From an uncultured Lachnospiraceae bacterium (GTDB lineage: Bacteria > Bacillota > Clostridia > Lachnospirales > Lachnospiraceae), in contig CACWHK010000005.1 of assembly GCA_902760755.1 (NCBI GenBank), positions 1-64,000 on the forward strand: a stretch of DNA of 64,000 bases, read 5' to 3'. Of the stretch, positions 1-64,000 are shown one piece after another (within the stretch, counting starts at the first letter, position 1; the number at the start of each line of letters is the position of its first letter). The notes beneath the pieces were generated by a model that worked only from the letters and a program-made list of their open reading frames with translations, did not search any database and had not been told where the DNA came from. The position numbers and the translations under genes are program-made.

Positions 1-1029
1 GAGGAGCAGGGAATCAATGTTTTGGACTGCTGGATGCCCCATCCGAAGTCACGGGACGTGATCGGAACTGCAATCCGCAGTCATCGGGAGAAGTGGATGA
101 TCCAGGGCCATGTGGGTGCCACCTGGCAGAACGGGCAGTATGTCCGGACCAGAGACCTTAGGTTTGTGGTTCCTGCCTTTGAAGACCTGCTGAAACGGCT
201 GCATACGGATTATATCGACTTCGGTATGATCCATTACGTGGATGCGAAGGAGGACTGGGACCGCTGCATGAACAGCGAGTATTACGGCTACGTGGAGAAG
301 CTGAAGGCAGAGGGGACCATCCGCCATGTGGGTCTTTCCACCCATAACCCCAGGATTGCAAAGGAAGCCATCGAGTCCGGGGTTGTTTCCATGATCATGT
401 TCTCCATCAATCCGGCCTTCGATATGCGGCCGGCTACGGAGGATATCCATACCATGTATGATAACTTCACGCCCGATATGGCCGGGATCGACGAGGAGCG
501 TGGGGAGCTCTACCGGCTCTGTGAGGAGCGTGGTGTTGGGATTACTGTTATGAAGGGGTATTTCGGGGGCAGACTGTTTGATGTGAAGACCTCCCCCTTC
601 GGTGTCGCATTTTCGCCGGTACAGTGTCTGCATTATGCGCTGACCCGGCCGGGAGTAGCGACCGTGCTTTGCGGATATGATACGAAGGAGCAGATCGATG
701 CTGCCGTGGCATATGAGACGGCTGCGGAGGAAGAGAAGGACTATGCTTCGATCCTGGCGAAGGCACCACTCCATGCCTACTCGGGGGCCTGTGTCTATTG
801 CGGACATTGCAAGCCCTGTCCCATGGATATCGATATCGCCATGGTGAACAAGTTCTATGATCTGGCGGTACAGCAGCCGGAGGTGCCGGAGAGTGTGAAG
901 GCGCATTATGAGGCGCTGGAGAAGCACGCGGGAGACTGTATCGGTTGTAAGGGATGCGAGACAAGGTGTCCCTTCGGTGTGGGGATCGCGGAGCGGATGC
1001 AGAGAACGGCGAAGTTGTTCGGGTGCTGA
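1..1029 (+). CDS. Aldo/keto reductase with C-terminal 2x[4Fe-4S] domain (5' partial)
   Basis: The reading frame is open from the first base, so the N-terminus, including the usual Asp/Tyr part of the catalytic tetrad, lies outside the window. The visible 342 residues show an AKR TIM barrel: a segment on Tyr-Ile-Asp-Phe-Gly, then RHVGLSTHNP, and a late VLCGYDTKEQID strand. The C-terminus carries two cysteine clusters, C-x2-C-x2-C-x2-C (Cys codons at 790-819) and C-x2-C-x2-C-x3-C (about 934-970), each followed by Pro, which fits two [4Fe-4S] clusters of the ferredoxin-like tail known in clostridial AKRs. It is probably a cytoplasmic oxidoreductase; the substrate is unknown. The next gene starts 82 bases downstream. 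Confidence 0.88.
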   Translation, partial: EEQGINVLDCWMPHPKSRDVIGTAIRSHREKWMIQGHVGATWQNGQYVRTRDLRFVVPAFEDLLKRLHTDYIDFGMIHYVDAKEDWDRCMNSEYYGYVEKLKAEGTIRHVGLSTHNPRIAKEAIESGVVSMIMFSINPAFDMRPATEDIHTMYDNFTPDMAGIDEERGELYRLCEERGVGITVMKGYFGGRLFDVKTSPFGVAFSPVQCLHYALTRPGVATVLCGYDTKEQIDAAVAYETAAEEEKDYASILAKAPLHAYSGACVYCGHCKPCPMDIDIAMVNKFYDLAVQQPEVPESVKAHYEALEKHAGDCIGCKGCETRCPFGVGIAERMQRTAKLFGC

Positions 1030-1111
1030 GACATATAGCGAATCTGTTACGTCGGGATATTCAGAAACCGAATGATCCCGGGGGAGAGAAGCATCATACG
1101 GAGAAACGAAT

Positions 1112-2533
1112 TTGAAGAAGAATGACATCTTTGAGGTGGAAATTGAAGATATGAGCAAGGACGGTGAGGGCATCGGACATGTGGATGGCCTTACTGTTTT
1201 TGTGAAGGATACGGCCCCGGGAGACCGGATCCGGGCGCGGCTTACGAAGGAGAAGAAGAATCTGGCCTACGGCCGTCTGGAGGAAGTGCTTGAACCCTCA
1301 CCGGACCGGGTGACACCGGTGTGTGAGAAGGCCAGAAGCTGCGGAGGCTGCACCATGCAGCACATTTCCTACAGCCGTCAGCTGGAGCAGAAGGCGTCTT
1401 ACGTGGAAAACTGCCTCCGTCGGATCGGAGGGGTTGCGGATGCAGCGGACCTTATGGAGCCAATCCTCGGCATGGAGGAACCCTATGCCTTTCGGAACAA
1501 GATGCAGTTTCCGGTGGGAACGGACCGGGAGGGACGCCCGGAGCTTGGATTCTATGCTGGTCGGACCCATGCACTGATCCCGCTTTCGGACTGTCCGGTG
1601 GGACATCCGGTGAACCGGGAGCTTCTGCAGGCTATGCGGGAGTATCTTTCGGAAGCGGCGGTTCCGGTGTATGACGAGGAGACGCATACGGGACTGGTCC
1701 GTCACGTGCTGACCCGGGTGGGTTTTGGCACGGGGCAGGTGATGGTCTGTATCGTTGCGAACGGAGAGAAGCTTCCGAAGCAGGAGCTGCTGATCGGGAA
1801 GCTGGAGCAGGCTGTGGAGACCTATAACCGTCGGAGCGAGGACAGTCCGGAACTGACGCTTTCCTCCGTTACGCTGAATGTAAATAAGGATAAGACCAAC
1901 CGGATCCTCGGCTTTTCGAGCCGGGTTCTTGCAGGGGCACCGGTGATCGAGGATACCATCGGGGATATTCGCTTCGAGATCGCACCGGAATCCTTCTTCC
2001 AGGTGAATCCGGTACAGACGGAGAAGCTCTACGGCAGGGCACTGGAATATGCGGGCCTTACCGGAGAGGAGACGGTCTGGGATATGTACTGTGGGATCGG
2101 CACCATTTCCCTCTTTCTGGCAAGGAAGGCAAGGAAGGTCTACGGCGTGGAGATCGTGCCCCAGGCCATAGAGAATGCAAAGAAGAACGCAAAGCTGAAC
2201 GGCGCTGCGAATACGGAGTTCTTCGTCGGAAAGGCAGAAGAGGTTGTTCCCCGCCTGTACAAGGAGGATGAGGAGACCTATCGCGCAGACGTGGTGGTTG
2301 TGGACCCGCCGCGAAAGGGGTGTGACCGGGCACTGCTGGAAACCCTCATTTCCATGGCTCCGAAGAGGATCGTCTATGTCTCCTGTGACCCGGCGACACT
2401 GGCCCGGGACATCGCAATCCTGAGGGAGGGAGGCTACCATCCGAAGCGGGTAACCCCCACGGACATGTTCCCCCATAGTTCCCACGTGGAGTGTATAGCG
2501 TGTATACAAAAGCAGGAAGTGAAAAACGATTAG
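1112..2533 (+). CDS. rlmD: 23S rRNA (uracil-C5)-methyltransferase, RlmD/RlmCD (TrmA) family
   Basis: This SAM-dependent enzyme makes 5-methyluridine in 23S rRNA. The 473 residues show an N-terminal TRAM domain (about 1-60), then Cys residues in PVCEKARSCGGC with a later DCPVGHP for the Fe-S cluster typical of RumA. The SAM-binding loop is DMYCGIGTISLF, and the catalytic Cys lies in VSCDPATLARD near the C-terminus. The TTG start at 1112 is chosen because the product then begins directly with the TRAM domain; no earlier in-frame start with a good ribosome site was seen. Whether it modifies U1939, U747 or both, as in Firmicute RlmCD, cannot be told from sequence. Confidence 0.93.
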   Translation: MKKNDIFEVEIEDMSKDGEGIGHVDGLTVFVKDTAPGDRIRARLTKEKKNLAYGRLEEVLEPSPDRVTPVCEKARSCGGCTMQHISYSRQLEQKASYVENCLRRIGGVADAADLMEPILGMEEPYAFRNKMQFPVGTDREGRPELGFYAGRTHALIPLSDCPVGHPVNRELLQAMREYLSEAAVPVYDEETHTGLVRHVLTRVGFGTGQVMVCIVANGEKLPKQELLIGKLEQAVETYNRRSEDSPELTLSSVTLNVNKDKTNRILGFSSRVLAGAPVIEDTIGDIRFEIAPESFFQVNPVQTEKLYGRALEYAGLTGEETVWDMYCGIGTISLFLARKARKVYGVEIVPQAIENAKKNAKLNGAANTEFFVGKAEEVVPRLYKEDEETYRADVVVVDPPRKGCDRALLETLISMAPKRIVYVSCDPATLARDIAILREGGYHPKRVTPTDMFPHSSHVECIACIQKQEVKND

Positions 2534-2575
2534 AAATATAAAGATATGAGAATGTCTTTCTGATGGGGGGAACAG

Positions 2576-3043
2576 ATGATGATTGAATTAAAACCTGCTC
2601 TGAGGGATGATGTTGAAATAGTCTGGAGGATGCAGGTTGAGGCTTTTTCCGGACTTCTGGAAAAATATCAGGATTATGAAACAAGCCCTGCTGCCGAAGA
2701 AATGAAAAGTGTAGCTGCGAGATTTGAACAGCCCGGCTCAGAGTACTATTTCATAATGGCCGGTGACAAACCGGTCGGAGTGATTCGTATTATTGATAAA
2801 AAGGATGGCAGCAGGAAGCGCATTTCTCCTATTTGGATCATGGAAGAGTATCGAGGTAGGGGCTATGCTCAGGCTGCGATGGAAGAAGCAGAGAGAATAT
2901 ACGGAAAGAATCACTGGTGTCTGGATACCATTCTGCAGGAAAAGGGCAATCTGCACCTGTATGAGAAAATGGGATATCATCAAACCGGCAAGATAGAACA
3001 TATCAACGATCGAATGGATATTGTATTCTATGAAAAGGACTGA
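2576..3043 (+). CDS. GNAT-family N-acetyltransferase
   Basis: The 155-residue protein has the GNAT fold signature: an acceptor-site N-terminus (KPALRDDVEIVWRMQ), a central beta pair (YYFIMAGDKPVGVIRI), the acetyl-CoA pyrophosphate loop EEYRGRGYAQAAM (R/Q-x-x-G-x-G/A) and a C-terminal LYEKMGYHQTGK strand. The substrate is unknown. The ATG follows GGGGGGAACAG. The stop is only five bases before the M24 peptidase start, so the two are probably co-transcribed. By eye this pair is richer in A/T than the flanking genes. Confidence 0.88.
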   Translation: MMIELKPALRDDVEIVWRMQVEAFSGLLEKYQDYETSPAAEEMKSVAARFEQPGSEYYFIMAGDKPVGVIRIIDKKDGSRKRISPIWIMEEYRGRGYAQAAMEEAERIYGKNHWCLDTILQEKGNLHLYEKMGYHQTGKIEHINDRMDIVFYEKD

Positions 3044-3048
3044 GGAAG

Positions 3049-3747
3049 ATGGGATTAACAGATTATAAAGCGGTTCAGAAGATTGCAAAAGACACGATCA
3101 AATATATTAAAACGGAAATCAGACCGGGGATGTCATTAAAAGAGGTGAGACAGCTCTGTGAGAATAAGATGCTTGAGCTTGGAGCGGATTCGTTCTGGTA
3201 TTATGATATCGGAGCCTTTGTCTTTTCCGGAGATGAAACAACCATATCGGTATCGGGACGGGAGTATTCCACATCAGATCGGATGATTGCTTTGGATGAT
3301 ATTATTACGATAGACCTCAGCCCGCAGGTTGGGAATACTTGGGGAGATTACGCAAGAACGGTCATCATTCAAAATGGGAAAGCAGTTCAATCAGATGAAG
3401 AAGTACTAAATGCAAAGTGGCGTGCGGGACTTGAAGCGGAGAAGAAGTTGCATAAGAGAATGACAGAAATCGTGAGCCCCGAGATGACGTTTGAAGAACT
3501 GTATTATCAGATGAATGAGTATATTTGCGAAGAGGGATATATCAACCTCGATTTCATGGGCAATCTCGGGCACTCCATTGTCCGCAGGAAAGAAGATCGG
3601 ATTTATATTGAAAAAGGGAATAGTGCGAAACTGAGGGATGTTCACTTTTTTACATTTGAACCCCATATTAGTGTCAGCGGATCAAAGTATGGATATAAAA
3701 GGGAAAACATCTATTACTTCGACAAAGACGGTATAAAAGAGTTGTAA
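3049..3747 (+). CDS. M24-family metallopeptidase (Xaa-Pro aminopeptidase-like)
   Basis: The 232 residues cover the pita-bread M24 catalytic domain without the N-terminal creatinase domain of full aminopeptidase P. The five expected metal ligands are visible in order: Asp in IDLSPQ, Asp in WGDYARTV, His in LGHSIV, Glu in FTFEPH and Glu in KRENIYYF. It should therefore be able to bind two metal ions. The peptide or other substrate is not known; some M24 proteins are not peptidases. It follows the GNAT gene by five bases, preceded by GAGGAAG. Confidence 0.86.
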   Translation: MGLTDYKAVQKIAKDTIKYIKTEIRPGMSLKEVRQLCENKMLELGADSFWYYDIGAFVFSGDETTISVSGREYSTSDRMIALDDIITIDLSPQVGNTWGDYARTVIIQNGKAVQSDEEVLNAKWRAGLEAEKKLHKRMTEIVSPEMTFEELYYQMNEYICEEGYINLDFMGNLGHSIVRRKEDRIYIEKGNSAKLRDVHFFTFEPHISVSGSKYGYKRENIYYFDKDGIKEL

Positions 3748-3781
3748 AAAGCATTTTTGGTTAATCAACGAAATCATGAGA

Positions 3782-3821
3782 ATGCAAGATTCTTGCATAT
3801 CCCTCCGCCATATTGTAGAAT
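3782..3821 (+). promoter_or_regulatory. Promoter with perfect palindrome over the -35 box
   Basis: TTGCAT (3793-3798) and TAGAAT (3816-3821) are 17 bases apart, a good sigma-A promoter for the membrane-protein gene at 3859. A perfect 8-1-8 palindrome, ATGCAAGA-T-TCTTGCAT (3782-3798), ends in the -35 box, which suggests an operator. No regulator is adjacent. Confidence 0.6.
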
Positions 3822-3858
3822 AGAACTGTATAAAAAAACATGTGGAGGTGATCGTAGT

Positions 3859-4830
3859 TTGTCTAACAAAGAGATTTACAAAAAGACGCTAACATTTTCA
3901 CTGCGACGGTTCATTTTCAACACCTGCTGTCTTCTTCTGGTGGGAGCGCTGTCGGTTTTCGGCTTCCTCCTGGTGGACAAGATGTTTGACAAGGGACTGA
4001 TCGGACTTGCCATCGGGATTCTCTTCGGAATCATCATTGTTGCGGTGGTTGCCCACTTCTTTTCCTATATTTACAAGGCCGGACATATCGTCATGATGAT
4101 GAAGGCGGTTACGGAAGGAACGCTCCCCGATGATGTGTATCATGAGGGAAAGCGCCTTGTGAAGGAACGCTTTACAACGGTGGCACTTTACTATGCTGCA
4201 ACCAGAGTGATCAAGGCCATCTTCAATGAGATCGGCAGTCTGATCACCAGAGGTGCGGAGGCCATCGGAGGAGATACGGGTAATGCCATCGGAAATGCGA
4301 TCAGCATCGGTATCAATGTGGTTGTCGGTTTCCTCTGTGACTGCTGCCTCGGCTGGGTATTCTACCGTAAGGACAAGGGTGCCGTAAAGGCAACACTTGA
4401 GGGGGGCGTTATCTTCTTCAAGAACGGAAAGGCGCTTCTTCGGAACCTGGGACGGATCTTCGGTATGGGGATTGCATCCCTTCTGATGATCGGCGGAGCA
4501 TTTACGGGAGTCTTCTTCCTGATCTTCAACAATTTCGGGGATGCCTTCACATCGCTTCGGGATGAGATCATGGAAGCCGGTGTTAGAAACAGCTGGGACA
4601 TTCCGGCGTTCTTCAACAACCCGACCAATCTTGCCCTGATCGCTGCTGCGATCGTGGGACTGATCCTGTGGGCAATCATTCACGGTACCTTTATCCGTCC
4701 GTTCATTCTGGTCGGTGTGATCCGGAACTACATGGAGGCCGGGATCAAGAGCAATGTTCTGGCAGAGGATTATTCGACTCTGGAAAAGAAATCAAAGAAA
4801 TTCGCGAAGTATATGGAAAAAGAAAACTGA
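3859..4830 (+). CDS. Multi-pass membrane protein of unknown function
   Basis: The start is the TTG at 3859, eight bases after a strong GGAGGTG (3844-3850); an earlier in-frame ATG has no ribosome site and would read through the promoter. The 323-residue product has about five or six hydrophobic spans, two near the N-terminus, one near the middle (INVVVGFLCDCCLGWVFY) and two or three in the second half. It contains no catalytic motif I recognise and ends in a Lys-rich tail. It has the general look of Clostridia envelope proteins with a repeated 3-TM pattern. A single promoter upstream and a terminator directly downstream make it monocistronic. Confidence 0.72.
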   Translation: MSNKEIYKKTLTFSLRRFIFNTCCLLLVGALSVFGFLLVDKMFDKGLIGLAIGILFGIIIVAVVAHFFSYIYKAGHIVMMMKAVTEGTLPDDVYHEGKRLVKERFTTVALYYAATRVIKAIFNEIGSLITRGAEAIGGDTGNAIGNAISIGINVVVGFLCDCCLGWVFYRKDKGAVKATLEGGVIFFKNGKALLRNLGRIFGMGIASLLMIGGAFTGVFFLIFNNFGDAFTSLRDEIMEAGVRNSWDIPAFFNNPTNLALIAAAIVGLILWAIIHGTFIRPFILVGVIRNYMEAGIKSNVLAEDYSTLEKKSKKFAKYMEKEN

Positions 4831-4842
4831 CAGAAAAAGAAC

Positions 4843-4889
4843 ACCCGGAGTGCAGGCTGGAAGAATTGCCAGACTGCCTCCGGGTTTTT
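4843..4889 (+). terminator. Rho-independent terminator after the membrane-protein gene
   Basis: ACCCGGAG (4843-4850) pairs with CTCCGGGT (4878-4885), with further inner pairing GCAGGCTGG/CCAGACTGC, followed by a T-run. It sits between convergent genes and may act on both strands. Confidence 0.85.
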
Positions 4890-4902
4890 AAAAGAAGGAT
4901 TC

Positions 4903-5607
4903 TTATTTTGCGGTATTTGTGATATATTCGGTGTACTGTGAGATCACGGTATCCTTTTTTGCTTTGGGAAGCAGTACATTGCTCCCGTCGGAGAGGCAGA
5001 CGGAGGCTCCGCTGATCCGCTCGATATACTTCGGATTGACAAGAAGGCCTCGTCTTAGCTCGATAAAGTCCTTTCCGAAGAGACCTGCAACCTCGGAGAA
5101 GTTTATCAGTACACGGTCGGTCTGTCCGTTTCGGCTGCAGATATTGGTATAATGACGGTCGCTTTCAAGCTTGATTACATTTTCGGGATAATAGATGTGG
5201 ATGTCCCTGCCGGAGTGGATTACCACGGGTGAGGCCTCCTGCTTGTTCAATCGAATGCTGACACGGGCAAAGGCCTTTACGATATCGGCTTCGCTGCAGG
5301 GCTTGACCAGATAGTCTGTTGCCTGTACCCGGAAGGCGTCAACCGCGTGATCAAGGCTGGTGGTGACAAAGATGATCTGGGTTTCGGGAGATAATTCCTT
5401 TACATCCTTCGCAATATCCACACCGAGTTCATTTTCCAGATAAACATCCTGAAAGATAAGGGAATAGAAGCTGCCGTTTCGTATGCTTTCAATCAGCTTG
5501 GCACCGGTGTCAAACCAGACCATTTCCAGTTCATCGGTTATATCCATGAGGGAGAATCGGATCTTTTCGGCATCGGCCCTGGTGTCATCACATATTGCAA
5601 TCAGCAT
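4903..5607 (-). CDS. LytTR-family response regulator
   Basis: The 234-residue protein has an N-terminal receiver domain (AICDDTRAD acidic pocket, phospho-acceptor Asp in LIFQDVYLEN, TDYLVKP lysine loop) and a C-terminal LytTR DNA-binding domain (about 130-230; DIHIYYPENVIKLESDRHYTNI through the RGLLVNPKYIERI region). It is transcribed divergently from the GHKL sensor kinase at 5871, so the two very likely form an AgrA/AgrC-like two-component system. Such pairs often sense peptides and control secreted products; the adjacent peptidase lipoproteins are candidate targets, but no pheromone gene was recognised. Confidence 0.92.
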   Translation of the reverse strand: MLIAICDDTRADAEKIRFSLMDITDELEMVWFDTGAKLIESIRNGSFYSLIFQDVYLENELGVDIAKDVKELSPETQIIFVTTSLDHAVDAFRVQATDYLVKPCSEADIVKAFARVSIRLNKQEASPVVIHSGRDIHIYYPENVIKLESDRHYTNICSRNGQTDRVLINFSEVAGLFGKDFIELRRGLLVNPKYIERISGASVCLSDGSNVLLPKAKKDTVISQYTEYITNTAK

Positions 5608-5651
5608 GGGAGTCTCCTTTCGGTGTTCTTTGCAGCATTTAGTATATCATA

Positions 5652-5738
5652 CTATGTACCATAGGATCGTGTCTATGGCATAAAATCTGCATCAAATGTC
5701 TTATTTTTTGCACGAAATGTTTTCTCTGTCTTTTCGTG
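5652..5738. promoter_or_regulatory. Divergent regulator/kinase control region with inverted repeats
   Basis: Between the divergent genes are a CTATG-TAC-CATAG palindrome (5652-5664) and a longer-spaced inverted repeat, CACGAAA (5711-5717) with TTTCGTG (5732-5738). Either could be a LytTR or other operator. The assignment is by symmetry and position only. Confidence 0.35.
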
Positions 5739-5777
5739 ATACATATACTCTTGATAAAATAACTCATGTTACAGCAT

Positions 5778-5834
5778 AAAAACCAATGAGATCCTTCGGG
5801 CGTATGCCCTCAGGATGGCATGCGGGTGGTTTTG
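5778..5834 (+). promoter_or_regulatory. Hairpin in the leader of the sensor kinase gene
   Basis: CGTATGCC (5801-5808) pairs with GGCATGCG (5817-5824). Outside it, AAAACCA (about 5779) can pair with TGGTTTT (about 5828). The structure ends some 40 bases before the kinase start and has a weak T-rich end, so it could be a leader structure or partial terminator. Confidence 0.35.
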
Positions 5835-5870
5835 GATATGATTTAAAATGTACAGAAAGGTAAATGATCT

Positions 5871-7241
5871 ATGACGAACAGTGCCGGAGATCCTCAACTG
5901 TGGGGAATGCTTCTCTATGTCTTTCTCTGCTCATTTCCATATATGGTGCTGGTGTTGCTTTCCTTCCGGGGACATTGGCGTTTTCCCAAGCCGGTGACTA
6001 TTTTACTGGCCTTCACGGCGATCTTCGTACAGATGATGATCGTGGTGATCCAAAGATATGTGCCGGGAATTCGGGGGCAGGTGTGGGACCTGATCTCCTC
6101 CGCCCTGTATATCACCTTTATTTTTCTAACCATACGGGAGCACATAGGGAAGCTCATCTTTACGGTGCTTGTGCTGACCACTCTGGGGGACTTTGTGATC
6201 ATGAGCGCAAAGAATCTGGAGGGGCTCTTTTTCCCCGAAGAGGCGGCTCTTGCCTACTACTATACATATCATCTGTTCATCCTGCTGATGCTGGTCCTTG
6301 TGCTTCCGGTGATCTATTTCCTTGTGTTTAAGGATATCGCTCCGCCGGGAAACAGTCCCTCCGGCAGACTTGTAAAGGACGGGAAAACCGTGTGGCACCC
6401 CTGGTGGTACCAGTGGCTGGTTCCTGCCGTGTTCTATCTGGTCTGGATGCAGCATTTTTACGGATCCGGAAGATCGACGCTGGAAACTGCGTTGGATCCC
6501 ATGAATACGGTATATCTTTTCCTGATCGACGCGGGTTCGGTGCTGATCTACCGGATCATCGTAAAATCAGCGGAGCTTTACGAAACGCATCTGGCGCTGC
6601 AGGAGGAAAATCATGCGACCTCGATCCAGAGACTCTGTTATGAAAGCTTAAACAGCCGTCTGGAAACCATGCGGAGGACCAGACATGATCTTCGTCACCA
6701 CACGGCGCTTCTGAAGGAGATCCGGCAAAGCGGGGATCTTTCTGCCCTGGACGAGCTGATCGACACGTATACGGAGCAAAATTACCTGGATCAGCCCTTT
6801 TTCTTCTGTGAAAATGAAACTGTCAATATCATCCTGGTGTATTATTCCGAGACGGCCTATCGGAACAGCATTTCCCTGTCCGTAAAGGCGGAGATTCCGG
6901 AGGATGTATTTGTGGATAAGAAGGATCTATCCGTGTTATTCGGAAACCTTCTTGAAAATGCATCGGATGCCTGCAGCGAGGTGGAGGGCGAACGGTTTAT
7001 AGATCTGAATGTAACCTATAAGAGTACGGCAGGCGGAACTCATTATCTGTCCCTGACCTTAAAGAACAGCTTCGTTACGGTACCGACCCGCAACGAAAAG
7101 GGAGGCTTCTTTTCCACTAAGCATGCAGGCGAGGGGATCGGAGTCACTTCGGTGGAGAGCATTACGAAGAAGTACGACGGTGCTTGCTCCTTCACCCCCG
7201 AAGACGGTGTCTTCACCGTGTCGGTCATCCTGTATGAATGA
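5871..7241 (+). CDS. GHKL-type sensor histidine kinase (AgrC-like)
   Basis: The 456-residue protein has about six N-terminal membrane spans (1-230), a coiled linker with the phospho-acceptor box RRTRHDLRHH (about 265) and a C-terminal GHKL ATPase: N-box NLLENASDAC and G-box GEGIGVTSV. This is the HPK10-like architecture that pairs with LytTR regulators, and the divergent gene at 4903-5607 is one. The ATG follows AGAAAGG. No cognate peptide precursor was found between the two genes. The next downstream genes encode exported zinc metallopeptidases. Confidence 0.92.
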   Translation: MTNSAGDPQLWGMLLYVFLCSFPYMVLVLLSFRGHWRFPKPVTILLAFTAIFVQMMIVVIQRYVPGIRGQVWDLISSALYITFIFLTIREHIGKLIFTVLVLTTLGDFVIMSAKNLEGLFFPEEAALAYYYTYHLFILLMLVLVLPVIYFLVFKDIAPPGNSPSGRLVKDGKTVWHPWWYQWLVPAVFYLVWMQHFYGSGRSTLETALDPMNTVYLFLIDAGSVLIYRIIVKSAELYETHLALQEENHATSIQRLCYESLNSRLETMRRTRHDLRHHTALLKEIRQSGDLSALDELIDTYTEQNYLDQPFFFCENETVNIILVYYSETAYRNSISLSVKAEIPEDVFVDKKDLSVLFGNLLENASDACSEVEGERFIDLNVTYKSTAGGTHYLSLTLKNSFVTVPTRNEKGGFFSTKHAGEGIGVTSVESITKKYDGACSFTPEDGVFTVSVILYE

Positions 7242-7268
7242 TACACGGGTGAGATAGGAAAACTTTTC

Positions 7269-7317
7269 GTGCATTGTTTCGGCCTGTTCGTGCAGGAAAT
7301 GAAACAATGCACTTTTT
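7269..7317 (+). terminator. Terminator after the sensor kinase gene
   Basis: A perfect 12-bp stem, GTGCATTGTTTC (7269-7280) with GAAACAATGCAC (7301-7312), is followed by TTTTTCT. It separates the kinase from the peptidase operon. Confidence 0.9.
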
Positions 7318-7359
7318 CTATGCTATAAAGCACTTGAACTGATGAAAGAAGGGGGAGCC

Positions 7360-9423
7360 ATGACAGTATTAATAAAAAAACGGATAAAGAAACTGGTCGG
7401 GCTTTTGCTCATCTCAGCCTTTCTGCTTTCGGCAGTAGGCTGTGGTTCCGCAGACCCGGGTGGGGACCGGCCGGGACACGGGAAATGGATCAATTCCATA
7501 ATTCCCGAAAATGCCAAACGCTGTGCGGAGCAGCGGCTGCAGGATGACTATGCCGCAGCTGCAAATGCAGAGTGGAATGCAAGTCAGACCTATGATCCGT
7601 CAGAGGACGTCGGGACCTTTGCGGATTCACAGAAGCTGATCGTCAGGCAGCTGCTGGATATCATAAATGATCCTGCAGAGAATAGTCCCAATGCGGAGAG
7701 GTTAAAGACCTACTATGGACTTTACGCGGACTGGGAGTACAGGGGTCAGCTGGGGATCGAGCCCTTGCGAAAGTATCTCGGCTATATCGATGAGATCCAG
7801 TCCGTCGAAGATGTATATCAGTATATGACGGACAGTAGTAAGAATCCCTTCGCGGCCATGCTGATTCAGGTTTCCACCGTCCAGACGGACCATTACGCGC
7901 TTAGGATCGGTCAGCCGGATTATTCACTGAAGAAGTCCAACCGGTACGTGAGCCTGGGAGATGAGGGACTTCAGCTGAAGGAGCGGGTAAAAGGCATGAT
8001 CCGTTATCTGATGGAACGCCTCGGATGTACCGGGACGGAAGCAGATACCCTCCTGGATCAGTGCTTTGCCTTTGAGCTGAAGATGGCGGAACTAAGTCCC
8101 GGCGGGGAGGATAGTGTGGATGATCTTACGAATATTTCCTTCCCGGAAGTGGTGAGTGACGCGGGAGATTTCCCAATCCAAAGAATCATGGAACATTTTG
8201 GACTGGACCGGTTCCCGGGTTACTGTGTGGATAGGGATTACATCTTAGGCCTTTCCAAAATCTGTACGGAAGAGAATCTGGAAGAAATCAAAGCATTCTT
8301 TAAGGTTTTTCTTATGAGAAAATCCGTGAACTATCTGGATCAGGAGTGCTTCCTGAAACAGAAGGAGCTGAGTCTGGATAAGACCAATCCGTATGCTGAG
8401 GTGGTTACCTACCCTATAGACTATTACTTCTACTCCGCATTATCCGATTCTCCGCTTTCCGGGCTGAGAGATCAGGTCTACCTTGATCGGTACTACGATG
8501 AAGCGGTGGCAAAGGACATCGAATCCATATGTAAAGATTTCCTTCAGGAGTACCGTGATCTCATTACGGAGAAGGACTGGCTCAGCGAAGAGAATAAGAA
8601 ACGGATATTTGAGAAACTGGATGCTATGCATTTTATGATCATGAAGCCGAACAATGTGGCCGATTATTCCGACATAGCCTTTGTACCAAAGGAAAACGGC
8701 GGCAGCCTGCTGGATGCAAGCTGTGAGATCAACCGGTTTGGGCTGGAGAATATGGGAAGACTTTCGGGAGACACGATCGATCGGGATTATTGGAATATCT
8801 ATGACTCTGAGTCCAGCACGACCGCAGTAAACAGCGTCTATGCGCAACACCGAAATGTATTTATCATCGATATCGGGGCTCTGACCGGGGATCTTTATTC
8901 TTTGGATATGAGCTACGAGGAGAAGATGGGTCGGATCGGATGCGTCATCGGACATGAACTGACCCATGCCTTTGATTCCGACGGGGTAGAGTTTGATTCC
9001 GAAGGAAAACATAATGCGCTGCTCACGGGAGACGATATGGGCACGTTCGGGAAGAAGGCGGATAAGGTCCGGGCGTATTTCGGAAGTATAAGATTTGATG
9101 AGTTCCAGGATTCCTATGACGGAACGGTGGATGTCAGCGGAGAAGTCATAGCGGATATGGGAGGAATGAAATGTGCTCTCAGACTGGCAAAAAAGAGAGA
9201 GGGATTTGATTATGATACATTTTTCAGGTCCTATGCTTCTTTATGGAAGCGGCTTCAGTCAAAGAGCAGTTGTTTAAAACTCGTTCGCACCAACGAGCAT
9301 CCGCTGGCATATCTTCGGATCAATGTCACGGTTCAGCAGTTTGATGAATTCTATGAAACTTATGGGGTACAGCCGGGAGACGGCATGTATCTGGCACCGG
9401 AAGACCGGATTGCAGTATGGTAG
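7360..9423 (+). CDS. M13-family zinc metallopeptidase, lipoprotein (copy 1)
   Basis: The protein belongs to the neprilysin/PepO family, zinc endopeptidases acting on short peptides. With the ATG at 7360 (directly behind AAGGGGGAG) it is 687 residues, exactly the length of the paralogue at 10250; the earlier ATG at 7342 has no ribosome site. A lipoprotein signal ends in FLLSAVGC, so the enzyme is predicted on the outer face of the membrane. Zinc ligands are His532 and His536 of GHELTHAFD with catalytic Glu533, and Glu595 in GEVIADMGG; NSVYAQHRN corresponds to the substrate-binding N-A-x-Y motif. It begins a three-gene cluster probably linked to the upstream two-component system. Confidence 0.93.
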   Translation: MTVLIKKRIKKLVGLLLISAFLLSAVGCGSADPGGDRPGHGKWINSIIPENAKRCAEQRLQDDYAAAANAEWNASQTYDPSEDVGTFADSQKLIVRQLLDIINDPAENSPNAERLKTYYGLYADWEYRGQLGIEPLRKYLGYIDEIQSVEDVYQYMTDSSKNPFAAMLIQVSTVQTDHYALRIGQPDYSLKKSNRYVSLGDEGLQLKERVKGMIRYLMERLGCTGTEADTLLDQCFAFELKMAELSPGGEDSVDDLTNISFPEVVSDAGDFPIQRIMEHFGLDRFPGYCVDRDYILGLSKICTEENLEEIKAFFKVFLMRKSVNYLDQECFLKQKELSLDKTNPYAEVVTYPIDYYFYSALSDSPLSGLRDQVYLDRYYDEAVAKDIESICKDFLQEYRDLITEKDWLSEENKKRIFEKLDAMHFMIMKPNNVADYSDIAFVPKENGGSLLDASCEINRFGLENMGRLSGDTIDRDYWNIYDSESSTTAVNSVYAQHRNVFIIDIGALTGDLYSLDMSYEEKMGRIGCVIGHELTHAFDSDGVEFDSEGKHNALLTGDDMGTFGKKADKVRAYFGSIRFDEFQDSYDGTVDVSGEVIADMGGMKCALRLAKKREGFDYDTFFRSYASLWKRLQSKSSCLKLVRTNEHPLAYLRINVTVQQFDEFYETYGVQPGDGMYLAPEDRIAVW

Positions 9424-9432
9424 GAGGAAAAT

Positions 9433-10257
9433 ATGATTAAGGCTACTTTAAACGAAGTAAAACATATCGCGGTAAAGAAGAGGTTTATCATCCTTTCCGC
9501 ACTGCTGTTTCTTTGGATGATCGTCTGGGCGGTCCTCGCAAAAATGGATTACTTTAATGATCATATGTACACCATCAAGATGCAGCAATTCCTGCGTGTA
9601 TTCTTTAATCCTGCGACAGGATGTATTCTTCTTTTTGCCCAGTACAGAAGGCGGTTCACCAAAACCCTGGTGGAAGAGGCAAAGGAGAGACAGCTTGGCA
9701 GCACAAAGCTGGTGATCAGCAGATGGTGTGCCGGCGTGATCCTTCTTTTCGCGTACTATCTTGTGGCATATCTTCTGATCCTCCTGCTTTCCCTGATCCT
9801 GGGAGCACACTGCACGGGAGCCCAAATCTGGGCACTTACGCTTTCCTGCTTCTTTGCATGGGTCCTGACTGTGGGAAGCTACGGGATCGCACTGATCTTC
9901 ATGTTCCTTATTCCGTTTTTCCTGCCGGCGTGGATCTTCTACGGCTTTTTCGCCGGCGCGGCGCCCATCATTCTATTCAGCGTGGATGCGCCCGGATTTC
10001 CGCTCGTCAAGTTCCTGGATCCGTTCCTTATTTCCTTCCACACGGAAGCCGGATATACGGCAGGAACCCTGGGACAGACCAGATGGAGTTTCCTTTTGGT
10101 TCTTCTGATCTATACCGCCATATCCTTCGGGCTCTCGATCCTGTTCTTCTATCTGAAGAAAAAGAGGGTCCTGAAAAAAGCAAGTGTTATGGAAAGTACT
10201 GAGTCGATTGAAGCAACCGAAAGCACGGGAATGATAGGAGAAACTGAAAATGAATAA
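9433..10257 (+). CDS. ABC-2-like multi-pass membrane protein
   Basis: The 274-residue protein has about six membrane spans and an N-terminal cytoplasmic start (NEVKHIAVKKRFI) like ABC-2 type export permeases. A cytoplasmic loop, RRFTKTLVEEAKERQLGSTK, lies between the second and third spans. No ATP-binding subunit is encoded nearby, so the assignment rests on topology only. It starts nine bases after the first M13 gene and overlaps the second by eight bases, so all three are one operon. The hydrophilic tail is rich in Glu/Ser/Thr. Confidence 0.7.
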   Translation: MIKATLNEVKHIAVKKRFIILSALLFLWMIVWAVLAKMDYFNDHMYTIKMQQFLRVFFNPATGCILLFAQYRRRFTKTLVEEAKERQLGSTKLVISRWCAGVILLFAYYLVAYLLILLLSLILGAHCTGAQIWALTLSCFFAWVLTVGSYGIALIFMFLIPFFLPAWIFYGFFAGAAPIILFSVDAPGFPLVKFLDPFLISFHTEAGYTAGTLGQTRWSFLLVLLIYTAISFGLSILFFYLKKKRVLKKASVMESTESIEATESTGMIGETENE

Positions 10258-12313
10258 AAAGAAAAGAAGATTCTTCAAAAAACTGACCGGGCTTGTCCTT
10301 GCATCGGCGTTGCTGCTTTCGGCTGCAGGCTGCGGATCCGGAGCAGCGGGCGGCGACCAGCCGGGACATGGGAAGTGGATCAATTCCAATCTGCCTGACA
10401 ACGCGACCCTTTGCTTAGATCAGCGGCTGGAGGATGATTTTGTGGCTTCGATCAATGCGGAATGGAACATGGATCAGAGCTTTGATCCGTCGCAGACCTA
10501 CGGAGCACTTGGGGATTCGGAGAAACTCGTCAACCAGAGGATCATAGATATCCTGCAGAATTCGGCAGATCAGGATCCGAACGTTGTAAAACTTCGGACC
10601 CTTTACGGCCTTTATTCGGATTGGGATTACAGAAACCAGCTGGGAATCGAGCCGTTACGGACGTATCTTGGTTACATTGATGAGATTCATTCTATCGAGG
10701 ATGTATATCAGTATATGATGGATAATAGCAAAAACCCCTTTGCAACCATGGTATTCAAGTTTTCCATGGAGCCGAAGGATCATCTTGCTGTTGTAATCAA
10801 TCAGCCGGATTATACCCTGGAAAAATCCAATCGATATGTGAGTCTTGGGGACGACGGGCTGCAGAAGAAACAGCAGGTGAAGGATAAGATTCATTATCTG
10901 ATGGGACGTCTCGGATACTCTGAGGAGGATGCGGATGCCTTGATCGATCGTAATTTTGCCTTTGAACTGAAGATGGCAGAGCTTAGTCCCGGAGGAGAAA
11001 TCTTTGTGCCTCTATATGATGACATCCCTCTCTCGGAGCTTGTAAGTATCACCGGAGCTTTTCCAATCCAAAGAATTCTGGAACACTTTGGGATGGATGA
11101 TTACCAGGGGTACTGCGTTGATGTGGATTACCTTAAGGGGCTTTCCGGTATCTGTGTAGAAAAGAATCTGGAGGATATCAAGGCGTATTTCAAGGCCATT
11201 CTTATGTGCAAATCCATGCGATTTCTGGATCATGAATGCTATCTGAAAGAGAAGGAGATCAAGCTGGACAGGACGAATCCTTATGATGAGGTTGTTGAAG
11301 CTTCCATGGACAGGTTGTTCAACTATGATGTACTCCATTCACCGATGTCAGCTCTCAGAGACCAGATCTATCTTGACAGGTTCTATGATGAAGAGGTGGA
11401 GAAAGAGATCGAAACCATGTGTAAGGATTTTATCCGGGAGTATCATAATCTCATTATGGAGAAGGACTGGCTCAGTCAGGAGAGTAAGGAACAGATCTGT
11501 GAAAAACTTGACGCCGTTCGTTTTATGATCATAAAGCCCAGCAATGAAGCGGATTATTCGGATCTGGACCTGCGGTCCAAAGACAGTGGCGGAAGTATTC
11601 TGGATGCATACTCGGAGATCAACCGTTTCAATCTGGAGAATATCGGAAGGCTCTCAGGTTTGAAGACCGATCGGTCTTACTGGAATATCTATGATTCCGA
11701 GACCAGCACTACAATGACAAACAGTTATTATTATCCGCCCAGAAATGTATTCTTCATTCAATTTGGTATTGTGAACGGAGACTTTTATTCGAAGGATATG
11801 TCCTATGAGGAGAAACTGGGACGAATTGGCCACACCATTGGACATGAGCTGTCCCATGCGTTCGATGCCGCAGGGATTCAGTATGATAGCGAAGGGAAAC
11901 AGAATTCGGTAATCGAGGGAAGCGATTTAAGCACCTTCAATAAGAAGGCAGATAAGGTTCGGGCGTATTACAGTAAGATCGTATTCCCGGACGGATCCTG
12001 GTCTTATGACGGAACGCATGATATCAGCGGAGAAGCCATTGCGGATATGGGAGGGATGAAATGTGCACTGAAGGTGGCCGAAAAGGTTCAGGGATTTGAT
12101 TATGACAAATTCTTCCGATCCTTTGCCACGATATCGAGGCAGCTGATTTCCAAGAGCACCGCTGTATGGCTTGTCCAAAATGATGAGCATCCGCTGGAGT
12201 ACCTCAGGGCCAACATCGCCCTCCAGCAGTTTGATGAATTCTATGAGACCTACGATATAAAGCCGGGAGACGGTATGTATCTGGCGCCGGAAGACAGGAT
12301 CGCCATCTGGTAG
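10250..12313 (+). CDS. M13-family zinc metallopeptidase, lipoprotein (copy 2)
   Basis: This is a 687-residue paralogue of the 7360 gene, similar along its whole length, including the mature N-terminus (PGHGKWINS in both) and the end (PGDGMYLAPEDRIA). The signal peptide ends in LLLSAAGC. The zinc site is at the same residue numbers: His532/Glu533/His536 in GHELSHAFD and Glu595 in GEAIADMGG. The N-A-x-Y equivalent is NSYYYPPRN. The start overlaps the preceding membrane-protein gene by eight bases. Divergence between copies is concentrated in the central substrate-side region, which suggests different peptide preferences. Confidence 0.93.
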   Translation: MNKKKRRFFKKLTGLVLASALLLSAAGCGSGAAGGDQPGHGKWINSNLPDNATLCLDQRLEDDFVASINAEWNMDQSFDPSQTYGALGDSEKLVNQRIIDILQNSADQDPNVVKLRTLYGLYSDWDYRNQLGIEPLRTYLGYIDEIHSIEDVYQYMMDNSKNPFATMVFKFSMEPKDHLAVVINQPDYTLEKSNRYVSLGDDGLQKKQQVKDKIHYLMGRLGYSEEDADALIDRNFAFELKMAELSPGGEIFVPLYDDIPLSELVSITGAFPIQRILEHFGMDDYQGYCVDVDYLKGLSGICVEKNLEDIKAYFKAILMCKSMRFLDHECYLKEKEIKLDRTNPYDEVVEASMDRLFNYDVLHSPMSALRDQIYLDRFYDEEVEKEIETMCKDFIREYHNLIMEKDWLSQESKEQICEKLDAVRFMIIKPSNEADYSDLDLRSKDSGGSILDAYSEINRFNLENIGRLSGLKTDRSYWNIYDSETSTTMTNSYYYPPRNVFFIQFGIVNGDFYSKDMSYEEKLGRIGHTIGHELSHAFDAAGIQYDSEGKQNSVIEGSDLSTFNKKADKVRAYYSKIVFPDGSWSYDGTHDISGEAIADMGGMKCALKVAEKVQGFDYDKFFRSFATISRQLISKSTAVWLVQNDEHPLEYLRANIALQQFDEFYETYDIKPGDGMYLAPEDRIAIW

Positions 12314-12341
12314 GAGAGCAGCAATAGAATACTTAAATCAT

Positions 12342-12372
12342 AACCCGCAGTCGATCCGGCTGCGGGTTTTCT
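12342..12372 (+). terminator. Terminator of the M13 peptidase operon
   Basis: AACCCGCAG (12342-12350) pairs with CTGCGGGTT (12360-12368), followed by TTCTC. Confidence 0.88.
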
Positions 12373-12392
12373 CTACGTTCCGGTGAATATCG

Positions 12393-12421
12393 TTGAAATG
12401 AGGTCGGGCCTGTGTCATAAT
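12393..12421 (+). promoter_or_regulatory. Promoter upstream of the permease remnant
   Basis: TTGAAA (12393-12398) and CATAAT (12416-12421) are separated by 17 bases. It would now drive the remnant and possibly the phosphoesterase gene at 12878. Confidence 0.5.
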
Positions 12422-12453
12422 ACCTCTATGGGGAAAGAATTCTTAAAGGGCAT

Positions 12454-12817
12454 ATGGAGAGTCTTTCTACACTTACGTATCGTTATATGCGGACGAACCG
12501 GAAGCGGACCATAACCACTATCGTCGGGGTATTCCTGGCAGCGGTTCTGGTCTACACCATTTTCTGTATGGTCTACAGCTTCCAGAGAGGGAATGGTTTC
12601 CTCCATCCTGGCGGTGATCGTGGGAACTCTGCTGGGCCTCGGCCTGACCTGGCTGCTGTCCCTTGCAATCTACAGCGGAAACGGGATCAACGGTGGATTC
12701 CTTCCGGGAATTATGCATATCCGGTATACACCGGACTGGGTTGCGATTCCGGTTACGGCTGCGGCTGTCATTTTCATGGGCTGGCTTGTGGCGATCACTA
12801 CAAAAGACGAAGTATAG
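12454..12817 (+). pseudogene. Remnant of an FtsX/MacB-type ABC permease
   Basis: The first frame (from ATG 12454) encodes a permease-like N-terminus, TYRYMRTNRKRTITTIVGVF, followed by a hydrophobic span, and loses sense near 12590. A second frame, recognisable from 12593 to the stop at 12817, encodes two hydrophobic spans and the cytoplasmic end AITTKDEV, as at the C-terminus of FtsX-domain permeases. The large extracellular part and the middle membrane spans are missing, and the two parts are in different frames. An internal deletion with a frame change is the simplest reading. It keeps a promoter-like sequence upstream. The alternative of a small functional membrane protein seems less likely. 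Confidence 0.6.
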
Positions 12818-12877
12818 GGTTTATGCTCGGTATGTGGAGGATGATCTGCAGGAGCTTTATATGAAGGGAGTTAAGTT

Positions 12878-14056
12878 ATGTGGGGTGCCATCCTTTCGGC
12901 AGTAGGAATCACGACCATACTCGGGCTGATCTACCTCTTTACCAGGTTCCGGCGTTTCGGATTCGTTCGAAGGATCGCCGGGGACCGGAAATGGGTGAGC
13001 AGGCTTCTTGGCCTGATCCCGATCTTCATATTTGTGATCTTCAGCCTCTTCAATATGTACAATGCCATCATCGTAATGCTGCATCTTATCGTTTTCTGGG
13101 CGCTGGCGGAGTTCGTTACCCGGATCGTACGGAAGCTTCGCGGGAAATCGGATGCGGCAAAGGGAAAAGACAACAGTGAGAAGCTTGAAGGATCCGGGGC
13201 ATCCGAAGAAGACGGGAAGCCTGCGGGGAAGATTCGTCCGTACTGGCTGGGGATCGGGGTGATCCTTTTTACGGCAGTCTATCTTTGTATCGGCTATTAT
13301 CTGGCCAATCATATCTGGGTCACCACCTATGATCTTACGACGGATAAGGATCTCGGGCAGAAGACGGTGAAGGCGGTGCTCTTCGCGGATTCCCATATCG
13401 GAACCCTCTTCGACGGAGAAGGCTTTGCAAAGGAGATGGAGAAGATTCAGGCAGAGAATCCGGATATCGTTCTGATCGCCGGAGATTATGTGGATGACAG
13501 CACCTCGAAGGAGGATATGATCCGAAGCTGCCAGGCTCTGGGAGAGCTAAAGACCACCTACGGCATCTACTACGTCTCCGGAAACCATGACCGGGGCTAC
13601 TTTAACCGGAGAGCATTTTCCTATGAGGATATGGTGGCGGAGTTCGAGAAGAACGGGGTGACCGTGCTGCAGGATGATGTGACGCTGGTCAATGATTCCT
13701 TCTATATCATCGGAAGGAAGGATAAGAGCACGAAGGGCGGACGCCTCAGCATGGAGGAGATCGTTGCACCGCTGGACAGGGAGAAATACATGATCGTTCT
13801 GGATCATCAGCCAAGTGACTATGATGCCCAGGCTGCGGCAGGGGTGGACCTGGTGCTTTCCGGACATACCCATGGCGGGCAGCTGATCCCCATCAATCAT
13901 GTGGGAGAGTGGATCGGTGCAAATGACCGGACCTACGGCCTGGAGACCCGGGGAAGAACGAACTTCGTGGTTACCTCCGGAATCGCGGACTGGGCCATCT
14001 GGTTCAAGACAGGAACCAAGTCGGAATATGTGGTACTGAACATCACGGGGAAATGA
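12878..14056 (+). CDS. Membrane-anchored calcineurin-like metallophosphoesterase
   Basis: The 392-residue protein has an N-terminal membrane part with about four spans (1-150), interrupted by a charged cytoplasmic loop, then a phosphoesterase domain. All dimetal motifs are present: FADSHIG, IAGDYVDD, SGNHDRG and LSGHTHGGQ. This arrangement resembles the YkuE/YaeI group, some of which act on lipid-linked phosphates; the actual substrate is unknown. The ATG follows AAGGGAG with seven bases spacing. It is preceded by the permease remnant and followed by its own downstream gene promoter. Confidence 0.9.
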   Translation: MWGAILSAVGITTILGLIYLFTRFRRFGFVRRIAGDRKWVSRLLGLIPIFIFVIFSLFNMYNAIIVMLHLIVFWALAEFVTRIVRKLRGKSDAAKGKDNSEKLEGSGASEEDGKPAGKIRPYWLGIGVILFTAVYLCIGYYLANHIWVTTYDLTTDKDLGQKTVKAVLFADSHIGTLFDGEGFAKEMEKIQAENPDIVLIAGDYVDDSTSKEDMIRSCQALGELKTTYGIYYVSGNHDRGYFNRRAFSYEDMVAEFEKNGVTVLQDDVTLVNDSFYIIGRKDKSTKGGRLSMEEIVAPLDREKYMIVLDHQPSDYDAQAAAGVDLVLSGHTHGGQLIPINHVGEWIGANDRTYGLETRGRTNFVVTSGIADWAIWFKTGTKSEYVVLNITGK

Positions 14057-14066
14057 TCCGCGGGAC

Positions 14067-14095
14067 TTGAAATAAAGCGTAAAACGGTATAGAAT
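14067..14095 (+). promoter_or_regulatory. Promoter of the PAP2 gene
   Basis: TTGAAA (14067-14072) and TAGAAT (14090-14095) are 17 bases apart, 40 bases before the ATG at 14136. Confidence 0.65.
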
Positions 14096-14135
14096 ACGCG
14101 AGGGTTACAAATAAACGAGAGGAAACATTTAAACC

Positions 14136-14786
14136 ATGAAAGCAAAAAGTAAACTTATCACTGGAGTGGTATTCCTGCTTCTTTTCATCGGACTGATCGT
14201 GATGATCAAAACCGTTGATGTGGCAGCCATCGGACCGGAAGGGACTAAGATCGGATTCTCCGGGATCAACAAGGATATCCACGAGGCAACAGGCGTTAAC
14301 ATGACCTGGTATAATATCACCAAGTATCTCGGATACGGAACACTGGTACTGGCAGGTGTCTTCGCACTGATGGGACTGGTACAGCTGGTGCAAAGAAAGA
14401 GTCTGCTGAAGGTAGACCGGACGATCCTTACTCTGGGGGGCCTCTATGTTGTGGTACTCGGACTCTATGTGGCATTTGACAAGATCGCCATCAACTACCG
14501 TCCGGTGATCCTGGAGGGAGAGACCTCCGTGGAGCCTTCCTTCCCGTCCTCCCATACCATGCTTGCCTGCGTGGTACTCGGAAGTACGGCACTGGTGGTG
14601 GGGCAGTATATTAAGAACAGGACGTTAGCTACGGCACTGCAGGTACTGGCATGGATCATCTGCGCTGCTTTGGTGGTGGGAAGACTTCTTTCCGGCGTTC
14701 ACTGGTTTACGGATATCATCGGCGGCGTGCTGATCAGCGTGGCACTGCTGTTCCTGTTTGAGGGAGTGAGAGAACTCTCGGATTAA
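14136..14786 (+). CDS. PAP2-family membrane phosphatase
   Basis: The 216-residue membrane protein has about six spans and the three PAP2 signature motifs: K-x6-R-P (KIAINYRP), PSSHT (for PSGH) and R-x4-5-H-x3-D (RLLSGVHWFTDIIGG). Members dephosphorylate lipid substrates such as phosphatidic acid or undecaprenyl pyrophosphate; the substrate here is unknown. An extracytoplasmic loop after the first span probably explains the extra N-terminal length. A second, different PAP2 protein is encoded at 54202. Confidence 0.88.
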   Translation: MKAKSKLITGVVFLLLFIGLIVMIKTVDVAAIGPEGTKIGFSGINKDIHEATGVNMTWYNITKYLGYGTLVLAGVFALMGLVQLVQRKSLLKVDRTILTLGGLYVVVLGLYVAFDKIAINYRPVILEGETSVEPSFPSSHTMLACVVLGSTALVVGQYIKNRTLATALQVLAWIICAALVVGRLLSGVHWFTDIIGGVLISVALLFLFEGVRELSD

Positions 14787-14798
14787 CACAAGTTTTTC

Positions 14799-14827
14799 TT
14801 GTAAAATCACTGAAAAAACTGTATTCT
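14799..14827 (+). promoter_or_regulatory. Promoter of the NifU-like/GGGtGRT operon
   Basis: TTGTAA (14799-14804) and TATTCT (14822-14827) are 17 bases apart, about 45 bases before the ATG at 14875. Confidence 0.6.
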
Positions 14828-14874
14828 ATAGGCAGTGGTTTTACCAAAATACCATACTGAAAAAGGAGGATCAT

Positions 14875-15567
14875 ATGATTTACTCAACAGAAGTGAAGAA
14901 CATGTGCCCTGTCACACAGGGGGTACATCACGGCGCTGCACCGATCCCGGAAGAGGCGAAGTGGGTACAGGCAAAGAAGGTGGAGGACATCTCCGGCTAT
15001 ACCCATGGTATCGGCTGGTGCGCTCCGCAGCAGGGATGCTGCAAGCTGTCCCTGAATGTTAAGGACGGAATTATCCAGGAAGCACTGGTGGAGACCATCG
15101 GTTGCTCCGGTATGACTCATTCCGCTGCTATGGCTGCTGAGATCCTTCCGGGACTGACAGTTCTGGAGGCTCTTAATACCGACCTTGTATGTGATGCGAT
15201 CAACACCGCTATGCGCGAGCTGTTCCTTCAGATCGTATACGGCAGAACCCAGAGTGCTTTCTCTGAGGACGGTCTGCAGATCGGCGCAGGTCTTGAGGAT
15301 CTGGGTAAGGGTGCCCGCTCCATGGTTGGTACCACCTATGGTACACTGGACAAGGGACCGCGTTATCTGGAGCTGACAGATGGTTACATCACACACGTTG
15401 CTCTGGATGAGAATGATGAGATCATCGGCTACAAGTACATCAACTTCGGTAAGATGATGGACTTCATCAAGGCAGGCGATGATCCGAAGACAGCGATTGA
15501 CAAGGCTTCCGGACAGTACGGACGTGTTGCTGATGCAGTTCGTCTGATCGACCCCAGAAAAGAATAA
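14875..15567 (+). CDS. NifU-like Fe-S scaffold partner of the GGGtGRT protein
   Basis: The 230-residue protein has cysteines in GWCAPQQGCCKL and TIGCSGMTHSAA, the latter resembling the NifU/IscU-type metal-binding cysteine region, and is commonly placed with NifU N-terminal-like scaffolds. The ATG follows a strong AAGGAGG. The GGGtGRT gene follows after 18 bases; the pair is a conserved neighbourhood in Clostridia, and its biochemical role is not established as far as I know. The C-terminal half (TYGTLDKGPRYLELTDGYIT onward) is not part of ordinary NifU. Codon use looks strongly optimised, suggesting high expression. Confidence 0.75.
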   Translation: MIYSTEVKNMCPVTQGVHHGAAPIPEEAKWVQAKKVEDISGYTHGIGWCAPQQGCCKLSLNVKDGIIQEALVETIGCSGMTHSAAMAAEILPGLTVLEALNTDLVCDAINTAMRELFLQIVYGRTQSAFSEDGLQIGAGLEDLGKGARSMVGTTYGTLDKGPRYLELTDGYITHVALDENDEIIGYKYINFGKMMDFIKAGDDPKTAIDKASGQYGRVADAVRLIDPRKE

Positions 15568-15585
15568 GAAAGCGAGGATTAGAAA

Positions 15586-16605
15586 ATGGCATTATTTGAA
15601 TCTTATGAGAGAAGAGAGCCCCAGATCCTTGCAGCACTTAAGGAGTATGGGATTTCCTCTGTTGAGGAGTGTAAAGAGATCTGCGACGCAGCAGGTATCG
15701 ACGTATATCATCTGATCGAGGGCATTCAGCCCATCTGCTTCGAGAACGCGAAGTGGGCATACACCGTTGGTGCAGCCATCGCGATCAAGAAGGGCTGCAG
15801 AAGAGCAGCAGACGCAGCAGCAGCCATCGGTATCGGACTTCAGGCATTCTGTATCCCCGGTTCCGTAGCTGACCGTCGTAAGGTAGGTCTTGGCCATGGT
15901 AACCTGGGCAAGATGCTTCTGGAAGAAGACACCGAGTGCTTCGCATTCCTGGCAGGCCACGAGTCCTTCGCAGCAGCTGAGGGCGCTATCGGTATCGCAG
16001 AGAAGGCTAACAAGGTTCGTCAGAAGCCGCTTCGCGTTATCCTGAACGGTCTGGGCAAGGACGCTGCACAGATCATTTCCAGAATCAACGGCTTCACTTA
16101 TGTTGAGACAAAGTATAACTACTTCACCGGCGAGGTTGAGGAAGTATTCCGCAAGTGCTACTCCAAGGATCCGGAGTCACCGCGTGCAAAGGTTAACTGC
16201 TACGGCGCAAACGACGTACAGGAAGGTGTTGCCATCATGTGGAAGGAGAACGTTGACGTTTCCATCACAGGTAACTCCACTAACCCCACACGTTTCCAGC
16301 ATCCGGTTGCAGGTACCTACAAGAAGGAGCGCGTAGAGGCAGGTAAGAAGTACTTCTCCGTAGCTTCCGGTGGTGGTACCGGACGTACACTTCATCCGGA
16401 TAACATGGCTGCAGGTCCGGCTTCCTACGGTATGACCGATACCATGGGCCGTATGCACAGCGATGCACAGTTCGCAGGTTCTTCCTCCGTTCCGGCTCAC
16501 GTTGAGATGATGGGTCTGATCGGTGCAGGTAACAACCCGATGGTTGGCATGACAGTTTCCACTGCCGTATCCATCGAGGAGGCTGCAAAGGCAGGCAAGT
16601 TCTAA
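15586..16605 (+). CDS. GGGtGRT protein
   Basis: The 339-residue protein contains the family signature SGGGTGRTLHPDNM near residue 265 and Gly/Ala-rich segments consistent with a nucleotide- or cofactor-binding fold. Cysteines occur in RKCYS, VNCYG and PICFENA. The family is named for the motif, and its function is unknown. Placement next to a NifU-like scaffold suggests an Fe-S or sulfur-linked job (inference). Strong codon bias in both genes suggests abundant proteins. A terminator follows directly. Confidence 0.85.
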   Translation: MALFESYERREPQILAALKEYGISSVEECKEICDAAGIDVYHLIEGIQPICFENAKWAYTVGAAIAIKKGCRRAADAAAAIGIGLQAFCIPGSVADRRKVGLGHGNLGKMLLEEDTECFAFLAGHESFAAAEGAIGIAEKANKVRQKPLRVILNGLGKDAAQIISRINGFTYVETKYNYFTGEVEEVFRKCYSKDPESPRAKVNCYGANDVQEGVAIMWKENVDVSITGNSTNPTRFQHPVAGTYKKERVEAGKKYFSVASGGGTGRTLHPDNMAAGPASYGMTDTMGRMHSDAQFAGSSSVPAHVEMMGLIGAGNNPMVGMTVSTAVSIEEAAKAGKF

Positions 16606-16627
16606 GCAAAACATTTGAAATAAAAGG

Positions 16628-16662
16628 CAGGGCGTTTTCCTCCGGGGAAACGCCCTGTTTTC
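16628..16662 (+). terminator. Terminator of the NifU-like/GGGtGRT operon
   Basis: CAGGGCGTTT (16628-16637) pairs with AAACGCCCTG (16648-16657), with extra wobble pairs inside, followed by TTTTC. Confidence 0.9.
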
Positions 16663-16742
16663 GTGTGAAACGGTCATAGAGATTCCGCGTACTATCTGTG
16701 TTCACGAATGTATTACCCTACAGACTTTAGGCTTTTTAGGGG

Positions 16743-16772
16743 TTGTCATAATGTGACATTTTGTGGTATAGT
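16743..16772 (+). promoter_or_regulatory. Promoter with overlapping palindrome
   Basis: TTGTCA (16743-16748) and TATAGT (16767-16772) are 18 bases apart, upstream of the gene at 16820. The palindrome TGTCA-TAATG-TGACA (16744-16758) overlaps the -35 box, suggesting a repressor site. Confidence 0.55.
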
Positions 16773-16819
16773 CCTATGTTAGGGGGAGAATTTAGTTTCA
16801 TTCAACGGGGTGGTTTCAA

Positions 16820-17782
16820 ATGAGCAGAGAAGCAGATATTGCGATCCGAAAAAACTATTTTGAGGATTCCATACTTTTGCTGGGCGAATTTACGGTATTG
16901 GGTCATGATATGAACTTTGTCCTTCGGGTTTCTTCCTTCGGATCCAGGTCCTCGGGAGAGAATCTGCAGGTATATTTCGGCCTGCTGGATGATACCATGC
17001 GGGATTTTACCGAGACCAGGTATTTCTATCCGATGGATAAGATCCGGGTGGGAGACGAGAAGCTGATGATCCGGGCCGATGATGTGGAGATCTACGAGAC
17101 CGCATACGGTCTTAAGATGTTCGTGAAGTATGATGCGGTAACGCTGGACTTCCTGATCTCCAATGACGGACATAAGTCCACCTTTCGGCCGCTGGGCAAG
17201 GGTGCTCTCAGCAACCGTATGGAAGGATATTCCTATCCCTACTGTTCTCTGGAGGGAACGGTACTGATCGGGACCAACTACAGTGAGGTGACAGGTCAGG
17301 CCTTTTATGTCAGAAGATACCAGAATCACGGCGGATTCTTCGATCGCCGGATCGGGCAGACGGCAATCCTTCGGGGCAACACGGAAACCCTCGGTGACAG
17401 GTCTGCCATGCATTCCCTGTACGGATTCTTCGTTCTTTCGAACGGAAGAAGAATCCTCTTCGCATCCTACGGAAATGACAGAGAGCAGGACGACTTCGTG
17501 GGCGTTTCAACCGTGACAGGCTCTGTGGAGGCAGAGGTGGAACCGATCCTTATCTCTGTGTCGGATTACGGTGGAGAGGTCGGAGAGGCAGGGAAGGATG
17601 TTACCGTGAAGATCCATGCGGTGGACGATGAGTTTTCACTGAAGACAAGAAGAGATCTGGAGCGGACACAGGATGTGGCACCGGATAATAAGGATTTCTT
17701 CCTGTATGACCGGTTCGCACGAATGGGCGGACGGTTCCGCGGAGAGAAGATCAGCGGATACGGGTGTATGATCTACACATAA
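16820..17782 (+). CDS. Conserved hypothetical protein, beta-rich
   Basis: The 320-residue protein has no signal peptide or membrane span. It alternates short hydrophobic strands and turns throughout (for example DMNFVLRVSSFG, GLKMFVKYDAVTLDF, GRRILFASYGND), and the pattern recalls lipocalin-like AttH/CrtC domains, but I could not identify a decisive motif. I do not recognise the function. It stands alone between its own promoter and a strong terminator. Confidence 0.6.
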   Translation: MSREADIAIRKNYFEDSILLLGEFTVLGHDMNFVLRVSSFGSRSSGENLQVYFGLLDDTMRDFTETRYFYPMDKIRVGDEKLMIRADDVEIYETAYGLKMFVKYDAVTLDFLISNDGHKSTFRPLGKGALSNRMEGYSYPYCSLEGTVLIGTNYSEVTGQAFYVRRYQNHGGFFDRRIGQTAILRGNTETLGDRSAMHSLYGFFVLSNGRRILFASYGNDREQDDFVGVSTVTGSVEAEVEPILISVSDYGGEVGEAGKDVTVKIHAVDDEFSLKTRRDLERTQDVAPDNKDFFLYDRFARMGGRFRGEKISGYGCMIYT

Positions 17783-17798
17783 GAAAATCTATTTTCGA

Positions 17799-17844
17799 AA
17801 AACGGTTTCTGACCGGCACGGAGTGCCGGCGGGAACCGTTTTTC
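17799..17844 (+). terminator. Terminator after the hypothetical gene
   Basis: AAAACGGTT pairs with AACCGTTTT around an inner perfect stem CCGGCAC-GGA-GTGCCGG, followed by T-rich sequence. Confidence 0.88.
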
Positions 17845-17933
17845 ATTTCGGAAGTTAAGGTTTTATGTTATAATCGAATCCGGGAGTGTTTGTTTTAGAG
17901 GAGGACCGGAACCGTAGATCTGAGGGAGGAACC

Positions 17934-20501
17934 GTGGAACGATATAATATAACAGGAATGAGCTGCGCGGCCTGTTCGAACCGCGTTGAGAAGGCAGTTT
18001 CCGGCGTTGAGGGAGTGACTGCCTGTTCCGTGAGCCTTCTTACAAACTCCATGGGTGTGGAAGGAACAGCTTCCCCGGCAGAGGTGATCCGGGCGGTAGA
18101 GGCAGCCGGGTACGGTGCTGCCCGTATGGGGGAGGCTGAAACGAAGAAGGACGGGGGTAAGGAAGAGGCCGGAGAGTACGATCTCCTGGCGGACCGGGAG
18201 ACCCCGAAGCTAAAGCGAAGGCTGATCCTGTCCGTCGGATTCCTGGCGGTGCTGATGTACATTTCCATGGGGCATACCATGTGGGGCTGGCCGCTTCCGA
18301 AGGGACTTGCCGGGAATCCCATAGATCTTGGGATCCTTCAGCTGCTGCTGGCCGCAGCGGTGATGGTCATCAATCGGAAATTCTTTACCGGAGGCTTCCG
18401 GAGCCTCTTTCATCTGGCTCCGAACATGGATACCCTTGTAGCCCTCGGGTCCACGGTTTCTTTCCTTTGGAGCGTGAGTGTACTGATCCGGATGGGAGTT
18501 ATGGCTGCAAACAGAGCGGATACATCAGAGCTGATGCGGCTTTATCATGAGGAGCTTTACTTTGAGTCCGCAGCCATGATCCCGGCGCTGATCACCGTGG
18601 GAAAGCTGTTGGAGTCGCTGTCAAAGGGGCGGACCACGGATGCCTTAAAGAGCCTGATGCGGCTGGCACCGAAGACGGCTACGGTGATCAGGGACGGCGA
18701 AAGGATCGCCCTGCCGGTGCGTGAGGTTGAGGTAGGGGATATCTTCGAGGTACGTCCCGGGGAGTCCGTTCCCGTGGACGGAACGGTGATTGAAGGCCAG
18801 AGTGCCGTGGACGAGTCGGCCCTGACCGGGGAATCCATCCCGGTGGAAAAGGAGATCGGCTCCGGTGTCAGTGCAGGAACCATTAACCGGTCCGGATACC
18901 TTCGCTGCCGTGCGGTCCGGGTGGGAAAGGATACGGCCCTCGGACAGATCATTCGGGCGGTTTCGGATGCGGCAGCCACCAAGGCTCCCATCGCGCGGAT
19001 CGCGGACCGGGTGTCAGGTGTCTTTGTTCCTGCGGTGATCGGGATCGCGCTTCTGGTGATCATCGGATGGCTTATGGCGGGAGAGACCATGTCCTTTGCT
19101 CTGGCCAGAGGTATCTCGGTTCTTGTGATCTCCTGCCCCTGCGCCCTCGGACTTGCAACCCCGGTGGCGATCATGGTTGGAAATGGTGTGGGTGCAAAGC
19201 GGGGAATCCTCTTTAAGACCGGCGAAGCCCTGGAGATTGCGGGAAAGACCGGGATCGTGGTGTTGGATAAGACCGGTACGGTGACGGAGGGAACCCCGAA
19301 GGTAACGGAGGTGCTTCCGGCGGATGGCATTACGGAGGAGGAACTGCTTCGGGCAGCTTATGCACTGGAGGAGCGGAGTGAGCATCCGCTGGCCCGGGCG
19401 GTGGTTACTGCTGCGGAGCGGTTTGCGGATGAACCGGCAGAGCTTACGGAGTTTCAGGTGTACCCCGGAAACGGTCTCTCAGGTATATTGGAGGGACACC
19501 GTCTGGTGGGAGGCAGCGGAGCCTATATCCGCACAGTCAGTGAACTGACGAAGGAAACTGCGGCAGCAGAGCAGCGGCTGTCAGAGGAAGGAAAAACACC
19601 GGTCTTTTTTGCGAGGGACGGGCAGCTTCTCGGAATCATCGCCATTGCGGACGGAATCCGGCAGGATTCCGCGGACGCGGTCCGGCAGCTGAAGGAGCTG
19701 GGCATGGATGTTGTGATGCTCACCGGGGATAACGGGAGAACGGCACAGGCGATCGCTCGGGAGGCGGGGATCACCGAGGTGGTGGCCGGGGTGCTTCCGG
19801 ACGGAAAGGAAGCCGTGGTCCGTGAGCTGCAGGCGCGTGGCAGGGTAGCCATGGTGGGCGACGGGATCAATGATGCACCTGCCCTCACCCGGGCTGAGAC
19901 CGGCATAGCCATCGGAGCAGGCACGGATGTTGCCATCGACAGTGCAGATGTGGTGCTGATGAACAGCTCTATCCTGGATGTGGCAGCGGCTGTAAGGATC
20001 AGCCGGGCAACCCTTCGGAACATCCACCAGAATCTTTTCTGGGCCTTCTTCTACAATGTGATCTGCATCCCCATGGCAGCGGGGCTCTTCCCCTGGAAGA
20101 TCAGCCCCATGATCGGCGCTGCGGCCATGAGTCTCTCCAGCGTAACGGTCTGCCTTAACGCACTTCGTCTTAACCGGATGCGTCCGGGAGGTGTGTATGA
20201 GCAGAGAAAAAAAGAGGAACAGGGAAGAACCCGGGAGAAGTTCATTTCCGGGGAGACCGGAACAAGTGAAAGGAAAGAGAGGAATGAAACTATGACATGT
20301 ACAGTGAAGATTGAAGGAATGATGTGCGGACACTGCGAGATGACCGTAAAGAAGGCCATGGAGGCACTTCCCTTTGTGGAGTCTGCAGAGGTTAGCCATG
20401 ATGCCGGGACAGCGGTGCTGACCCTCTCGGGAGAGGTGGATGAGGCGGCCGTGAAAAAGGCAGTGGAGGAGAAGGATTTCACCTTCTGCGGGATCGCGTA
20501 G
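17934..20501 (+). CDS. copA: Copper-exporting P1B-type ATPase with N- and C-terminal HMA domains
   Basis: The start is the GTG at 17934 just behind GGGAGGA, which places the first metal-binding motif GMSCAAC near the N-terminus. The 855-residue pump has an HMA domain (1-65), a linker, eight predicted membrane spans, LTGES actuator motif, Cys401-Pro-Cys403 for Cu(I), phosphorylated Asp445 in DKTGT, an HP motif in SEHPLA and GDGIND. A hydrophilic linker then leads to a second HMA domain (787-855) with GMMCGHC. The C-terminal position of that domain is unusual, since CopZ-type chaperones are normally separate. See the internal start at 20292. No CsoR or CopY gene is adjacent. Confidence 0.94.
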   Translation: MERYNITGMSCAACSNRVEKAVSGVEGVTACSVSLLTNSMGVEGTASPAEVIRAVEAAGYGAARMGEAETKKDGGKEEAGEYDLLADRETPKLKRRLILSVGFLAVLMYISMGHTMWGWPLPKGLAGNPIDLGILQLLLAAAVMVINRKFFTGGFRSLFHLAPNMDTLVALGSTVSFLWSVSVLIRMGVMAANRADTSELMRLYHEELYFESAAMIPALITVGKLLESLSKGRTTDALKSLMRLAPKTATVIRDGERIALPVREVEVGDIFEVRPGESVPVDGTVIEGQSAVDESALTGESIPVEKEIGSGVSAGTINRSGYLRCRAVRVGKDTALGQIIRAVSDAAATKAPIARIADRVSGVFVPAVIGIALLVIIGWLMAGETMSFALARGISVLVISCPCALGLATPVAIMVGNGVGAKRGILFKTGEALEIAGKTGIVVLDKTGTVTEGTPKVTEVLPADGITEEELLRAAYALEERSEHPLARAVVTAAERFADEPAELTEFQVYPGNGLSGILEGHRLVGGSGAYIRTVSELTKETAAAEQRLSEEGKTPVFFARDGQLLGIIAIADGIRQDSADAVRQLKELGMDVVMLTGDNGRTAQAIAREAGITEVVAGVLPDGKEAVVRELQARGRVAMVGDGINDAPALTRAETGIAIGAGTDVAIDSADVVLMNSSILDVAAAVRISRATLRNIHQNLFWAFFYNVICIPMAAGLFPWKISPMIGAAAMSLSSVTVCLNALRLNRMRPGGVYEQRKKEEQGRTREKFISGETGTSERKERNETMTCTVKIEGMMCGHCEMTVKKAMEALPFVESAEVSHDAGTAVLTLSGEVDEAAVKKAVEEKDFTFCGIA
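20277..20501 (+). promoter_or_regulatory. Possible internal translation start giving free CopZ-like chaperone
   Basis: Within copA, GAGAGGA (20277-20283) lies eight bases before the in-frame ATG at 20292. Starting there would yield a 69-residue protein consisting only of the HMA domain with M-x-C-G-H-C. The upstream linker is rich in Glu, Arg and Lys and looks like a former intergenic segment. Expression from this start is inferred, not shown. Confidence 0.4.
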
Positions 20502-20527
20502 GAGGCGGTATTTACGGGAAAAAAGCA

Positions 20528-20556
20528 TTGTAAAAAGGGCCTGTAAATGGTAACAT
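20528..20556 (+). promoter_or_regulatory. Candidate promoter of the rubrerythrin gene
   Basis: TTGTAA (20528-20533) is followed after 17 bases by TAACAT (20551-20556); TAGTAT a few bases on is an alternative -10 box. No clear PerR box was seen. Confidence 0.35.
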
Positions 20557-20642
20557 CATAGTATAGCATTTCCGTGTCATTTCGCGTATCAGGGGGTATG
20601 GCCGGAATGGCAGGATTTTAAAAAAAAGAGGAGGGTTACACA

Positions 20643-21185
20643 ATGGGAGAAAATCGTTACAAGGGAACTAAGACTGAGCAGAATCTTATGGCTGCATTTG
20701 CAGGCGAGTCCCAGGCACGCAACAAGTACACCTATTTCGCATCCGTAGCAAAGAAGGACGGATATGAGCAGATCGCAGCACTGTTCCTGAAGACGGCTGA
20801 TAACGAGAAGGAGCATGCAAAGCTCTGGCTGAAGGAGCTTGGCGGGATCGGAACCACCGAGGAGAACCTGGAGGCTGCTGCCGACGGCGAGAACTATGAG
20901 TGGACCGATATGTATGAGGACTTTGCAAAGACCGCTGAGGAGGAAGGCTTCCCGGCACTGGCTGCAAGATTCCGCATGGTTGCTGCCATCGAGAAGATGC
21001 ATGAGGAGCGGTATCGCGCACTTCTGAAGAACGTGAAGGAAGGCGAGGTATTCGAGAAGGGAGAGGTTAAGATCTGGGAGTGCCGCAACTGCGGACATAT
21101 CGTTGTCGGTACCAAGGCTCCCGAGGTTTGCCCGGTATGCGCACATCCGAAGAGCTTCTTCGAGGTTCACGAGAATAATTTCTAA
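20643..21185 (+). CDS. rbr: Rubrerythrin
   Basis: This 180-residue oxygen and peroxide defence protein of anaerobes has the N-terminal four-helix diiron domain ([14 protein letters not shown] and [10 protein letters not shown], later [16 protein letters not shown] supplying Glu/His ligands) and a C-terminal rubredoxin domain with CRNCGH and CPVCAHP for the Fe(Cys)4 site. It reduces hydrogen peroxide with electrons from NAD(P)H via rubredoxin-type carriers. The ATG follows GAGGAGGG. Codon bias suggests high expression. It stands alone between copA and the PrsW-like gene. Confidence 0.96.
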
Positions 21186-21233
21186 TAACTATGGGACAGC
21201 AGGTCCCCGGATAATTCGAAAGGAACAGGACAT

Positions 21234-22403
21234 ATGCCTAGTATGAATTCCTGGTCTTGGGTCATGATTGCAGTGGCGGTGATCCCGCCACTGCTTCTTA
21301 TGATTTTCATAACCATTAAGGATAAACATGATAAGGAGCCCCTCGGCCTTCTGGTAAAATGCGGTATCTTCGGAGCACTCTCCGTGCTCTTCAGTATTCT
21401 CTTTGAGTCCATGACCATGGAGCTGATCCCGAAGATGATGCATACCTCATCCTCTATTGCATATTATGCGGTACTGGCATTTGTGGGGATCGCAGCCGTG
21501 GAGGAGACGGGAAAGTTTCTGGCGCTCCGGCTGGCGACATGGAAAAACAGGAATTTCAACTATACCTTTGACGGTATCGTTTATTCCGTTTACACGTCTC
21601 TTGGCTTTGCGCTGGTGGAGAACATCGTTTACGTGGTAAGGCACGGGATGAAAACCGGTTTCCTCCGTGCGGTGACGGCAATCCCGGGACATGCGTCCTT
21701 TGGTGTGTACATGGGCTTCTTCTACGGGTATGCCAAGTTCTACGAGGTGGCAGGGAATAAGAGTAAGAAGACCATGAACCTCTGGCTAGGATGGCTGGTG
21801 GCTACGATCCTCCACGGATTGTATGACTTCTTTGCTCTCAGTGGGACCGAGGCGACCATGGTTCTCTTCTTTGTATTCATCATTGCCCTTGATATCATCG
21901 TTATGGTTCAGGTGCATAGATCTGCAAAGAACGATACCCCCATCTATCAGGCCTATCAGCAGCCGCTCTACCGGATGCAGTTCAGTCAGGTTTATCAGAA
22001 TCCGTATTATGCACCGCGGGTGCAGGGATACCGAGCACCGGTTTATCTGCAGCAGCAGTACGGAAATTACGGACAAAACCCTTATAACCCGCAGAACCCT
22101 TACGGCCAGATAAATCTGAACGGACCGGGCGGGGCCTACGGGCAGAACGCATATAACCGACAGAATCCTTTTGACCGGCCGAATCCCTATGGACAGAATC
22201 CGTACGGTCAGAATCCGAATGGACAAAATCCGAATGGACAGAATCCGTATGGTCAGAATAACTACGGACAGCAGAACATTTACGGCCAGCCGAATGCCAA
22301 CAATCCGGCGGGTATGAACGGCCGGAATCCGAATGCAATGACACCTCCCGATACGGAGGATCCGGGCGGGTCGGAAGGTAAAACGGACAATCTGAAGAAA
22401 TGA
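21234..22403 (+). CDS. PrsW-family intramembrane protease with Asn/Pro/Tyr/Gly/Gln repeat tail
   Basis: The 389-residue protein has an N-terminal membrane domain of about seven spans with the PrsW motifs AAVEETGKFLALR (the Glu-Glu pair), GHASFGVYMGFFYGYAKF and HGLYDFF. PrsW proteases cleave anti-sigma factors within the membrane. The last 150 residues are low-complexity, with at least ten short repeats of the form N-P-Y/N-G-Q. Such tails occur in Clostridia PrsW homologues and may mediate contacts; no catalytic role is expected. The target could be an anti-sigma factor (one candidate is encoded at 58263), but no link is visible. Confidence 0.85.
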   Translation: MPSMNSWSWVMIAVAVIPPLLLMIFITIKDKHDKEPLGLLVKCGIFGALSVLFSILFESMTMELIPKMMHTSSSIAYYAVLAFVGIAAVEETGKFLALRLATWKNRNFNYTFDGIVYSVYTSLGFALVENIVYVVRHGMKTGFLRAVTAIPGHASFGVYMGFFYGYAKFYEVAGNKSKKTMNLWLGWLVATILHGLYDFFALSGTEATMVLFFVFIIALDIIVMVQVHRSAKNDTPIYQAYQQPLYRMQFSQVYQNPYYAPRVQGYRAPVYLQQQYGNYGQNPYNPQNPYGQINLNGPGGAYGQNAYNRQNPFDRPNPYGQNPYGQNPNGQNPNGQNPYGQNNYGQQNIYGQPNANNPAGMNGRNPNAMTPPDTEDPGGSEGKTDNLKK

Positions 22404-22422
22404 TGTTTAGGAGGGCAGCAGC

Positions 22423-23403
22423 TTGACGAAGGTGGATCTGGTGACCGGATTCCTGGGAGCAGGGAAGACAACCTTTCTCCTGGACTATGCAAGGAATCTG
22501 ATCTCCCGCGGAGAACGGATCGGGATCATAGAGAATGATTACGGGGCCATCAACGTGGACCTTCTCCTGCTTCAGCAGGAGCTGGGAGACCGGTGTCGAC
22601 TGGAGATGGTGATCGGCGGAGACCCGGACTGTCACCGTCGGAGGCTGAAGACAAAGCTGATCGCCATGGGCATCGACCGGTATGACCGGGTGCTGGTGGA
22701 GCCCTCGGGAATCTTCGATGTGGATGAATTCCTGGATCTTCTCTATGAGGAACCTCTGGAGCGGATGCTTTCTCCGGAAAATGTGATCGCCATCGTGGAC
22801 GCAGGTGCAACTCTTCTTCGGACGAAGGCCGGGGGAGAGACGGACTCGGAGGAGTCCCGTTATATCCTGGCGGAGCAACTGACGAAGGCGGGATGCGTGG
22901 TCCTCAGCAAGGCGGAGGACCTGTCGGAGAAAGAGACAGGGCAGGTGACGGAGTACCTGAATCAGTGCCTTACGGAGGTAGGCTGTGTCCGGAGCCTCAC
23001 ATCCGGGGATATTCTGGTAAAGCAAAGAAACGGATTCTCCGAGGGAGACTTTGAACGACTTCTCCACGCCGGAAGCCGGGACTATGCCTACGTAAAGAAA
23101 ACCTATATGACTGAAGGGGACTTTCAGTCCGTCTTTTTCTTTCATGCGGAGCTTCCGGAGGAGCCGGTGGAATCACTTCTGCAGAGGATCTTTGCGGATC
23201 CCGGCTGCGGAAGGCTGTCCAGGATCAAGGGCTTCGTAAGAAAGAGTGATGAGACATGGCTTCTCATCAATGCCACCCGGGAGAAGGTGGAGGTGCGGGA
23301 GTGCACCGTGGGGCAGCCCGTGATCATTGCCATCGGGGAAAGCCTTGACCAGAAGCGGATCGGAAGCTACTGGAAAACCTATGAGAATGAGTATCGCGGG
23401 TGA
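22423..23403 (+). CDS. CobW/COG0523-family GTPase (variant without the CxCC motif)
   Basis: The 326-residue protein starts at TTG 22423 behind AGGAGGG. It has a Walker A loop GFLGAGKTT, a switch with IENDYGAINVD, a Walker B-like VLVEPSG and SKAED in place of NKxD. The usual metal-site motif CxCC is absent; the corresponding stretch reads MVIGGDPDC. The C-terminal domain (FQSVFFFHAELPEEPVESLL onward) matches the CobW C-terminal fold. COG0523 proteins insert or deliver Zn, Co, Fe or Mn; here mntP follows after 18 bases, so a link to manganese is possible (inference). Confidence 0.8.
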   Translation: MTKVDLVTGFLGAGKTTFLLDYARNLISRGERIGIIENDYGAINVDLLLLQQELGDRCRLEMVIGGDPDCHRRRLKTKLIAMGIDRYDRVLVEPSGIFDVDEFLDLLYEEPLERMLSPENVIAIVDAGATLLRTKAGGETDSEESRYILAEQLTKAGCVVLSKAEDLSEKETGQVTEYLNQCLTEVGCVRSLTSGDILVKQRNGFSEGDFERLLHAGSRDYAYVKKTYMTEGDFQSVFFFHAELPEEPVESLLQRIFADPGCGRLSRIKGFVRKSDETWLLINATREKVEVRECTVGQPVIIAIGESLDQKRIGSYWKTYENEYRG

Positions 23404-23421
23404 TACAAAGAGGTTGTTGTT

Positions 23422-24012
23422 ATGGAAATTCTAATGTTTATGATTAACAGCTTACTGCTGGGCGTGGGGCTTGCCATGGATGCCTTCTCGGTTTCCGTTG
23501 TGGACGGCCTGCAGGAGCCGGGTATGAGCTCCGGGAAAAGGATGAAGATCGCCGGAGTGTTTGCAGGCTTCCAGACCATTATGCCGATCCTGGGATGGCT
23601 TCTGGTACACACGCTGCTTCAGTTCCTAAAGCAGGCGGAGTCCTGGATCCCGTGGATCGCATTTGTTCTTCTCTTCCTGATCGGAGGGAAGATGATCCTG
23701 GAGGGGATCACGAATTCCGGCAGCGACAGGTCGGAGCTTACGAAGCATCGGCTAACACCGGCCGTGCTGGCAGTGCAGGGGATCGCAACCTCCATCGATG
23801 CACTTTCCGTGGGCTTCACCATTGCAGACTACGGAATTCCTGCTGCGCTGGCGGCAGCGGCCATCATCGGAGCGGTTACCTTCGGGATCTGTATGCTGGG
23901 ACTGAAGCTGGGAATCCGGTTCGGAACCAAGCTGAATCGGCATGCCTCCATCATCGGAGGAATCATTCTGATCGGGATCGGAGTGGAGATCCTGCTCACA
24001 CATTTGTTATAG
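23422..24012 (+). CDS. mntP: Manganese efflux pump MntP
   Basis: The 196-residue protein has six predicted membrane spans and the duplicated MntP motif: AMDAFSVSVVDG in the first half and SIDALSVGFTIAD in the second, with the conserved acidic residues. It exports Mn(II). No yybP-ykoY riboswitch was evident upstream, since the CobW-family gene ends only 18 bases before, and the two are probably one transcript. The second half ends with GGIILIGIGVEILLTHLL, matching the family's C-terminus. Confidence 0.92.
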   Translation: MEILMFMINSLLLGVGLAMDAFSVSVVDGLQEPGMSSGKRMKIAGVFAGFQTIMPILGWLLVHTLLQFLKQAESWIPWIAFVLLFLIGGKMILEGITNSGSDRSELTKHRLTPAVLAVQGIATSIDALSVGFTIADYGIPAALAAAAIIGAVTFGICMLGLKLGIRFGTKLNRHASIIGGIILIGIGVEILLTHLL

Positions 24013-24048
24013 GAGAAGGGGTGTAACGTATTCGCAAGGGGGGATACT

Positions 24049-25389
24049 ATGCTGAAGGACTATTCGTCGGAATATAAGGACAAGCTTCGGACACCGGAGG
24101 ATGCCGTTACGGTGGTAAAGAGCGGTGACTGGGTGGACTACACCAGCTCTCTCGGAAAGCCGGTGCTTCTGGATGAGGCGCTCAGCAGACGGAAGGATGA
24201 GCTGACGGATGTGAAGATCCGCGGCAATCTGATCGAGGGGCCCATCCACGTGGCGGAGTGTGACGAGACGCAGGAGCATTTTGTCTATCACAGCTGGCAC
24301 TGCTCCTCCTATGAGAGAAAGCTTTGCGACCGTGGGCTTTGCTACTATATCCCCACGGTATTTCATAACAACGCGGCCTACTATGAATTCTTCATCAAGG
24401 TAAATGTGGTAATGGTCAGCGTTTCACCCATGGATAAGCACGGGTTCTTCAACTTCTCGGTAAATACCGGGGTGGCAGGCCCCATCTGCCGGAAGGCGGA
24501 TATCGTGATCGTTGAGGTGAACGAGAACATGCCGAAGATCCACGGAGGGTATGACGAGTGCATCCATATCTCAGAGGTGGATTATATCGTGGAGGGACAT
24601 CATGATCCCTTCCCGGACATGATGCCGATCCGGGTTACGGAGACGGACCGGAGGATCGCGGAGAATATCCTGCCGTACATCGTGAATGGTGCAACCCTGC
24701 AGCTGGGAATCGGAAGCGTGCCTAACGCCATCGGAGAGCTGATCGCGAAGTCGGATATCTCGGATCTTGGCATGCACACGGAGCTTTGCACGGATGCCTA
24801 TCTGGAGCTGTACCGCTCCGGAAGGATCACAAATAAGAAGAAGAATCTGGACAGAGGCAAGGGCGTGTTCGGCTGTGCCGTCGGCTCCAACGAGCTGTAT
24901 GAATTCCTGGATGACAATCACGGGATCGCAGCCTATCCGCTGGAGTACGTGAACCGTCCCAGTATCATTGCACAGCTGGACAACATGGTGTCCATCAACG
25001 GCTGTGTGGCGGTGGATCTTTACGGGCAGGTGGCTGCGGAGTCCGCAGGCTCGCGGCAGATCAGCGGAACCGGAGGACAGCTGGACTTTCTGGCGGGAGC
25101 CTCTGCGTCCCGGGGCGGCAAGGCATTTATCTGTATGAAATCCACCTATCATGATAAGGACGGAAATGTACACTCAAGGATCCGTCCGCAGTTTGACGGA
25201 GATATCATCACATCCCCGCGGAGTCAGGTGTACTTTATCGTGACGGAATACGGGGTTGTGAATATGGAAGGTATGTCCACCTGGGAGCGCGCGGAGCTTC
25301 TGATCAGCGTGGCACACCCGGACTTCCGGGATGCTCTGATCCGCGAGGCGGAGGAGCGTAAGATCTGGAGGAGATCCGGGCGCCGGTAA
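24049..25389 (+). CDS. Butyryl-CoA:acetate CoA-transferase-type (acetyl-CoA hydrolase/transferase family)
   Basis: The 446-residue protein matches the family of But/4-hydroxybutyrate CoA-transferases: an N-terminal SGDWVDYTSSLGKP segment, GFFNFSVNTG, a nucleotide-like loop LGIGSVPNAIGEL, the catalytic Glu in MHTELCTDAYLE, GTGGQLDF and the end IWRRSGRR. In gut Clostridia such enzymes swap CoA between butyryl-CoA and acetate in the last step of butyrate formation. Paralogues use propionate or 4-hydroxybutyrate, and the specificity cannot be fixed here. It is followed within 20 bases by an unrelated cell-wall protein. ATG follows AAGGGGGG. Confidence 0.82.
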   Translation: MLKDYSSEYKDKLRTPEDAVTVVKSGDWVDYTSSLGKPVLLDEALSRRKDELTDVKIRGNLIEGPIHVAECDETQEHFVYHSWHCSSYERKLCDRGLCYYIPTVFHNNAAYYEFFIKVNVVMVSVSPMDKHGFFNFSVNTGVAGPICRKADIVIVEVNENMPKIHGGYDECIHISEVDYIVEGHHDPFPDMMPIRVTETDRRIAENILPYIVNGATLQLGIGSVPNAIGELIAKSDISDLGMHTELCTDAYLELYRSGRITNKKKNLDRGKGVFGCAVGSNELYEFLDDNHGIAAYPLEYVNRPSIIAQLDNMVSINGCVAVDLYGQVAAESAGSRQISGTGGQLDFLAGASASRGGKAFICMKSTYHDKDGNVHSRIRPQFDGDIITSPRSQVYFIVTEYGVVNMEGMSTWERAELLISVAHPDFRDALIREAEERKIWRRSGRR

Positions 25390-25404
25390 CCTATGGAGGG
25401 AGCC

Positions 25405-26640
25405 ATGAGAAAGGGAATGAAACTGAAAACGATCGCTCTTCTTATGGCCTTAGCCATGTCGACACCCGTGTATGCGGAACCGGCGGAGGAAAGAGCCACC
25501 GGCTGGTACGAGATCGACGGGGAATGGCACTACTACAGCCTGAGCGGTTGGATGAGTAACTGCTGGCTTACCAGGGACGGAAAGACCTATTATCTGAATG
25601 AAGAGGGCATCCGTCATACCGGCTGGCTGTTACGGCAGGGAAAATGGTACTATTTCGACCCGGAGGGGGTGCTTGGCTCCGGCTGGGTGAAGACCGAGGA
25701 TCAGTGGTATTATCTCAGTGCCGAAGGTGTCCGTCAGAGCGGCTGGCTGGAGGAAAACGGCAAATGGTACTTCCTGGCGGGGGACGGGCATATGGTCACC
25801 GGCTGGAAGAAGCTGAGCGGCAAATGGTACTTCTTTAAGGTAAATGGCTGCATGACCACCGGATGGATCAAATCCGGGAAGAAATGGTACTATCTGGATA
25901 AAAACAGTGATCTGGCCGTGGGCTGGAAGCGTCTGGGGGGAAAATGGTATTACTTTGATACCGACGGAAGGATGCTGACGGATACCTGGATCGAGGATGA
26001 TTATGTGGGCCCGGACGGTGTGTGGGACAAAAATGCAGTCCGTACCCCGGCGGGTCTTACCCGGCTTGATGTCAGCTGTATCCGGCAGAAGCCGGAGCTG
26101 CCCAACGGGTGCGAGGTAACCTCTCTGGCTATCGTGCTGAACTATCTTGGGTATGATATATCGAAGACCACCCTTTCGGATCAGTATCTGGATAAGGGCA
26201 GTATAGGATCTACATCGCCCTATGATGCATTTATCGGAAATCCGAGATATTCCAGCGGCTGGTACTGCTACAGCCCGGTGATCACCCGGTGCGGAAATAA
26301 GTACCTGACGGCCCAGGGGGGAGTGCATAAGGCAGTAAACCTGACCGGCACCGATTTCGAGCAGCTGCTGGTGGAGGTGGACGCCGGTCGTCCCGTGATC
26401 TTCTGGGGGACCCTCTCCATGAGCAGTCCCAGCTACGGGTCCGCCTGGATCGTCAGCGGAACAAAGTACACCCGCTATATGAACCTGCACTGTCTGGTTC
26501 TTACGGGTTATGACAAGGAGAAGGATCTGGCCTATGTGTCCGACCCGCTGCAGGGAAACCGGACCTATAAGCTGAGTACGGTAATAACACGCTATGACCA
26601 GCTGGGGAAGCAGGCGGTGGTGATCAAAAAGACAAAGTGA
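25405..26640 (+). CDS. Secreted C39-like cysteine peptidase with cell-wall-binding repeats
   Basis: The ATG at 25405 sits behind GGAGGGAG. The 411-residue product has a signal peptide ending in TPVYAEP, then about eight 20-residue cell-wall/choline-binding-type repeats (GW-x-x-x-x-G-K-W-Y-Y/F-F pattern, residues 30-205), then a Peptidase_C39-like domain. In that domain the Cys of LPNGCEVTSLAIVLNYLGYD is the likely nucleophile, with His in NLHCLVLTGYD and Asp in VSDPLQG completing a papain-like triad. It would act at the cell surface; the substrate is unknown. It is related by its repeats to the 993-residue protein at 59520. Confidence 0.88.
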   Translation: MRKGMKLKTIALLMALAMSTPVYAEPAEERATGWYEIDGEWHYYSLSGWMSNCWLTRDGKTYYLNEEGIRHTGWLLRQGKWYYFDPEGVLGSGWVKTEDQWYYLSAEGVRQSGWLEENGKWYFLAGDGHMVTGWKKLSGKWYFFKVNGCMTTGWIKSGKKWYYLDKNSDLAVGWKRLGGKWYYFDTDGRMLTDTWIEDDYVGPDGVWDKNAVRTPAGLTRLDVSCIRQKPELPNGCEVTSLAIVLNYLGYDISKTTLSDQYLDKGSIGSTSPYDAFIGNPRYSSGWYCYSPVITRCGNKYLTAQGGVHKAVNLTGTDFEQLLVEVDAGRPVIFWGTLSMSSPSYGSAWIVSGTKYTRYMNLHCLVLTGYDKEKDLAYVSDPLQGNRTYKLSTVITRYDQLGKQAVVIKKTK

Positions 26641-26646
26641 GGATAA

Positions 26647-29847
<3,201 letters not shown>

Positions 29848-29871
29848 TCTGTTACCTGAAAGGTTGAGAAA

Positions 29872-30480
29872 ATGATAAGCACGATCGTATTTGATGTGGG
29901 AGATGTTCTGGTTGATTTTCGTTACGAGGATCATATGAGAGATCTGGGATTTAGCGAAGAGGCCGTAAGGACACTTTCGGAGAAAATGGTTCTGACGGAG
30001 TTCTGGGGCGAGATGGATCTGGGCTTACGGACGGAGCAGGATGCCAGAGAAAAGTTCTGCAGGGAGCTGCCGGAGCTTCGGCAGGAGGTGATCCGCTTCT
30101 GGGAGAATACCCAGGGTCTGGTTCGTGAATACCCATATGCACAGCCGCTGCTGCACAGTCTGAAGGCGCTGGGCTACGGAGTATATGTGCTCTCCAACTA
30201 TCCGACGGAGACTGCAGAGAAGCACTGGCCCACCTTCCGGTTCCTTCCTGAGGCGGACGGGTATCTGATCTCCGGCTTTGAGAAGATCGCAAAGCCGGAT
30301 CCGAAATTCTATCGGTTGCTGGAGGAACGGTTCGATGTGAATCTCTCCGAGTGTCTCTTTATCGATGACCGTGAGAAGAATATCGCCGGTGCAGAGGCAG
30401 TGGGAATGAAGGGCCTGTTGTTTACGGGATATGAGAAGCTGCTGCAGGATCTGGAAGCACTGGGGATCAAAGTGAATTAA
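29872..30480 (+). CDS. HAD-superfamily hydrolase, subfamily IA
   Basis: The 202-residue protein carries the HAD motifs: nucleophile and acid in VFDVGDVLVDF, Ser/Thr motif II in VYVLSNYP, Lys in KIAKPDPKFY and acidic motif IV in LFIDDREKNI. A helical cap of about 80 residues after motif I is typical of subfamily IA (YihX-like sugar phosphatases). The substrate is unknown; position behind lacZ makes a hexose phosphate possible (inference). It starts 24 bases after lacZ. Confidence 0.9.
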   Translation: MISTIVFDVGDVLVDFRYEDHMRDLGFSEEAVRTLSEKMVLTEFWGEMDLGLRTEQDAREKFCRELPELRQEVIRFWENTQGLVREYPYAQPLLHSLKALGYGVYVLSNYPTETAEKHWPTFRFLPEADGYLISGFEKIAKPDPKFYRLLEERFDVNLSECLFIDDREKNIAGAEAVGMKGLLFTGYEKLLQDLEALGIKVN

Positions 30481-30518
30481 TTACAAATAATAAGATATTG
30501 AAAAGGAGAACGGGAACT

Positions 30519-30821
30519 ATGGTAAAGCATATTATCGTATGGACACTGAAGGATGAGCTTTCCGCTGAGGAGAAGGAGACGGTAAAGCAGGGGATCAAGG
30601 AAGGACTTGAGGGCCTGAAGGGTGTAGTGCCGGGACTTCTGGAGATTCAGGTTATAACAAATGGTCTGGCAAGCTCCAATGCGGATCTGATGCTGGACTC
30701 CACCTTCGAAAGTGAAGAGGCCCTGAAGGGCTACAGCGTGCATCCGGCCCATGTTGCGGTTGCGGACGGAAAGGTTCGGCCCTATACAAAAACGCGAAGC
30801 TGCCTGGATTTTGAAGCTTAA
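30519..30821 (+). CDS. Dabb-family (stress-responsive A/B barrel) protein
   Basis: The ATG at 30519 follows AAAGGAG with a suitable gap. The 100-residue product begins MVKHIIVWTLKDE and includes ASSNADLMLDSTF and SVHPAHVAVADG, the usual ferredoxin-like dimeric alpha/beta barrel pattern with the conserved first-strand His. The function in bacteria is mostly unknown; some members are isomerases or heme-related. It follows the HAD gene by 38 bases and precedes a terminator. Confidence 0.88.
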   Translation: MVKHIIVWTLKDELSAEEKETVKQGIKEGLEGLKGVVPGLLEIQVITNGLASSNADLMLDSTFESEEALKGYSVHPAHVAVADGKVRPYTKTRSCLDFEA

Positions 30822-30871
30822 TTCACGACAATTGCACTTATTTGCACAACATTTCAGACAATTATTAGAGG

Positions 30872-30908
30872 AAATGCACAAGCCGATATGGCCTGTGCAT
30901 TTCTTTTG
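30872..30908 (+). terminator. Terminator after the Dabb gene
   Basis: AAATGCACA (30872-30880) pairs with TGTGCATTT (30894-30902), followed by CTTTTGTT. Confidence 0.8.
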
Positions 30909-30992
30909 TTGTGGATTTTCGTCTAGTTTACCATAATATTATCGAAAATGTTATAAACAATACATGAATGTTATGAAAAAACGTAAAAAGTG

Positions 30993-31021
30993 TTGCAAAA
31001 TTGTTACATGATTGTTATAAT
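30993..31021 (+). promoter_or_regulatory. Promoter of the secreted Ala-rich protein
   Basis: TTGCAA (30993-30998) and a perfect TATAAT (31016-31021) are 17 bases apart in very A/T-rich DNA; a 45-base leader precedes AAAGGAGA. Confidence 0.75.
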
Positions 31022-31085
31022 CTCGTTCGAGTTCTAGATTTGTACAACAAAACGTACGTAAAATCAAAGGAGAAATCAAACGCAT

Positions 31086-31868
31086 ATGAAGATGAACAAG
31101 TTGGCTGTCCTTGCGTTGGGCATGGCTGTTGCGGGCGTCACTCTGGACCCGGGCATCCAACTCTTTGCAGACAGCATGATCACTGAAGCGGCTGTCGCAC
31201 CGCATGCGGAGCTTATCTCAGTGAATCTGCCGCTCAGACAGACACCGGTTGAATCTCTGGTGAACCGTCTGATCGAGGAGCAGGAACCTGTGAAGGAGAC
31301 AGAGGTAGCTCTGGTAACCAAAGAGGTTCAGGCAGCCAATCGGGCGGCTCAGGAGAAAGAGGAACAGGAAGCAATTGATAAGGTAGAGAAGGAGAATGCC
31401 GCACGGGAAGCTGCAAGAAAGGCTGCAGCAGGCCGGGAGGCGGGCGCGAAGGCAGCAGCGGAGGCAAAGGCCAAGGCTGAGGCAGCAGCTGCAAAGGCAG
31501 CCAGAGAGAAGGAACTCGAGGCTGACGCTACCGGAAGCTACTATAAGGGAGTAAAGCTGATGTATTCTGAGCCTTACGAAGGGATTAAGAATCACATCAC
31601 CAGATCCAACGGAGTCGTTCTTTACAACGGAAACCGTGAGACATGGTACTCCATTCACGAACCGGGTCAGACGGTTACTGCCGTAAAGATCCCCGGAAAG
31701 CATATCGCGAAGGACGGAACCATCCGTGACGCTGAGGGTTATATCTGTGTTGCAGCATCTCAAAGATACATGAGGCTTTACAGCACACTGATGACCAGCA
31801 TCGGACCTGCAAAGGTTTATGACACCGGATGCTCCTACGGAACCATCGACATTTACACAAACTGGTAA
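31086..31868 (+). CDS. Secreted protein: Ala-rich coiled coil plus small C-terminal domain
   Basis: The 260-residue protein has a signal peptide (MKMNKLAVLALGMAVAGV and onward), a highly charged Ala/Glu/Lys-rich helical segment (about 85-150, likely coiled coil or wall-spanning), and a C-terminal domain of about 105 residues. That domain contains YICVAASQRYMRLYSTLMTS and ends AKVYDTGCSYGTIDIYTNW. The ending resembles 3D/double-psi beta-barrel domains of wall enzymes in which Asp and Tyr are conserved, but I could not confirm the catalytic Asp triad. It may be a peptidoglycan-associated protein. It has its own strong promoter and a shared terminator. Confidence 0.7.
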   Translation: MKMNKLAVLALGMAVAGVTLDPGIQLFADSMITEAAVAPHAELISVNLPLRQTPVESLVNRLIEEQEPVKETEVALVTKEVQAANRAAQEKEEQEAIDKVEKENAAREAARKAAAGREAGAKAAAEAKAKAEAAAAKAAREKELEADATGSYYKGVKLMYSEPYEGIKNHITRSNGVVLYNGNRETWYSIHEPGQTVTAVKIPGKHIAKDGTIRDAEGYICVAASQRYMRLYSTLMTSIGPAKVYDTGCSYGTIDIYTNW

Positions 31869-31884
31869 AACTATAAAAAAGAAA

Positions 31885-31926
31885 GCCGGATGGCGGTACA
31901 TTTAAAATGCACCGCCATCCGGTTTT
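31885..31926. terminator. Bidirectional terminator between convergent genes
   Basis: CCGGATGGCGGT (31886-31897) pairs perfectly with ACCGCCATCCGG (31911-31922). It is flanked by A-run and T-run, serving both the secreted protein gene and the Na/Pi gene on the other strand. Confidence 0.9.
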
Positions 31927-31937
31927 CATTTTGTATT

Positions 31938-33734
31938 TTATTCTGCGGTTTTACCCAGCATCGGGTCCAGGTACTTGTTCATGTAGTAAACCTGCAGGGA
32001 CTGGTACTCCTCGCTTGCCGGATCCAGTGCATGTCCGTGCATATCGTCGAACCTCCGGTCTCCGCGGACCCGCTTCACAATATGAAGGGAGATATTCCTC
32101 GAGTGGGATGCGATCCGTTCCAGACACTGGATCAGATCCAGCAGTGCCACGCCGGCGGGTACGGAGCAGGTTCCGTCCTGCAGACGGTCGATATGGTGCG
32201 CCTGAATGGTAGCGCGCATCATACGGATGGTTTCGTAGAGAGGCTCGACCTTTGCAGCCTGCTTCTCGTCATCCTCCTTAAATGCATTCCGGACGGCGTC
32301 CAGGGTCTTCTTCGTGGCGGACATGATGGAGGTCAGCTCATTTACGCCGGCCAGTGTGAAGGTGATTTCCTGTTCCGACATATCCCTTGCAACATAAGCC
32401 ATCCGGACGCAGTAATCGCCGATCCGCTCGAAGTCGCTGATGGAGTTTAAGATCTCCGACATGACCAGCTTGTTGTCCGGTGTCAGCCGGTTCCGGTTGA
32501 TCCGCAGGATATAACCGGAGAGGGAGGTCTCTGCCTTATCGATAAAGGCCTCGTTCTCCATGACCTTAGCGAAGGTTTTTTCATCATATCCGATCAGAAG
32601 GTCCACGGTCAGGTAGTAGTTGTCGCGGATTCTGTTTGCCATGGCATCGATCACCTGATTGCAGGCGGAAAGTGCGATACCCGGAGTTCCGAGAAGACGG
32701 TTGTCCAGAGCCTGCAGCTCCTCGTCGGTGGCCTTCTCATCGGTATCCTTCAGGATCTTTGCGGTGAGGTTGCTGAGCCAGTCGGTAAAGGGAAGCAGCA
32801 GAAGGGCGGTTGCAAAGTTGAAGCCCATATGCATGTTCGCGATGGTTCCGCGGTTCATGACGGAATCCAGGAAGGCCGGCTTTACCTTATAATACAGAAT
32901 ACAAAGAATCACAGTCAGGATCAGAGATCCGATGATGTTAAACAGCAGATAGGCCAGGCTGACCCGCTTTGCACGCTTGGAAGCACCGATGCTTCCGAGG
33001 ATGATGGTCATACATTTGCCCAGGTTCTGTCCGATCAGCATGGGGATGGCGATTCCGCAGGTGATGGATCCCGTGGCTGACAGGGCCTGCAGGATACCCA
33101 CAAATGCGCTGGAGCTCTGGATCAGAGCGCAGAGCAGAAAACCGATCAGGATTCCCAGGAACGGGTTGGAGAAGGAGGTGAAGAGCTCGCGGAACTTCGG
33201 AGACTCCTTCAGAGGTGCGAACACCTCCTCCATGAAGGTCATGCCCATGAACAGGATGCCGAGTCCCAGCAGGATTCCGGCAACATCCTTCGGCCGTTGT
33301 TTCTTTGATTTGATGGAGATAAATGCGCCGATTGCGATCAGCATGGGCGCAAAGGAGGATGGCTTCAGCAGCTGAAGGAAGACACCACCGCCCCCCAGAT
33401 CTCCGAGACGGAGCAGCTGGGCAGTTACGCAGCTACCTACATTTGCGCCGAAAACCACAGGAAGAGCCTGGCTGACCTTCATCATGCCGGCACTGACAAA
33501 GCCGATCAGCATGATGGTGGTTGCGGAGGAGCTCTGGATGATTCCGGTCACAATAAGACCGAGTCCAAAGCCCTTCAGAAGCCCGACTCCTTTTTTCTTG
33601 CTGGTGGTGAGCGTCTGCAGGATCTTTTCAAGTCCGTTTCCCGCCAGGCGCTCCAGGGACTGGCCCATGTAGCTCATGCCGAACAGGAACATGCCGACTC
33701 CACCGAATAATTCTAGGATTGATATAGCGTCCAT
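31938..33734 (-). CDS. Na+/phosphate cotransporter with C-terminal PhoU-like domain
   Basis: The 598-residue protein has the duplicated NptA/SLC34-type membrane core with paired QSSSATTIML and QSSSAFVGIL motifs in about nine spans (1-310), then a soluble PhoU-like helical domain (about 350-560; LGTPGIALSACNQVIDAMANR onward). It imports phosphate with sodium, or possibly exports it, as debated for this family. The terminator is shared with the convergent gene. A TATAAT box on the minus strand (33777-33782) precedes it. Confidence 0.92.
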   Translation of the reverse strand: MDAISILELFGGVGMFLFGMSYMGQSLERLAGNGLEKILQTLTTSKKKGVGLLKGFGLGLIVTGIIQSSSATTIMLIGFVSAGMMKVSQALPVVFGANVGSCVTAQLLRLGDLGGGGVFLQLLKPSSFAPMLIAIGAFISIKSKKQRPKDVAGILLGLGILFMGMTFMEEVFAPLKESPKFRELFTSFSNPFLGILIGFLLCALIQSSSAFVGILQALSATGSITCGIAIPMLIGQNLGKCMTIILGSIGASKRAKRVSLAYLLFNIIGSLILTVILCILYYKVKPAFLDSVMNRGTIANMHMGFNFATALLLLPFTDWLSNLTAKILKDTDEKATDEELQALDNRLLGTPGIALSACNQVIDAMANRIRDNYYLTVDLLIGYDEKTFAKVMENEAFIDKAETSLSGYILRINRNRLTPDNKLVMSEILNSISDFERIGDYCVRMAYVARDMSEQEITFTLAGVNELTSIMSATKKTLDAVRNAFKEDDEKQAAKVEPLYETIRMMRATIQAHHIDRLQDGTCSVPAGVALLDLIQCLERIASHSRNISLHIVKRVRGDRRFDDMHGHALDPASEEYQSLQVYYMNKYLDPMLGKTAE

Positions 33735-33776
33735 AATACCTCTTCAGGGGTAGTTGATGTTCAAAGTCTACATAGT

Positions 33777-33806
33777 ATTATACACTATCTAAGTTACATT
33801 TGAAAG
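33777..33806 (-). promoter_or_regulatory. Promoter of the Na/Pi cotransporter gene
   Basis: On the minus strand a perfect TATAAT (33782-33777) has a weak TTCAAA-like -35 box 16-17 bases upstream. Confidence 0.5.
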
Positions 33807-33810
33807 TGGA

Positions 33811-34206
33811 TTAGAGAAGGTCCTTCAAGGTCTTCCCGTAAAAGAAGTCGTGAACCATGCGGTCGAATTCACACCACATGGGCAGTGTCTGGCAGGCGTT
33901 TTTCCGCGGGCAGTCGTAGTCCGGATCCTTCAGGCAGGCAACGGAGGCGAGTGACCCTTCCATGCGTTCGAGAATCTCGCCGACGGAGTATTCTTCGGGT
34001 TTACGGCAGAGGCGGTAACCGCCGCCTTTTCCGCTGGCGCCCACGAGAAGATCTCCGGCCACCAGGTCCTTTACGATGATCTCCAGATACTTTTTGGAGA
34101 TGCCCTGGCGTTCGGCGATGTCCTTCAGTGGGATGAAGCGGTCACTGTGTTGTTCCGCCAGGTCGATCATGACGCGGAGTGCGTAGCGTCCTCTGGTTGA
34201 GATCAT
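33811..34206 (-). CDS. Rrf2-family transcriptional regulator (CymR/IscR-like)
   Basis: The 131-residue protein has an N-terminal winged helix (MISTRGRYALRVMIDLAEQ, recognition helix QGISKKYLEIIVKDL, wing GKGGGYRL) and a C-terminal region with four cysteines in CLKDPDYDCPRKNACQ and WCEF. Three of these could ligate an Fe-S cluster, as in IscR, unlike B. subtilis CymR, which has a single Cys. It is divergent from the fused-SBP transporter operon. An ACCTA inverted repeat occurs both before its own gene and over the promoters at 34352 and 44027. A role as repressor of cysteine and methionine uptake and synthesis genes is inferred. Confidence 0.88.
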   Translation of the reverse strand: MISTRGRYALRVMIDLAEQHSDRFIPLKDIAERQGISKKYLEIIVKDLVAGDLLVGASGKGGGYRLCRKPEEYSVGEILERMEGSLASVACLKDPDYDCPRKNACQTLPMWCEFDRMVHDFFYGKTLKDLL

Positions 34207-34234
34207 ATGGAGGTCCCCCTTTCTTTTTGCCCTA

Positions 34235-34252
34235 TTACCTACTATATCATAG
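34235..34252. promoter_or_regulatory. Candidate autoregulatory Rrf2 operator
   Basis: ACCTA (34237-34241) and TAGGG (34250-34254 region) form an imperfect inverted repeat upstream of the regulator. On the minus strand it reads AGTAGGTAA, identical to part of the operators at 34344 and 44021. Confidence 0.4.
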
Positions 34253-34343
34253 GGTGATGATTTCCTTCAAGGGAATTTTTTGAGTGGCGAGTATTTGAGA
34301 CGACGCTTGGTCCTTCGCCACGGATGCGAAAAAATAAATTTCA

Positions 34344-34380
34344 AAAACCTATTGACAGAGTAGGTAAAAGGGTGTATACT
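34344..34380 (+). promoter_or_regulatory. Promoter/operator of the transporter-thiol operon
   Basis: Consensus TTGACA (34352-34357) and TATACT (34375-34380) are exactly 17 bases apart. An inverted repeat, ACCTA-N9-TAGGT (34347-34365), covers the -35 box. The 22-base block is nearly identical to that at 44021, differing at one base in the spacer. Confidence 0.85.
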
Positions 34381-34454
34381 CCGTCTTGTCATTCAAAATG
34401 ATGCTCCGGAAATCATCAGTTCACAATCACCGGGGCAGGAAAGGAAGCACGGAA

Positions 34455-34568
34455 ATGAGAACATCGTATTTCACAACTACATGTATGTGTATGATGATGT
34501 GCGGTTGCATGCTGCAGGATTCCCGATTCGGTCGAGACAGCGGTGATGCGGCGGTTTGCCGTGCCTGA
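34455..34568 (+). CDS. Cys/Met-rich leader peptide 1
   Basis: The 37-codon ORF starts at an ATG preceded by AGGAAAGGAAG. Codons 10-19 read CMCMMMCGCM, that is four Cys and five Met codons in ten, and a further Cys precedes the end. It lies about 75 bases after the promoter and is followed 27 bases after its stop by an intrinsic terminator. This is the arrangement of an amino-acid-responsive attenuator leader; the operon downstream encodes Met- and polar-amino-acid-type transport, which fits Cys and Met as the sensed residues. Confidence 0.72.
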   Translation: MRTSYFTTTCMCMMMCGCMLQDSRFGRDSGDAAVCRA

Positions 34569-34626
34569 ATGACGCTGTGATATCTGCGATTTGAGCCGGG
34601 ATCCGAATGAGGGTTCCGGTATTTTT
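34517..34626 (+). promoter_or_regulatory. Attenuator: terminator with competing antiterminator pairing
   Basis: CCGGGATCC (34596-34604) pairs with GGGTTCCGG (34611-34619), followed by TATTTTTA: an intrinsic terminator 180 bases upstream of the first structural gene. GGATTCC (34517-34523), inside leader peptide 1 just after the Cys/Met run, can pair with GGGATCC (34598-34604) and would pre-empt the terminator. A further pair, TATCTGC (34581-34587) with GCAGATA (34633-34639), encloses the terminator. Confidence 0.6.
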
Positions 34627-34675
34627 ATGTCTGCAGATACCGTGAATTAAAAAATAAGAAAGGATGGGAATGACC

Positions 34676-34789
34676 ATGATGTGTTCGAAAGAGAAGCGAA
34701 TGCCGCAGGCGCGGCGATGTTGTAACCTGGAGGTTTTAAAGAAGGAAAACAGAAACAGACATAAGCTTAGACGAAAGCGTCTTAAATAG
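34676..34789 (+). CDS. Putative leader peptide 2 (Cys-Cys containing)
   Basis: A second 37-codon ORF begins at 34676 behind AAAGGATGGG. It encodes MMCSKEKRMPQARRCCNLEV and then a strongly basic tail, and ends 16 bases before the SBP gene start. The RCCxL core also occurs in the leader at 44120 (RCCRL), which argues for a common regulatory origin rather than chance. It could act through translational coupling or stalling just upstream of the SBP ribosome site. Confidence 0.5.
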   Translation: MMCSKEKRMPQARRCCNLEVLKKENRNRHKLRRKRLK

Positions 34790-34805
34790 AAAGAAGGAAA
34801 GAATT

Positions 34806-36497
34806 ATGAAGAAGAACTTAAAGAATACTGCAAAGAAGAGCTTTTTGAAGAGGATCGCAGCAGCGAGCCTGACACTGGTCGCATCCCTGGGACTGCTTAC
34901 CGCATGCGGAGCAGAGGGAGGTTCCACCGCAGCAGCGAAGGGAACGGATGTAGCGGATACACAGGCTGACAAAGCCATCTACCGGACACTGGATGAGATC
35001 AAGGCATCCGGAACCGTGAATATCGGAGTCTTCTCCGATAAGTCCCCATTTGGATATGTGGATGAAAACGGCAAATACCAGGGCTATGATGTATATCTGG
35101 CAGAGCGTCTCGGCAAGGATCTGGGCGTATCGATCAATTACGTATCCACAGAGGCAGCCAGCCGCATCGAGTATCTGAAGACAGGAAAGGTTGATATCGT
35201 TCTTGCAAACTTCACGGTAACTCCGGAGCGTGCGGAGGAGGTTGATTTCGCACTTCCGTACATGAATGTGGCACTCGGTGTTGTATCTCATGACGATCAC
35301 GTGATCACGGATCTCAGTCAGGTAACTGCAGATGAGCAGATCATCGTCATCTCCGGAACCACCGCTGAAACCTATCTTGAGAAGAACAATTCCGGGATCA
35401 AGCTTCAGAAGTTCGATACATATGCAGCAGCCAAGAGTGCATTTGAAAACGGTACCGGCGTAGCGTGGGCAAATGATAACACTGAGGTGATCGCATTTGC
35501 CAAGGAGAACAAGGGCTACACGGTTGGTATTGATTCTCTCGGCAGTGCAGATACCATCGCACCGGCAGTATCCAAGGGAAATACAACCCTTCTTAACTGG
35601 ATCAATGATGAGATCAAGTCTCTTGGCAATGAGAAGTTCTTCCATGCAGATTACGAAGCAACTCTGATCAACACCTACGGTGCTGAGTTTGAGGATACAC
35701 TGGTGATCGAGGGCGGCGTTGTTTCCGAGAAGAAGGAAGAGGCAGCTCCGGTAGCACCGGAAGCAAAGGGAACCATCACCGTAGCAGCATCTCCCACACC
35801 TCATGCTGAGATCCTTGCAAAGGCAAAGGACATCCTGGCAGCAGAGGGCTGGGACCTTCAGGTAACAGAGTTTGAGGATTATGTTCAGCCGAACCTTGTA
35901 GTAGAGAGCGGCGAGATCGATGCAAACTATTTCCAGCACGTACCGTATCTGGATGACTTCAACAAGGAAAACGGAACCAATATCGTAAATGCAGCAGGTA
36001 TCCACTATGAGCCCTTCGGAATCTATCCGGGAACCAAGGCTTCTCTGGAGGAGCTGGCAGATGGCGATACCATCGCAGTACCCAACGATACCACAAACGA
36101 AGCACGTGCACTTCTGCTTCTGCAGGCAAATGGTGTGATCAAGCTGAAGGAAGGCGCAGGCCTTACCGCAACCACACTGGACATCGAAGAAAATCCGAAG
36201 AACTTGAAGATCCAGGAGCTGGAGGCAGCACAGGTATCCCGCGTAAAGGATGAAGTTGCATTTGTTGTCCTGAACGGTAACTATGCACTGGAGGCAGGTC
36301 TCTCCGTAGGAAAGGATGCCATCGCATACGAGAAGTCCGATTCCGAGGCAGCAAAGACCTACGTAAACATCATCGGCGTAAAGGCCGGCAATGAGAACAG
36401 CGAGAAGATCCGGGCACTGGTTAAGGCTCTTGAGTCTGAGGAGATCCGTCAGTATATCATCGATACCTATGACGGCGCAGTGATCCCGTTTAACTAA
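34806..36497 (+). CDS. Fused substrate-binding lipoprotein: polar amino acid (SBP_bac_3) + MetQ/NlpA
   Basis: The 563-residue lipoprotein (lipobox ending LLTAC at Cys34) has two complete binding domains. The first (about 59-300; VNIGVFSDKSPFGYVDENG, TPERAEEVDFALPY, GTTAETYL) is the PF00497 type used for cystine, glutamine and similar amino acids. After a Glu/Ala/Pro linker the second (about 320-563; TITVAASPTPHAEILAKA, DANYFQHVPYLDDF, AVPNDTTNEARALLLLQ) is the MetQ/NlpA type for methionine. The following genes supply both matching permease sets. One anchored protein thus appears to serve two ABC importers, something I have not seen described. Confidence 0.9.
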   Translation: MKKNLKNTAKKSFLKRIAAASLTLVASLGLLTACGAEGGSTAAAKGTDVADTQADKAIYRTLDEIKASGTVNIGVFSDKSPFGYVDENGKYQGYDVYLAERLGKDLGVSINYVSTEAASRIEYLKTGKVDIVLANFTVTPERAEEVDFALPYMNVALGVVSHDDHVITDLSQVTADEQIIVISGTTAETYLEKNNSGIKLQKFDTYAAAKSAFENGTGVAWANDNTEVIAFAKENKGYTVGIDSLGSADTIAPAVSKGNTTLLNWINDEIKSLGNEKFFHADYEATLINTYGAEFEDTLVIEGGVVSEKKEEAAPVAPEAKGTITVAASPTPHAEILAKAKDILAAEGWDLQVTEFEDYVQPNLVVESGEIDANYFQHVPYLDDFNKENGTNIVNAAGIHYEPFGIYPGTKASLEELADGDTIAVPNDTTNEARALLLLQANGVIKLKEGAGLTATTLDIEENPKNLKIQELEAAQVSRVKDEVAFVVLNGNYALEAGLSVGKDAIAYEKSDSEAAKTYVNIIGVKAGNENSEKIRALVKALESEEIRQYIIDTYDGAVIPFN

Positions 36498-36508
36498 TAA
36501 CATCACAA

Positions 36509-36533
36509 GGTCATCCCGCACTGCGGGGTGACC
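36509..36533 (+). other. Intra-operonic hairpin after the SBP gene
   Basis: GGTCATCCCGC (36509-36519) pairs with GCGGGGTGACC (36523-36533) with a three-base loop and no T-run. Such hairpins protect the upstream mRNA end and let binding proteins be made in excess over the permease subunits. Confidence 0.7.
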
Positions 36534-36551
36534 GTAGGAAGGGCATGTATT

Positions 36552-37433
36552 ATGGCAGTCATTGAACTGGAACAGGTGAATAAGACATATTCCGGAAAGA
36601 ACGGAACCGTGCAGGCACTGAAGGAGGTCAGTCTATCCGTGGAGGAGGGCGAGATCTTCGGAGTGATCGGTCTGTCCGGAGCAGGGAAGAGCACGCTGGT
36701 TCGCTGCATCAATCTGCTGGAGCGTCCGGAATCCGGACGTGTCCGGGTGGAAGGACGGGAGATATCCTCCTTCTCCGAACGAGAGCTTCGGCTTGAGCGG
36801 CAGAATATAGCCATGATCTTCCAGCAGTTCAATCTGCTGATGCAAAGAACGGTGCTGGATAATGTCTGCTTCCCACTGGAAATAGCAGGCCTTCGGAAGA
36901 AGGAAGCCAGAAAGCAGGCATTGGAGTATCTTCGGACGGTGGGACTGGAGGAGAAGGCAAAGGCCTATCCGGTCCAGCTCTCCGGAGGTCAGCAGCAGCG
37001 TGTTGCGATCGCCAGGGCACTGGCCTCTCATCCGCGGATCATTCTCTGCGATGAAGCGACCAGCGCTCTCGATCCGCAGACCACCCGGACCATTCTGGAG
37101 CTTCTCCGGAAGGTGAACCGGGAGTTGGGAATCTCCATCGTGGTCATCACCCATGAAATGCGTGTGATCACGGAGATCTGTGACCGTGTCGCAGTCCTTC
37201 ACCACGGAAGCGTGGCGGAGACGGGACCGGTGCAGGAGGTCTTCCGGAATCCGAAATCCAAGGCTGCCCGACAGCTCCTTCTCCTGCGTGAGAGCGAGCA
37301 ACTGGAGGAAGAGCTGGCGGATGAGAAGTCGGAGACGACAGATGAAACATTGAAGATTGGGGCGGCGCAGGAGTTTGAACAGGAATCGAAGAACCTGCGC
37401 GTGATCAAAGGAGGTGCGCATGCAGTTGGCTGA
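36552..37433 (+). CDS. metN: MetN-like ABC transporter ATPase lacking the NIL domain
   Basis: The ATG at 36552 follows AGGAAGGG. The 293-residue ATPase shows Walker A GLSGAGKSTL, Q-loop IFQQFNLL, signature LSGGQQQRVAIARAL, Walker B IILCDEAT and H-loop ITHEM. The sequence between (NLLERPESGRV, MIFQQFNLLMQRTVLDNV) is MetN-like. Typical MetN has about 343 residues with a C-terminal NIL/ACT-like domain that shuts transport when cellular methionine is high. Here that domain is absent and replaced by a 40-residue Glu/Lys-rich tail, so feedback control by methionine binding should be missing. It overlaps the permease gene by 14 bases. Confidence 0.88.
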   Translation: MAVIELEQVNKTYSGKNGTVQALKEVSLSVEEGEIFGVIGLSGAGKSTLVRCINLLERPESGRVRVEGREISSFSERELRLERQNIAMIFQQFNLLMQRTVLDNVCFPLEIAGLRKKEARKQALEYLRTVGLEEKAKAYPVQLSGGQQQRVAIARALASHPRIILCDEATSALDPQTTRTILELLRKVNRELGISIVVITHEMRVITEICDRVAVLHHGSVAETGPVQEVFRNPKSKAARQLLLLRESEQLEEELADEKSETTDETLKIGAAQEFEQESKNLRVIKGGAHAVG

Positions 37434-38082
37434 AATGTGGCCCATGCTGGCAGAAGGAACGTTGGACACCCTACGGATGGTGCTCATTTCCACTGCCCTC
37501 GGGTACCTGATCGGACTGCCCCTCGGCGTCCTTCTTACCATAACAAATAAAGACGGAATCAGTCCGCATCCTGTCCTATACAGGTTGTTGGATCTGATCA
37601 TAAATGTGACGAGAAGCGTTCCCTTTCTGATCCTTCTCATTCTGATCCAGCCGCTTACGAAGCTGGTGGTGGGCAAGAGCTACGGAACGACGGCGACTAT
37701 CGTTCCGCTGACCATTGCAGCCGCACCGCTGATCGCGCGGATGGTTGAGAATTCTCTGAAGGAGGTGGACCGTGGCGTGATCGAGGCCGCAGTCAGTCTC
37801 GGAGCCGGCAGGTTTACCATCGTACGAAAGGTCCTGATCCCGGAGGCCAGAACATCCCTCCTTGTAGGTATAACGATTGCACTCGGTACGATCCTCGGAT
37901 ACTCAGCCATGGCAGGCGTGATCGGAGGCGGAGGCCTCGGAGATATCGCCATTCGGTACGGATATTATCGCTATGAGACGGAGGTCATGATCATAACCGT
38001 AGTGGTTCTGGTGCTCCTGATGCAGATCCTTCAGTGGGTGGGAATGCTTCTCTCCAGAAAGGTTGACAGGCGGATCGTATGA
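37420..38082 (+). CDS. metI: MetI-like ABC transporter permease
   Basis: The ATG at 37420 lies behind AAAGGAGGTG, inside the end of the ATPase gene. The 220-residue membrane protein has five spans and the permease-ATPase coupling loop EAAVSLGAGRFTIVRKVLIPEA. Segments VTRSVPFLILLILIQPLTK and SAMAGVIGGGGLGDIAIRYG are hallmarks of MetI. It would form the membrane channel with the MetN-like ATPase and receive substrate from the second domain of the fused lipoprotein. It ends in an ATGA overlap with the next permease gene. Confidence 0.92.
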   Translation: MQLAEMWPMLAEGTLDTLRMVLISTALGYLIGLPLGVLLTITNKDGISPHPVLYRLLDLIINVTRSVPFLILLILIQPLTKLVVGKSYGTTATIVPLTIAAAPLIARMVENSLKEVDRGVIEAAVSLGAGRFTIVRKVLIPEARTSLLVGITIALGTILGYSAMAGVIGGGGLGDIAIRYGYYRYETEVMIITVVVLVLLMQILQWVGMLLSRKVDRRIV

Positions 38083-38738
38083 ATCTGGAGGTGATGGGGA
38101 ATTATCTTCCCCTGTTTGGAAAAGCCCTCTGGCTGACCTTCTGGATCGGCTGGCTGGGAATCCTGCTTTCGGTGGTGATCGGATTTGTTACCGCCATGGT
38201 ACGGCATTTCCGGATTCCGGTCCTTCGTCAGCTGGCGGGTATCTATATCGAGCTCTTCCGGAACACACCGCTTCTGGTTCAGCTTTTCTTCCTTTACTTT
38301 GGACTTCCGAAGCTGGGACTGAAGCTCAGCGCAGAGTTCTGCGGAATTCTGGGACTTGCGCTGCTGGGCGGTGCTTATATGGCGGAGACCTTCCGCAGCG
38401 GACTGGAGACGGTGGAGAAAACACAGGTCGAAAGCGCACTTTCCCTCGGAATGACCCGGGGACAGGCGTTTCGGCTGGTGGTGCTTCCGGAGGCCGTCTC
38501 TGTCAGCATACCCGGCTTTACCGCAAATGTGATCTTCTTACTGAAGGAGACCAGCGTATTTTCGGCCATCAGTCTGATGGACCTGATGTTCACAGCGAAG
38601 GATTTGATCGGGCTTTATTACAAGACAACGGAATGCCTTGTACTGCTGGTGATCTTTTATCTGATCATGCTTCTTCCGGTTTCCTTCCTCGGAAGCTGGC
38701 TGGAAAGGAGAGTGCGACGTGCAGGCTTTGGGTATTGA
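38079..38738 (+). CDS. Polar amino acid ABC permease (HisM/TcyB type), subunit 1
   Basis: The 219-residue permease has the HEQR-family start (LPLFGKALWLTFWIGWLGI), the ELFRNTPLLVQLFFLYFGLP segment and the coupling loop ESALSLGMTRGQAFRLVVLPEA. These are typical of cystine/glutamine-type importers. The start overlaps metI by ATGA, and its end overlaps the next permease gene by 20 bases, so it is co-translated with both. Together with the next gene it should form a heterodimeric channel fed by the first domain of the fused lipoprotein. Confidence 0.92.
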   Translation: MNLEVMGNYLPLFGKALWLTFWIGWLGILLSVVIGFVTAMVRHFRIPVLRQLAGIYIELFRNTPLLVQLFFLYFGLPKLGLKLSAEFCGILGLALLGGAYMAETFRSGLETVEKTQVESALSLGMTRGQAFRLVVLPEAVSVSIPGFTANVIFLLKETSVFSAISLMDLMFTAKDLIGLYYKTTECLVLLVIFYLIMLLPVSFLGSWLERRVRRAGFGY

Positions 38739-39399
38739 TGTACTGTTTAAGGGAACAAACGGCTGGCGTCTTCTGGAGGGACTCTGGGTGTCACTCCGGA
38801 TCAGTCTGATCTCGGTTGCGATCAGCCTGACACTGGGTGTCCTGGTCGGGATCCTGATGACGAAGAGGAATCCGGTGATCCGTGTTCTGACCAGAGGATA
38901 TCTGGAGATCGTGCGGTTTATGCCGCAAATGGTGCTGCTTTTTATCGTATTCTTCGGATCGACCCGTGTCTTCGGATGGGACGTGGATGCGGAGCTTTCC
39001 GCAGTGATCGTCTTCAGCTTCTGGGGCGTTGCGGAAATGGCGGACCTCACCAGAGGGGCGCTGATCAGCATCCCGAAGCATCAGTATGAAAGTGCGGCGG
39101 CACTGGGACTAAACGGAAGACAGACCTACCTTTTGATCATAATCCCACAGACGCTTCGGCGCCTGATCCCGCTCTCCATTAACCTGATCACACGAATGAT
39201 CAAGACCACAAGTCTTGTTATGATGATCGGGGTTGTAGAGGTATTGAAGGTAGGACAGCAGATCATAGAAGCGAACAGAAATTCTTCGCCAAATGCGGCC
39301 TTCGGGGTGTATGCAGTGGTCTTTCTGCTGTATTTCCTGGCCTGCTGGCCCATCAGTCTGCTGGCGAAGCATTTGGAAAAAAAGTGGGCGGTTGCCTAG
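38719..39399 (+). CDS. Polar amino acid ABC permease, subunit 2
   Basis: The 226-residue permease starts at a GTG behind AAAGGAG. It has the same family pattern: [40 protein letters not shown] and coupling loop [22 protein letters not shown]. It differs from subunit 1 in the RNTP region (RFMPQM), as is usual for the second member of a heteromeric pair. The ATPase gene follows after 22 bases. Confidence 0.92.
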
Positions 39400-39421
39400 T
39401 ACAGGAAAGGACAGGTCGGAC

Positions 39422-40225
39422 ATGGAGACAAAGGGTGAGATACTCCGGGTGGAGCATCTGACAAAGACATACGGAGACAATGTGGTCCTAAGGGACCTCA
39501 GCCTTTCCATAAAAGAGGGAGAGGTGGTGGTGGTCGTCGGGCCCTCAGGCTGCGGCAAAAGCACACTACTTCGGTGCCTGAACGGACTTGAGTCGATTCA
39601 GGAGGGGGCTGTGACCTTCCGCGGATCCCATGTGAACGGACCCCTGGGCCGAAGGGAGGAGAAAAACTGCTCGGCGGAAAGGCTTTCCGAGATTCGTCAG
39701 AAGGTCGGAATGGTCTTCCAGAGCTATGAGCTCTTTCCACATAAGACAATTCTTCAAAATGTGATGCTCGCGCCTGTTAAGGTTCAGAAGCGGGATAAGA
39801 AGGAGGTCATGGAGGAGGCACTGGCCCTGTTGAAAAGAGTCGGTCTGGAGGATAAGGCGGATTGCTATCCGAGACAGCTCTCCGGCGGCCAGAGACAGCG
39901 CGTCGCCATCGTCCGGGCGCTGGCCATGCATCCGGAGGCGATGCTCTTTGACGAGGTGACTGCAGCGTTGGACCCGGAAATGATCCGGGAGGTTCTGGAT
40001 GTATTGCTTCGTCTTGCGAAGCAGGGACGCACCATGGTGATCGTAACTCATGAGATGGGCTTCGCCGAGGCGATCGCAGATCGTGTGATCTTCATGGATC
40101 AGGGCGGAATCGTGGAGGAAGGGACCGGAATCGGCTTCTTCCGGACTCCGAAAACGGAACGGGCCAGAAGGTTCCTTGAAACATTTACGTATGGAAAAAT
40201 ATCGAAGGAACGCAAGATCAGTTAG
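39422..40225 (+). CDS. Polar amino acid ABC transporter ATPase (GlnQ/TcyC type)
   Basis: The ATG at 39422 follows AGGAAAGGACAGG. The 267-residue ATPase has Walker [13 protein letters not shown]-loop [16 protein letters not shown] (the FPH sequence marks the polar amino acid group), signature [16 protein letters not shown], Walker [13 protein letters not shown] and VTHEMGFA. The unusual Val for Pro/Ser in DEVTAALDP is also seen in some GlnQ proteins. It should power the permease pair encoded just upstream. This is the second, distinct ATPase in the same operon, so the operon encodes two complete importers. Confidence 0.93.
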
Positions 40226-40245
40226 GAGCTGTAAAAGGGGGCTAT

Positions 40246-41487
40246 ATGACAGACAGGGAGATCATCGTTAACTTCATACGGGAGGGCGAAACCGATGAGC
40301 AGAGACTCGGACTGGAGCTGGAACATTTTATCCTGAATGAAATGGAGGAGGGCATCGAGTTTGAGGTGCTTTCCGAGCTGATCCGCATGACAGGGGAGAG
40401 GCTGGGTGCGAGGCTTACGGTAACTGACGGACATGTTGTCGGTTATGATACCGGAGACTACACCGTCAGTGTGGAGCCTGCATGTCAGTTTGAGATCAGT
40501 ATCGCCCCTTTTTCGTCCATAGCGAAGATCGAAGCTGTCTACAGGGAGTTTCGCCTGCTCTGGGATCCGGTTTTCGGGAGTCTCGGGTATACACTGGTGA
40601 CCCGTGGAGTACACCCGGGGGTGGAGTCCGGCAGGATCCATCCGACGGAGCTGCCGCTCATTCCGAAGAACCGATACTACTTTATGGACCGATATTTTCG
40701 GGGAACGGGGAAGTACGGAGCACACATGATGCGGGCCTCCGCGTCGGCACAGATCTCCATGGATTACTCCTCAGAGGAGGATATGGTCAGGAAGCTTCGG
40801 CTGCTTACGATCCTTTCGCCGGTACTGATGCAGCTGATGGAGAATAAAACGAATCCGGATAGCAGGCTTGCGGAGCATGGCGGAAAGCACCTGCTCCGAA
40901 CGCAGATCTGGGATGATCTGGATCCGGATCGTACCGGTTTCTTCCCCGGGGCATTTCACGGTCAGTTCGGCTACGAAAAATATGCGGACCTTTTGCTCAG
41001 CCGTCCGCTGGTGGTCCTGACGGATGAAGGGAAGACCACCTATGCGGGGGAAAAGACTCTTACGGAGCTGCTATCCCTTTCGGGGCTCTCGGAAGACCCG
41101 AAGAGACAAAAGAAGGTTGTGGAGCATCTGCTGTCGATGTTCTTCCATCATATCCGCTTGAAGAGGTATCTGGAGGTGCGCGTGGCGGACAGCGTTCCGA
41201 TCCGGAAGGCGCTGGGGTATGCGGCTCTTCTAAAGGGGCTTCTTTACGATCCCCGGAATCTGAAACGATTGGAACGGATGCTGTCGGGGCATCTGATCGA
41301 CGTGGAGGAGGCCGTCTACCGGACGGAGATCCAGGGCGAAAACGCCATCATTTATTCCGGGAAACGGGTCTATGCCTGGGTCAGGGACATGATCCATCTG
41401 GCGGAGGAAGCCCTTCCGGAGGAGGAGAGAGTGTACCTGAAGGAATTGCAGGTCGGAGGAGCAAGAAAGGTGCGTCCGGCAGGTTGA
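40246..41487 (+). CDS. Glutamate-cysteine ligase-like protein 1 (GCS2 family)
   Basis: The 413-residue protein is of the GCS2 (plant-type/EgtA-like) carboxylate-amine ligase family. It has the N-terminal acidic metal/ATP motif RLGLELEHFIL, QFEISIAPFSSI, the substrate loop HMMRASASAQISMDYSSEED and LEVRVADSVPI. Members join the gamma-carboxyl of glutamate to an amino group, usually of cysteine. The ATG lies behind AAAAGGGGG. It is in the transporter operon (20 bases after the ATPase gene), and a second ligase homologue lies two genes on. Which amino acid each uses is unknown. Confidence 0.85.
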   Translation: MTDREIIVNFIREGETDEQRLGLELEHFILNEMEEGIEFEVLSELIRMTGERLGARLTVTDGHVVGYDTGDYTVSVEPACQFEISIAPFSSIAKIEAVYREFRLLWDPVFGSLGYTLVTRGVHPGVESGRIHPTELPLIPKNRYYFMDRYFRGTGKYGAHMMRASASAQISMDYSSEEDMVRKLRLLTILSPVLMQLMENKTNPDSRLAEHGGKHLLRTQIWDDLDPDRTGFFPGAFHGQFGYEKYADLLLSRPLVVLTDEGKTTYAGEKTLTELLSLSGLSEDPKRQKKVVEHLLSMFFHHIRLKRYLEVRVADSVPIRKALGYAALLKGLLYDPRNLKRLERMLSGHLIDVEEAVYRTEIQGENAIIYSGKRVYAWVRDMIHLAEEALPEEERVYLKELQVGGARKVRPAG

Positions 41488-41531
41488 TCCTTCGGTAGCA
41501 GAGCGTGGTAATACAGACAGGAGGTGAGGGC

Positions 41532-42305
41532 ATGTGCGAGCTTTTTGCAGTCAGTTCAGCAAACAAAATACAGGTGACGGGACTGCTGAAGGAGTTCTTC
41601 TCTCACAGCAGGGAGCATCCGAACGGCTGGGGACTAGCGATCTTTGACGAAGGCGGGCAGAATGTGGAACGGGAACCGGTCCGTGCTTCGAACAGCCTAT
41701 ATCTGAAGAACCGGCTGTCGGCGGAGATTCAGGCAAACCGTATGCTGGCGCATATCCGTCGTGCAACGGTGGGAGATGTGGATTTTCGGAACACACATCC
41801 ATTTGTAAAAAGAGATGTATCGGGACGGACGTGGACTCTGATCCACAACGGGACAATCTTCGAAGCAAGTGTTCTCAGTCCTTATCAGTATTCTCAGGTG
41901 GGAAGCACGGATAGTGAACGGATCCTTCTCTATCTGGTGGACAGGATCAATGAGAGCCTTGAAAACGACTGGAATTCCTTCGACGGAAATGAGCGGTTCC
42001 ATGTGGCGGAGCAGGTGACGCGTACGCTGTCACAGGGAAACAAGCTGAACCTGATCTTCGATGACGGGGAGTATCTCTACGTTCATAAAAATGCACCGGG
42101 GACGCTCTACATTCGTGAGAAGGCGGGAGAAGCAATCTTCTCCACGCAGCCGCTGGACGGAGGAAGCTGGAACGAGGTTCCGCCGGATCAGCTGCTGATC
42201 TATAAGGACGGGACAAGAATCTATACGGGAGAAAAGCATGGGTTTACTTATGTAGAGGATCCGGAACAGGTGAAGATGCTGTATCTCGGATTCTCCGGAT
42301 TGTAA
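41532..42305 (+). CDS. Class II glutamine amidotransferase (EgtC/YafJ-like)
   Basis: The ATG at 41532 follows AGGAGGTGAG. The 257-residue protein begins MCELFAVSS, giving the N-terminal nucleophile Cys after Met removal, then HPNGWGLAIFDEGG, MLAHIRRATVGDV, NTHPFVKRD and LIHNGTIF: the Ntn-hydrolase signature of class II amidotransferases. No synthetase domain is attached, which resembles EgtC of ergothioneine biosynthesis, an amidohydrolase that removes a gamma-glutamyl group. Being flanked by two gamma-glutamyl ligase homologues makes that analogy attractive (inference). EgtB and EgtD homologues are not in the window. Confidence 0.88.
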   Translation: MCELFAVSSANKIQVTGLLKEFFSHSREHPNGWGLAIFDEGGQNVEREPVRASNSLYLKNRLSAEIQANRMLAHIRRATVGDVDFRNTHPFVKRDVSGRTWTLIHNGTIFEASVLSPYQYSQVGSTDSERILLYLVDRINESLENDWNSFDGNERFHVAEQVTRTLSQGNKLNLIFDDGEYLYVHKNAPGTLYIREKAGEAIFSTQPLDGGSWNEVPPDQLLIYKDGTRIYTGEKHGFTYVEDPEQVKMLYLGFSGL

Positions 42306-42321
42306 AAGGAAAGGGTTTTAT

Positions 42322-43737
42322 ATGATACAAGACACGGAGCTCTATAGTGCCATTGATCAGAAATACATCCGTCCCACGGAGCGCCCCACAAAACCGGTGG
42401 TGGGTGTAGAGCTGGAATATCCCATCGTGAACCTGAAGAATATCGGCCTGTCCGAGGTGACGGAGCCGGTTGATTTTGATGTTGTTCACCGGCTTGCGGA
42501 AGGCTTTGTAGTTCGTTTTGGGTTCTCGGGAGTGATCCGGGATGATGACGGGGAGATCTACTTTGCGGAGGATCCGCGGACCGGAGATACCATTTCCTTT
42601 GACTGCAGCTTCAATACGCTGGAGCTGTCCTTCGGGATTGAGGAGAATATCTGCATCCTGAAGAATCGTTTCGACCGGTACTATTCCTTTATCGAGGAGA
42701 AGCTTCTGGAGGAGCGGCATACGCTGACCGGCATGGGGATCAATCCGGGGCTGCATGTAAACCGTGTGGAGCCGATCCAGAACGGGAGATACCGGATGCT
42801 GCTGCATCATCTGGAATCCTATACGTCCTACGGGAACCGGATACAGTTTCATCATTATCCCAATTTCGGACTCTTCAGCTGTGCGTCTCAGGTGCAGGTG
42901 GATGCCGAGAAGGATCATGTTGTGGAAATGCTGAACACCTTCAATCGTTTAGAACCGCTGAAGGCGCTCCTTTTCGCAAATTCCGTCTTTGATGCGGACC
43001 CGGATCACCGTTTTCTGGCAAGCCGGGATTATCTCTGGAAGCACAGTCTCCATGGCCTTAATCCGCACAATGTGGATGAGTATGATAAGCGGCTGCATAG
43101 TGTGGAGGAGATTGTACGTTATATCGCATCGGAGAGTCTGTATTGTCTGGAGAGAGACGGGAAGTATATCAATTTCCCGCCGGTGATGGTGGAGGAGTAT
43201 TTCCAAAGCAGGATGGTGCGGGGAGAGTATTATGACAGTGAAGAGGGGCGGTACAAATACGCAACCTTTGAGCCGAGGCTGGATGATCTTGCCTTCCTGC
43301 GTTCCTTTAAGTTCAACGATCTTACCTTCCGCGGGACTGTGGAATTCCGGTCCGTCTGTGAGCAGCCGGTAGAGGATGTGATGTCTGTGGCCGCATTTCA
43401 TGCAGGTCTTGTCACGAAGCTTCCTGAGCTGTCGGAGCTCCTGAATAACAATGTCGGGCTTTACCAGCAGGGATACAGCGTGGGCGAACTGAGGGAGGCC
43501 TTTGTTCGGCAGGAGCATACACACCGGTTTGATGATGCGGCGTATGAGCTGATCCTGGAGGTGCTGCGCCTTGCAGAGGATGGTCTGGCAGAGCGCGGGC
43601 ATGGAGAGGAGCGGTTTCTGGAGCCTCTGTTCCAAAGAGCCGAGGAAAGGACGAATCCGGCGCTGCGACTCCTGGAAAAGCTGAAGACAGGGAGAGCACT
43701 TCGGGAGGTGATTTTGGAATTTGCGGATCGGAGGTAA
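42322..43737 (+). CDS. Glutamate-cysteine ligase-like protein 2 (GCS2 family)
   Basis: The 471-residue protein shows the same ligase framework as the 40246 product, but they are clearly not recent duplicates: GVELEYPIVNL, SFNTLELSFGIEEN, FSCASQVQVDAEKD and FRGTVEFRSVCEQP. The sequence is longer at both ends, and an extra C-terminal helical part (VRQEHTHRFDDAAYELILEV onward) is present. The start follows AAAAGGAAAGGG, 16 bases behind the amidotransferase gene. It completes the nine-gene operon and is followed by a large terminator. The distinct sequence suggests a different acceptor amine from ligase 1. Confidence 0.85.
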   Translation: MIQDTELYSAIDQKYIRPTERPTKPVVGVELEYPIVNLKNIGLSEVTEPVDFDVVHRLAEGFVVRFGFSGVIRDDDGEIYFAEDPRTGDTISFDCSFNTLELSFGIEENICILKNRFDRYYSFIEEKLLEERHTLTGMGINPGLHVNRVEPIQNGRYRMLLHHLESYTSYGNRIQFHHYPNFGLFSCASQVQVDAEKDHVVEMLNTFNRLEPLKALLFANSVFDADPDHRFLASRDYLWKHSLHGLNPHNVDEYDKRLHSVEEIVRYIASESLYCLERDGKYINFPPVMVEEYFQSRMVRGEYYDSEEGRYKYATFEPRLDDLAFLRSFKFNDLTFRGTVEFRSVCEQPVEDVMSVAAFHAGLVTKLPELSELLNNNVGLYQQGYSVGELREAFVRQEHTHRFDDAAYELILEVLRLAEDGLAERGHGEERFLEPLFQRAEERTNPALRLLEKLKTGRALREVILEFADRR

Positions 43738-43842
43738 CTTTTTTGTGTAAATCAGATGACATCTCTTTTACTCGGTTTAGTATCATTTTTCGAGCATTCG
43801 CAATCTTTCGAACCGGCAGCAGCGCTGTGATTTTATTCACAG

Positions 43843-43928
43843 ACTCTCAAACCGGCAGCGAACCAGCCGCACTGCGTGCGTCTGACGTGCCTGCGGCACT
43901 TGTGTTCGCTGCGGTCTGAGAGTTTTTT
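43843..43928 (+). terminator. Large terminator of the transporter-thiol operon
   Basis: ACTCTCA (43843-43849) and GCAGCGAAC (43855-43863) pair with GTTCGCTGC (43904-43912) and TGAGAGT (43917-43923), followed by six T. The 40-base loop contains its own small hairpin (GTGCC-TGC-GGCAC). Confidence 0.85.
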
Positions 43929-43940
43929 GCTTCGCAAAAC

Positions 43941-43994
43941 ACATCCACGGGATTGCATCCTTGCGTGCAAGCACGCGGCTGCATCCGTGGATGT
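43941..43994 (+). other. Second hairpin upstream of the sulfhydrylase promoter
   Basis: ACATCCACGG (43941-43950) pairs with CCGTGGATGT (43985-43994), enclosing GCGTGC-AA-GCACGC. There is no strong T-run. It lies 30 bases before the -35 box at 44027 and may be a terminator backup or simply an intergenic repeat. The rest of 43738-44020 shows no gene. Confidence 0.5.
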
Positions 43995-44020
43995 TTGTCC
44001 GTGAATAAAAAACTTTTAAA

Positions 44021-44055
44021 AACCTATTGACACAGTAGGTAAATCGTGTTATTAT
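44021..44055 (+). promoter_or_regulatory. Promoter/operator of the sulfhydrylase-cysteine synthase unit
   Basis: TTGACA (44027-44032) and TATTAT (44050-44055) are 17 bases apart. ACCTA-N9-TAGGT (44022-44040) overlaps the -35 box exactly as at 34347, supporting control by the same Rrf2 regulator. Confidence 0.85.
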
Positions 44056-44119
44056 ACGATTGTCCCGAAGGAAAGTGCAATCGGGATGCCGCAGTATGAG
44101 AGAAAGGAGGCGGAAGGAT

Positions 44120-44236
44120 ATGTATAGAACAGATAAGAACTTTGAAACCATGATGTGTTGTCGAATGTTCATCTCCCGGGCATATAGTATGGCTGGGGCG
44201 TTCGACTGCCGATGTTGCCGCCTCGTGAAGGATTGA
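44120..44236 (+). CDS. Cys-rich leader peptide of the sulfhydrylase gene
   Basis: The 38-codon ORF begins at an ATG behind AAAGGAGGCGGAAGG. It contains MMCCRM (Cys codons 13 and 14) and DCRCCRLVKD near the end (Cys 30, 32, 33). It lies 65 bases after the promoter and is followed by an intrinsic terminator and the O-acetylhomoserine sulfhydrylase gene. Five Cys codons in 38 in front of a cysteine/methionine synthesis gene argue for cysteine-tRNA-sensing attenuation. The RCC core is shared with the ORF at 34676. Confidence 0.75.
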   Translation: MYRTDKNFETMMCCRMFISRAYSMAGAFDCRCCRLVKD

Positions 44237-44304
44237 TCGAAGAGGTCAATTTGTGTATAGAAGCCATTTGCCCGGGAGTAATCAGCAACCCGGGCATTCT
44301 TTTT
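44175..44304 (+). promoter_or_regulatory. Attenuator of the sulfhydrylase gene
   Basis: GCCCGGG (44270-44276) pairs with CCCGGGC (44289-44295), followed by ATTCTTTTTT: a terminator 40 bases before the structural gene. An identical CCCGGGC at 44175-44181, inside the leader ORF and 14 bases after the Cys-Cys codons, can pair with GCCCGGG (44270-44276) instead, giving an antiterminator when a ribosome stalls at those codons. Confidence 0.7.
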
Positions 44305-44342
44305 TGAAAATCATCTTAAACCATAAAAAGGAGAATAATAAA

Positions 44343-45623
44343 ATGAGCGATTACAGATTTGAGACACTTCAGTTACACGTAGGACAGGAGCAGCCGGACC
44401 CCACATCCGATTCAAGAGCCGTTCCGATTTACCAGACAACCTCTTATGTATTCCATAACAGCAAGCATGCAGCAGACCGCTTCGGCCTGGCAGATGCAGG
44501 AAATATCTACGGTCGTCTGACCAACTCCACACAGGACGTGTTGGAGAAGAGACTGGCAGCCCTGGAGGGCGGCTCCGCAGCACTGGCCCTTGCATCCGGA
44601 GCAGCAGCCATCACCTACACCATCGAAGCACTTGCAGCAAACGGCGGTCACATCGTAGCGCAGAAGACCATCTACGGCGGCAGCTACAACCTGCTGGCAC
44701 ATACACTTCCGCAGTACGGGATCACAACTACATTTGTAGATGCACACAACCTGGCAGAGGTTGAGGGGGCCATTCAGGAGAATACAAGAGCCATCTACCT
44801 TGAGACCCTCGGCAACCCGAACAGTGATATCCCGGATATCGATGCCATCGCAGAGATCGCACATAAGCACGGACTTCCGGTGGTGGTTGACAACACCTTC
44901 GGTACTCCGTATCTGATCCGTCCGTTTGAGCACGGAGCTGATATCGTGGTTCACTCCGCAACCAAGTTCATCGGCGGACACGGAACCACCCTCGGCGGTA
45001 TCATCATTGAGTCCGGCAAGTTCGACTGGAGCAAGAGCGGAAAGTACCCGAACATCGCAGCTCCGAACCCAAGCTACCATGGCGTATCCTTCTATGATGT
45101 GGTAGGCCCCGCAGCATTTGTAACCTATATCCGTGCGATCCTGCTCCGTGATACCGGTGCAACGATCTCTCCGTTCAATGCATTCCTGCTTCTGCAGGGC
45201 GTTGAGACACTGTCCCTCCGCCTGGAGCGTCATGCAGAGAACACCAAGAAGGTGGTTGAGTTCCTGTCGAACCATCCGCTGGTTGAGAAGGTAAATCATC
45301 CGTCCCTTCCGGATCATCCGGATCATGCGCTGTATCAGAAGTACTTCCCGAACGGTGGCGGCTCGATCTTCACCTTCGATATCAAGGGAGGTAAGGACGC
45401 AGCATGGAGGTTCATCGACAACCTGTCCATCTTCTCCCTGCTTGCAAATGTAGCAGACGTGAAGAGCCTTGTGATCCATCCGGCATCCACGACCCATTCG
45501 CAGCTCTCCGAGGAAGAGCTTCTGGATCAGGGTATCAATCAGGGAACCATCCGTCTCTCCATCGGAACAGAGCATATCGATGATATTCTCGCAGATCTGA
45601 GAAAGGGCTTCGCAGCCGTATAA
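44343..45623 (+). CDS. metY: O-acetylhomoserine sulfhydrylase (PLP-dependent)
   Basis: The ATG at 44343 behind AAAAAGGAGAA gives a 426-residue protein, the usual length for MetY. PLP-site features are GSAALALASGAAA, VDNTFGTPYLIRPFEHGAD and the Schiff-base Lys in HSATKFIGGHGTTLGG. It makes homocysteine (or cysteine from O-acetylserine) using sulfide or a thiol. Earlier in-frame codons upstream would read through the terminator and are not used. It is preceded by the leader peptide/attenuator and followed by cysK, which fits a sulfide-assimilation unit. Confidence 0.94.
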   Translation: MSDYRFETLQLHVGQEQPDPTSDSRAVPIYQTTSYVFHNSKHAADRFGLADAGNIYGRLTNSTQDVLEKRLAALEGGSAALALASGAAAITYTIEALAANGGHIVAQKTIYGGSYNLLAHTLPQYGITTTFVDAHNLAEVEGAIQENTRAIYLETLGNPNSDIPDIDAIAEIAHKHGLPVVVDNTFGTPYLIRPFEHGADIVVHSATKFIGGHGTTLGGIIIESGKFDWSKSGKYPNIAAPNPSYHGVSFYDVVGPAAFVTYIRAILLRDTGATISPFNAFLLLQGVETLSLRLERHAENTKKVVEFLSNHPLVEKVNHPSLPDHPDHALYQKYFPNGGGSIFTFDIKGGKDAAWRFIDNLSIFSLLANVADVKSLVIHPASTTHSQLSEEELLDQGINQGTIRLSIGTEHIDDILADLRKGFAAV

Positions 45624-45634
45624 AAAAATAAGGA

Positions 45635-45663
45635 TGTAAATCCTTTCACACATTTGATATAAT
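45635..45663 (+). promoter_or_regulatory. Secondary promoter of cysK
   Basis: TGTAAA (45635-45640) and a perfect TATAAT (45658-45663) are 17 bases apart, so cysK may also be expressed independently of the attenuated promoter. Confidence 0.5.
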
Positions 45664-45705
45664 CGATTGAAGGATTCTAAGAATCAGGAAAGAAGGAGAA
45701 AAGCA

Positions 45706-46638
45706 ATGGCTAATATTTATAAAGGAACACTGGGACTGATCGGAAATACACCACTGGTTGAAGTTGTGAATATTGAGAAGGAACTGGGCCTTAAGGCAAC
45801 CATCCTGGTAAAGCTGGAGTACTTTAATCCGGCAGGAAGCGTAAAGGACCGTATCGCAAAGGCCATGATCGAGGATGCGGAAGAGAAGGGTCTGCTGAAG
45901 GAAGGCTCCGTCATCATCGAGCCCACCTCCGGAAATACCGGAATCGGCCTGGCAGCCATCGCTGCAGCCAAGGGCTATCGGATCATCCTGACCATGCCCG
46001 AGACCATGAGCGTGGAGCGTCGTAACATCCTGAAGGCTTACGGTGCAGAGCTGGTTCTGACCGAAGGCGCTAAGGGTATGAAGGGTGCGATCGCGAAGGC
46101 AGAGGAGCTCTCCAAGGAGATCCCGGACAGCTTTATCCCGGGTCAGTTCGTGAACCCGGCAAACCCTGCGGTTCATAAGGCAACCACAGGTCCGGAGATC
46201 TGGAAGGATACAGACGGCAAGGTAGATATCTTTATCGCAGGTGTAGGTACCGGCGGAACCGTAACCGGAACCGGCGAATATCTGAAGGAGCAGAACCCCA
46301 ACGTGAAGGTGGTTGCCCTCGAGCCGGAAGACTCTCCGGTGCTTTCCGAAGGCAGAGCCGGTGCGCACAAGATTCAGGGAATCGGTGCAGGCTTTGTACC
46401 GGACGTGTTGAACACCAAGGTCTTCGATGAGGTCTTCAAGGCAGCTAACGATGATGCATTTGCAACCGCCAAGCTGCTGGCAAAGAAAGAAGGCATCTCC
46501 GTAGGAATCTCCTCCGGTGCAGCCCTCTACGGAGCAATCCAGCTGGCGAAGCGCCCCGAGAACGAAGGCAAGGTAATCGTTGCCCTCCTTCCCGACAGCG
46601 GTGACCGCTACTACTCAACCGCACTCTTCACCGAGTAG
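45706..46638 (+). CDS. cysK: Cysteine synthase A (O-acetylserine sulfhydrylase)
   Basis: The ATG at 45706 follows AGAAGGAGAA. The 310-residue enzyme has the PLP Lys in NPAGSVKDR, the [10 protein letters not shown] substrate loop, [13 protein letters not shown] phosphate-binding loop and the [13 protein letters not shown] segment. It condenses O-acetylserine with sulfide to cysteine. In B. subtilis CysK also partners the Rrf2 regulator CymR as the O-acetylserine sensor; the Rrf2 gene at 33811 and the shared operators make a similar link possible here (inference). No serine acetyltransferase gene is in the window. Confidence 0.96.
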
Positions 46639-46687
46639 CAAAGCTGCAACCATTGTTGCAGAACCCCTCCTGTAAAATGTATGATTG

Positions 46688-46727
46688 AAAGAGACAGTTG
46701 CAGTATGAATGTGACTGTCTCTTTTTC
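46688..46727 (+). terminator. Terminator after cysK
   Basis: AAAGAGACAGT (46688-46698) pairs with ACTGTCTCTTT (46714-46724), followed by TTTCC. Confidence 0.88.
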
Positions 46728-46848
46728 CGTGAGTAGACTATTTGAGGTGTATTCTGTCGAATCACCGGGTGTTTTCGGGGTTATTGCGGTATCACTATAC
46801 AGGCAAGCGCCGTTTCATTAGCCGATAGATTAAAACCGGTAAGTAATC

Positions 46849-46877
46849 TTGAACAATTATTCTCAGACAGTTATAAT
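46849..46877 (+). promoter_or_regulatory. Promoter of surE
   Basis: TTGAAC (46849-46854) and TATAAT (46872-46877) are 17 bases apart. Confidence 0.7.
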
Positions 46878-46916
46878 ATCTTCGTTGCAATGATAATCGG
46901 AAAGGAACAAAACGAC

Positions 46917-47660
46917 ATGAGTCTGATTCTGGTGACAAATGACGACGGTATCGACTCCGACGGCCTGCGCCGCCTCGTCCGCGCAGCCATGCCCTTCGGC
47001 GAGGTCTGGGTCGTAGCCCCCGACGGACAGCGAAGCGCCTCCGCCCACAGCATCAACATCCGCAACACCATGGACATATACCCATACGACTACCCGGAAG
47101 AAGGCGTAAAAGCCTATACCTGCAGCGGTACTCCTGCGGACTGCGTCCGCGTCGGTGGACTTTTTGTGCTGCCGGAGAAGCCGGTGCTGGTGCTTTCAGG
47201 AATCAACTACGGCTATAACTCCGCAACGGACATCCAGTACTCCGGAACCTGCGGTGCCGCATTTGAAGCAGCCTTTCAGGGATGGCACGCCATCGCGGTG
47301 TCAGAGCAGGCAGTGGACTGCCATGAAGTAACGGATCGGTACCTTTCGGAGCTGCTGCAGGAGCTGATCGAAACCCCGCTCCCCTACGGACGGATCCACA
47401 ACGTGAACTTCCCCGGCTGCCCTCTGTCGGAGTGTAACGGCGTGCTTCGGGATCTCCACGTCTCCCGCAGCGAGTTCTATACCGATGCCTACAAGGCCGT
47501 GGAAAAGCTTCCGGATGGCGGAACCCGCGTGGTCGTGGACGGGCAGTACAGCGAGCATGCGGAGGAGGGCACCGACATGTACGCCCTGATCCATAAGTAT
47601 GTATCAGTGAGCGTGGTAACAAATGTGGGCATAGCCGATTATGACACGGAGAATAGATAA
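46917..47660 (+). CDS. surE: 5'/3'-nucleotidase SurE
   Basis: The ATG at 46917 follows AAAGGAAC; the product is 247 residues, normal for SurE. Metal and active-site motifs are LVTNDDGIDSDGL, VAPDGQRSASAHSI, SGINYGYNSATDIQYSGT and the NVNFPGCP region. It dephosphorylates nucleoside 5'- and 3'-monophosphates and acts in survival and nucleotide salvage. A short gap leads to the YbaK-like gene, so the two may share a transcript. Confidence 0.95.
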   Translation: MSLILVTNDDGIDSDGLRRLVRAAMPFGEVWVVAPDGQRSASAHSINIRNTMDIYPYDYPEEGVKAYTCSGTPADCVRVGGLFVLPEKPVLVLSGINYGYNSATDIQYSGTCGAAFEAAFQGWHAIAVSEQAVDCHEVTDRYLSELLQELIETPLPYGRIHNVNFPGCPLSECNGVLRDLHVSRSEFYTDAYKAVEKLPDGGTRVVVDGQYSEHAEEGTDMYALIHKYVSVSVVTNVGIADYDTENR

Positions 47661-47676
47661 TAGATAAGGATTCGAT

Positions 47677-48165
47677 ATGAAAGCAAATGATAAGACAAAT
47701 GTAATGCGCGTCCTGGATGCAAAGAAGATCTCCTACCGGAGTCACTCCTACGAGCCGGATGCGACCATGAGCGGAGAGGAGATTGCAGGGATCCTGGGTG
47801 AAGAGCCTGAGAAGGTCTTCAAGACCCTGGTGACCCGGGGAAAGACCGGAGCCTACTACGTCTTTGTGGTTCCCGTGAAGGCAGAGCTGGACTTAAAGAA
47901 AGCGGCAAAGGCTTCCGGTGAAAAGGCAATCGCCATGATCAAACAGAAGGAGCTTCTGCCGCTTACGGGATATGTCCATGGAGGCTGTTCCCCCATAGGA
48001 ATGAAAAAACAGTTTAAAACCTATCTGCACGAAACTGCGGAGCTGTATGACACGGTCTTCGTCAGTGCAGGAAGGGTGGGATTCCAGATCGAGCTTGCTC
48101 CCGCGGATCTGATCGCAGTGGCCGGCTGCATCCCGGCGGATATCACCACGGGAGAAGAGGACTGA
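47677..48165 (+). CDS. ybaK: YbaK-type aminoacyl-tRNA deacylase
   Basis: The 162-residue protein matches the YbaK/EbsC family, which clears Cys-tRNA(Pro) and related mischarged tRNAs: VMRVLDAKKISYRSHSY, the catalytic Lys in FKTLVTRG, GYVHGGCSPIGMKK and the end RVGFQIELAPADLI. All family blocks are present at normal length. It starts 16 bases after surE with only a weak GATAAGGA ribosome site. The nearby cysteine genes give it a plausible functional neighbourhood, though there is no shared promoter. Confidence 0.92.
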   Translation: MKANDKTNVMRVLDAKKISYRSHSYEPDATMSGEEIAGILGEEPEKVFKTLVTRGKTGAYYVFVVPVKAELDLKKAAKASGEKAIAMIKQKELLPLTGYVHGGCSPIGMKKQFKTYLHETAELYDTVFVSAGRVGFQIELAPADLIAVAGCIPADITTGEED

Positions 48166-48185
48166 GAAAAGGATTGACAAAGCGG

Positions 48186-48713
48186 TTACTTCGCAACCAC
48201 CTGTCCCTTCCGGTACCGTCCGAAGAAGATCCCGTCATCCACATACTTACCTGTTTCAGATACCCACATGGGGAACTGGCCGGTGGCAACTGCCGTCTGT
48301 CCGTTCAACATGCCGGTATGGAAGGATATATGCCGAAACTGTCTCAGCACAAGCTCCAGTCTTGTGTAAGGACAGTTTTTCGGCTTTTCGGAGAGCATTT
48401 CATCCGTCAGGGTATCCAGATAGGCAAGGGTCTTCGCCTCGACCCGGTCCAGATACGCCAGCAGCTGCTCATCGGAAAGAACCACGTTTGTGGGATTGTC
48501 CGGGTTGTCCATCCCTTCCTCATGGAAGTCCGGCTCCTCGTATTCGTAGGGATTGATAAACCATTTGTCAGCGGAGTGGAGTGCATGGTAGACCCAGCGC
48601 CAGCAGGGTGCGCCGCAGCAGAGAGCCTCCCGGTTATAGGCCCGGATGGAGGTCCGGATGTTCAGAAAGTTGGGCACCACAGTCTCTTTGATGATCTTTA
48701 CAAGTTCGTTCAT
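48186..48713 (-). CDS. DinB-like metal-dependent hydrolase family protein
   Basis: The start is the ATG at 48713 (minus strand) behind GGGAGG; the frame extends further upstream without a ribosome site. The 175-residue protein has the four-helix DinB/YfiT-like pattern with putative metal-binding His residues in VYHALHSADKWF and FRHISFHTGML. Family members are thiol-dependent transferases or damage-response proteins; the role here is unknown. It converges on the surE-ybaK pair. Confidence 0.75.
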   Translation of the reverse strand: MNELVKIIKETVVPNFLNIRTSIRAYNREALCCGAPCWRWVYHALHSADKWFINPYEYEEPDFHEEGMDNPDNPTNVVLSDEQLLAYLDRVEAKTLAYLDTLTDEMLSEKPKNCPYTRLELVLRQFRHISFHTGMLNGQTAVATGQFPMWVSETGKYVDDGIFFGRYRKGQVVAK

Positions 48714-48842
48714 ATTGTACCTCCCGGTTCTTAAAAAGATGTTGTATTTTCTCTTTGCTGCCATTATAATAACACCAGATGGTTCATCAGTAAAATTGAA
48801 ATAAACGATTGAAATGTTCGGATATTATGATAGGAGATGCCT

Positions 48843-49727
48843 ATGACGATCATACAGCTGGCAACATTTATAAAGGTTTCCGAGGCCATGAGCTTCACCT
48901 CCGCGGCCAATGCACTGGGCTACGCCCAGTCTACGGTAACAACCCAGATCAAGCAGCTGGAGGAGGAGTTGGACTGTCTTCTCTTTGAGCGGCTGGGGAA
49001 GAGTGTGGTGCTTACCCCGGAGGGAGAGAAGCTGCTGGTGTATGCCCAGCGCATGCTGCAGCTGGAGCGGGAGATCCTGCTGGAGGTTCCGACGGTAAAG
49101 GAACCGGCGGGAGTCCTGAAGCTGGGTGTTTCCGAGTCCCTGTGCTATAATACGATTCCGGGGCTCCTTCTGGAGTATCGGGCACGCTGCCCGAAGGTGG
49201 ATCTTCGGCTGGAGTTTGTGGACCACGAATCCTTTCCGGGGATGCTCCGAAGCGGAACGCTGGATATCGTCTACACACTGAATCCCTATATGGAGCAACC
49301 GGACCTTACACTTCTGAATAAGAAGGCGGAAACGCTTGGGTTCTATGCGAATCCGGAGCATCCGCTCACAAAGAAGCGGAAGGTGACAGAGAAGGATCTG
49401 GAGGGGGTTCCGCTGTTGCTGACGTCTCATATCTGTAACTTCCGGAAGATGCTTCTGGAGGCTATGGCGAAGCACCGGGTGACACCGAATATCGCATTGG
49501 AGACCGGGAGTAAGGAGATTTTAAAGCAGTTCGCAGCCAGCGGGTTTGGGGTTGCCTTCATGCCTGACATGGTGGCCATCGGAGAGCAAAAAACCGGGAA
49601 GCTCCGGCGGATCGACTGGGCGGGAAGTACATTTCCCATCTTCTCCCAGATTTTCGTGCATAAGGATAAGCACCGGAGCTCTGCCATGGAGGAGCTGGTG
49701 AATCTGATCGTTAAGGAAGGATCGTGA
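48843..49727 (+). CDS. LysR-family transcriptional regulator
   Basis: The ATG at 48843 follows AGGAG with seven bases spacing. The 294-residue protein has an N-terminal LysR helix-turn-helix (TFIKVSEAMSFTSAANALGYAQSTVTTQI split around residues 8-38) and a type-2 periplasmic-binding-like effector domain (about 90-290; LGVSESLCYNTIPGLL, DIVYTLNPY). The effector is unknown. It is divergent from the DinB-like gene at 48186, its most likely regulated neighbour, and is followed within ten bases by an acetyltransferase gene. Confidence 0.93.
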   Translation: MTIIQLATFIKVSEAMSFTSAANALGYAQSTVTTQIKQLEEELDCLLFERLGKSVVLTPEGEKLLVYAQRMLQLEREILLEVPTVKEPAGVLKLGVSESLCYNTIPGLLLEYRARCPKVDLRLEFVDHESFPGMLRSGTLDIVYTLNPYMEQPDLTLLNKKAETLGFYANPEHPLTKKRKVTEKDLEGVPLLLTSHICNFRKMLLEAMAKHRVTPNIALETGSKEILKQFAASGFGVAFMPDMVAIGEQKTGKLRRIDWAGSTFPIFSQIFVHKDKHRSSAMEELVNLIVKEGS

Positions 49728-49737
49728 GGAAACGAGG

Positions 49738-50211
49738 ATGAACAGAGTAAGAAGAGCAACCCTGCAGGATATCCCGCGGATTCTGGAGCTTCTGCTGCAG
49801 GTGGATATGGTGCATCATAACGGCCGGCCGGATCTCTTCAAGGGGCCTGCAACCAAGTATAATGCGGAGGAACTGGCCCGGATCGTGGAGGATGAAGGAA
49901 CCCCGGTCTTCGTCTGCGAGGACGAGGACGGGCGCGTGCAGGGACACGCCTTCTGTATCCGGAAGCAGGTGCTGGGGGATTCCGTCCTGACGGATGTAAG
50001 GACCCTCTATATCGATGACATCTGCGTGGATGAAATGAGCCGGAAGAGCGGTGTCGGACGGGACCTCTACCAGCATGTGCTGGCATACGCGAGGGAGCAG
50101 GGGTATTACAATATCACGTTAAATGTATGGACCTGCAACCCGGGTGCCATGCGGTTCTATGAGGCCATGGGGCTGACACCCCAGAAGATCTGCATGGAGC
50201 AGATCCTGTAA
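49738..50211 (+). CDS. GNAT-family N-acetyltransferase
   Basis: The 157-residue protein has RRATLQDIPRILELL, a beta segment PVFVCEDEDGRVQGHA, DDICVDEMSRKSGVGRDLY (acetyl-CoA loop R/K-x-x-G-x-G) and LNVWTCNPGAMRFYEAMGL. The latter resembles GNATs acting on protein or amino-acid amines; the substrate is unknown. It is coupled to the LysR gene with ten bases between. Confidence 0.9.
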   Translation: MNRVRRATLQDIPRILELLLQVDMVHHNGRPDLFKGPATKYNAEELARIVEDEGTPVFVCEDEDGRVQGHAFCIRKQVLGDSVLTDVRTLYIDDICVDEMSRKSGVGRDLYQHVLAYAREQGYYNITLNVWTCNPGAMRFYEAMGLTPQKICMEQIL

Positions 50212-50216
50212 CATCA

Positions 50217-50246
50217 GCTGGGGGACAAAAAAACTTTTGCCCCAGC
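50217..50246 (+). other. Intergenic hairpin
   Basis: GCTGGGG (50217-50223) pairs with CCCCAGC (50240-50246), with inner CAAAA/TTTTG pairing but no T-run downstream; it may be a weak terminator. Confidence 0.5.
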
Positions 50247-50283
50247 ATCAAATAACGTAACGCCTGACACGGAGGAGGCCTGC

Positions 50284-50871
50284 ATGAAGACCTACCCGGT
50301 TGCGGTCTCCGGATCGCACATGGATGAAAAGCATATAAGAAAGAAGCTCACCCGGGCCGGACTTGCGTGGGACGGGATCGAGTACTCCGGACAGGTGACG
50401 GAGGGAGGCCTGAAACGGCTCCGCAGGTTCTGTGACGCGCAGGATCCGAAGCTTCGGCTGAAGATCACGAATTCCCTGGGAAGAAGGCGCGCGGACTATC
50501 GGAGACGATTCTTCTCAGGCCATAAGCCGGATCTTGGGAAGAAGTTTATCTGTGTCTACTGCGGAAGAAGGCTGAAGAAGGATTCCGTTACGGTGGACCA
50601 TCTCTATCCCGTGGGGTGCGTGTCACGGGATGTGAAGCTTCAGAAGAAGCTGGAGCGGCAGGGAATCAGGAACATCAACGATCCGAAGAATCTGGTGGCA
50701 TCCTGTCAGTCCTGCAATGCAAGGAAGGGCAACCGGATGGGGCTCTGGATCCTTCGCGGAAAGCTGGGAAGGCATCTATGGCTCTGGTGGATACGGTATG
50801 CGCTTCGTCTGGCCATTCTGGCTGCCGGAGCCTTCGGACTCTGGTATCTCGGGAGTCAGTTCCTATGGTAA
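50284..50871 (+). CDS. HNH endonuclease-like protein with C-terminal membrane span
   Basis: The 195-residue protein has a central HNH domain: CVYCGRR, VTVDHLYPVG (first His), INDPKNLVASCQSCNARKGNRMG (Asn and second zinc Cys pair), consistent with a beta-beta-alpha metal nuclease fold. It is preceded by a basic region (LRRFCDAQ to RRRADYRRRF). The last 35 residues include a hydrophobic span (YALRLAILAAGAFGLWYLG), predicting a membrane anchor, which is unusual for HNH nucleases. ATG follows GGAGGAGG. Function unknown. Confidence 0.8.
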   Translation: MKTYPVAVSGSHMDEKHIRKKLTRAGLAWDGIEYSGQVTEGGLKRLRRFCDAQDPKLRLKITNSLGRRRADYRRRFFSGHKPDLGKKFICVYCGRRLKKDSVTVDHLYPVGCVSRDVKLQKKLERQGIRNINDPKNLVASCQSCNARKGNRMGLWILRGKLGRHLWLWWIRYALRLAILAAGAFGLWYLGSQFLW

Positions 50872-50891
50872 AGTGATCTAAGGGGGATAAC

Positions 50892-51605
50892 ATGAAGAAG
50901 AAAGAGAATACACTTGTTAAGGAGATTCAGGCGGAGCTCTTCCGTCGACAGGATATAAAGTACCGGGAGCTGCAGATCCGTACGATCCCTTCCGTTCCGG
51001 AGGAATCCATGATCGGTGTCCGGACCCCGGAGCTTCGGGCGTACGCGAAGGAGCTTTCGAAACGGGAGGATATAGAAGACTTTCTGGACGTACTTCCCCA
51101 TGACTATTTTGATGAGAATCAGCTGCATGCATTTATTCTTTCGGGGATGAAGGACTATGACCGGTGTCTTGCGGAGGTGGAGCGGTTCCTTCCGTATGTG
51201 GATAACTGGGCAACCTGTGACCAGATGTCACCGAAGGTGTTTAAGAAGCATAGACAGGAGCTGACGGACAGCATTCAGAACTGGATCCGCTCGGAGAAAC
51301 CCTATACCATCCGGTTTGGGGTGGGGATGCTCATGGAACATTTCCTTGATGAGGATTTTGATCCGGTGTACCCGGAATGGGTTGTAGGGCTACGCTCGGA
51401 GGAGTACTATGTGAATATGATGATCGCCTGGTACTTCGCAACGGCACTGGCAAAGCAGTACGAGGCAGTTCTTCCGTATATCGAGGAGCATCGGCTGGCT
51501 GCGTGGACGCACAATAAGACGATCCAGAAGGCGGTGGAGAGCTACCGGATCACTCCGGAACAAAAAGAGTACTTAAGATCATTGAAGGTGAAGCGGGGTA
51601 AATGA
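50892..51605 (+). CDS. AlkD-like DNA alkylation repair protein
   Basis: The 237-residue all-helical protein has HEAT-like repeats typical of AlkD DNA glycosylases: VRTPELRAYAKELS, NQLHAFILSG, VDNWATCDQMSPKVF (catalytic-region Trp and Asp) and EYYVNMMIAWYFATAL, SYRITPEQKEYLRSLK. AlkD removes N3- and N7-alkylpurines without flipping the base. The start follows AGGGGG, and the gene ends in an ATGA overlap with the lipoprotein gene. Confidence 0.88.
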   Translation: MKKKENTLVKEIQAELFRRQDIKYRELQIRTIPSVPEESMIGVRTPELRAYAKELSKREDIEDFLDVLPHDYFDENQLHAFILSGMKDYDRCLAEVERFLPYVDNWATCDQMSPKVFKKHRQELTDSIQNWIRSEKPYTIRFGVGMLMEHFLDEDFDPVYPEWVVGLRSEEYYVNMMIAWYFATALAKQYEAVLPYIEEHRLAAWTHNKTIQKAVESYRITPEQKEYLRSLKVKRGK

Positions 51606-52672
51606 ACATGAAGCATATCGGAAAAAAGTTTAAAGGGGCAGTACTGATCCTCAGTCTTATCCTGCTGTTTTCCCTTACGGCCTGCGGGGAGAAGGTCCCC
51701 GAGCTTAAGGAGGCCAACAGCAGAGAGGAAGTACTCGGATATTTCAAGGTCTCCGTTTTTGACTATTTCAAGCAGACAACGGGAGAGGAAAGCGAAGAGA
51801 CCACAAAGTATTTCACCGGAGGAGCCGGAGAAACGGCATTTATCATGCACCTGGATCAGTGCAATCATTCCTCCAATGATGCAAGGCTTGACTTCCTTTG
51901 TGAGTACATGGCCGAAGCCTACCATACCACGTCGAAGCGGATCCGGAGAGATAAACTCGGTGAGGGCCGGTACTATCTCTACTGGGACAGCATCAACAAC
52001 GGAAAGCACCTTCCCTGTGGGGCGTATGTGGTATACGCGGAGAATTATGAGTTCAGTCTCTATGAGGTAGATACCATGCTGACGGAGGAGGAGCTTCGGC
52101 GCGAGCTGACTGAGATGGGAGAAACGGCGGTCTATACCGGACCGGTTTCGCTGAAACTGAGTGACTATACACTGGAGACTACCAGGTTCCGAATCCATGT
52201 GAAGGAAGGCTTTGACAGCCCCGGGTTGCAGGACGCTGACGAGGATCCCTCCGGAAATTACACGGTGGATTCCGATTCCATCGCAGTGTATTACAGAGAA
52301 GCGGACAGCTATGATCGGGGAGACGCGTATTTCAAACTGACATATCTTTCGGATCAGACGACGGACATCGCAGAGCTGGCAAAGAAGAAGGCGGAGAACC
52401 AGGATGGCACGACGGAATCGAACCGGACCCTGGAGGAAACAACGATCGGAGGTGTCTGGCCGGAGCTTACGGATGAAAGCCTGAAGTCTACGAAGGCTTA
52501 CCGGCTCGACATATCGATCGAGGATAATCCCTATCTGGTGGAGATCTACTACTTCGCAGTCGACGGGAATAATTACTCTGTCGGCCTGATCTATCCTGCC
52601 GGGGATGAAACCACAAGAAAGGACCTGTTGGCTCAGTTCGAACAGGTGGAGTTTATAAAAACGGAGAAATAA
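51602..52672 (+). CDS. Lipoprotein of unknown function
   Basis: The 356-residue protein starts at an ATG overlapping the AlkD stop (an ATG six bases on is an alternative start). A lipoprotein signal ends in LFSLTAC. The mature part has two similar-looking segments (51700s and after SDYTLETTRFRIHVKEG), rich in strands, ending DETTRKDLLAQFEQVEFIKTEK. I do not recognise a family. Coupling to alkD suggests co-expression rather than shared function. Confidence 0.7.
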   Translation: MNMKHIGKKFKGAVLILSLILLFSLTACGEKVPELKEANSREEVLGYFKVSVFDYFKQTTGEESEETTKYFTGGAGETAFIMHLDQCNHSSNDARLDFLCEYMAEAYHTTSKRIRRDKLGEGRYYLYWDSINNGKHLPCGAYVVYAENYEFSLYEVDTMLTEEELRRELTEMGETAVYTGPVSLKLSDYTLETTRFRIHVKEGFDSPGLQDADEDPSGNYTVDSDSIAVYYREADSYDRGDAYFKLTYLSDQTTDIAELAKKKAENQDGTTESNRTLEETTIGGVWPELTDESLKSTKAYRLDISIEDNPYLVEIYYFAVDGNNYSVGLIYPAGDETTRKDLLAQFEQVEFIKTEK

Positions 52673-52688
52673 ACAGGGGGTAGCAGAG

Positions 52689-53141
52689 ATGCATAGATTA
52701 TACGAAAATGAAGAGATTACCGTTTTCTGGGATTCCTTTAAGTGTCGTCACGCGAAGCGGTGCGTGACCGGATGCCCGAAGGTGTTTGATATTCAGAGAA
52801 GACCGTGGATCGACCTTAGTCAGGATGAGAATCCGAAGATCTGGCAGACCATAGAGCAGTGTCCGACCGGAGCACTGAAGGTCGTGTATAACTTCGGAAT
52901 TCGTGTGGTCTATGAGGGAGATACATGCAGGAGTGCTGCCTATGACGGAGAGCGGCTGATCGGAGAGTGCGATTACCGCGTGACGGAAGGCGGCTGGGAG
53001 ATCTTCCATACCGAGGTGCTTCCGGAGTATGGCGGAAAGAGTATCGCGAAACGGCTTGTCTTTTCCGTAGTGGAGCAGGCGGAGTATGCGAAGGCAGAGG
53101 TGATCCCCACCTGCTCCTATGCGGCGAAGGTTCTTGCGTGA
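52689..53141 (+). CDS. YjdI-type Fe-S domain fused to YjdJ-type GNAT domain
   Basis: The 150-residue protein joins an N-terminal divergent 4Fe-4S domain (Fer4_19/YjdI: FKCRHAKRCVTGCPKVFDI and EQCPTGAL) to a short GNAT-like domain (Gcn5-related YjdJ: LIGECDYRVTEGGWEIFHTEVLPEY, GGKSIAKRLV, IPTCSYAAKVL). In E. coli and many others yjdI and yjdJ are separate adjacent genes, so the fusion confirms the partnership. The substrate is unknown. The start follows GGGGGTAGCAG. Confidence 0.88.
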   Translation: MHRLYENEEITVFWDSFKCRHAKRCVTGCPKVFDIQRRPWIDLSQDENPKIWQTIEQCPTGALKVVYNFGIRVVYEGDTCRSAAYDGERLIGECDYRVTEGGWEIFHTEVLPEYGGKSIAKRLVFSVVEQAEYAKAEVIPTCSYAAKVLA

Positions 53142-53247
53142 CCTGAGGTTTTACCGATAGAACGACGGTCTCCACTGTATCGGAGCTGCGTAGGCGCTGT
53201 CAATGGCACGCGGCATTATGAACAATACTTGACCTGGAGGATTTAGC

Positions 53248-54177
53248 ATGAATATAGTCGAGCGAAGTAAGAGACGTGTAATCTATACCATTCTGGACGG
53301 TCTTCTTTCGACGGCGATCCTGTTGCTTTCCATATATATGTTTACACATATATTGAATGGTGAATTCAATCAGGATCATGCATCTGTTATTTTCTCTCTT
53401 TTAACGGTGGCAAGAGCATTTCAGGCCGGCCTGAAATGGGAGAAAGGGAAACGGGGAGCCGTCCGGCTTCTGGTGGCTGCAGGCATCTACCTGATCATGA
53501 CGGTAATCCTTCTGATCTTTGAAATGACGGAAACCGTCTTCTATATCCTGGCAGGTCTGTATGCACTGGAGATGATCATCGGAAGAGTGTTTGCCGTGAT
53601 CCAGAGCAAAAGATGGATCAGCAGGATTCTGAATGCGCTTCCGGGATTTGTCTTACTCTATCTTGCAATCGAATCCGCCATTATTGAAATGGAGGAAAAG
53701 GAAAGCCTGATCCTGATGACCATCGCAGGCACGATCGTGCTCCGGTGTCTGTTCCATATCATAGCCATATCCTTCTCCCAGATCCAGCTGAACATTTTGA
53801 TGAAGATCATCCGCAGATCCTATGCTCTGGAGATTCTGTTCGGACAGATGATGCTGATCGCCTCCTTCTCTTATGTCCTGATGTATACGGAGGAATCGAT
53901 CAATGACTATTGGGATGGTCTCTGGTACTGTTTCGCCATCGTGACCACCATCGGATTCGGAGATATTGTGGCCACGACCATAGCAGGACGAATCCTGTCG
54001 GTAATCCTTGGTATCTACGGAATCATCATGGTGGCGCTTGTAACCTCCATCATTATCAACTTCTATTCGGAGACGAAGGAGATTCAGGAGGAAGAGGACA
54101 GGGCGGAGAAGGCCCATAGAGATGAAAAGAGGAAAAAGAAAGGGACGAAAGGGGAATCCAAAGAAGGAACTGAATGA
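53248..54177 (+). CDS. Potassium channel family protein
   Basis: The 309-residue protein has about six membrane spans. The pore region DGLWYCFAIVTTIGFGD carries the selectivity filter TIGFGD, followed by the inner helix ILSVILGIYGIIMVALVTSI and a charged cytoplasmic tail (EEEDRAEKAHRDEKRKKKG). No RCK/TrkA-N domain is attached, so gating is by other means. The pore is at the end of the membrane region as in Kv/MthK-like channels. Start follows GGAGG. Confidence 0.9.
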   Translation: MNIVERSKRRVIYTILDGLLSTAILLLSIYMFTHILNGEFNQDHASVIFSLLTVARAFQAGLKWEKGKRGAVRLLVAAGIYLIMTVILLIFEMTETVFYILAGLYALEMIIGRVFAVIQSKRWISRILNALPGFVLLYLAIESAIIEMEEKESLILMTIAGTIVLRCLFHIIAISFSQIQLNILMKIIRRSYALEILFGQMMLIASFSYVLMYTEESINDYWDGLWYCFAIVTTIGFGDIVATTIAGRILSVILGIYGIIMVALVTSIIINFYSETKEIQEEEDRAEKAHRDEKRKKKGTKGESKEGTE

Positions 54178-54201
54178 TTCCTCGGGTTAGGGTGAAGTGT
54201 T

Positions 54202-55095
54202 ATGAGTAAACGAAAAGTACTTGGTGTATCCTTCAAGGCATGCTTCGGGGTCATTCTGGTGTGTATGATCGGGATCATCCTCGGGTCCTTCCTGGATTTT
54301 CAGATCAATGAAGCAGTTGCAAATGTAACAACCGTCGGTGCCAACTTTGCGGCGTACGGGTCCTATATATCCTACTGCCTGTATCCGGCAGCGGGCATGT
54401 GCCTGTATCTCGGGCTGAAGAAGAAGGGATTCCCCCTGGCGGGAAAGCTCCTCTTACTCGTCGGATGGTTTCTGGCGGTTTACTACACGAACAGCTACAG
54501 CGGAAGCAAAGTGCGCGGCTGGTTCGGCTACGCAGCGGGTGAATCATCGCCATGGATCTCGGTTCTTTGCTGGCTAATCATCGCGACCCTGTATGTGTGG
54601 CCGATGATCGTCTGCTATAAGGTGTTGGATGATGGAAATCCGGACAAGCTGATCGCGGTGGGCGTGATCATTCTTCTGGCGGGCGTATTGTCGGATACCG
54701 TGAATGTGTGGCTGAAGCAGGTCGCTTCAAGACCGAGATATAAATATCTGCTCACGCTGGAAGATCCGGCCAGTGAGTACCGCGACTGGTGGCAAATGGT
54801 TCCGAATCTGGCAGGGAGTAATGACAGCTTCAAGTCCTGGCCCAGCGGGAATATGACCATCGCGGCCATGCTGTTCTCACTGCCACTGCTTACGGATAGT
54901 CTTAAGAAGAGGAGTGAAACGAAAAATATTACCGCATTTATTGTCGCGTGTCTGTATGTCGCTCTGTATGCCTATAACCGAATGCATATGACGAACCACT
55001 TTCTTTCGGATGTATGCTTCGGAACCCTGATCACATATCTGATCTTCGTGGTCGTGAGTAAGGCGTTCCTGCAGAAGAATGAGGCAAGCGATTGA
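54202..55095 (+). CDS. PAP2-family membrane phosphatase (second)
   Basis: The 297-residue membrane protein has the PAP2 motifs spread over about six spans: KQVASRPRYKYLL (K-x-x-x-x-R-P), SFKSWPSGNMTIA (PSG with Asn in place of His) and NRMHMTNHFLSDVCFG (R-x-x-x-x-x-H-x-x-x-D). The His of the second motif is not at the usual place, so activity is uncertain; Asn is an odd substitute. It starts 24 bases after the K+ channel gene and ends in overlap with the region of the next start. Confidence 0.82.
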   Translation: MSKRKVLGVSFKACFGVILVCMIGIILGSFLDFQINEAVANVTTVGANFAAYGSYISYCLYPAAGMCLYLGLKKKGFPLAGKLLLLVGWFLAVYYTNSYSGSKVRGWFGYAAGESSPWISVLCWLIIATLYVWPMIVCYKVLDDGNPDKLIAVGVIILLAGVLSDTVNVWLKQVASRPRYKYLLTLEDPASEYRDWWQMVPNLAGSNDSFKSWPSGNMTIAAMLFSLPLLTDSLKKRSETKNITAFIVACLYVALYAYNRMHMTNHFLSDVCFGTLITYLIFVVVSKAFLQKNEASD

Positions 55096-55112
55096 CATTG
55101 AAGGAGAAGGGT

Positions 55113-55565
55113 ATGGACGGATTACAGTATGTAACATTAAGGGAAAAAGAAGATCTGAAGGATAGGGGCGCTCAGTGGTTTCATGAGAAATGGGGCGTTC
55201 CGAAGGAGGCATATCTGGAATGCATGGAAGCGTATCTTAGCGGCGAGACGGAATACGGCTGGTATCTTTGTCTGGATGGGGAACGTATCGTCGGAGGGCT
55301 GGGCGTGATCGAGAATGATTTCCATGACCGGAAGGATCTTAAGCCGAATGTCTGCGCGGTGTATACCGAGGAGGATTACCGGTGCCGCGGGATTGCCGGG
55401 AAGCTTCTCAATCTGGCGGTTGAGGATCAGAGGAAGAACGGGATATCACCCATTTATCTTGTGACCGATCACACGAACTTCTATGAGAGATATGGATGGG
55501 AGTTCTACTGCATGGCACAGGGAGATGACGAACCCGAGATGACACGGCTCTACATCCACAAGTAG
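55113..55565 (+). CDS. GNAT-family N-acetyltransferase
   Basis: The ATG at 55113 lies behind AAGGAGAAGGG. The 150-residue protein has YGWYLCLDGERIVGGLGVIE, NVCAVYTEEDYRCRGIAGKLL (acetyl-CoA loop) and FYERYGWEFYCMAQGDD, which fits GNAT; the substrate is unknown. Its ribosome site overlaps the end of the PAP2 gene. Confidence 0.88.
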   Translation: MDGLQYVTLREKEDLKDRGAQWFHEKWGVPKEAYLECMEAYLSGETEYGWYLCLDGERIVGGLGVIENDFHDRKDLKPNVCAVYTEEDYRCRGIAGKLLNLAVEDQRKNGISPIYLVTDHTNFYERYGWEFYCMAQGDDEPEMTRLYIHK

Positions 55566-55603
55566 TTTCTGAAGAGATAAGGAGCCTCGGGAAGGAAAAG
55601 AGG

Positions 55604-55696
55604 ATGGCATACAAACGCATTAAATTTCCATTCTCGTGCTTCTACACATCAGACACCGCAGACTCTCCCGGGGAGATGATGTATTTGGGCAGATGA
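55604..55696 (+). CDS. Small ORF, translationally coupled
   Basis: A 30-codon ORF starts at 55604 right behind AGGAAAAGAGG and ends in an ATGA overlap with the next gene at 55693. It encodes a Phe/Tyr/Cys-containing peptide (FPFSCFYTSD in the middle) with no recognised family. Good ribosome site and coupling suggest it is translated, perhaps only to couple the downstream gene; it may also be a gene remnant. Confidence 0.4.
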   Translation: MAYKRIKFPFSCFYTSDTADSPGEMMYLGR

Positions 55697-55980
55697 GAAA
55701 GCGGTTTAAAGCAAACGGAAACCTGTTTTATGGGACAATCACGGAGATAAAAAAATATAAATCCACAGGTACCGCGTTTATCGGACGAAGGGCCCATGAA
55801 GTAGAGGTGACCAGATATACCTATGTGGCGAAATACATAAACGGGAACAATGAAGAAAAAGAAGTGGAATCCTATATCATGTCAAGAGCGAATCGGGACG
55901 CGGTTGGAAAGAATTGTACCATATACGAGTGTGAAGGAAAAACACTGATGGATGCAATCGAGGTTCCGAATCATGTATGA
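55693..55980 (+). CDS. Small conserved-looking hypothetical protein
   Basis: The 95-residue product starts at the ATG overlapping the stop of the 30-codon ORF. It contains GNLFYGTITEIKKYKSTGTAFIG, RYTYVAKYINGNNEEKEVESYIM and NRDAVGKNCTIYECEGKTLM, a predicted small beta-rich fold (SH3- or DUF3592-like layout of surface protein fragments). No signal or membrane span. Function unknown; an upstream GTG in the same frame is an unlikely start because it has no ribosome site. Confidence 0.5.
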   Translation: MRKRFKANGNLFYGTITEIKKYKSTGTAFIGRRAHEVEVTRYTYVAKYINGNNEEKEVESYIMSRANRDAVGKNCTIYECEGKTLMDAIEVPNHV

Positions 55981-55989
55981 GGTAAATTA

Positions 55990-56448
55990 ATGACGGGTTA
56001 CATGGCTGAAATGAGAAAACTGGTTGGTCACAGGACGATCATCCAATGTGCTGCGAGTGTCATCTGCGTTGACAGAGATGGTCGTGTCCTGCTGGGAAAA
56101 CGTTCTGACAATCACAAGTGGGGATACTCCGGTGGCGCGGTTGAGATCGATGAGTATGTGGAGGATTGTGCCAGAAGAGAACTGCAGGAAGAAATGGGAC
56201 TGACTGCGGAGGAACTCGAGTTTTTTCATGTGAATTCCGGACCGGAAGCCCATTACATTTATCCGAATGGGGATGAGGTCTCCAATTTCGAAATCATATA
56301 TCTCTGCAGAAAATGGAACGGTGAGCCAAAAGCGGTTGACGGGGAAATGGAAGAACTCAGGTTCTTTTCACCGGAGGAGATCAACATCGCTGAAATATCA
56401 CCGCCGATACGAGCGGTTATGGAGAAATATATAGGAATGGTATCATGA
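55990..56448 (+). CDS. Nudix hydrolase
   Basis: The 152-residue protein has a complete Nudix box: GGAVEIDEYVEDCARRELQEEMGL fits G-x5-E-x7-R-E-x2-E-E-x-G. N-terminal HRTIIQCAASVICVDRDGRV and C-terminal EELRFFSPEEINIAE are typical. It hydrolyses a nucleoside diphosphate linked to another moiety. It shares an ATGA overlap with the adenosine deaminase gene, which suggests a role in nucleotide salvage or clean-up. Confidence 0.93.
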   Translation: MTGYMAEMRKLVGHRTIIQCAASVICVDRDGRVLLGKRSDNHKWGYSGGAVEIDEYVEDCARRELQEEMGLTAEELEFFHVNSGPEAHYIYPNGDEVSNFEIIYLCRKWNGEPKAVDGEMEELRFFSPEEINIAEISPPIRAVMEKYIGMVS

Positions 56449-57377
56449 CTTTTGCTAAGGCACTTCAAAGTGAAGATTTAGACGCTGTCCGAAGCTTTCC
56501 GAAAGCCGATCTGCACAACCATTTTGTGCTTGGCGGTAACAGGGAGTTTATTCGGCGTGAAACGGGATATGCGATAACTCCCATTTTCGAGCGATTAAAA
56601 TCCATGAGCGAAATGGATGCCTGGAGCGGAAAATACATCGGAAATCGTTTTAACAGTCCGGAAGGAAGAAGACTGTTGATCGAAGCTACGTTTGCGCAGG
56701 CGAAACAGGATGGCGTAACCGTATTGGAAATCGGAGAGGATGTATGGGGGCTTGGTGAGTTTTTTCACAATGATATCGAGGAACTGATTTATGCTTTTCA
56801 GGAAGCGAAGGAAAAGAATGCTCCCGACATTGAACTGCGATTGCAGATCGGATTATCAAGGCATTGTCCGATCGATTATCTGATGGGTTGTCTCACAAAC
56901 TTTTGGGGGCATAAGGAATTCTATTCGATTGACCTATATGGTGACGAGCTGGCGCAGCCGATTGAAAACTTCATTCCGATCTATGAAAAGGCTGCCGAAA
57001 ATGGTCTGGTGCTGAAAGCGCATGTGGGTGAATGGGGTACGGCGCAGGATATAGTTACCGCTGTGGAAAAGCTTCATCTTGACGAGGTGCAGCATGGCAT
57101 AGCCGCTACACAGGATGAAAGCGTCATGGAATATCTGATCGAAAAGAATATCCGGCTGAATATCACTCCGACAAGCAATGTTCTGTTGGGCCGGGTGTTG
57201 GATATGGCTCAACATCCGATAGCAAAACTATACCGAAAGGGTGTGGATGTAACCATCAACTCCGACGATGTTCTGATCTTTGATTCGGATGTTTCAAAAG
57301 AGTATCTGCGATTATATCAGTCAGGATGTCTCGCGGCGGAGGAACTGGATGATATTCGGATGAAGGGGTTGAACTAA
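56445..57377 (+). CDS. Adenosine deaminase family protein
   Basis: The 310-residue protein has the amidohydrolase zinc motifs of adenosine/adenine deaminases: PKADLHNHFVLGG (HxH), GLVLKAHVGEWG, LDEVQHGIAAT and TINSDDVLIF (Asp pair), with the catalytic Glu in the KAHVGE block. It converts a purine nucleoside to the inosine type. The start overlaps the Nudix gene stop (ATGA). The end, EELDDIRMKGLN, is slightly shorter than usual ADA. Specificity is uncertain. Confidence 0.88.
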   Translation: MTFAKALQSEDLDAVRSFPKADLHNHFVLGGNREFIRRETGYAITPIFERLKSMSEMDAWSGKYIGNRFNSPEGRRLLIEATFAQAKQDGVTVLEIGEDVWGLGEFFHNDIEELIYAFQEAKEKNAPDIELRLQIGLSRHCPIDYLMGCLTNFWGHKEFYSIDLYGDELAQPIENFIPIYEKAAENGLVLKAHVGEWGTAQDIVTAVEKLHLDEVQHGIAATQDESVMEYLIEKNIRLNITPTSNVLLGRVLDMAQHPIAKLYRKGVDVTINSDDVLIFDSDVSKEYLRLYQSGCLAAEELDDIRMKGLN

Positions 57378-57482
57378 ACAATGGATTTTTAAATTTACCC
57401 AAAATGAACAGGACAACCTTCTTTCTTTTGTAGAAGTCAAAGGAACTGGTGAAGAAAACCGTTTTGTGGGATAATTAAACAG

Positions 57483-57565
57483 ACCTCCGCGCTGCGTAAT
57501 GAAGAGTGTGTAGCGCGGAGGTGTTTTTTTTTCGAGCATTGTGTCAGCAGTGCTGACACTTTTTT
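57483..57565 (+). terminator. Two tandem terminators
   Basis: ACCTCCGCGCT (57483-57493) pairs with AGCGCGGAGGT (57512-57522) before eight T. Then a second perfect stem, GTGTCAGC-AGT-GCTGACAC (57541-57559), precedes six T. Double termination isolates the sigma-factor operon. The rest of 57378-57708 holds no convincing gene. Confidence 0.9.
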
Positions 57566-57708
57566 CAATTTCCATGTTTTTTTTCGAGATTTGATTCGTA
57601 AAGGTGTCCTAATTATCAGAAATATAAAAAGTGGCTGATTGCGGTGCAGGATGGAATATGATAACGTTAATAGATAAGAATCAGAACTATGGATAAAAGG
57701 ATATCCAA

Positions 57709-58266
57709 ATGGATGACAAAGAGATTATAGATTTATTCCTGTCGAGGAATGAACATGCAATTAAAGAAACGGACAATCGTTACGGAGCATTTTCCCGGAA
57801 TCTTTCCTACCAAATTCTGAATTCACATGAGGATGCGGAAGAGTGCGTAAATGATTCGTACCTGAAGCTTTGGGACACGATTCCACCGACCGTACCGGAG
57901 AGTCTCATGGCGTATCTTGGCCGGATCGTACGAAATCTGTCGTTGAACCGTCTCCGTTGGAAGACGGAACAGAAACGAAATTGTGACGTAGAGGTTCTCT
58001 TGTCGGAGATTGCGGACTGCGTTCCGGCATATGAGGATGTGGAGCATGCCATTGACCAGATGATTCTCTCGGAACTGATCACAAAATGGCTTTCCGGGGA
58101 GAAAAAGATAAATCGTCAGATCTTCGTTCGCAGGTACTGGTATGGCAGCACCTACGAGGAGCTGGCGAGGCATTACCGCCTGTCGGAAAAGAAACTGATG
58201 GATCGACTGTATCATATGCGGCGAAGGCTGAAGGAATATTTGGAAAAGGAAGGTATATCCGTATGA
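57709..58266 (+). CDS. ECF-type RNA polymerase sigma factor
   Basis: The 185-residue protein has sigma region 2 (LFLSRNEHAIKETDNRYGAF, ILNSHEDAEECVNDSYLKLWDTIP) and region 4 (EKKINRQIFVRRYWYGSTYEELARHYRLSEKKLMDRLY) typical of extracytoplasmic-function sigma-70 factors from Clostridia. The start codon follows AAAGGATATCCAA. It overlaps the next gene, a membrane protein with anti-sigma layout, by ATGA, so the two form a sigma/anti-sigma operon. The autoregulated promoter was not identified. Confidence 0.92.
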   Translation: MDDKEIIDLFLSRNEHAIKETDNRYGAFSRNLSYQILNSHEDAEECVNDSYLKLWDTIPPTVPESLMAYLGRIVRNLSLNRLRWKTEQKRNCDVEVLLSEIADCVPAYEDVEHAIDQMILSELITKWLSGEKKINRQIFVRRYWYGSTYEELARHYRLSEKKLMDRLYHMRRRLKEYLEKEGISV

Positions 58267-59492
58267 GAAATGATGATAGAAATGAAAATAGACTTGAAAA
58301 TAGAAATGATGAAAAAAAAGATGATAGAGACACGAATTGCATGAGGAGTGGATCGGAGAAAGAGGATCTTACTGCACAGTTCATGCGTGCTCTTACAGAT
58401 TTGCCGGATGATATGATTCTGGAGGCTGCATGGAAAGAGGATGAGGTGGCGGCAAGCAAAGGCAGAAGGCGCTTCATTCCGATTCTTATTTCTGCGGCAG
58501 CAGCACTTGTGATCGGGTTCATCTCCTGGGGAATCTTTTCCGAAAGACAGCGTGTTGTGAAAGAGGAATCGACGGAAGTGGAAACGGTTACTGATGCTGT
58601 GATCAATACAGAAAAATCATCCGAAGAGACGGATACCGGGAAGCCGTCTGAGGACATAGGTAAGGAAAATGAACCCGGGGCGCATACATCCTCCGATGTC
58701 AGTACCGTGGTGCCTTCAAATGGGGATTCTGAGGATAAGCAACGGACTGAAAATACGGAACCAAAGTTGACGGAAACCACGGAGAAAACGGAATCTACGG
58801 AGAATATAGATAATTCGGAAACGGGAAAGGATACTTCGAAGGTGAATAAACCGGAGAAATCGAATTACGGCAGAGAAGAAAAAAATAAAGAGAATAAAAA
58901 AGAAAAACCCAAAAAGAAAGAAACCCAAAAAGAAGAAACTCAAAAAAACGAAACGGATAAAGACGAAATCCAAAAAGACGAAACAAATATAGAAAAGGAA
59001 AAGACTGCAAAAGACAAATACGAGGCGGAGAACCGAATCCTGAATTATGTGGATCCGGACTATCGCCTTATGACCGATCAGACGTATGGCTATATAGATC
59101 TTCCGGATACTTTCGGGGGAACATCGAGTGATCGCGGCGACGGACTCCTGCATGTATATGCAACAACGGAGGAGGCACTGGAGGACTATAAGGAAGTTTT
59201 GAGTGAGTATTCGACCGTTGTGTATCACAATGTAGATCATTCTTATTACGAATTGAGAGAGATCGAAGCGATGATCCGGGAGCATCAGAGTGAGTTTAGA
59301 TTTTTGAAAACATCTATAGATATAGCCTGTAACAAGGTGGTCGTGGAAGTTGAAGCAGATGACTATGAAAGAATGCAGGAGTTGGTGCAGGGACAGCCGG
59401 TTTTCGTTCGTATACATGGAATCGATGAACAGAGTCTGCAGGAGGCTTCGGAGATGCAGGGGATGGATGATGATTCGGAGCATAATGAATGA
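58263..59492 (+). CDS. Single-span membrane protein, putative anti-sigma factor
   Basis: The 409-residue protein has an N-terminal cytoplasmic region of about 75 residues (LTAQFMRALTDLPDDMILEA, typical of anti-sigma partners of such ECF factors), one membrane span (FIPILISAAAALVIGFISWG), a long extracytoplasmic low-complexity stretch of Glu/Lys/Thr/Asn repeats (about 110-255), and a C-terminal domain of about 140 residues with alternating strands (KTSIDIACNKVVVEVEADDY). The sigma/anti-sigma coupling by ATGA overlap supports the role. The C-terminal domain might sense a wall or extracellular signal; the pattern resembles protease propeptide-like domains, but this is a guess. Confidence 0.72.
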   Translation: MRNDDRNENRLENRNDEKKDDRDTNCMRSGSEKEDLTAQFMRALTDLPDDMILEAAWKEDEVAASKGRRRFIPILISAAAALVIGFISWGIFSERQRVVKEESTEVETVTDAVINTEKSSEETDTGKPSEDIGKENEPGAHTSSDVSTVVPSNGDSEDKQRTENTEPKLTETTEKTESTENIDNSETGKDTSKVNKPEKSNYGREEKNKENKKEKPKKKETQKEETQKNETDKDEIQKDETNIEKEKTAKDKYEAENRILNYVDPDYRLMTDQTYGYIDLPDTFGGTSSDRGDGLLHVYATTEEALEDYKEVLSEYSTVVYHNVDHSYYELREIEAMIREHQSEFRFLKTSIDIACNKVVVEVEADDYERMQELVQGQPVFVRIHGIDEQSLQEASEMQGMDDDSEHNE

Positions 59493-59519
59493 CAGTTATG
59501 AGGGAGGAGACAGGGAAAT

Positions 59520-62501
59520 ATGAAAAGATGTAGATGGAAAACAGCCATTTTCATGCTGGCGATGGGGATTCTGGTGCCGGCGGCGACGATGGATTCAGAG
59601 GCTGCTGAGGTATCTGAGACCGCGAACATAGTGGAGTCTGAAGAAACTGTGGAAAACGAGAAAGAAGAACCTTCGGAGAAATTGATACTCACAGAATCCG
59701 CGGAGGAGATGGAAGCGGCTGAATTTGTGAGTGAGACAGAAACAGCAGAATCCAGAGTAGAGACAGTGGCGGAAACGACACAGACAAAGAAAGGCTGGGT
59801 GAAGGAAGAGGACGGATACCACTACTATGTGGACGGAAACTCTGTGTACAGCAAAAAGATGAAGATCAATGGAAAGTGGTATTTCTTTAAGGCGGATGGC
59901 GTAATGGCTGACCGGGAAGTGGTTGCCTATACGGATGCAGATGGCACTTCGCATTGTTACTGTGCGGGGAAGAACGGTGCGCTTTTGGTTGATCAGTGGT
60001 ATTATAACGAAACCAGATCCTTTTATTTCGGTGAGGATGGCGAGGGAGTAAACGGTGTTGTCGTGCTGAATGATAATAAATACTACTTCAGAAATGGCGT
60101 GATGATCAAGGATACGAACATAGTAGCGGATCAGAAATACTATGTGATAAATGAAAAAGGCATCGTGTTTGAGGCAAAGAATAATGCGTGGACTAAGGCT
60201 GACGGGAAGTACTACTATGTGAAGGATGGTAAGTTCCTCTTTTCTACTGTAGAAAAGATCGGTACCGAATTCTACGGTTTTGATTATAAAGGACGGATGT
60301 ATGATGATGAGGCTTTTGAGTGTGGTGGATATTATCGCGCAAAGAAGGGCGGACAGCTTTACCGCGGCGAATGGTATGGGAATTACTACTACAATTCAAA
60401 GAATGGGGCGGCACCTGTCGATTTCTGTAAAGTCGGCAAAGTAAACTATTACTTCCGTAAGGGAATGGCGGTTACGGATGAGTATGTAGCGCATAACGGG
60501 TACCACTTGTATCATGCGGACTCAAGCGGCGCATTAACGGAGATTACAGATAATGGTATATTTTACGAAGATGCAAACCGACTGAAATTCGTATATGTGG
60601 AGAACGGGAAACTTGTGAACGGATGGAGAAAGATCAACGATCATTACTACTATTTCAAACCGTATGCCTGCTGTAATGCACACGAGAAAATAAATGGGAA
60701 ATGGTATTATTTTAACCAGGACGGTATACTGGAAACGGATGGATGGATCAAGCCCTGTTTCTGGTCTACAACATATTACGCGGCGGCCACCGGTGAACTT
60801 CTGACCGGTGATCAGAAGATTGATGGAAGATGGTATCATTTTAATGAAGGGGGTAGGATGGAGACCGGTATTGTAAAGACGGAGACCGGGATCTATATGT
60901 ATGGCGAGGATGGAGTCTATGTGGTAAAGGTAAAAAAAGGCTGGAACAGGGTTAGTGGTAATTGGTATTATTTTGATGGAGAATCGTTTGTTGTGAAAAA
61001 ACTGATGACCATCGGAAAATATACCTACTACTTTGATCAGGACGGTAAGATGGCGGCGGACGGTATAGCGTGGGTCAGTACATATGATCCGGATACCGGA
61101 CGCATAGTAAAAACTGAAGCGAAGCTTTTTGACACGGAAGGTCACCTGGTGAAAAGGGGATGGTATGGACGGTATTATGTGGATCCGGTTACGGGAAATG
61201 CTGTAACGGGAAATGCGGTAGCGGCCGCCGAGAAGAAAATAAACGGAAAGACATATCTCTTTAACCGTAATGGAATTTGTCTGACAGAGGATTATCTCGA
61301 GATTCAGGATAAGGCGCTGATCTGGATCAATACTTCAGGTGAGGAGATTTATAATAATCCGCAGCTGATCCAGATTGAGTCTACCGGTGAGGTGACCGGG
61401 AGAAAGGATATGCCGGATGGCTGGAAACTGTTTCAAGGCACATGGTATTACTACAAAAATGGTCTGGCGGTCAACGGCTGGGTCGGAAAGTATTATGTGA
61501 AGGCGGGTGCGATGCTCAGAAACTCCAGTACGCCGGATGGTTACTGGGTTGGACAGGACGGCGCATATCAGAAGAATGCCGGATGGGTCCGGGTGAATAA
61601 GGAACGGGAAAACGGCATGTATGTAAAGGCCGGTGGCCGGTTGGCTGAGAATGAGTGGCTGAACCTCGAAGGGAAATGGTACTATTTTCATAACTACAGT
61701 CGCGTCACAGGCGCACAGAGGATCAATGGAACCTGGTATCTCTTTGGAGAGGACGGCGTTTTGCAGAGCACTCTCGGTAAGCTGCTGAAGGATGGCTGGA
61801 AGAAGGCAGGGAGTGAATGGTACTACTTTAGGGGCGGTGCTTTGGTCAACGGATCCCTTTCCATCGGAGGGAAGGAATATACCTTCAGGGACAGCCGGAT
61901 GATCGGAGGCCCGGGATTTGAGAATGTGTGGTATGGATACTACGGGTCAAAAGAAGATGGTTGCTATTATAATCATGTGAACGGAGAGGCCTTAAAATTT
62001 GTTGGCTGGAAGCAGATTGATGGAAAATGGTATCGCTTTGGGGAGAATTCCAAGGCTTATATGAATTATTGGTATCGAGTAAATGGAAAACTGTATTATC
62101 AGAGGGAGGACGGTATTGTAACCGGTGTGCAGCTGATTGAAGGAAGACTGTATCAGTTTGACAAAAACGGTGCTTTGATAAAGCTCTGCACATATGATAA
62201 TGGCTGGCATAAGCTCGAAGGGAAGTGGTATTTCTTCTGGGGCGGAAGACCGGTTACATCCAATGTTGTAACTTCCGGGGGGAAGAAGTACCTTCTCGGG
62301 GCAGACGGAGCGCTGGCCTGTAATGAACTTGTCGGCGATCCGCTAAATGCGTTAGGCAGATATTATGCGGATGAAAACGGCGTGGTTGTCTCAAATCAGC
62401 TGGTGATGATCGATGGGCATCCGCATTACTTCGGATCGGATGGACGTGAGCTGTATGGCGTGTGGATAATTAACGGAAAGACCTATTATCTGGATTATTG
62501 A
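59520..62501 (+). CDS. Large secreted cell-wall-binding repeat protein
   Basis: The 993-residue protein has a signal peptide (KRCRWKTAIFMLAMGILVPA), a Glu/Thr/Ser-rich segment to about residue 90, and then more than 25 imperfect 20-residue repeats of the choline/glucan-binding type (core G-W-x-x-x-x-G-x-W-Y-Y-F-x-x-x-G). No enzymatic domain was seen. The start follows GGGAGGAGA. It is the third gene behind the ECF sigma factor, so it is probably induced with it, and may coat or remodel the surface or bind polysaccharide. Repeat divergence suggests an old protein rather than recent expansion. Confidence 0.88.
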   Translation: MKRCRWKTAIFMLAMGILVPAATMDSEAAEVSETANIVESEETVENEKEEPSEKLILTESAEEMEAAEFVSETETAESRVETVAETTQTKKGWVKEEDGYHYYVDGNSVYSKKMKINGKWYFFKADGVMADREVVAYTDADGTSHCYCAGKNGALLVDQWYYNETRSFYFGEDGEGVNGVVVLNDNKYYFRNGVMIKDTNIVADQKYYVINEKGIVFEAKNNAWTKADGKYYYVKDGKFLFSTVEKIGTEFYGFDYKGRMYDDEAFECGGYYRAKKGGQLYRGEWYGNYYYNSKNGAAPVDFCKVGKVNYYFRKGMAVTDEYVAHNGYHLYHADSSGALTEITDNGIFYEDANRLKFVYVENGKLVNGWRKINDHYYYFKPYACCNAHEKINGKWYYFNQDGILETDGWIKPCFWSTTYYAAATGELLTGDQKIDGRWYHFNEGGRMETGIVKTETGIYMYGEDGVYVVKVKKGWNRVSGNWYYFDGESFVVKKLMTIGKYTYYFDQDGKMAADGIAWVSTYDPDTGRIVKTEAKLFDTEGHLVKRGWYGRYYVDPVTGNAVTGNAVAAAEKKINGKTYLFNRNGICLTEDYLEIQDKALIWINTSGEEIYNNPQLIQIESTGEVTGRKDMPDGWKLFQGTWYYYKNGLAVNGWVGKYYVKAGAMLRNSSTPDGYWVGQDGAYQKNAGWVRVNKERENGMYVKAGGRLAENEWLNLEGKWYYFHNYSRVTGAQRINGTWYLFGEDGVLQSTLGKLLKDGWKKAGSEWYYFRGGALVNGSLSIGGKEYTFRDSRMIGGPGFENVWYGYYGSKEDGCYYNHVNGEALKFVGWKQIDGKWYRFGENSKAYMNYWYRVNGKLYYQREDGIVTGVQLIEGRLYQFDKNGALIKLCTYDNGWHKLEGKWYFFWGGRPVTSNVVTSGGKKYLLGADGALACNELVGDPLNALGRYYADENGVVVSNQLVMIDGHPHYFGSDGRELYGVWIINGKTYYLDY

Positions 62502-62540
62502 TTGCCATAAGAAAACTGTGAGGAACAGAAGAAATAAAGA

Positions 62541-62578
62541 AGAAGTGTCTGTCGATGGGCAGGCGCTTCTTTCATTTT
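62541..62578 (+). terminator. Terminator after the repeat protein gene
   Basis: AGAAGTGTCTG (62541-62551) pairs with CAGGCGCTTCT (62560-62570) with two wobbles, followed by TTCATTTT. Apart from this and the fragment at 62675, nothing else was seen in 62502-62815. Confidence 0.85.
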
Positions 62579-62674
62579 ACCCATATTTTATACTTCTTGT
62601 GTTACCTCATGGATTTGTGGTCATGGGAATAGTTGGATCACTGTCTTGCGAGGGCATAGTTGTGATGATATACT

Positions 62675-62797
62675 GTGAGCGGGTTTAGAAAAAGAAAGCC
62701 GGGTGACCGGCCGGGAGTGGGAGCATCATCGGTGGATATCGGGCATATGCTGTATCTGCCGTACTGGAAAGAGATTATAGATGAGGCCAGGGGATAA
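62675..62797 (+). CDS. Short ORF or gene fragment
   Basis: A 40-codon frame from GTG 62675 encodes a basic N-terminus (SGFRKRKPGDRPGV) and an end LPYWKEIIDEARG that looks like a real protein terminus. There is no ribosome site at the GTG, so it is more likely the truncated end of a lost gene than an expressed protein. Confidence 0.3.
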   Translation: MSGFRKRKPGDRPGVGASSVDIGHMLYLPYWKEIIDEARG

Positions 62798-62815
62798 AAT
62801 GAAGGAGCTTTTATC

Positions 62816-63148
62816 ATGGTTGTTGTGGGAATTATAATGTTTGTTATTGCTGCCGTCAGCATTCTGCTGGGGATCATGCAGCTGCTGGAGAAGGGACCTC
62901 TGCTCAATAACGCATGGCTGTATGCCGACGAGGAACAGCGGAGAACCATGAATAAAAGACCGTATTATATCCAGTCGGGGATCGTGTTCGTAATGATCGG
63001 GATTCAGTTCATGATGCTGGGGTTCTTCGCGCTGACGAAGATGAAGGTATTCCTGATCCTGCAGTTTACGGTGATCGGTATCATGGTTATAACGGCCGTC
63101 GTTTCAGCGGTGGTGATTGAGAAAAAGCAAAAGAAGAAAGTCGAGTGA
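62816..63148 (+). CDS. Small membrane protein (DUF3784-like)
   Basis: The 110-residue protein has three hydrophobic spans (VVVGIIMFVIAAVSILLGI, YIQSGIVFVMIGIQFMMLGF, FLILQFTVIGIMVITAVVSA), a charged loop DEEQRRTMNKRPYY and a basic C-terminus. This layout matches small membrane proteins of the DUF3784 type. Start behind GAAGGAGC. Function unknown. Confidence 0.72.
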   Translation: MVVVGIIMFVIAAVSILLGIMQLLEKGPLLNNAWLYADEEQRRTMNKRPYYIQSGIVFVMIGIQFMMLGFFALTKMKVFLILQFTVIGIMVITAVVSAVVIEKKQKKKVE

Positions 63149-63183
63149 AAGGGTAGGAGAAGGGGATGGCATACATCGGCGCG

Positions 63184-63200
63184 GCAGGATTTGAACCTGC
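63184..63200 (-). other. tRNA T-arm-like sequence (tRNA remnant)
   Basis: On the minus strand the sequence reads GCAGG-TTCAAAT-CCTGC, an exact tRNA T-stem and T-loop, followed by GC-rich bases like an acceptor stem. No matching anticodon arm was found in the 60 bases upstream on that strand, so it is a tRNA fragment or tRNA-like structure, not a complete tRNA gene. Confidence 0.55.
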
Positions 63201-63205
63201 GGTGT

Positions 63206-63361
63206 CGCGCTGCCGCTTGGTCGATTCGGCGCTAAACGCATGCCACCGGCATGCAGCGCCCGCCTGCCGGCTCGGTCGGGGCTAAACGCAGCCCACCGGG
63301 GCCTTGTCGCGCCTGCCGGCTTGGTCGATTCGCTCGCTAACAGGTGCCACCGGCACCTGCT
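63206..63361. repeat. Three imperfect tandem repeats with a central hairpin
   Basis: Units at 63206-63260, 63261-63307 and 63308-63361 share TGCCGGCT(T/C)GGTCG, then GCTAA and a hairpin with an ACC loop. The hairpins read GCATGCC-ACC-GGCATGC (63238-63254), GCCC-ACCG-GGGC (63291-63302) and CAGGTGCC-ACC-GGCACCTG (63341-63359). Stem bases change in a paired way between units 1 and 3. They abut the T-arm remnant. The frame over this region on the minus strand is not a gene. Confidence 0.65.
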
Positions 63362-63420
63362 CACCCCTCTGCGCCCGAACGTGGGCGCTCGATACACAAT
63401 GAGGATGTAAAAATGGTGAA

Positions 63421-63560
63421 CAGTCCCCTGATAATCGAAAAAAGGATTGCATTCAGGGGGCTGGTATGCTAAATTACATTTAGAGGTTGCAGCAAAGCAA
63501 CTGTGGGCTGGTCGTAAGACCCAGGTCCTACCTAATCGGCGGGGAGACTCCCCGCCATTT
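63421..63560 (+). ncRNA. Structured RNA candidate upstream of DUF3800
   Basis: Five hairpins lie within 140 bases: CAGTCCCCTGA (63421-63431) with TCAGGGGGCTG (63453-63463); CTAAAT/ATTTAG (63470-63483); GTTGC/GCAAC (63486-63501); CTGGTC-GTAA-GACCCAG with a GNRA tetraloop (about 63508-63524); and GGCGGGG/CCCCGCC (63538-63556), followed by ATTTGTTTTA like a terminator. Structured RNA motifs upstream of DUF3800 genes have been described from comparative genomics. A further hairpin, GCGCCC/GGGCGC (63371-63388), lies just upstream. Which published motif it matches cannot be told here. Confidence 0.68.
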
Positions 63561-63598
63561 GTTTTATCTGTTTAACTTAAAGGTGGAAAGGAACACTA

Positions 63599-64000
63599 TT
63601 GAGCAAATTAAGTATATTTGTTGATGAATCCGGGGATCTGGGGTTAAATGATAAGGGAAAGACATACTACATTGTCACACTTGTTCTCCATGATCAGACT
63701 GGTGATATAAACGATGAACTCCAAAAGCTTGACAGGGCACTTCTGGAAACGGGGTGCCCGCATGGTGCGGTACATACAGAACCATTGATCCGAAGAGAAG
63801 CTCCGTATGAAGGGCTCACTCCGAATGAACGGCGAGCTATTTTTACAAAACTGTATTTCTGTGCAAAGAAATGTGGGATTTCATATAAGAGTTTCATTTT
63901 TGAAAAACGGATGTTCAAGGATGAAATGAAACTGGAAGCGCGGATTGCGCGAGACATTTCTTTGTTTATTAGAAATCATCTGGCATTCTTTCAAGGATTT
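63599..64000 (+). CDS. DUF3800 protein (3' partial)
   Basis: The frame starts at TTG 63599 behind GGAAAGGA and runs open to the window end, giving 134 residues. The N-terminus, LSIFVDESGDLGLNDKGK, is the signature of DUF3800; the Asp-Glu/Asp pattern resembles the acidic start of RNase H-like folds and is thought to be catalytic. It continues with DELQKLDRALLETG, HTEPLIRREAPYEGLTPNER and SFIFEKRMFKDE. DUF3800 genes are often found with mobile elements or defence loci, and their function is not established. The C-terminal half lies beyond the window. Confidence 0.85.
   Translation, partial: MSKLSIFVDESGDLGLNDKGKTYYIVTLVLHDQTGDINDELQKLDRALLETGCPHGAVHTEPLIRREAPYEGLTPNERRAIFTKLYFCAKKCGISYKSFIFEKRMFKDEMKLEARIARDISLFIRNHLAFFQGF

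Follow-up and report, generated by a model that had tools for sequence, protein, structure and literature searches.

In the window, that is, the whole stretch of 64,000 nucleotides analyzed here, two short open reading frames (uORF1 and uORF2) and an intrinsic terminator lie between a promoter and the first gene of a transporter operon. The question raised by this locus is how the expression of the operon is controlled, and by which amino acids. Judging from the sequence, we consider it highly probable that the leader would act as a ribosome-mediated transcription attenuator which senses charged tRNA-Cys and, in transporter operons, probably charged tRNA-Met too.

The leader in front of the fused transporter operon

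The features of this leader, and those of another leader in the window, are listed in Table 1. If this type of leader works as we propose, it also suggests that the fused binding protein and its neighbors carry cystine and methionine.

Table 1. Positions of the leaders, promoters and genes in the window.
Feature	Position	Strand	Remarks
Divergent Rrf2-family regulator	33811-34206	-	Rrf2 superfamily, 111 vs cut-off 73
Promoter with built-in operator CCTATTGACAGAGTAGG	34348-34364	+	CCTA-N9-TAGG palindrome over -35
Promoter of the window leader	34348-34380	+	-35 TTGACA 34352-34357; 17-nt spacer; -10 TATACT 34375-34380
uORF1, leader peptide MRTSYFTTTCMCMMMCGCMLQDSRFGRDSGDAAVCRA	34455-34568	+	37 codons, ATG 34455 to TGA 34568
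CMCMMMCGCM run of uORF1	34482-34511	+	Codons 10-19; read from sequence
Region 2, antiterminator 5' strand GGATTCCCG	34517-34525	+	Inside uORF1, directly after the last Cys codon
Region 3 CGGGATCC	34597-34604	+	Partner either of region 2 or of the terminator 3' arm
Intrinsic terminator	34596-34626	+	Stem CCGGGATCC 34596-34604 / GGGTTCCGG 34611-34619; U-tract to 34626
uORF2	34664-34789	+	Start 34664 or 34670; Cys-Cys; orthologues in near relatives
Fused substrate-binding protein	34806-36497	+	SBP_bac_3 and MetQ/NlpA (Lipoprotein_9) domains; Pfam
Remaining transporter operon	36528-40225	+	MetN-like ATPase, MetI-like permease, two His/cystine-type permeases, cystine-type ATPase; last frame ends at 40225
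Promoter of the second leader	44027-44055	+	TTGACA 44027-44032; TATTAT 44050-44055; same operator CCTATTGACACAGTAGG
Second leader ORF, canonical MYRTDKNFETMMCCRMFISRAYSMAGAFDCRCCRLVKD	44120-44236	+	Covariance-model match 44147-44301, E = 1.4e-20
Region 2 of the second leader CTCCCGGGC	44173-44181	+	Helix counted in covariation test
Region 3 and terminator of the second leader	44270-44305	+	Region 3 GCCCGGGAG 44270-44278; terminator 3' arm 44289-44295; U-tract
metY (O-acetylhomoserine sulfhydrylase)	44343-45623	+	NCBIfam TIGR01326, 632 bits vs cut-off 495
cysK (cysteine synthase A)	45667-46638	+	NCBIfam TIGR01139, 457 bits vs cut-off 351

The original prediction had placed a consensus promoter, a 37-codon ORF with the Cys/Met run and an intrinsic terminator in this region, and all of these can be read directly from the sequence. 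The 7-bp competing pairing that it proposed is also present; it joins 34517-34523 ungapped with 34598-34604, and in another register 34517-34525 pair with 34597-34604 with one bulged base. uORF1 starts 75 nt past the predicted -10 box, the transcription start itself being a prediction. At the codon frequencies of the window (Cys 1.8%, Met 2.6%), at least four Cys and at least five Met in ten codons would occur with p ~1e-12, and a chance origin of the run, and of uORF1 as an ORF, is therefore implausible.

The Cys-rich leader ORF was kept in 12 of the 12 fusion orthologues of the genus. Near relatives keep the ORF, the Cys codons, the terminator and the competing pairing, and the Cys/Met runs of the uORF1 orthologues differ in length by whole codons. 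When the region 2 and region 3 strands of eight sequences (the window and seven relatives) were permuted, the native pairs were outdone by only 18 of 40,320 permutations. Thus, the expected conservation in relatives held for the ORF, the Cys codons and the antiterminator pairing, which covaries in the wider family. Terminator covariation in the eight near sequences was no better than in shuffles. The negative covariation test of the terminator and hairpin is perhaps caused by the small number of sequences and by alignment shifts.

We propose that this leader works as follows. Transcription would start at the promoter whose -35 box overlaps an operator, which is probably bound by a Rrf2-family repressor. 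When Cys is short, the ribosome would stall on the Cys codons and leave region 2 free. The free region 2 would pair with region 3 before the 3' arm of the terminator is made, and RNA polymerase would continue into the transporter genes. With ample Cys, the ribosome would pass through region 2, region 3 would form the terminator, and transcription would stop. That is, because the -35 box lies under the operator and an attenuator follows, both the start and the read-through would be controlled.

When the window leader was folded as a transcript ending at 34612, which contains the first two bases of the terminator 3' arm, the antiterminator had the lowest energy. The completed RNA with a ribosome on its Cys codons favored the terminator fold by 3.3 kcal/mol, and six of the seven leaders of the window's type likewise fold as the terminator. 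Since the completed RNA folds in this way despite the ribosome, antitermination in leaders of the window's type must be kinetic.

A family of related leaders in Clostridia

A second, more canonical copy of the leader, which the original prediction had overlooked, lies in the window at 44120-44305 before metY-cysK. We call a relative canonical when it has TGY-TGY-CGA-ATG and then CTCCCGGGCA, which pairs with the GCCCGGGAG arm of the terminator. A scan with the 5' strand as its only specification gave 81 canonical leaders. The partner strand in its exact form, TGC[CT]CGGGAG, follows in 68 of 84 sites (the 81 and three added ones), and [CT]CCGGGAG with a T-run was present in 80 of the 84. The canonical leader was found in 46 of 397 Lachnospiraceae genomes and in four other clostridial families, and its pattern had no match in viral contigs. 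One of the leaders comes from Butyrivibrio sp. AE3009. The leader and its peptides were also without a match in Rfam, Pfam and NCBIfam. The family is widespread in gut Clostridia and apparently undescribed.

Canonical leaders mostly precede metY, metQ/metN, the fusion, cystine transporters or cysK. A recognized gene for Cys or Met uptake or synthesis lies downstream of 129 of the 154 distinct leaders. A separate listing of the leaders with their downstream genes omits one N-containing site and the motif-less L215, L197 and L212, and identical 80-base repeats were merged in it. The coupling to transport claimed for the window leader holds but does not go far enough: leaders of this kind also stand before metY, cysK, metQ and other genes. 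The host genome has two canonical copies, one of them in the window, and at least three such leaders altogether (before the cystine/Met transporter, metY-cysK and a sulfonate-type transporter), which we infer to form a cis-encoded sulfur regulon.

The canonical covariance model R1 was based on an alignment, A2, for which 47 leaders were picked by hand out of 81 non-redundant ones. Because the pattern loci had to have [CT]CCGGGAG and a T-run, A2 owes the invariance of its region 3 in part to construction. Of the 61 survey matches, at least four (L154, L160, L161 and L177) are identical to A2 members. The antiterminator covaries among the R1 survey matches, whose rows had been fitted to the model: double-changed cells numbered 107, compared with 27.2 in shuffles (0/500), and 89.9% of the antiterminator cells were paired, compared with 31-53% in slid controls. 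For the 47 canonical leaders, RNAalifold predicted no helix other than the 9-bp core helix; the other two canonical helices were proposed by hand and then counted. A Shine-Dalgarno-like site, loosely defined, precedes 56 of the 60 survey ORFs.

The layout of ribosome-mediated attenuation, which had been claimed for the window leader, is thus supported by the conserved ORF, Cys codons, terminator and competing pairing and by the covarying antiterminator. In other words, the sequence contains a short ORF of predicted translation, codons of the pathway amino acid at a fixed place, a terminator and a mutually exclusive antiterminator. Region 2 of the canonical form starts about 12 nt past the last Cys codon, approximately at the expected edge of a ribosome stalled there. 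The three insertions between the Cys codons and CGAATG in the wider family are of 3, 3 and 6 nt, and the frame is kept.

Folding was performed with 129 canonical and 7 near leaders that had a recognizable terminator window; L009 was omitted from this set, and L213 was left out of the codon, CGAATG-helix, folding and operator counts. With a ribosome on the Cys codons, the antiterminator was favored in 115 of the 129 canonical leaders; with region 2 covered, the terminator was favored in 126. The free RNA favored the antiterminator in 98 of the 129. Region 3 was recognized in 117 of 149 leaders for the stop-codon distances, and in all 117 the stop codon lies 14-83 nt upstream of region 3; region 2 lies behind a ribosome at the stop codon. 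Both the preference of the free RNA and this position of region 2 speak against the scheme, which needs regions 2 and 3 to be kept apart in the OFF state of the canonical leaders.

The relation of the window's type to the canonical form was examined with R1 and with R2, a model of the window's type only. The window leader had no match to R1 at E up to 0.5, and R1 matched four of the eight leaders of the window's type at E 0.15-0.42; opposite-strand artefacts of that search had E values in this range. R2 weakly matched six places that R1 matches at E up to 1.1e-8; four of its ten weak matches had no coinciding R1 match, and eight of its 11 strong matches are the sequences from which it was built. 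The weak cross-matches of the models, together with the shared layout, faintly suggest that the two types may be akin.

Amino acids probably sensed by the leader and other explanations

For the codon counts, identical leader peptides were merged, which left 154; two entries were set manually, namely the start of L098 and the leader of L009, for which the script took a wrong ORF. In all 154 distinct leaders, at least one of the three codons that precede the motif encodes Cys, although the search pattern required Cys in part of the set. This finding agrees with an attenuator that senses charged tRNA-Cys alone and in which the ATG codons are bystanders, serving as initiator context or as pairing sequence. 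We give this explanation a little less than an even chance. Leaders of cystine-only transporters, such as those with NSCCC or NNCCC, are without a Met run, and most metY leaders (45 of 69) show a single Met among their last 8 codons. Against this, leaders before the SBP-MetQ fusion have 2.45 Met in the last 8 codons, compared with 1.16 before metY (p = 9e-8, kinship ignored), and within the same genome the fusion leader has more Met codons than the metY leader in 12 of 13 pairs and an equal number in one, 10 of the 13 pairs being from one genus. For this comparison, the motif was not matched at four of the 26 genus loci, and 13 fusion and 4 metY leaders were added manually. Cys codons, too, are more frequent in fusion leaders, which may therefore simply have longer runs of both. 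Thus, what speaks for the Met part of the claimed Cys/Met leader is a correlation of Met richness with the type of operon, and we think that Met would be a likely second input of a Cys-responsive attenuation.

We also considered that the almost invariant block from CGAATG to CTCCCGGGCA might be a riboswitch aptamer or a protein-binding site, with the ORF incidental or an aid to unfolding. The nucleotides of CGAATG are indeed more conserved than the encoded residues (variants of the Arg codon in the survey include CGC, CTT, TGC and TGG), and a CGATGT is conserved in 74 of 149 canonical leaders. However, CTCCCGGGCA is conserved because of its pairing, indels beside the Cys codons keep the frame, and the position of the Cys codons hardly varies. 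At the gathering score, neither the window nor six canonical loci matched an Rfam family, nor did the window leader have a credible weak match, and we regard this explanation as improbable. It is more improbable still that all the regulation resides in the promoter and a Rrf2-type operator, the leader being a relic or acting as an attenuator constitutively. In favor of this, 116 of 155 leaders are preceded by CCTATTGAC, against an expectation of 0.019 per 240 nt, and TAGG and a -10-like box accompany it at a constant distance. A relic, however, would not have preserved its Cys codons and alternative helices that covary across many genera.

A Rrf2 relative is encoded divergently at 21 of the 131 leader loci with enough upstream DNA, and the putative target of the divergent protein is CCTATTGACATAGTAGG. 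As CymR, the regulator in the window scored 80.5 bits, below the NCBIfam equivalog cut-off of 195.

Returning to attenuation by Cys with Met as the second input, we tentatively extend it to a clostridial sulfur regulon in which a leader family reads two amino acids, mixes them according to the role of each operon, and is reset by CGAATG; we find this possible, but would not expect it to hold as a whole. The mix would be Cys only for cystine transporters, Met-Cys-Cys for metY and metQ, and a long Cys/Met alternation for the fusion. CGAATG, once free of the ribosome, may pair with CATTTG before region 3 and let the terminator win. In the 131 leaders with region 3 recognized for this helix, 82 had 5 or 6 of 6 pairs, compared with about 3% at other offsets; the helix remains an idea, because an extension of the pairing between regions 2 and 3 explains most of its conservation too. 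The conservation of CGAATG exceeds what the attenuation scheme needs.

Comparison with known systems and the second short frame

Discussions of the sulfur amino acid genes of Firmicutes usually center on T-boxes, SAM riboswitches and CymR. Of these, T-boxes and SAM (S-box) riboswitches choose between terminator and antiterminator before Cys and Met genes, and they sense tRNA and SAM, respectively, directly and without a leader ORF. The choice is alike in the present leaders, but here there are a leader ORF and no Rfam match. No T-box family matched the window or six canonical loci at the gathering score, or the window leader up to E = 5, and no SAM riboswitch family matched the window, the six loci or the window leader.

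According to the passages of PMC9094748 and PMC13236596 used here, which cite Canestrari et al. 2020, polycysteine short ORFs of mycobacteria are leaderless and control sulfur genes; PMC13236596 describes this control as translation attenuation, and the relevant part of PMC1262725 reports no conserved terminator hairpin upstream of mycobacterial cys operons. As far as these passages go, Cys codons in a short upstream ORF and the control of sulfur genes are common to both systems, but the present ORFs follow a 5' leader, in most cases have a Shine-Dalgarno-like site before them, and are accompanied by an intrinsic terminator whose competing antiterminator covaries. In the part of PMC8632094 on uORFC-8-2 before cysS of Rhodobacterales, ribosome-mediated attenuation is predicted from two tandem Cys codons, stems and a terminator. 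The tandem Cys codons in a uORF, the stems and the intrinsic terminator resemble ours; by that description, the phylum and the gene differ and no shared motif is mentioned. In Firmicutes, the S. aureus ilv operon, as outlined in PMC5794164, similarly combines a leucine-rich attenuator peptide with a transcription factor, but it concerns leucine, Bacilli and a biosynthesis operon. The hisS*/hisZ leader of bacilli, in the account of PMC2965389 drawn on here, likewise has a peptide and a premature terminator where T-boxes are usual, but for histidine, in a single gene family and in Bacilli.

The present leaders probably switch on genes for sulfur uptake and synthesis when the ribosome is short of Cys, and perhaps of Met. 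If so, Clostridia of the rumen and gut have a leader family that takes the place of T-boxes, SAM riboswitches and CymR or supplements them. It would explain how cysteine supply is sensed, with a regulon readable from DNA alone, and would offer alignable natural variants that link codon choice to the sensed signal.

The second ORF with Cys-Cys, uORF2, had been given as 37 codons; the ORF and its Cys-Cys are present, but the length varies from 37 to 41 codons with the choice of start. Lying downstream of the terminator, it does not fit the attenuator logic. We rejected it as a wider element, since its exact motif was seen in the host genome only, with no further case among 299 sampled genomes of the family. 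In near relatives uORF2 is kept, with an RMPxGRRC motif conserved over a small hairpin and a basic C-terminus.

The window leader and its near relatives

The original prediction proposed a Cys/Met ribosome-mediated attenuator ahead of a fused-SBP transporter operon. The promoter, the 37-codon ORF, the terminator and the pairing that competes with the terminator are all present in the sequence, and their positions are shown in the table. Domain matches also bear out the transporter: in the first gene an SBP_bac_3 domain is fused to a MetQ/NlpA domain, and next come a MetN-like and a MetI-like gene, then genes for two cystine/His-type permeases and for a cystine-type ATPase. Judging from these parts, its likely substrates are cystine (or another polar amino acid) and methionine. 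At the codon frequencies of the window, the chance of at least four Cys and at least five Met among ten codons is about 1e-12. A divergent Rrf2-family gene, which scores below the CymR cut-off, lies upstream of the leader.

Features of the leaders (window positions unless stated)
Feature	Position	Strand	Remarks
Promoter, window leader	TTGACA 34352, TATACT 34375		read from sequence
uORF1	34455-34568		37 codons, contains CMCMMMCGCM; read from sequence
Region 2 (antiterminator 5' strand)	34517-34525		directly 3' of Cys codons
Region 3 (partner of region 2)	34597-34604		in terminator 5' arm
Intrinsic terminator	34596-34626		read from sequence
uORF2	34664-34789		RMPxGRRC over GC-rich hairpin; basic tail
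Canonical copy 1	44120-44305		ahead of metY + cysK
Third leader of host	L184 (G000:C41:1-4500), 2128-2291	minus	ahead of sulfonate-type ABC transporter (by eye)

When 61 related genomes were searched, 12 others in the genus proved to hold an orthologue of the fusion, 78-92% identical along most of the query. A Cys-rich leader ORF precedes all 12; the short Cys ORF is conserved in relatives, as the original prediction requires. These leaders are of two kinds, the window's kind, with CMCMM(M)CGCMLQxSR and variants, and a canonical kind, with MMCCCRMLNSRAYNMAG, and their Cys/Met run varies in length by whole codons. In eight sequences of the window's kind, all but 18 of 40,320 permutations bound less well than the native region 2/region 3 pairs (kinship ignored), which upholds the conservation of the competing pairing.

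The near relatives also keep uORF2 3' of the terminator, with RMPxGRRC (ERRC and GHRC are among its variants) and the basic tail. Its stop is usually close to the ribosome-binding site of the SBP gene and adjoins it in the window, and uORF2 may couple translation to that gene. It was seen solely in a subclade of the genus, and the exact motif occurred in one of 299 family genomes, the host. In the window, the basic tail overlies a possible GAAA-loop hairpin (by eye). The sole Rfam match in the window at gathering score is a DUF3800-XI RNA (RF02975) at 63504-63553.

The canonical family, its spread and its structure

The motif TGYCGAATGCNNNACTCCCGRGCA, whose pattern specified the 5' strand alone and left the partner strand free, occurred in at least 120 stretches of genome contigs, and 80 were taken as loci. 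Among the matches listed, the loci were titled Lachnospiraceae, Ruminococcaceae, Saccharofermentans, Hungatella, Butyrivibrio, Eubacterium, Blautia and others, and one was labelled Eggerthellaceae. At 81 motif sites, one of which extends into masked bases, the encoded leader peptide reads xM[CWY]CRMxxSRA, in places somewhat varied and often with xxMAG after it. Together with three sites from another search, 68 of 84 had the exact partner TGC[CT]CGGGAG downstream, and 80 had [CT]CCGGGAG and a T-run.

The covariance model R1, built from 47 leaders hand-picked among the 81, matched 46 of 397 Lachnospiraceae genomes (41 of 334 genera) at E <=0.01, where about four false genomes are expected; E was about 1e-4 or lower for all listed matches but one, and the 61 matches include at least four training sequences. 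R1 also matched 37 of 61 genus genomes and, at E <=1e-4, 13 of 391 class-wide genomes, 11 of them in four other families.

In the 61 survey matches, 89.9% of cells were paired in the canonical pairing versus 31-53% with the partner slid, and 107 cells were double-changed versus 27.2 (SD 4.5) in shuffles, none of 500 reaching 107; these rows were fitted to R1, which biases the count toward structure, and they share ancestry. The antiterminator helix thus covaries in the wider family, in line with the original prediction. At two positions of the core helix, ten sequences each have A-U in place of G-C. From the 47 leaders aligned without a model, RNAalifold predicted only this 9-bp helix; counted over this helix and two further ones that we proposed, double-changed cells numbered 21, against 8.4 in shuffles (0/500). 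The uORF stop preceded region 3 in all 117 leaders (of 149) in which region 3 was recognised, by 14 to 83 nt (median 33).

R2, a model from eight leaders of the window's kind, matched 20 of 61 genus genomes at E <=0.01. Eleven matches were strong (E <=2e-19), eight of them its training sequences, and six of the ten weak ones fell on R1 matches with E <=1.1e-8. R1 gave no match to the window leader at E <=0.5; it matched four of the eight leaders of the window's kind at E 0.15-0.42, and opposite-strand artefacts in the same search scored equally well. Promoter, Cys run, terminator and a region 2 formed by an S-R segment are common to both kinds. From the weak scores and this layout, we think that they form one family.

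Downstream genes and codon content

Downstream DNA at 157 sites was compared with the window proteins, and merging left 154 leaders. The gene after the leader was MetY in 69, the SBP-MetQ fusion in 22, MetQ/MetN in 21, a cystine SBP or permease in 10, CysK in 7, and none or other in 25, some of which are cut loci. The others include a cystathionine gamma-synthase/lyase-like gene and, by eye, a GST-like protein, a LysR regulator and more. The leader at L172:1501-1652 precedes a fragment of a (2S)-3-sulfopropanediol dehydratase-type glycyl radical enzyme (780 bits, cut-off 1000), which links the family to sulfonate use. At four loci (L176, L190, L196, L208) a glutathione S-transferase-like gene follows (by eye); an NCBIfam search of the one at L176 gave no match at E 1e-30.

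CCTATTGAC, TAGG and a -10-like box lie at fixed spacing 5' of 116 of 155 leaders, and a divergent Rrf2 relative was found at 21 of 131 loci. The host has two canonical copies. The one in the window, overlooked in the first reading, has the same promoter/operator as the window leader (44020-44305). The other, on contig C41, is the third leader of the table; genes for a LysR regulator and a JAMM-like protein lie upstream of it (by eye). The stretch between both window leaders (40246-43737) holds a gene similar to glutamate-cysteine ligase (TIGR01436, below cut-off), one that reads as a class II glutamine amidotransferase, and another that reads as ligase-like and had no NCBIfam match; these genes possibly form a small-thiol pathway.

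In the last eight codons before the motif, mean Met was 2.45 for the fusion, 1.86 for MetQ/MetN, 1.84 for none/other, 1.2 for cystine SBP/permease, 1.16 for MetY and 1.0 for CysK. Mean Cys was highest before the fusion, at 3.32, against 1.97-2.7 in all other classes. Leaders of cystine-only transporters read NSCCC, NNCCC, MCCC or MCCCC. Within the same genome, the fusion leader exceeded the metY leader in Met codons in 12 of 13 cases (equal in one) and in Cys codons in 9 (equal in four). Because a single genus supplies 10 of the 13 genomes and Cys content goes up along with Met content, the link of Met to operon type is a correlation and not proof.

Folding and the proposed mechanism

Canestrari and colleagues reportedly described Cys leader peptides in Actinobacteria in 2020. 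Published papers place Cys leader peptides in Actinobacteria (PMC1262725), predict a tandem-Cys attenuator for cysS of Rhodobacterales (PMC8632094), and give leader-peptide attenuation in Firmicutes as predicted for his genes of bacilli (PMC2965389) and shown for ilv of S. aureus (PMC5794164). Among the papers listed by a limited literature search, we recognised no description of a Cys or Cys/Met attenuator in Clostridia; the clostridial variant thus appears new, and the principle of attenuation is known.

Canonical leaders adopted the antiterminator fold in 98 of 129 cases as free RNA and in 115 with a ribosome on the Cys codons; with region 2 covered, 126 adopted the terminator fold. Their region 2 starts about 12 nt past the last Cys codon, close to the expected edge of a ribosome stalled there, judged by the size of the ribosome footprint. 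The window's kind gave the terminator fold in 7 of 7 free RNAs and in 6 of 7 with a stalled ribosome. In the stalled window leader, the terminator is more stable than the antiterminator by 3.3 kcal/mol, but for a transcript that ends at 34612, when two bases of the terminator 3' arm have been made, the antiterminator is the best fold. Antitermination would therefore be kinetic, with the antiterminator formed before the terminator 3' arm is completed.

The attenuation scheme does not account for the separation of region 2 from region 3 after the ribosome has passed, nor for the conservation of CGAATG, the nearly invariant block after the Cys codons, and of CGATGT (74 of 149 canonical leaders). 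CGAATG could pair with CATTTG directly 5' of region 3, as a candidate reset helix.
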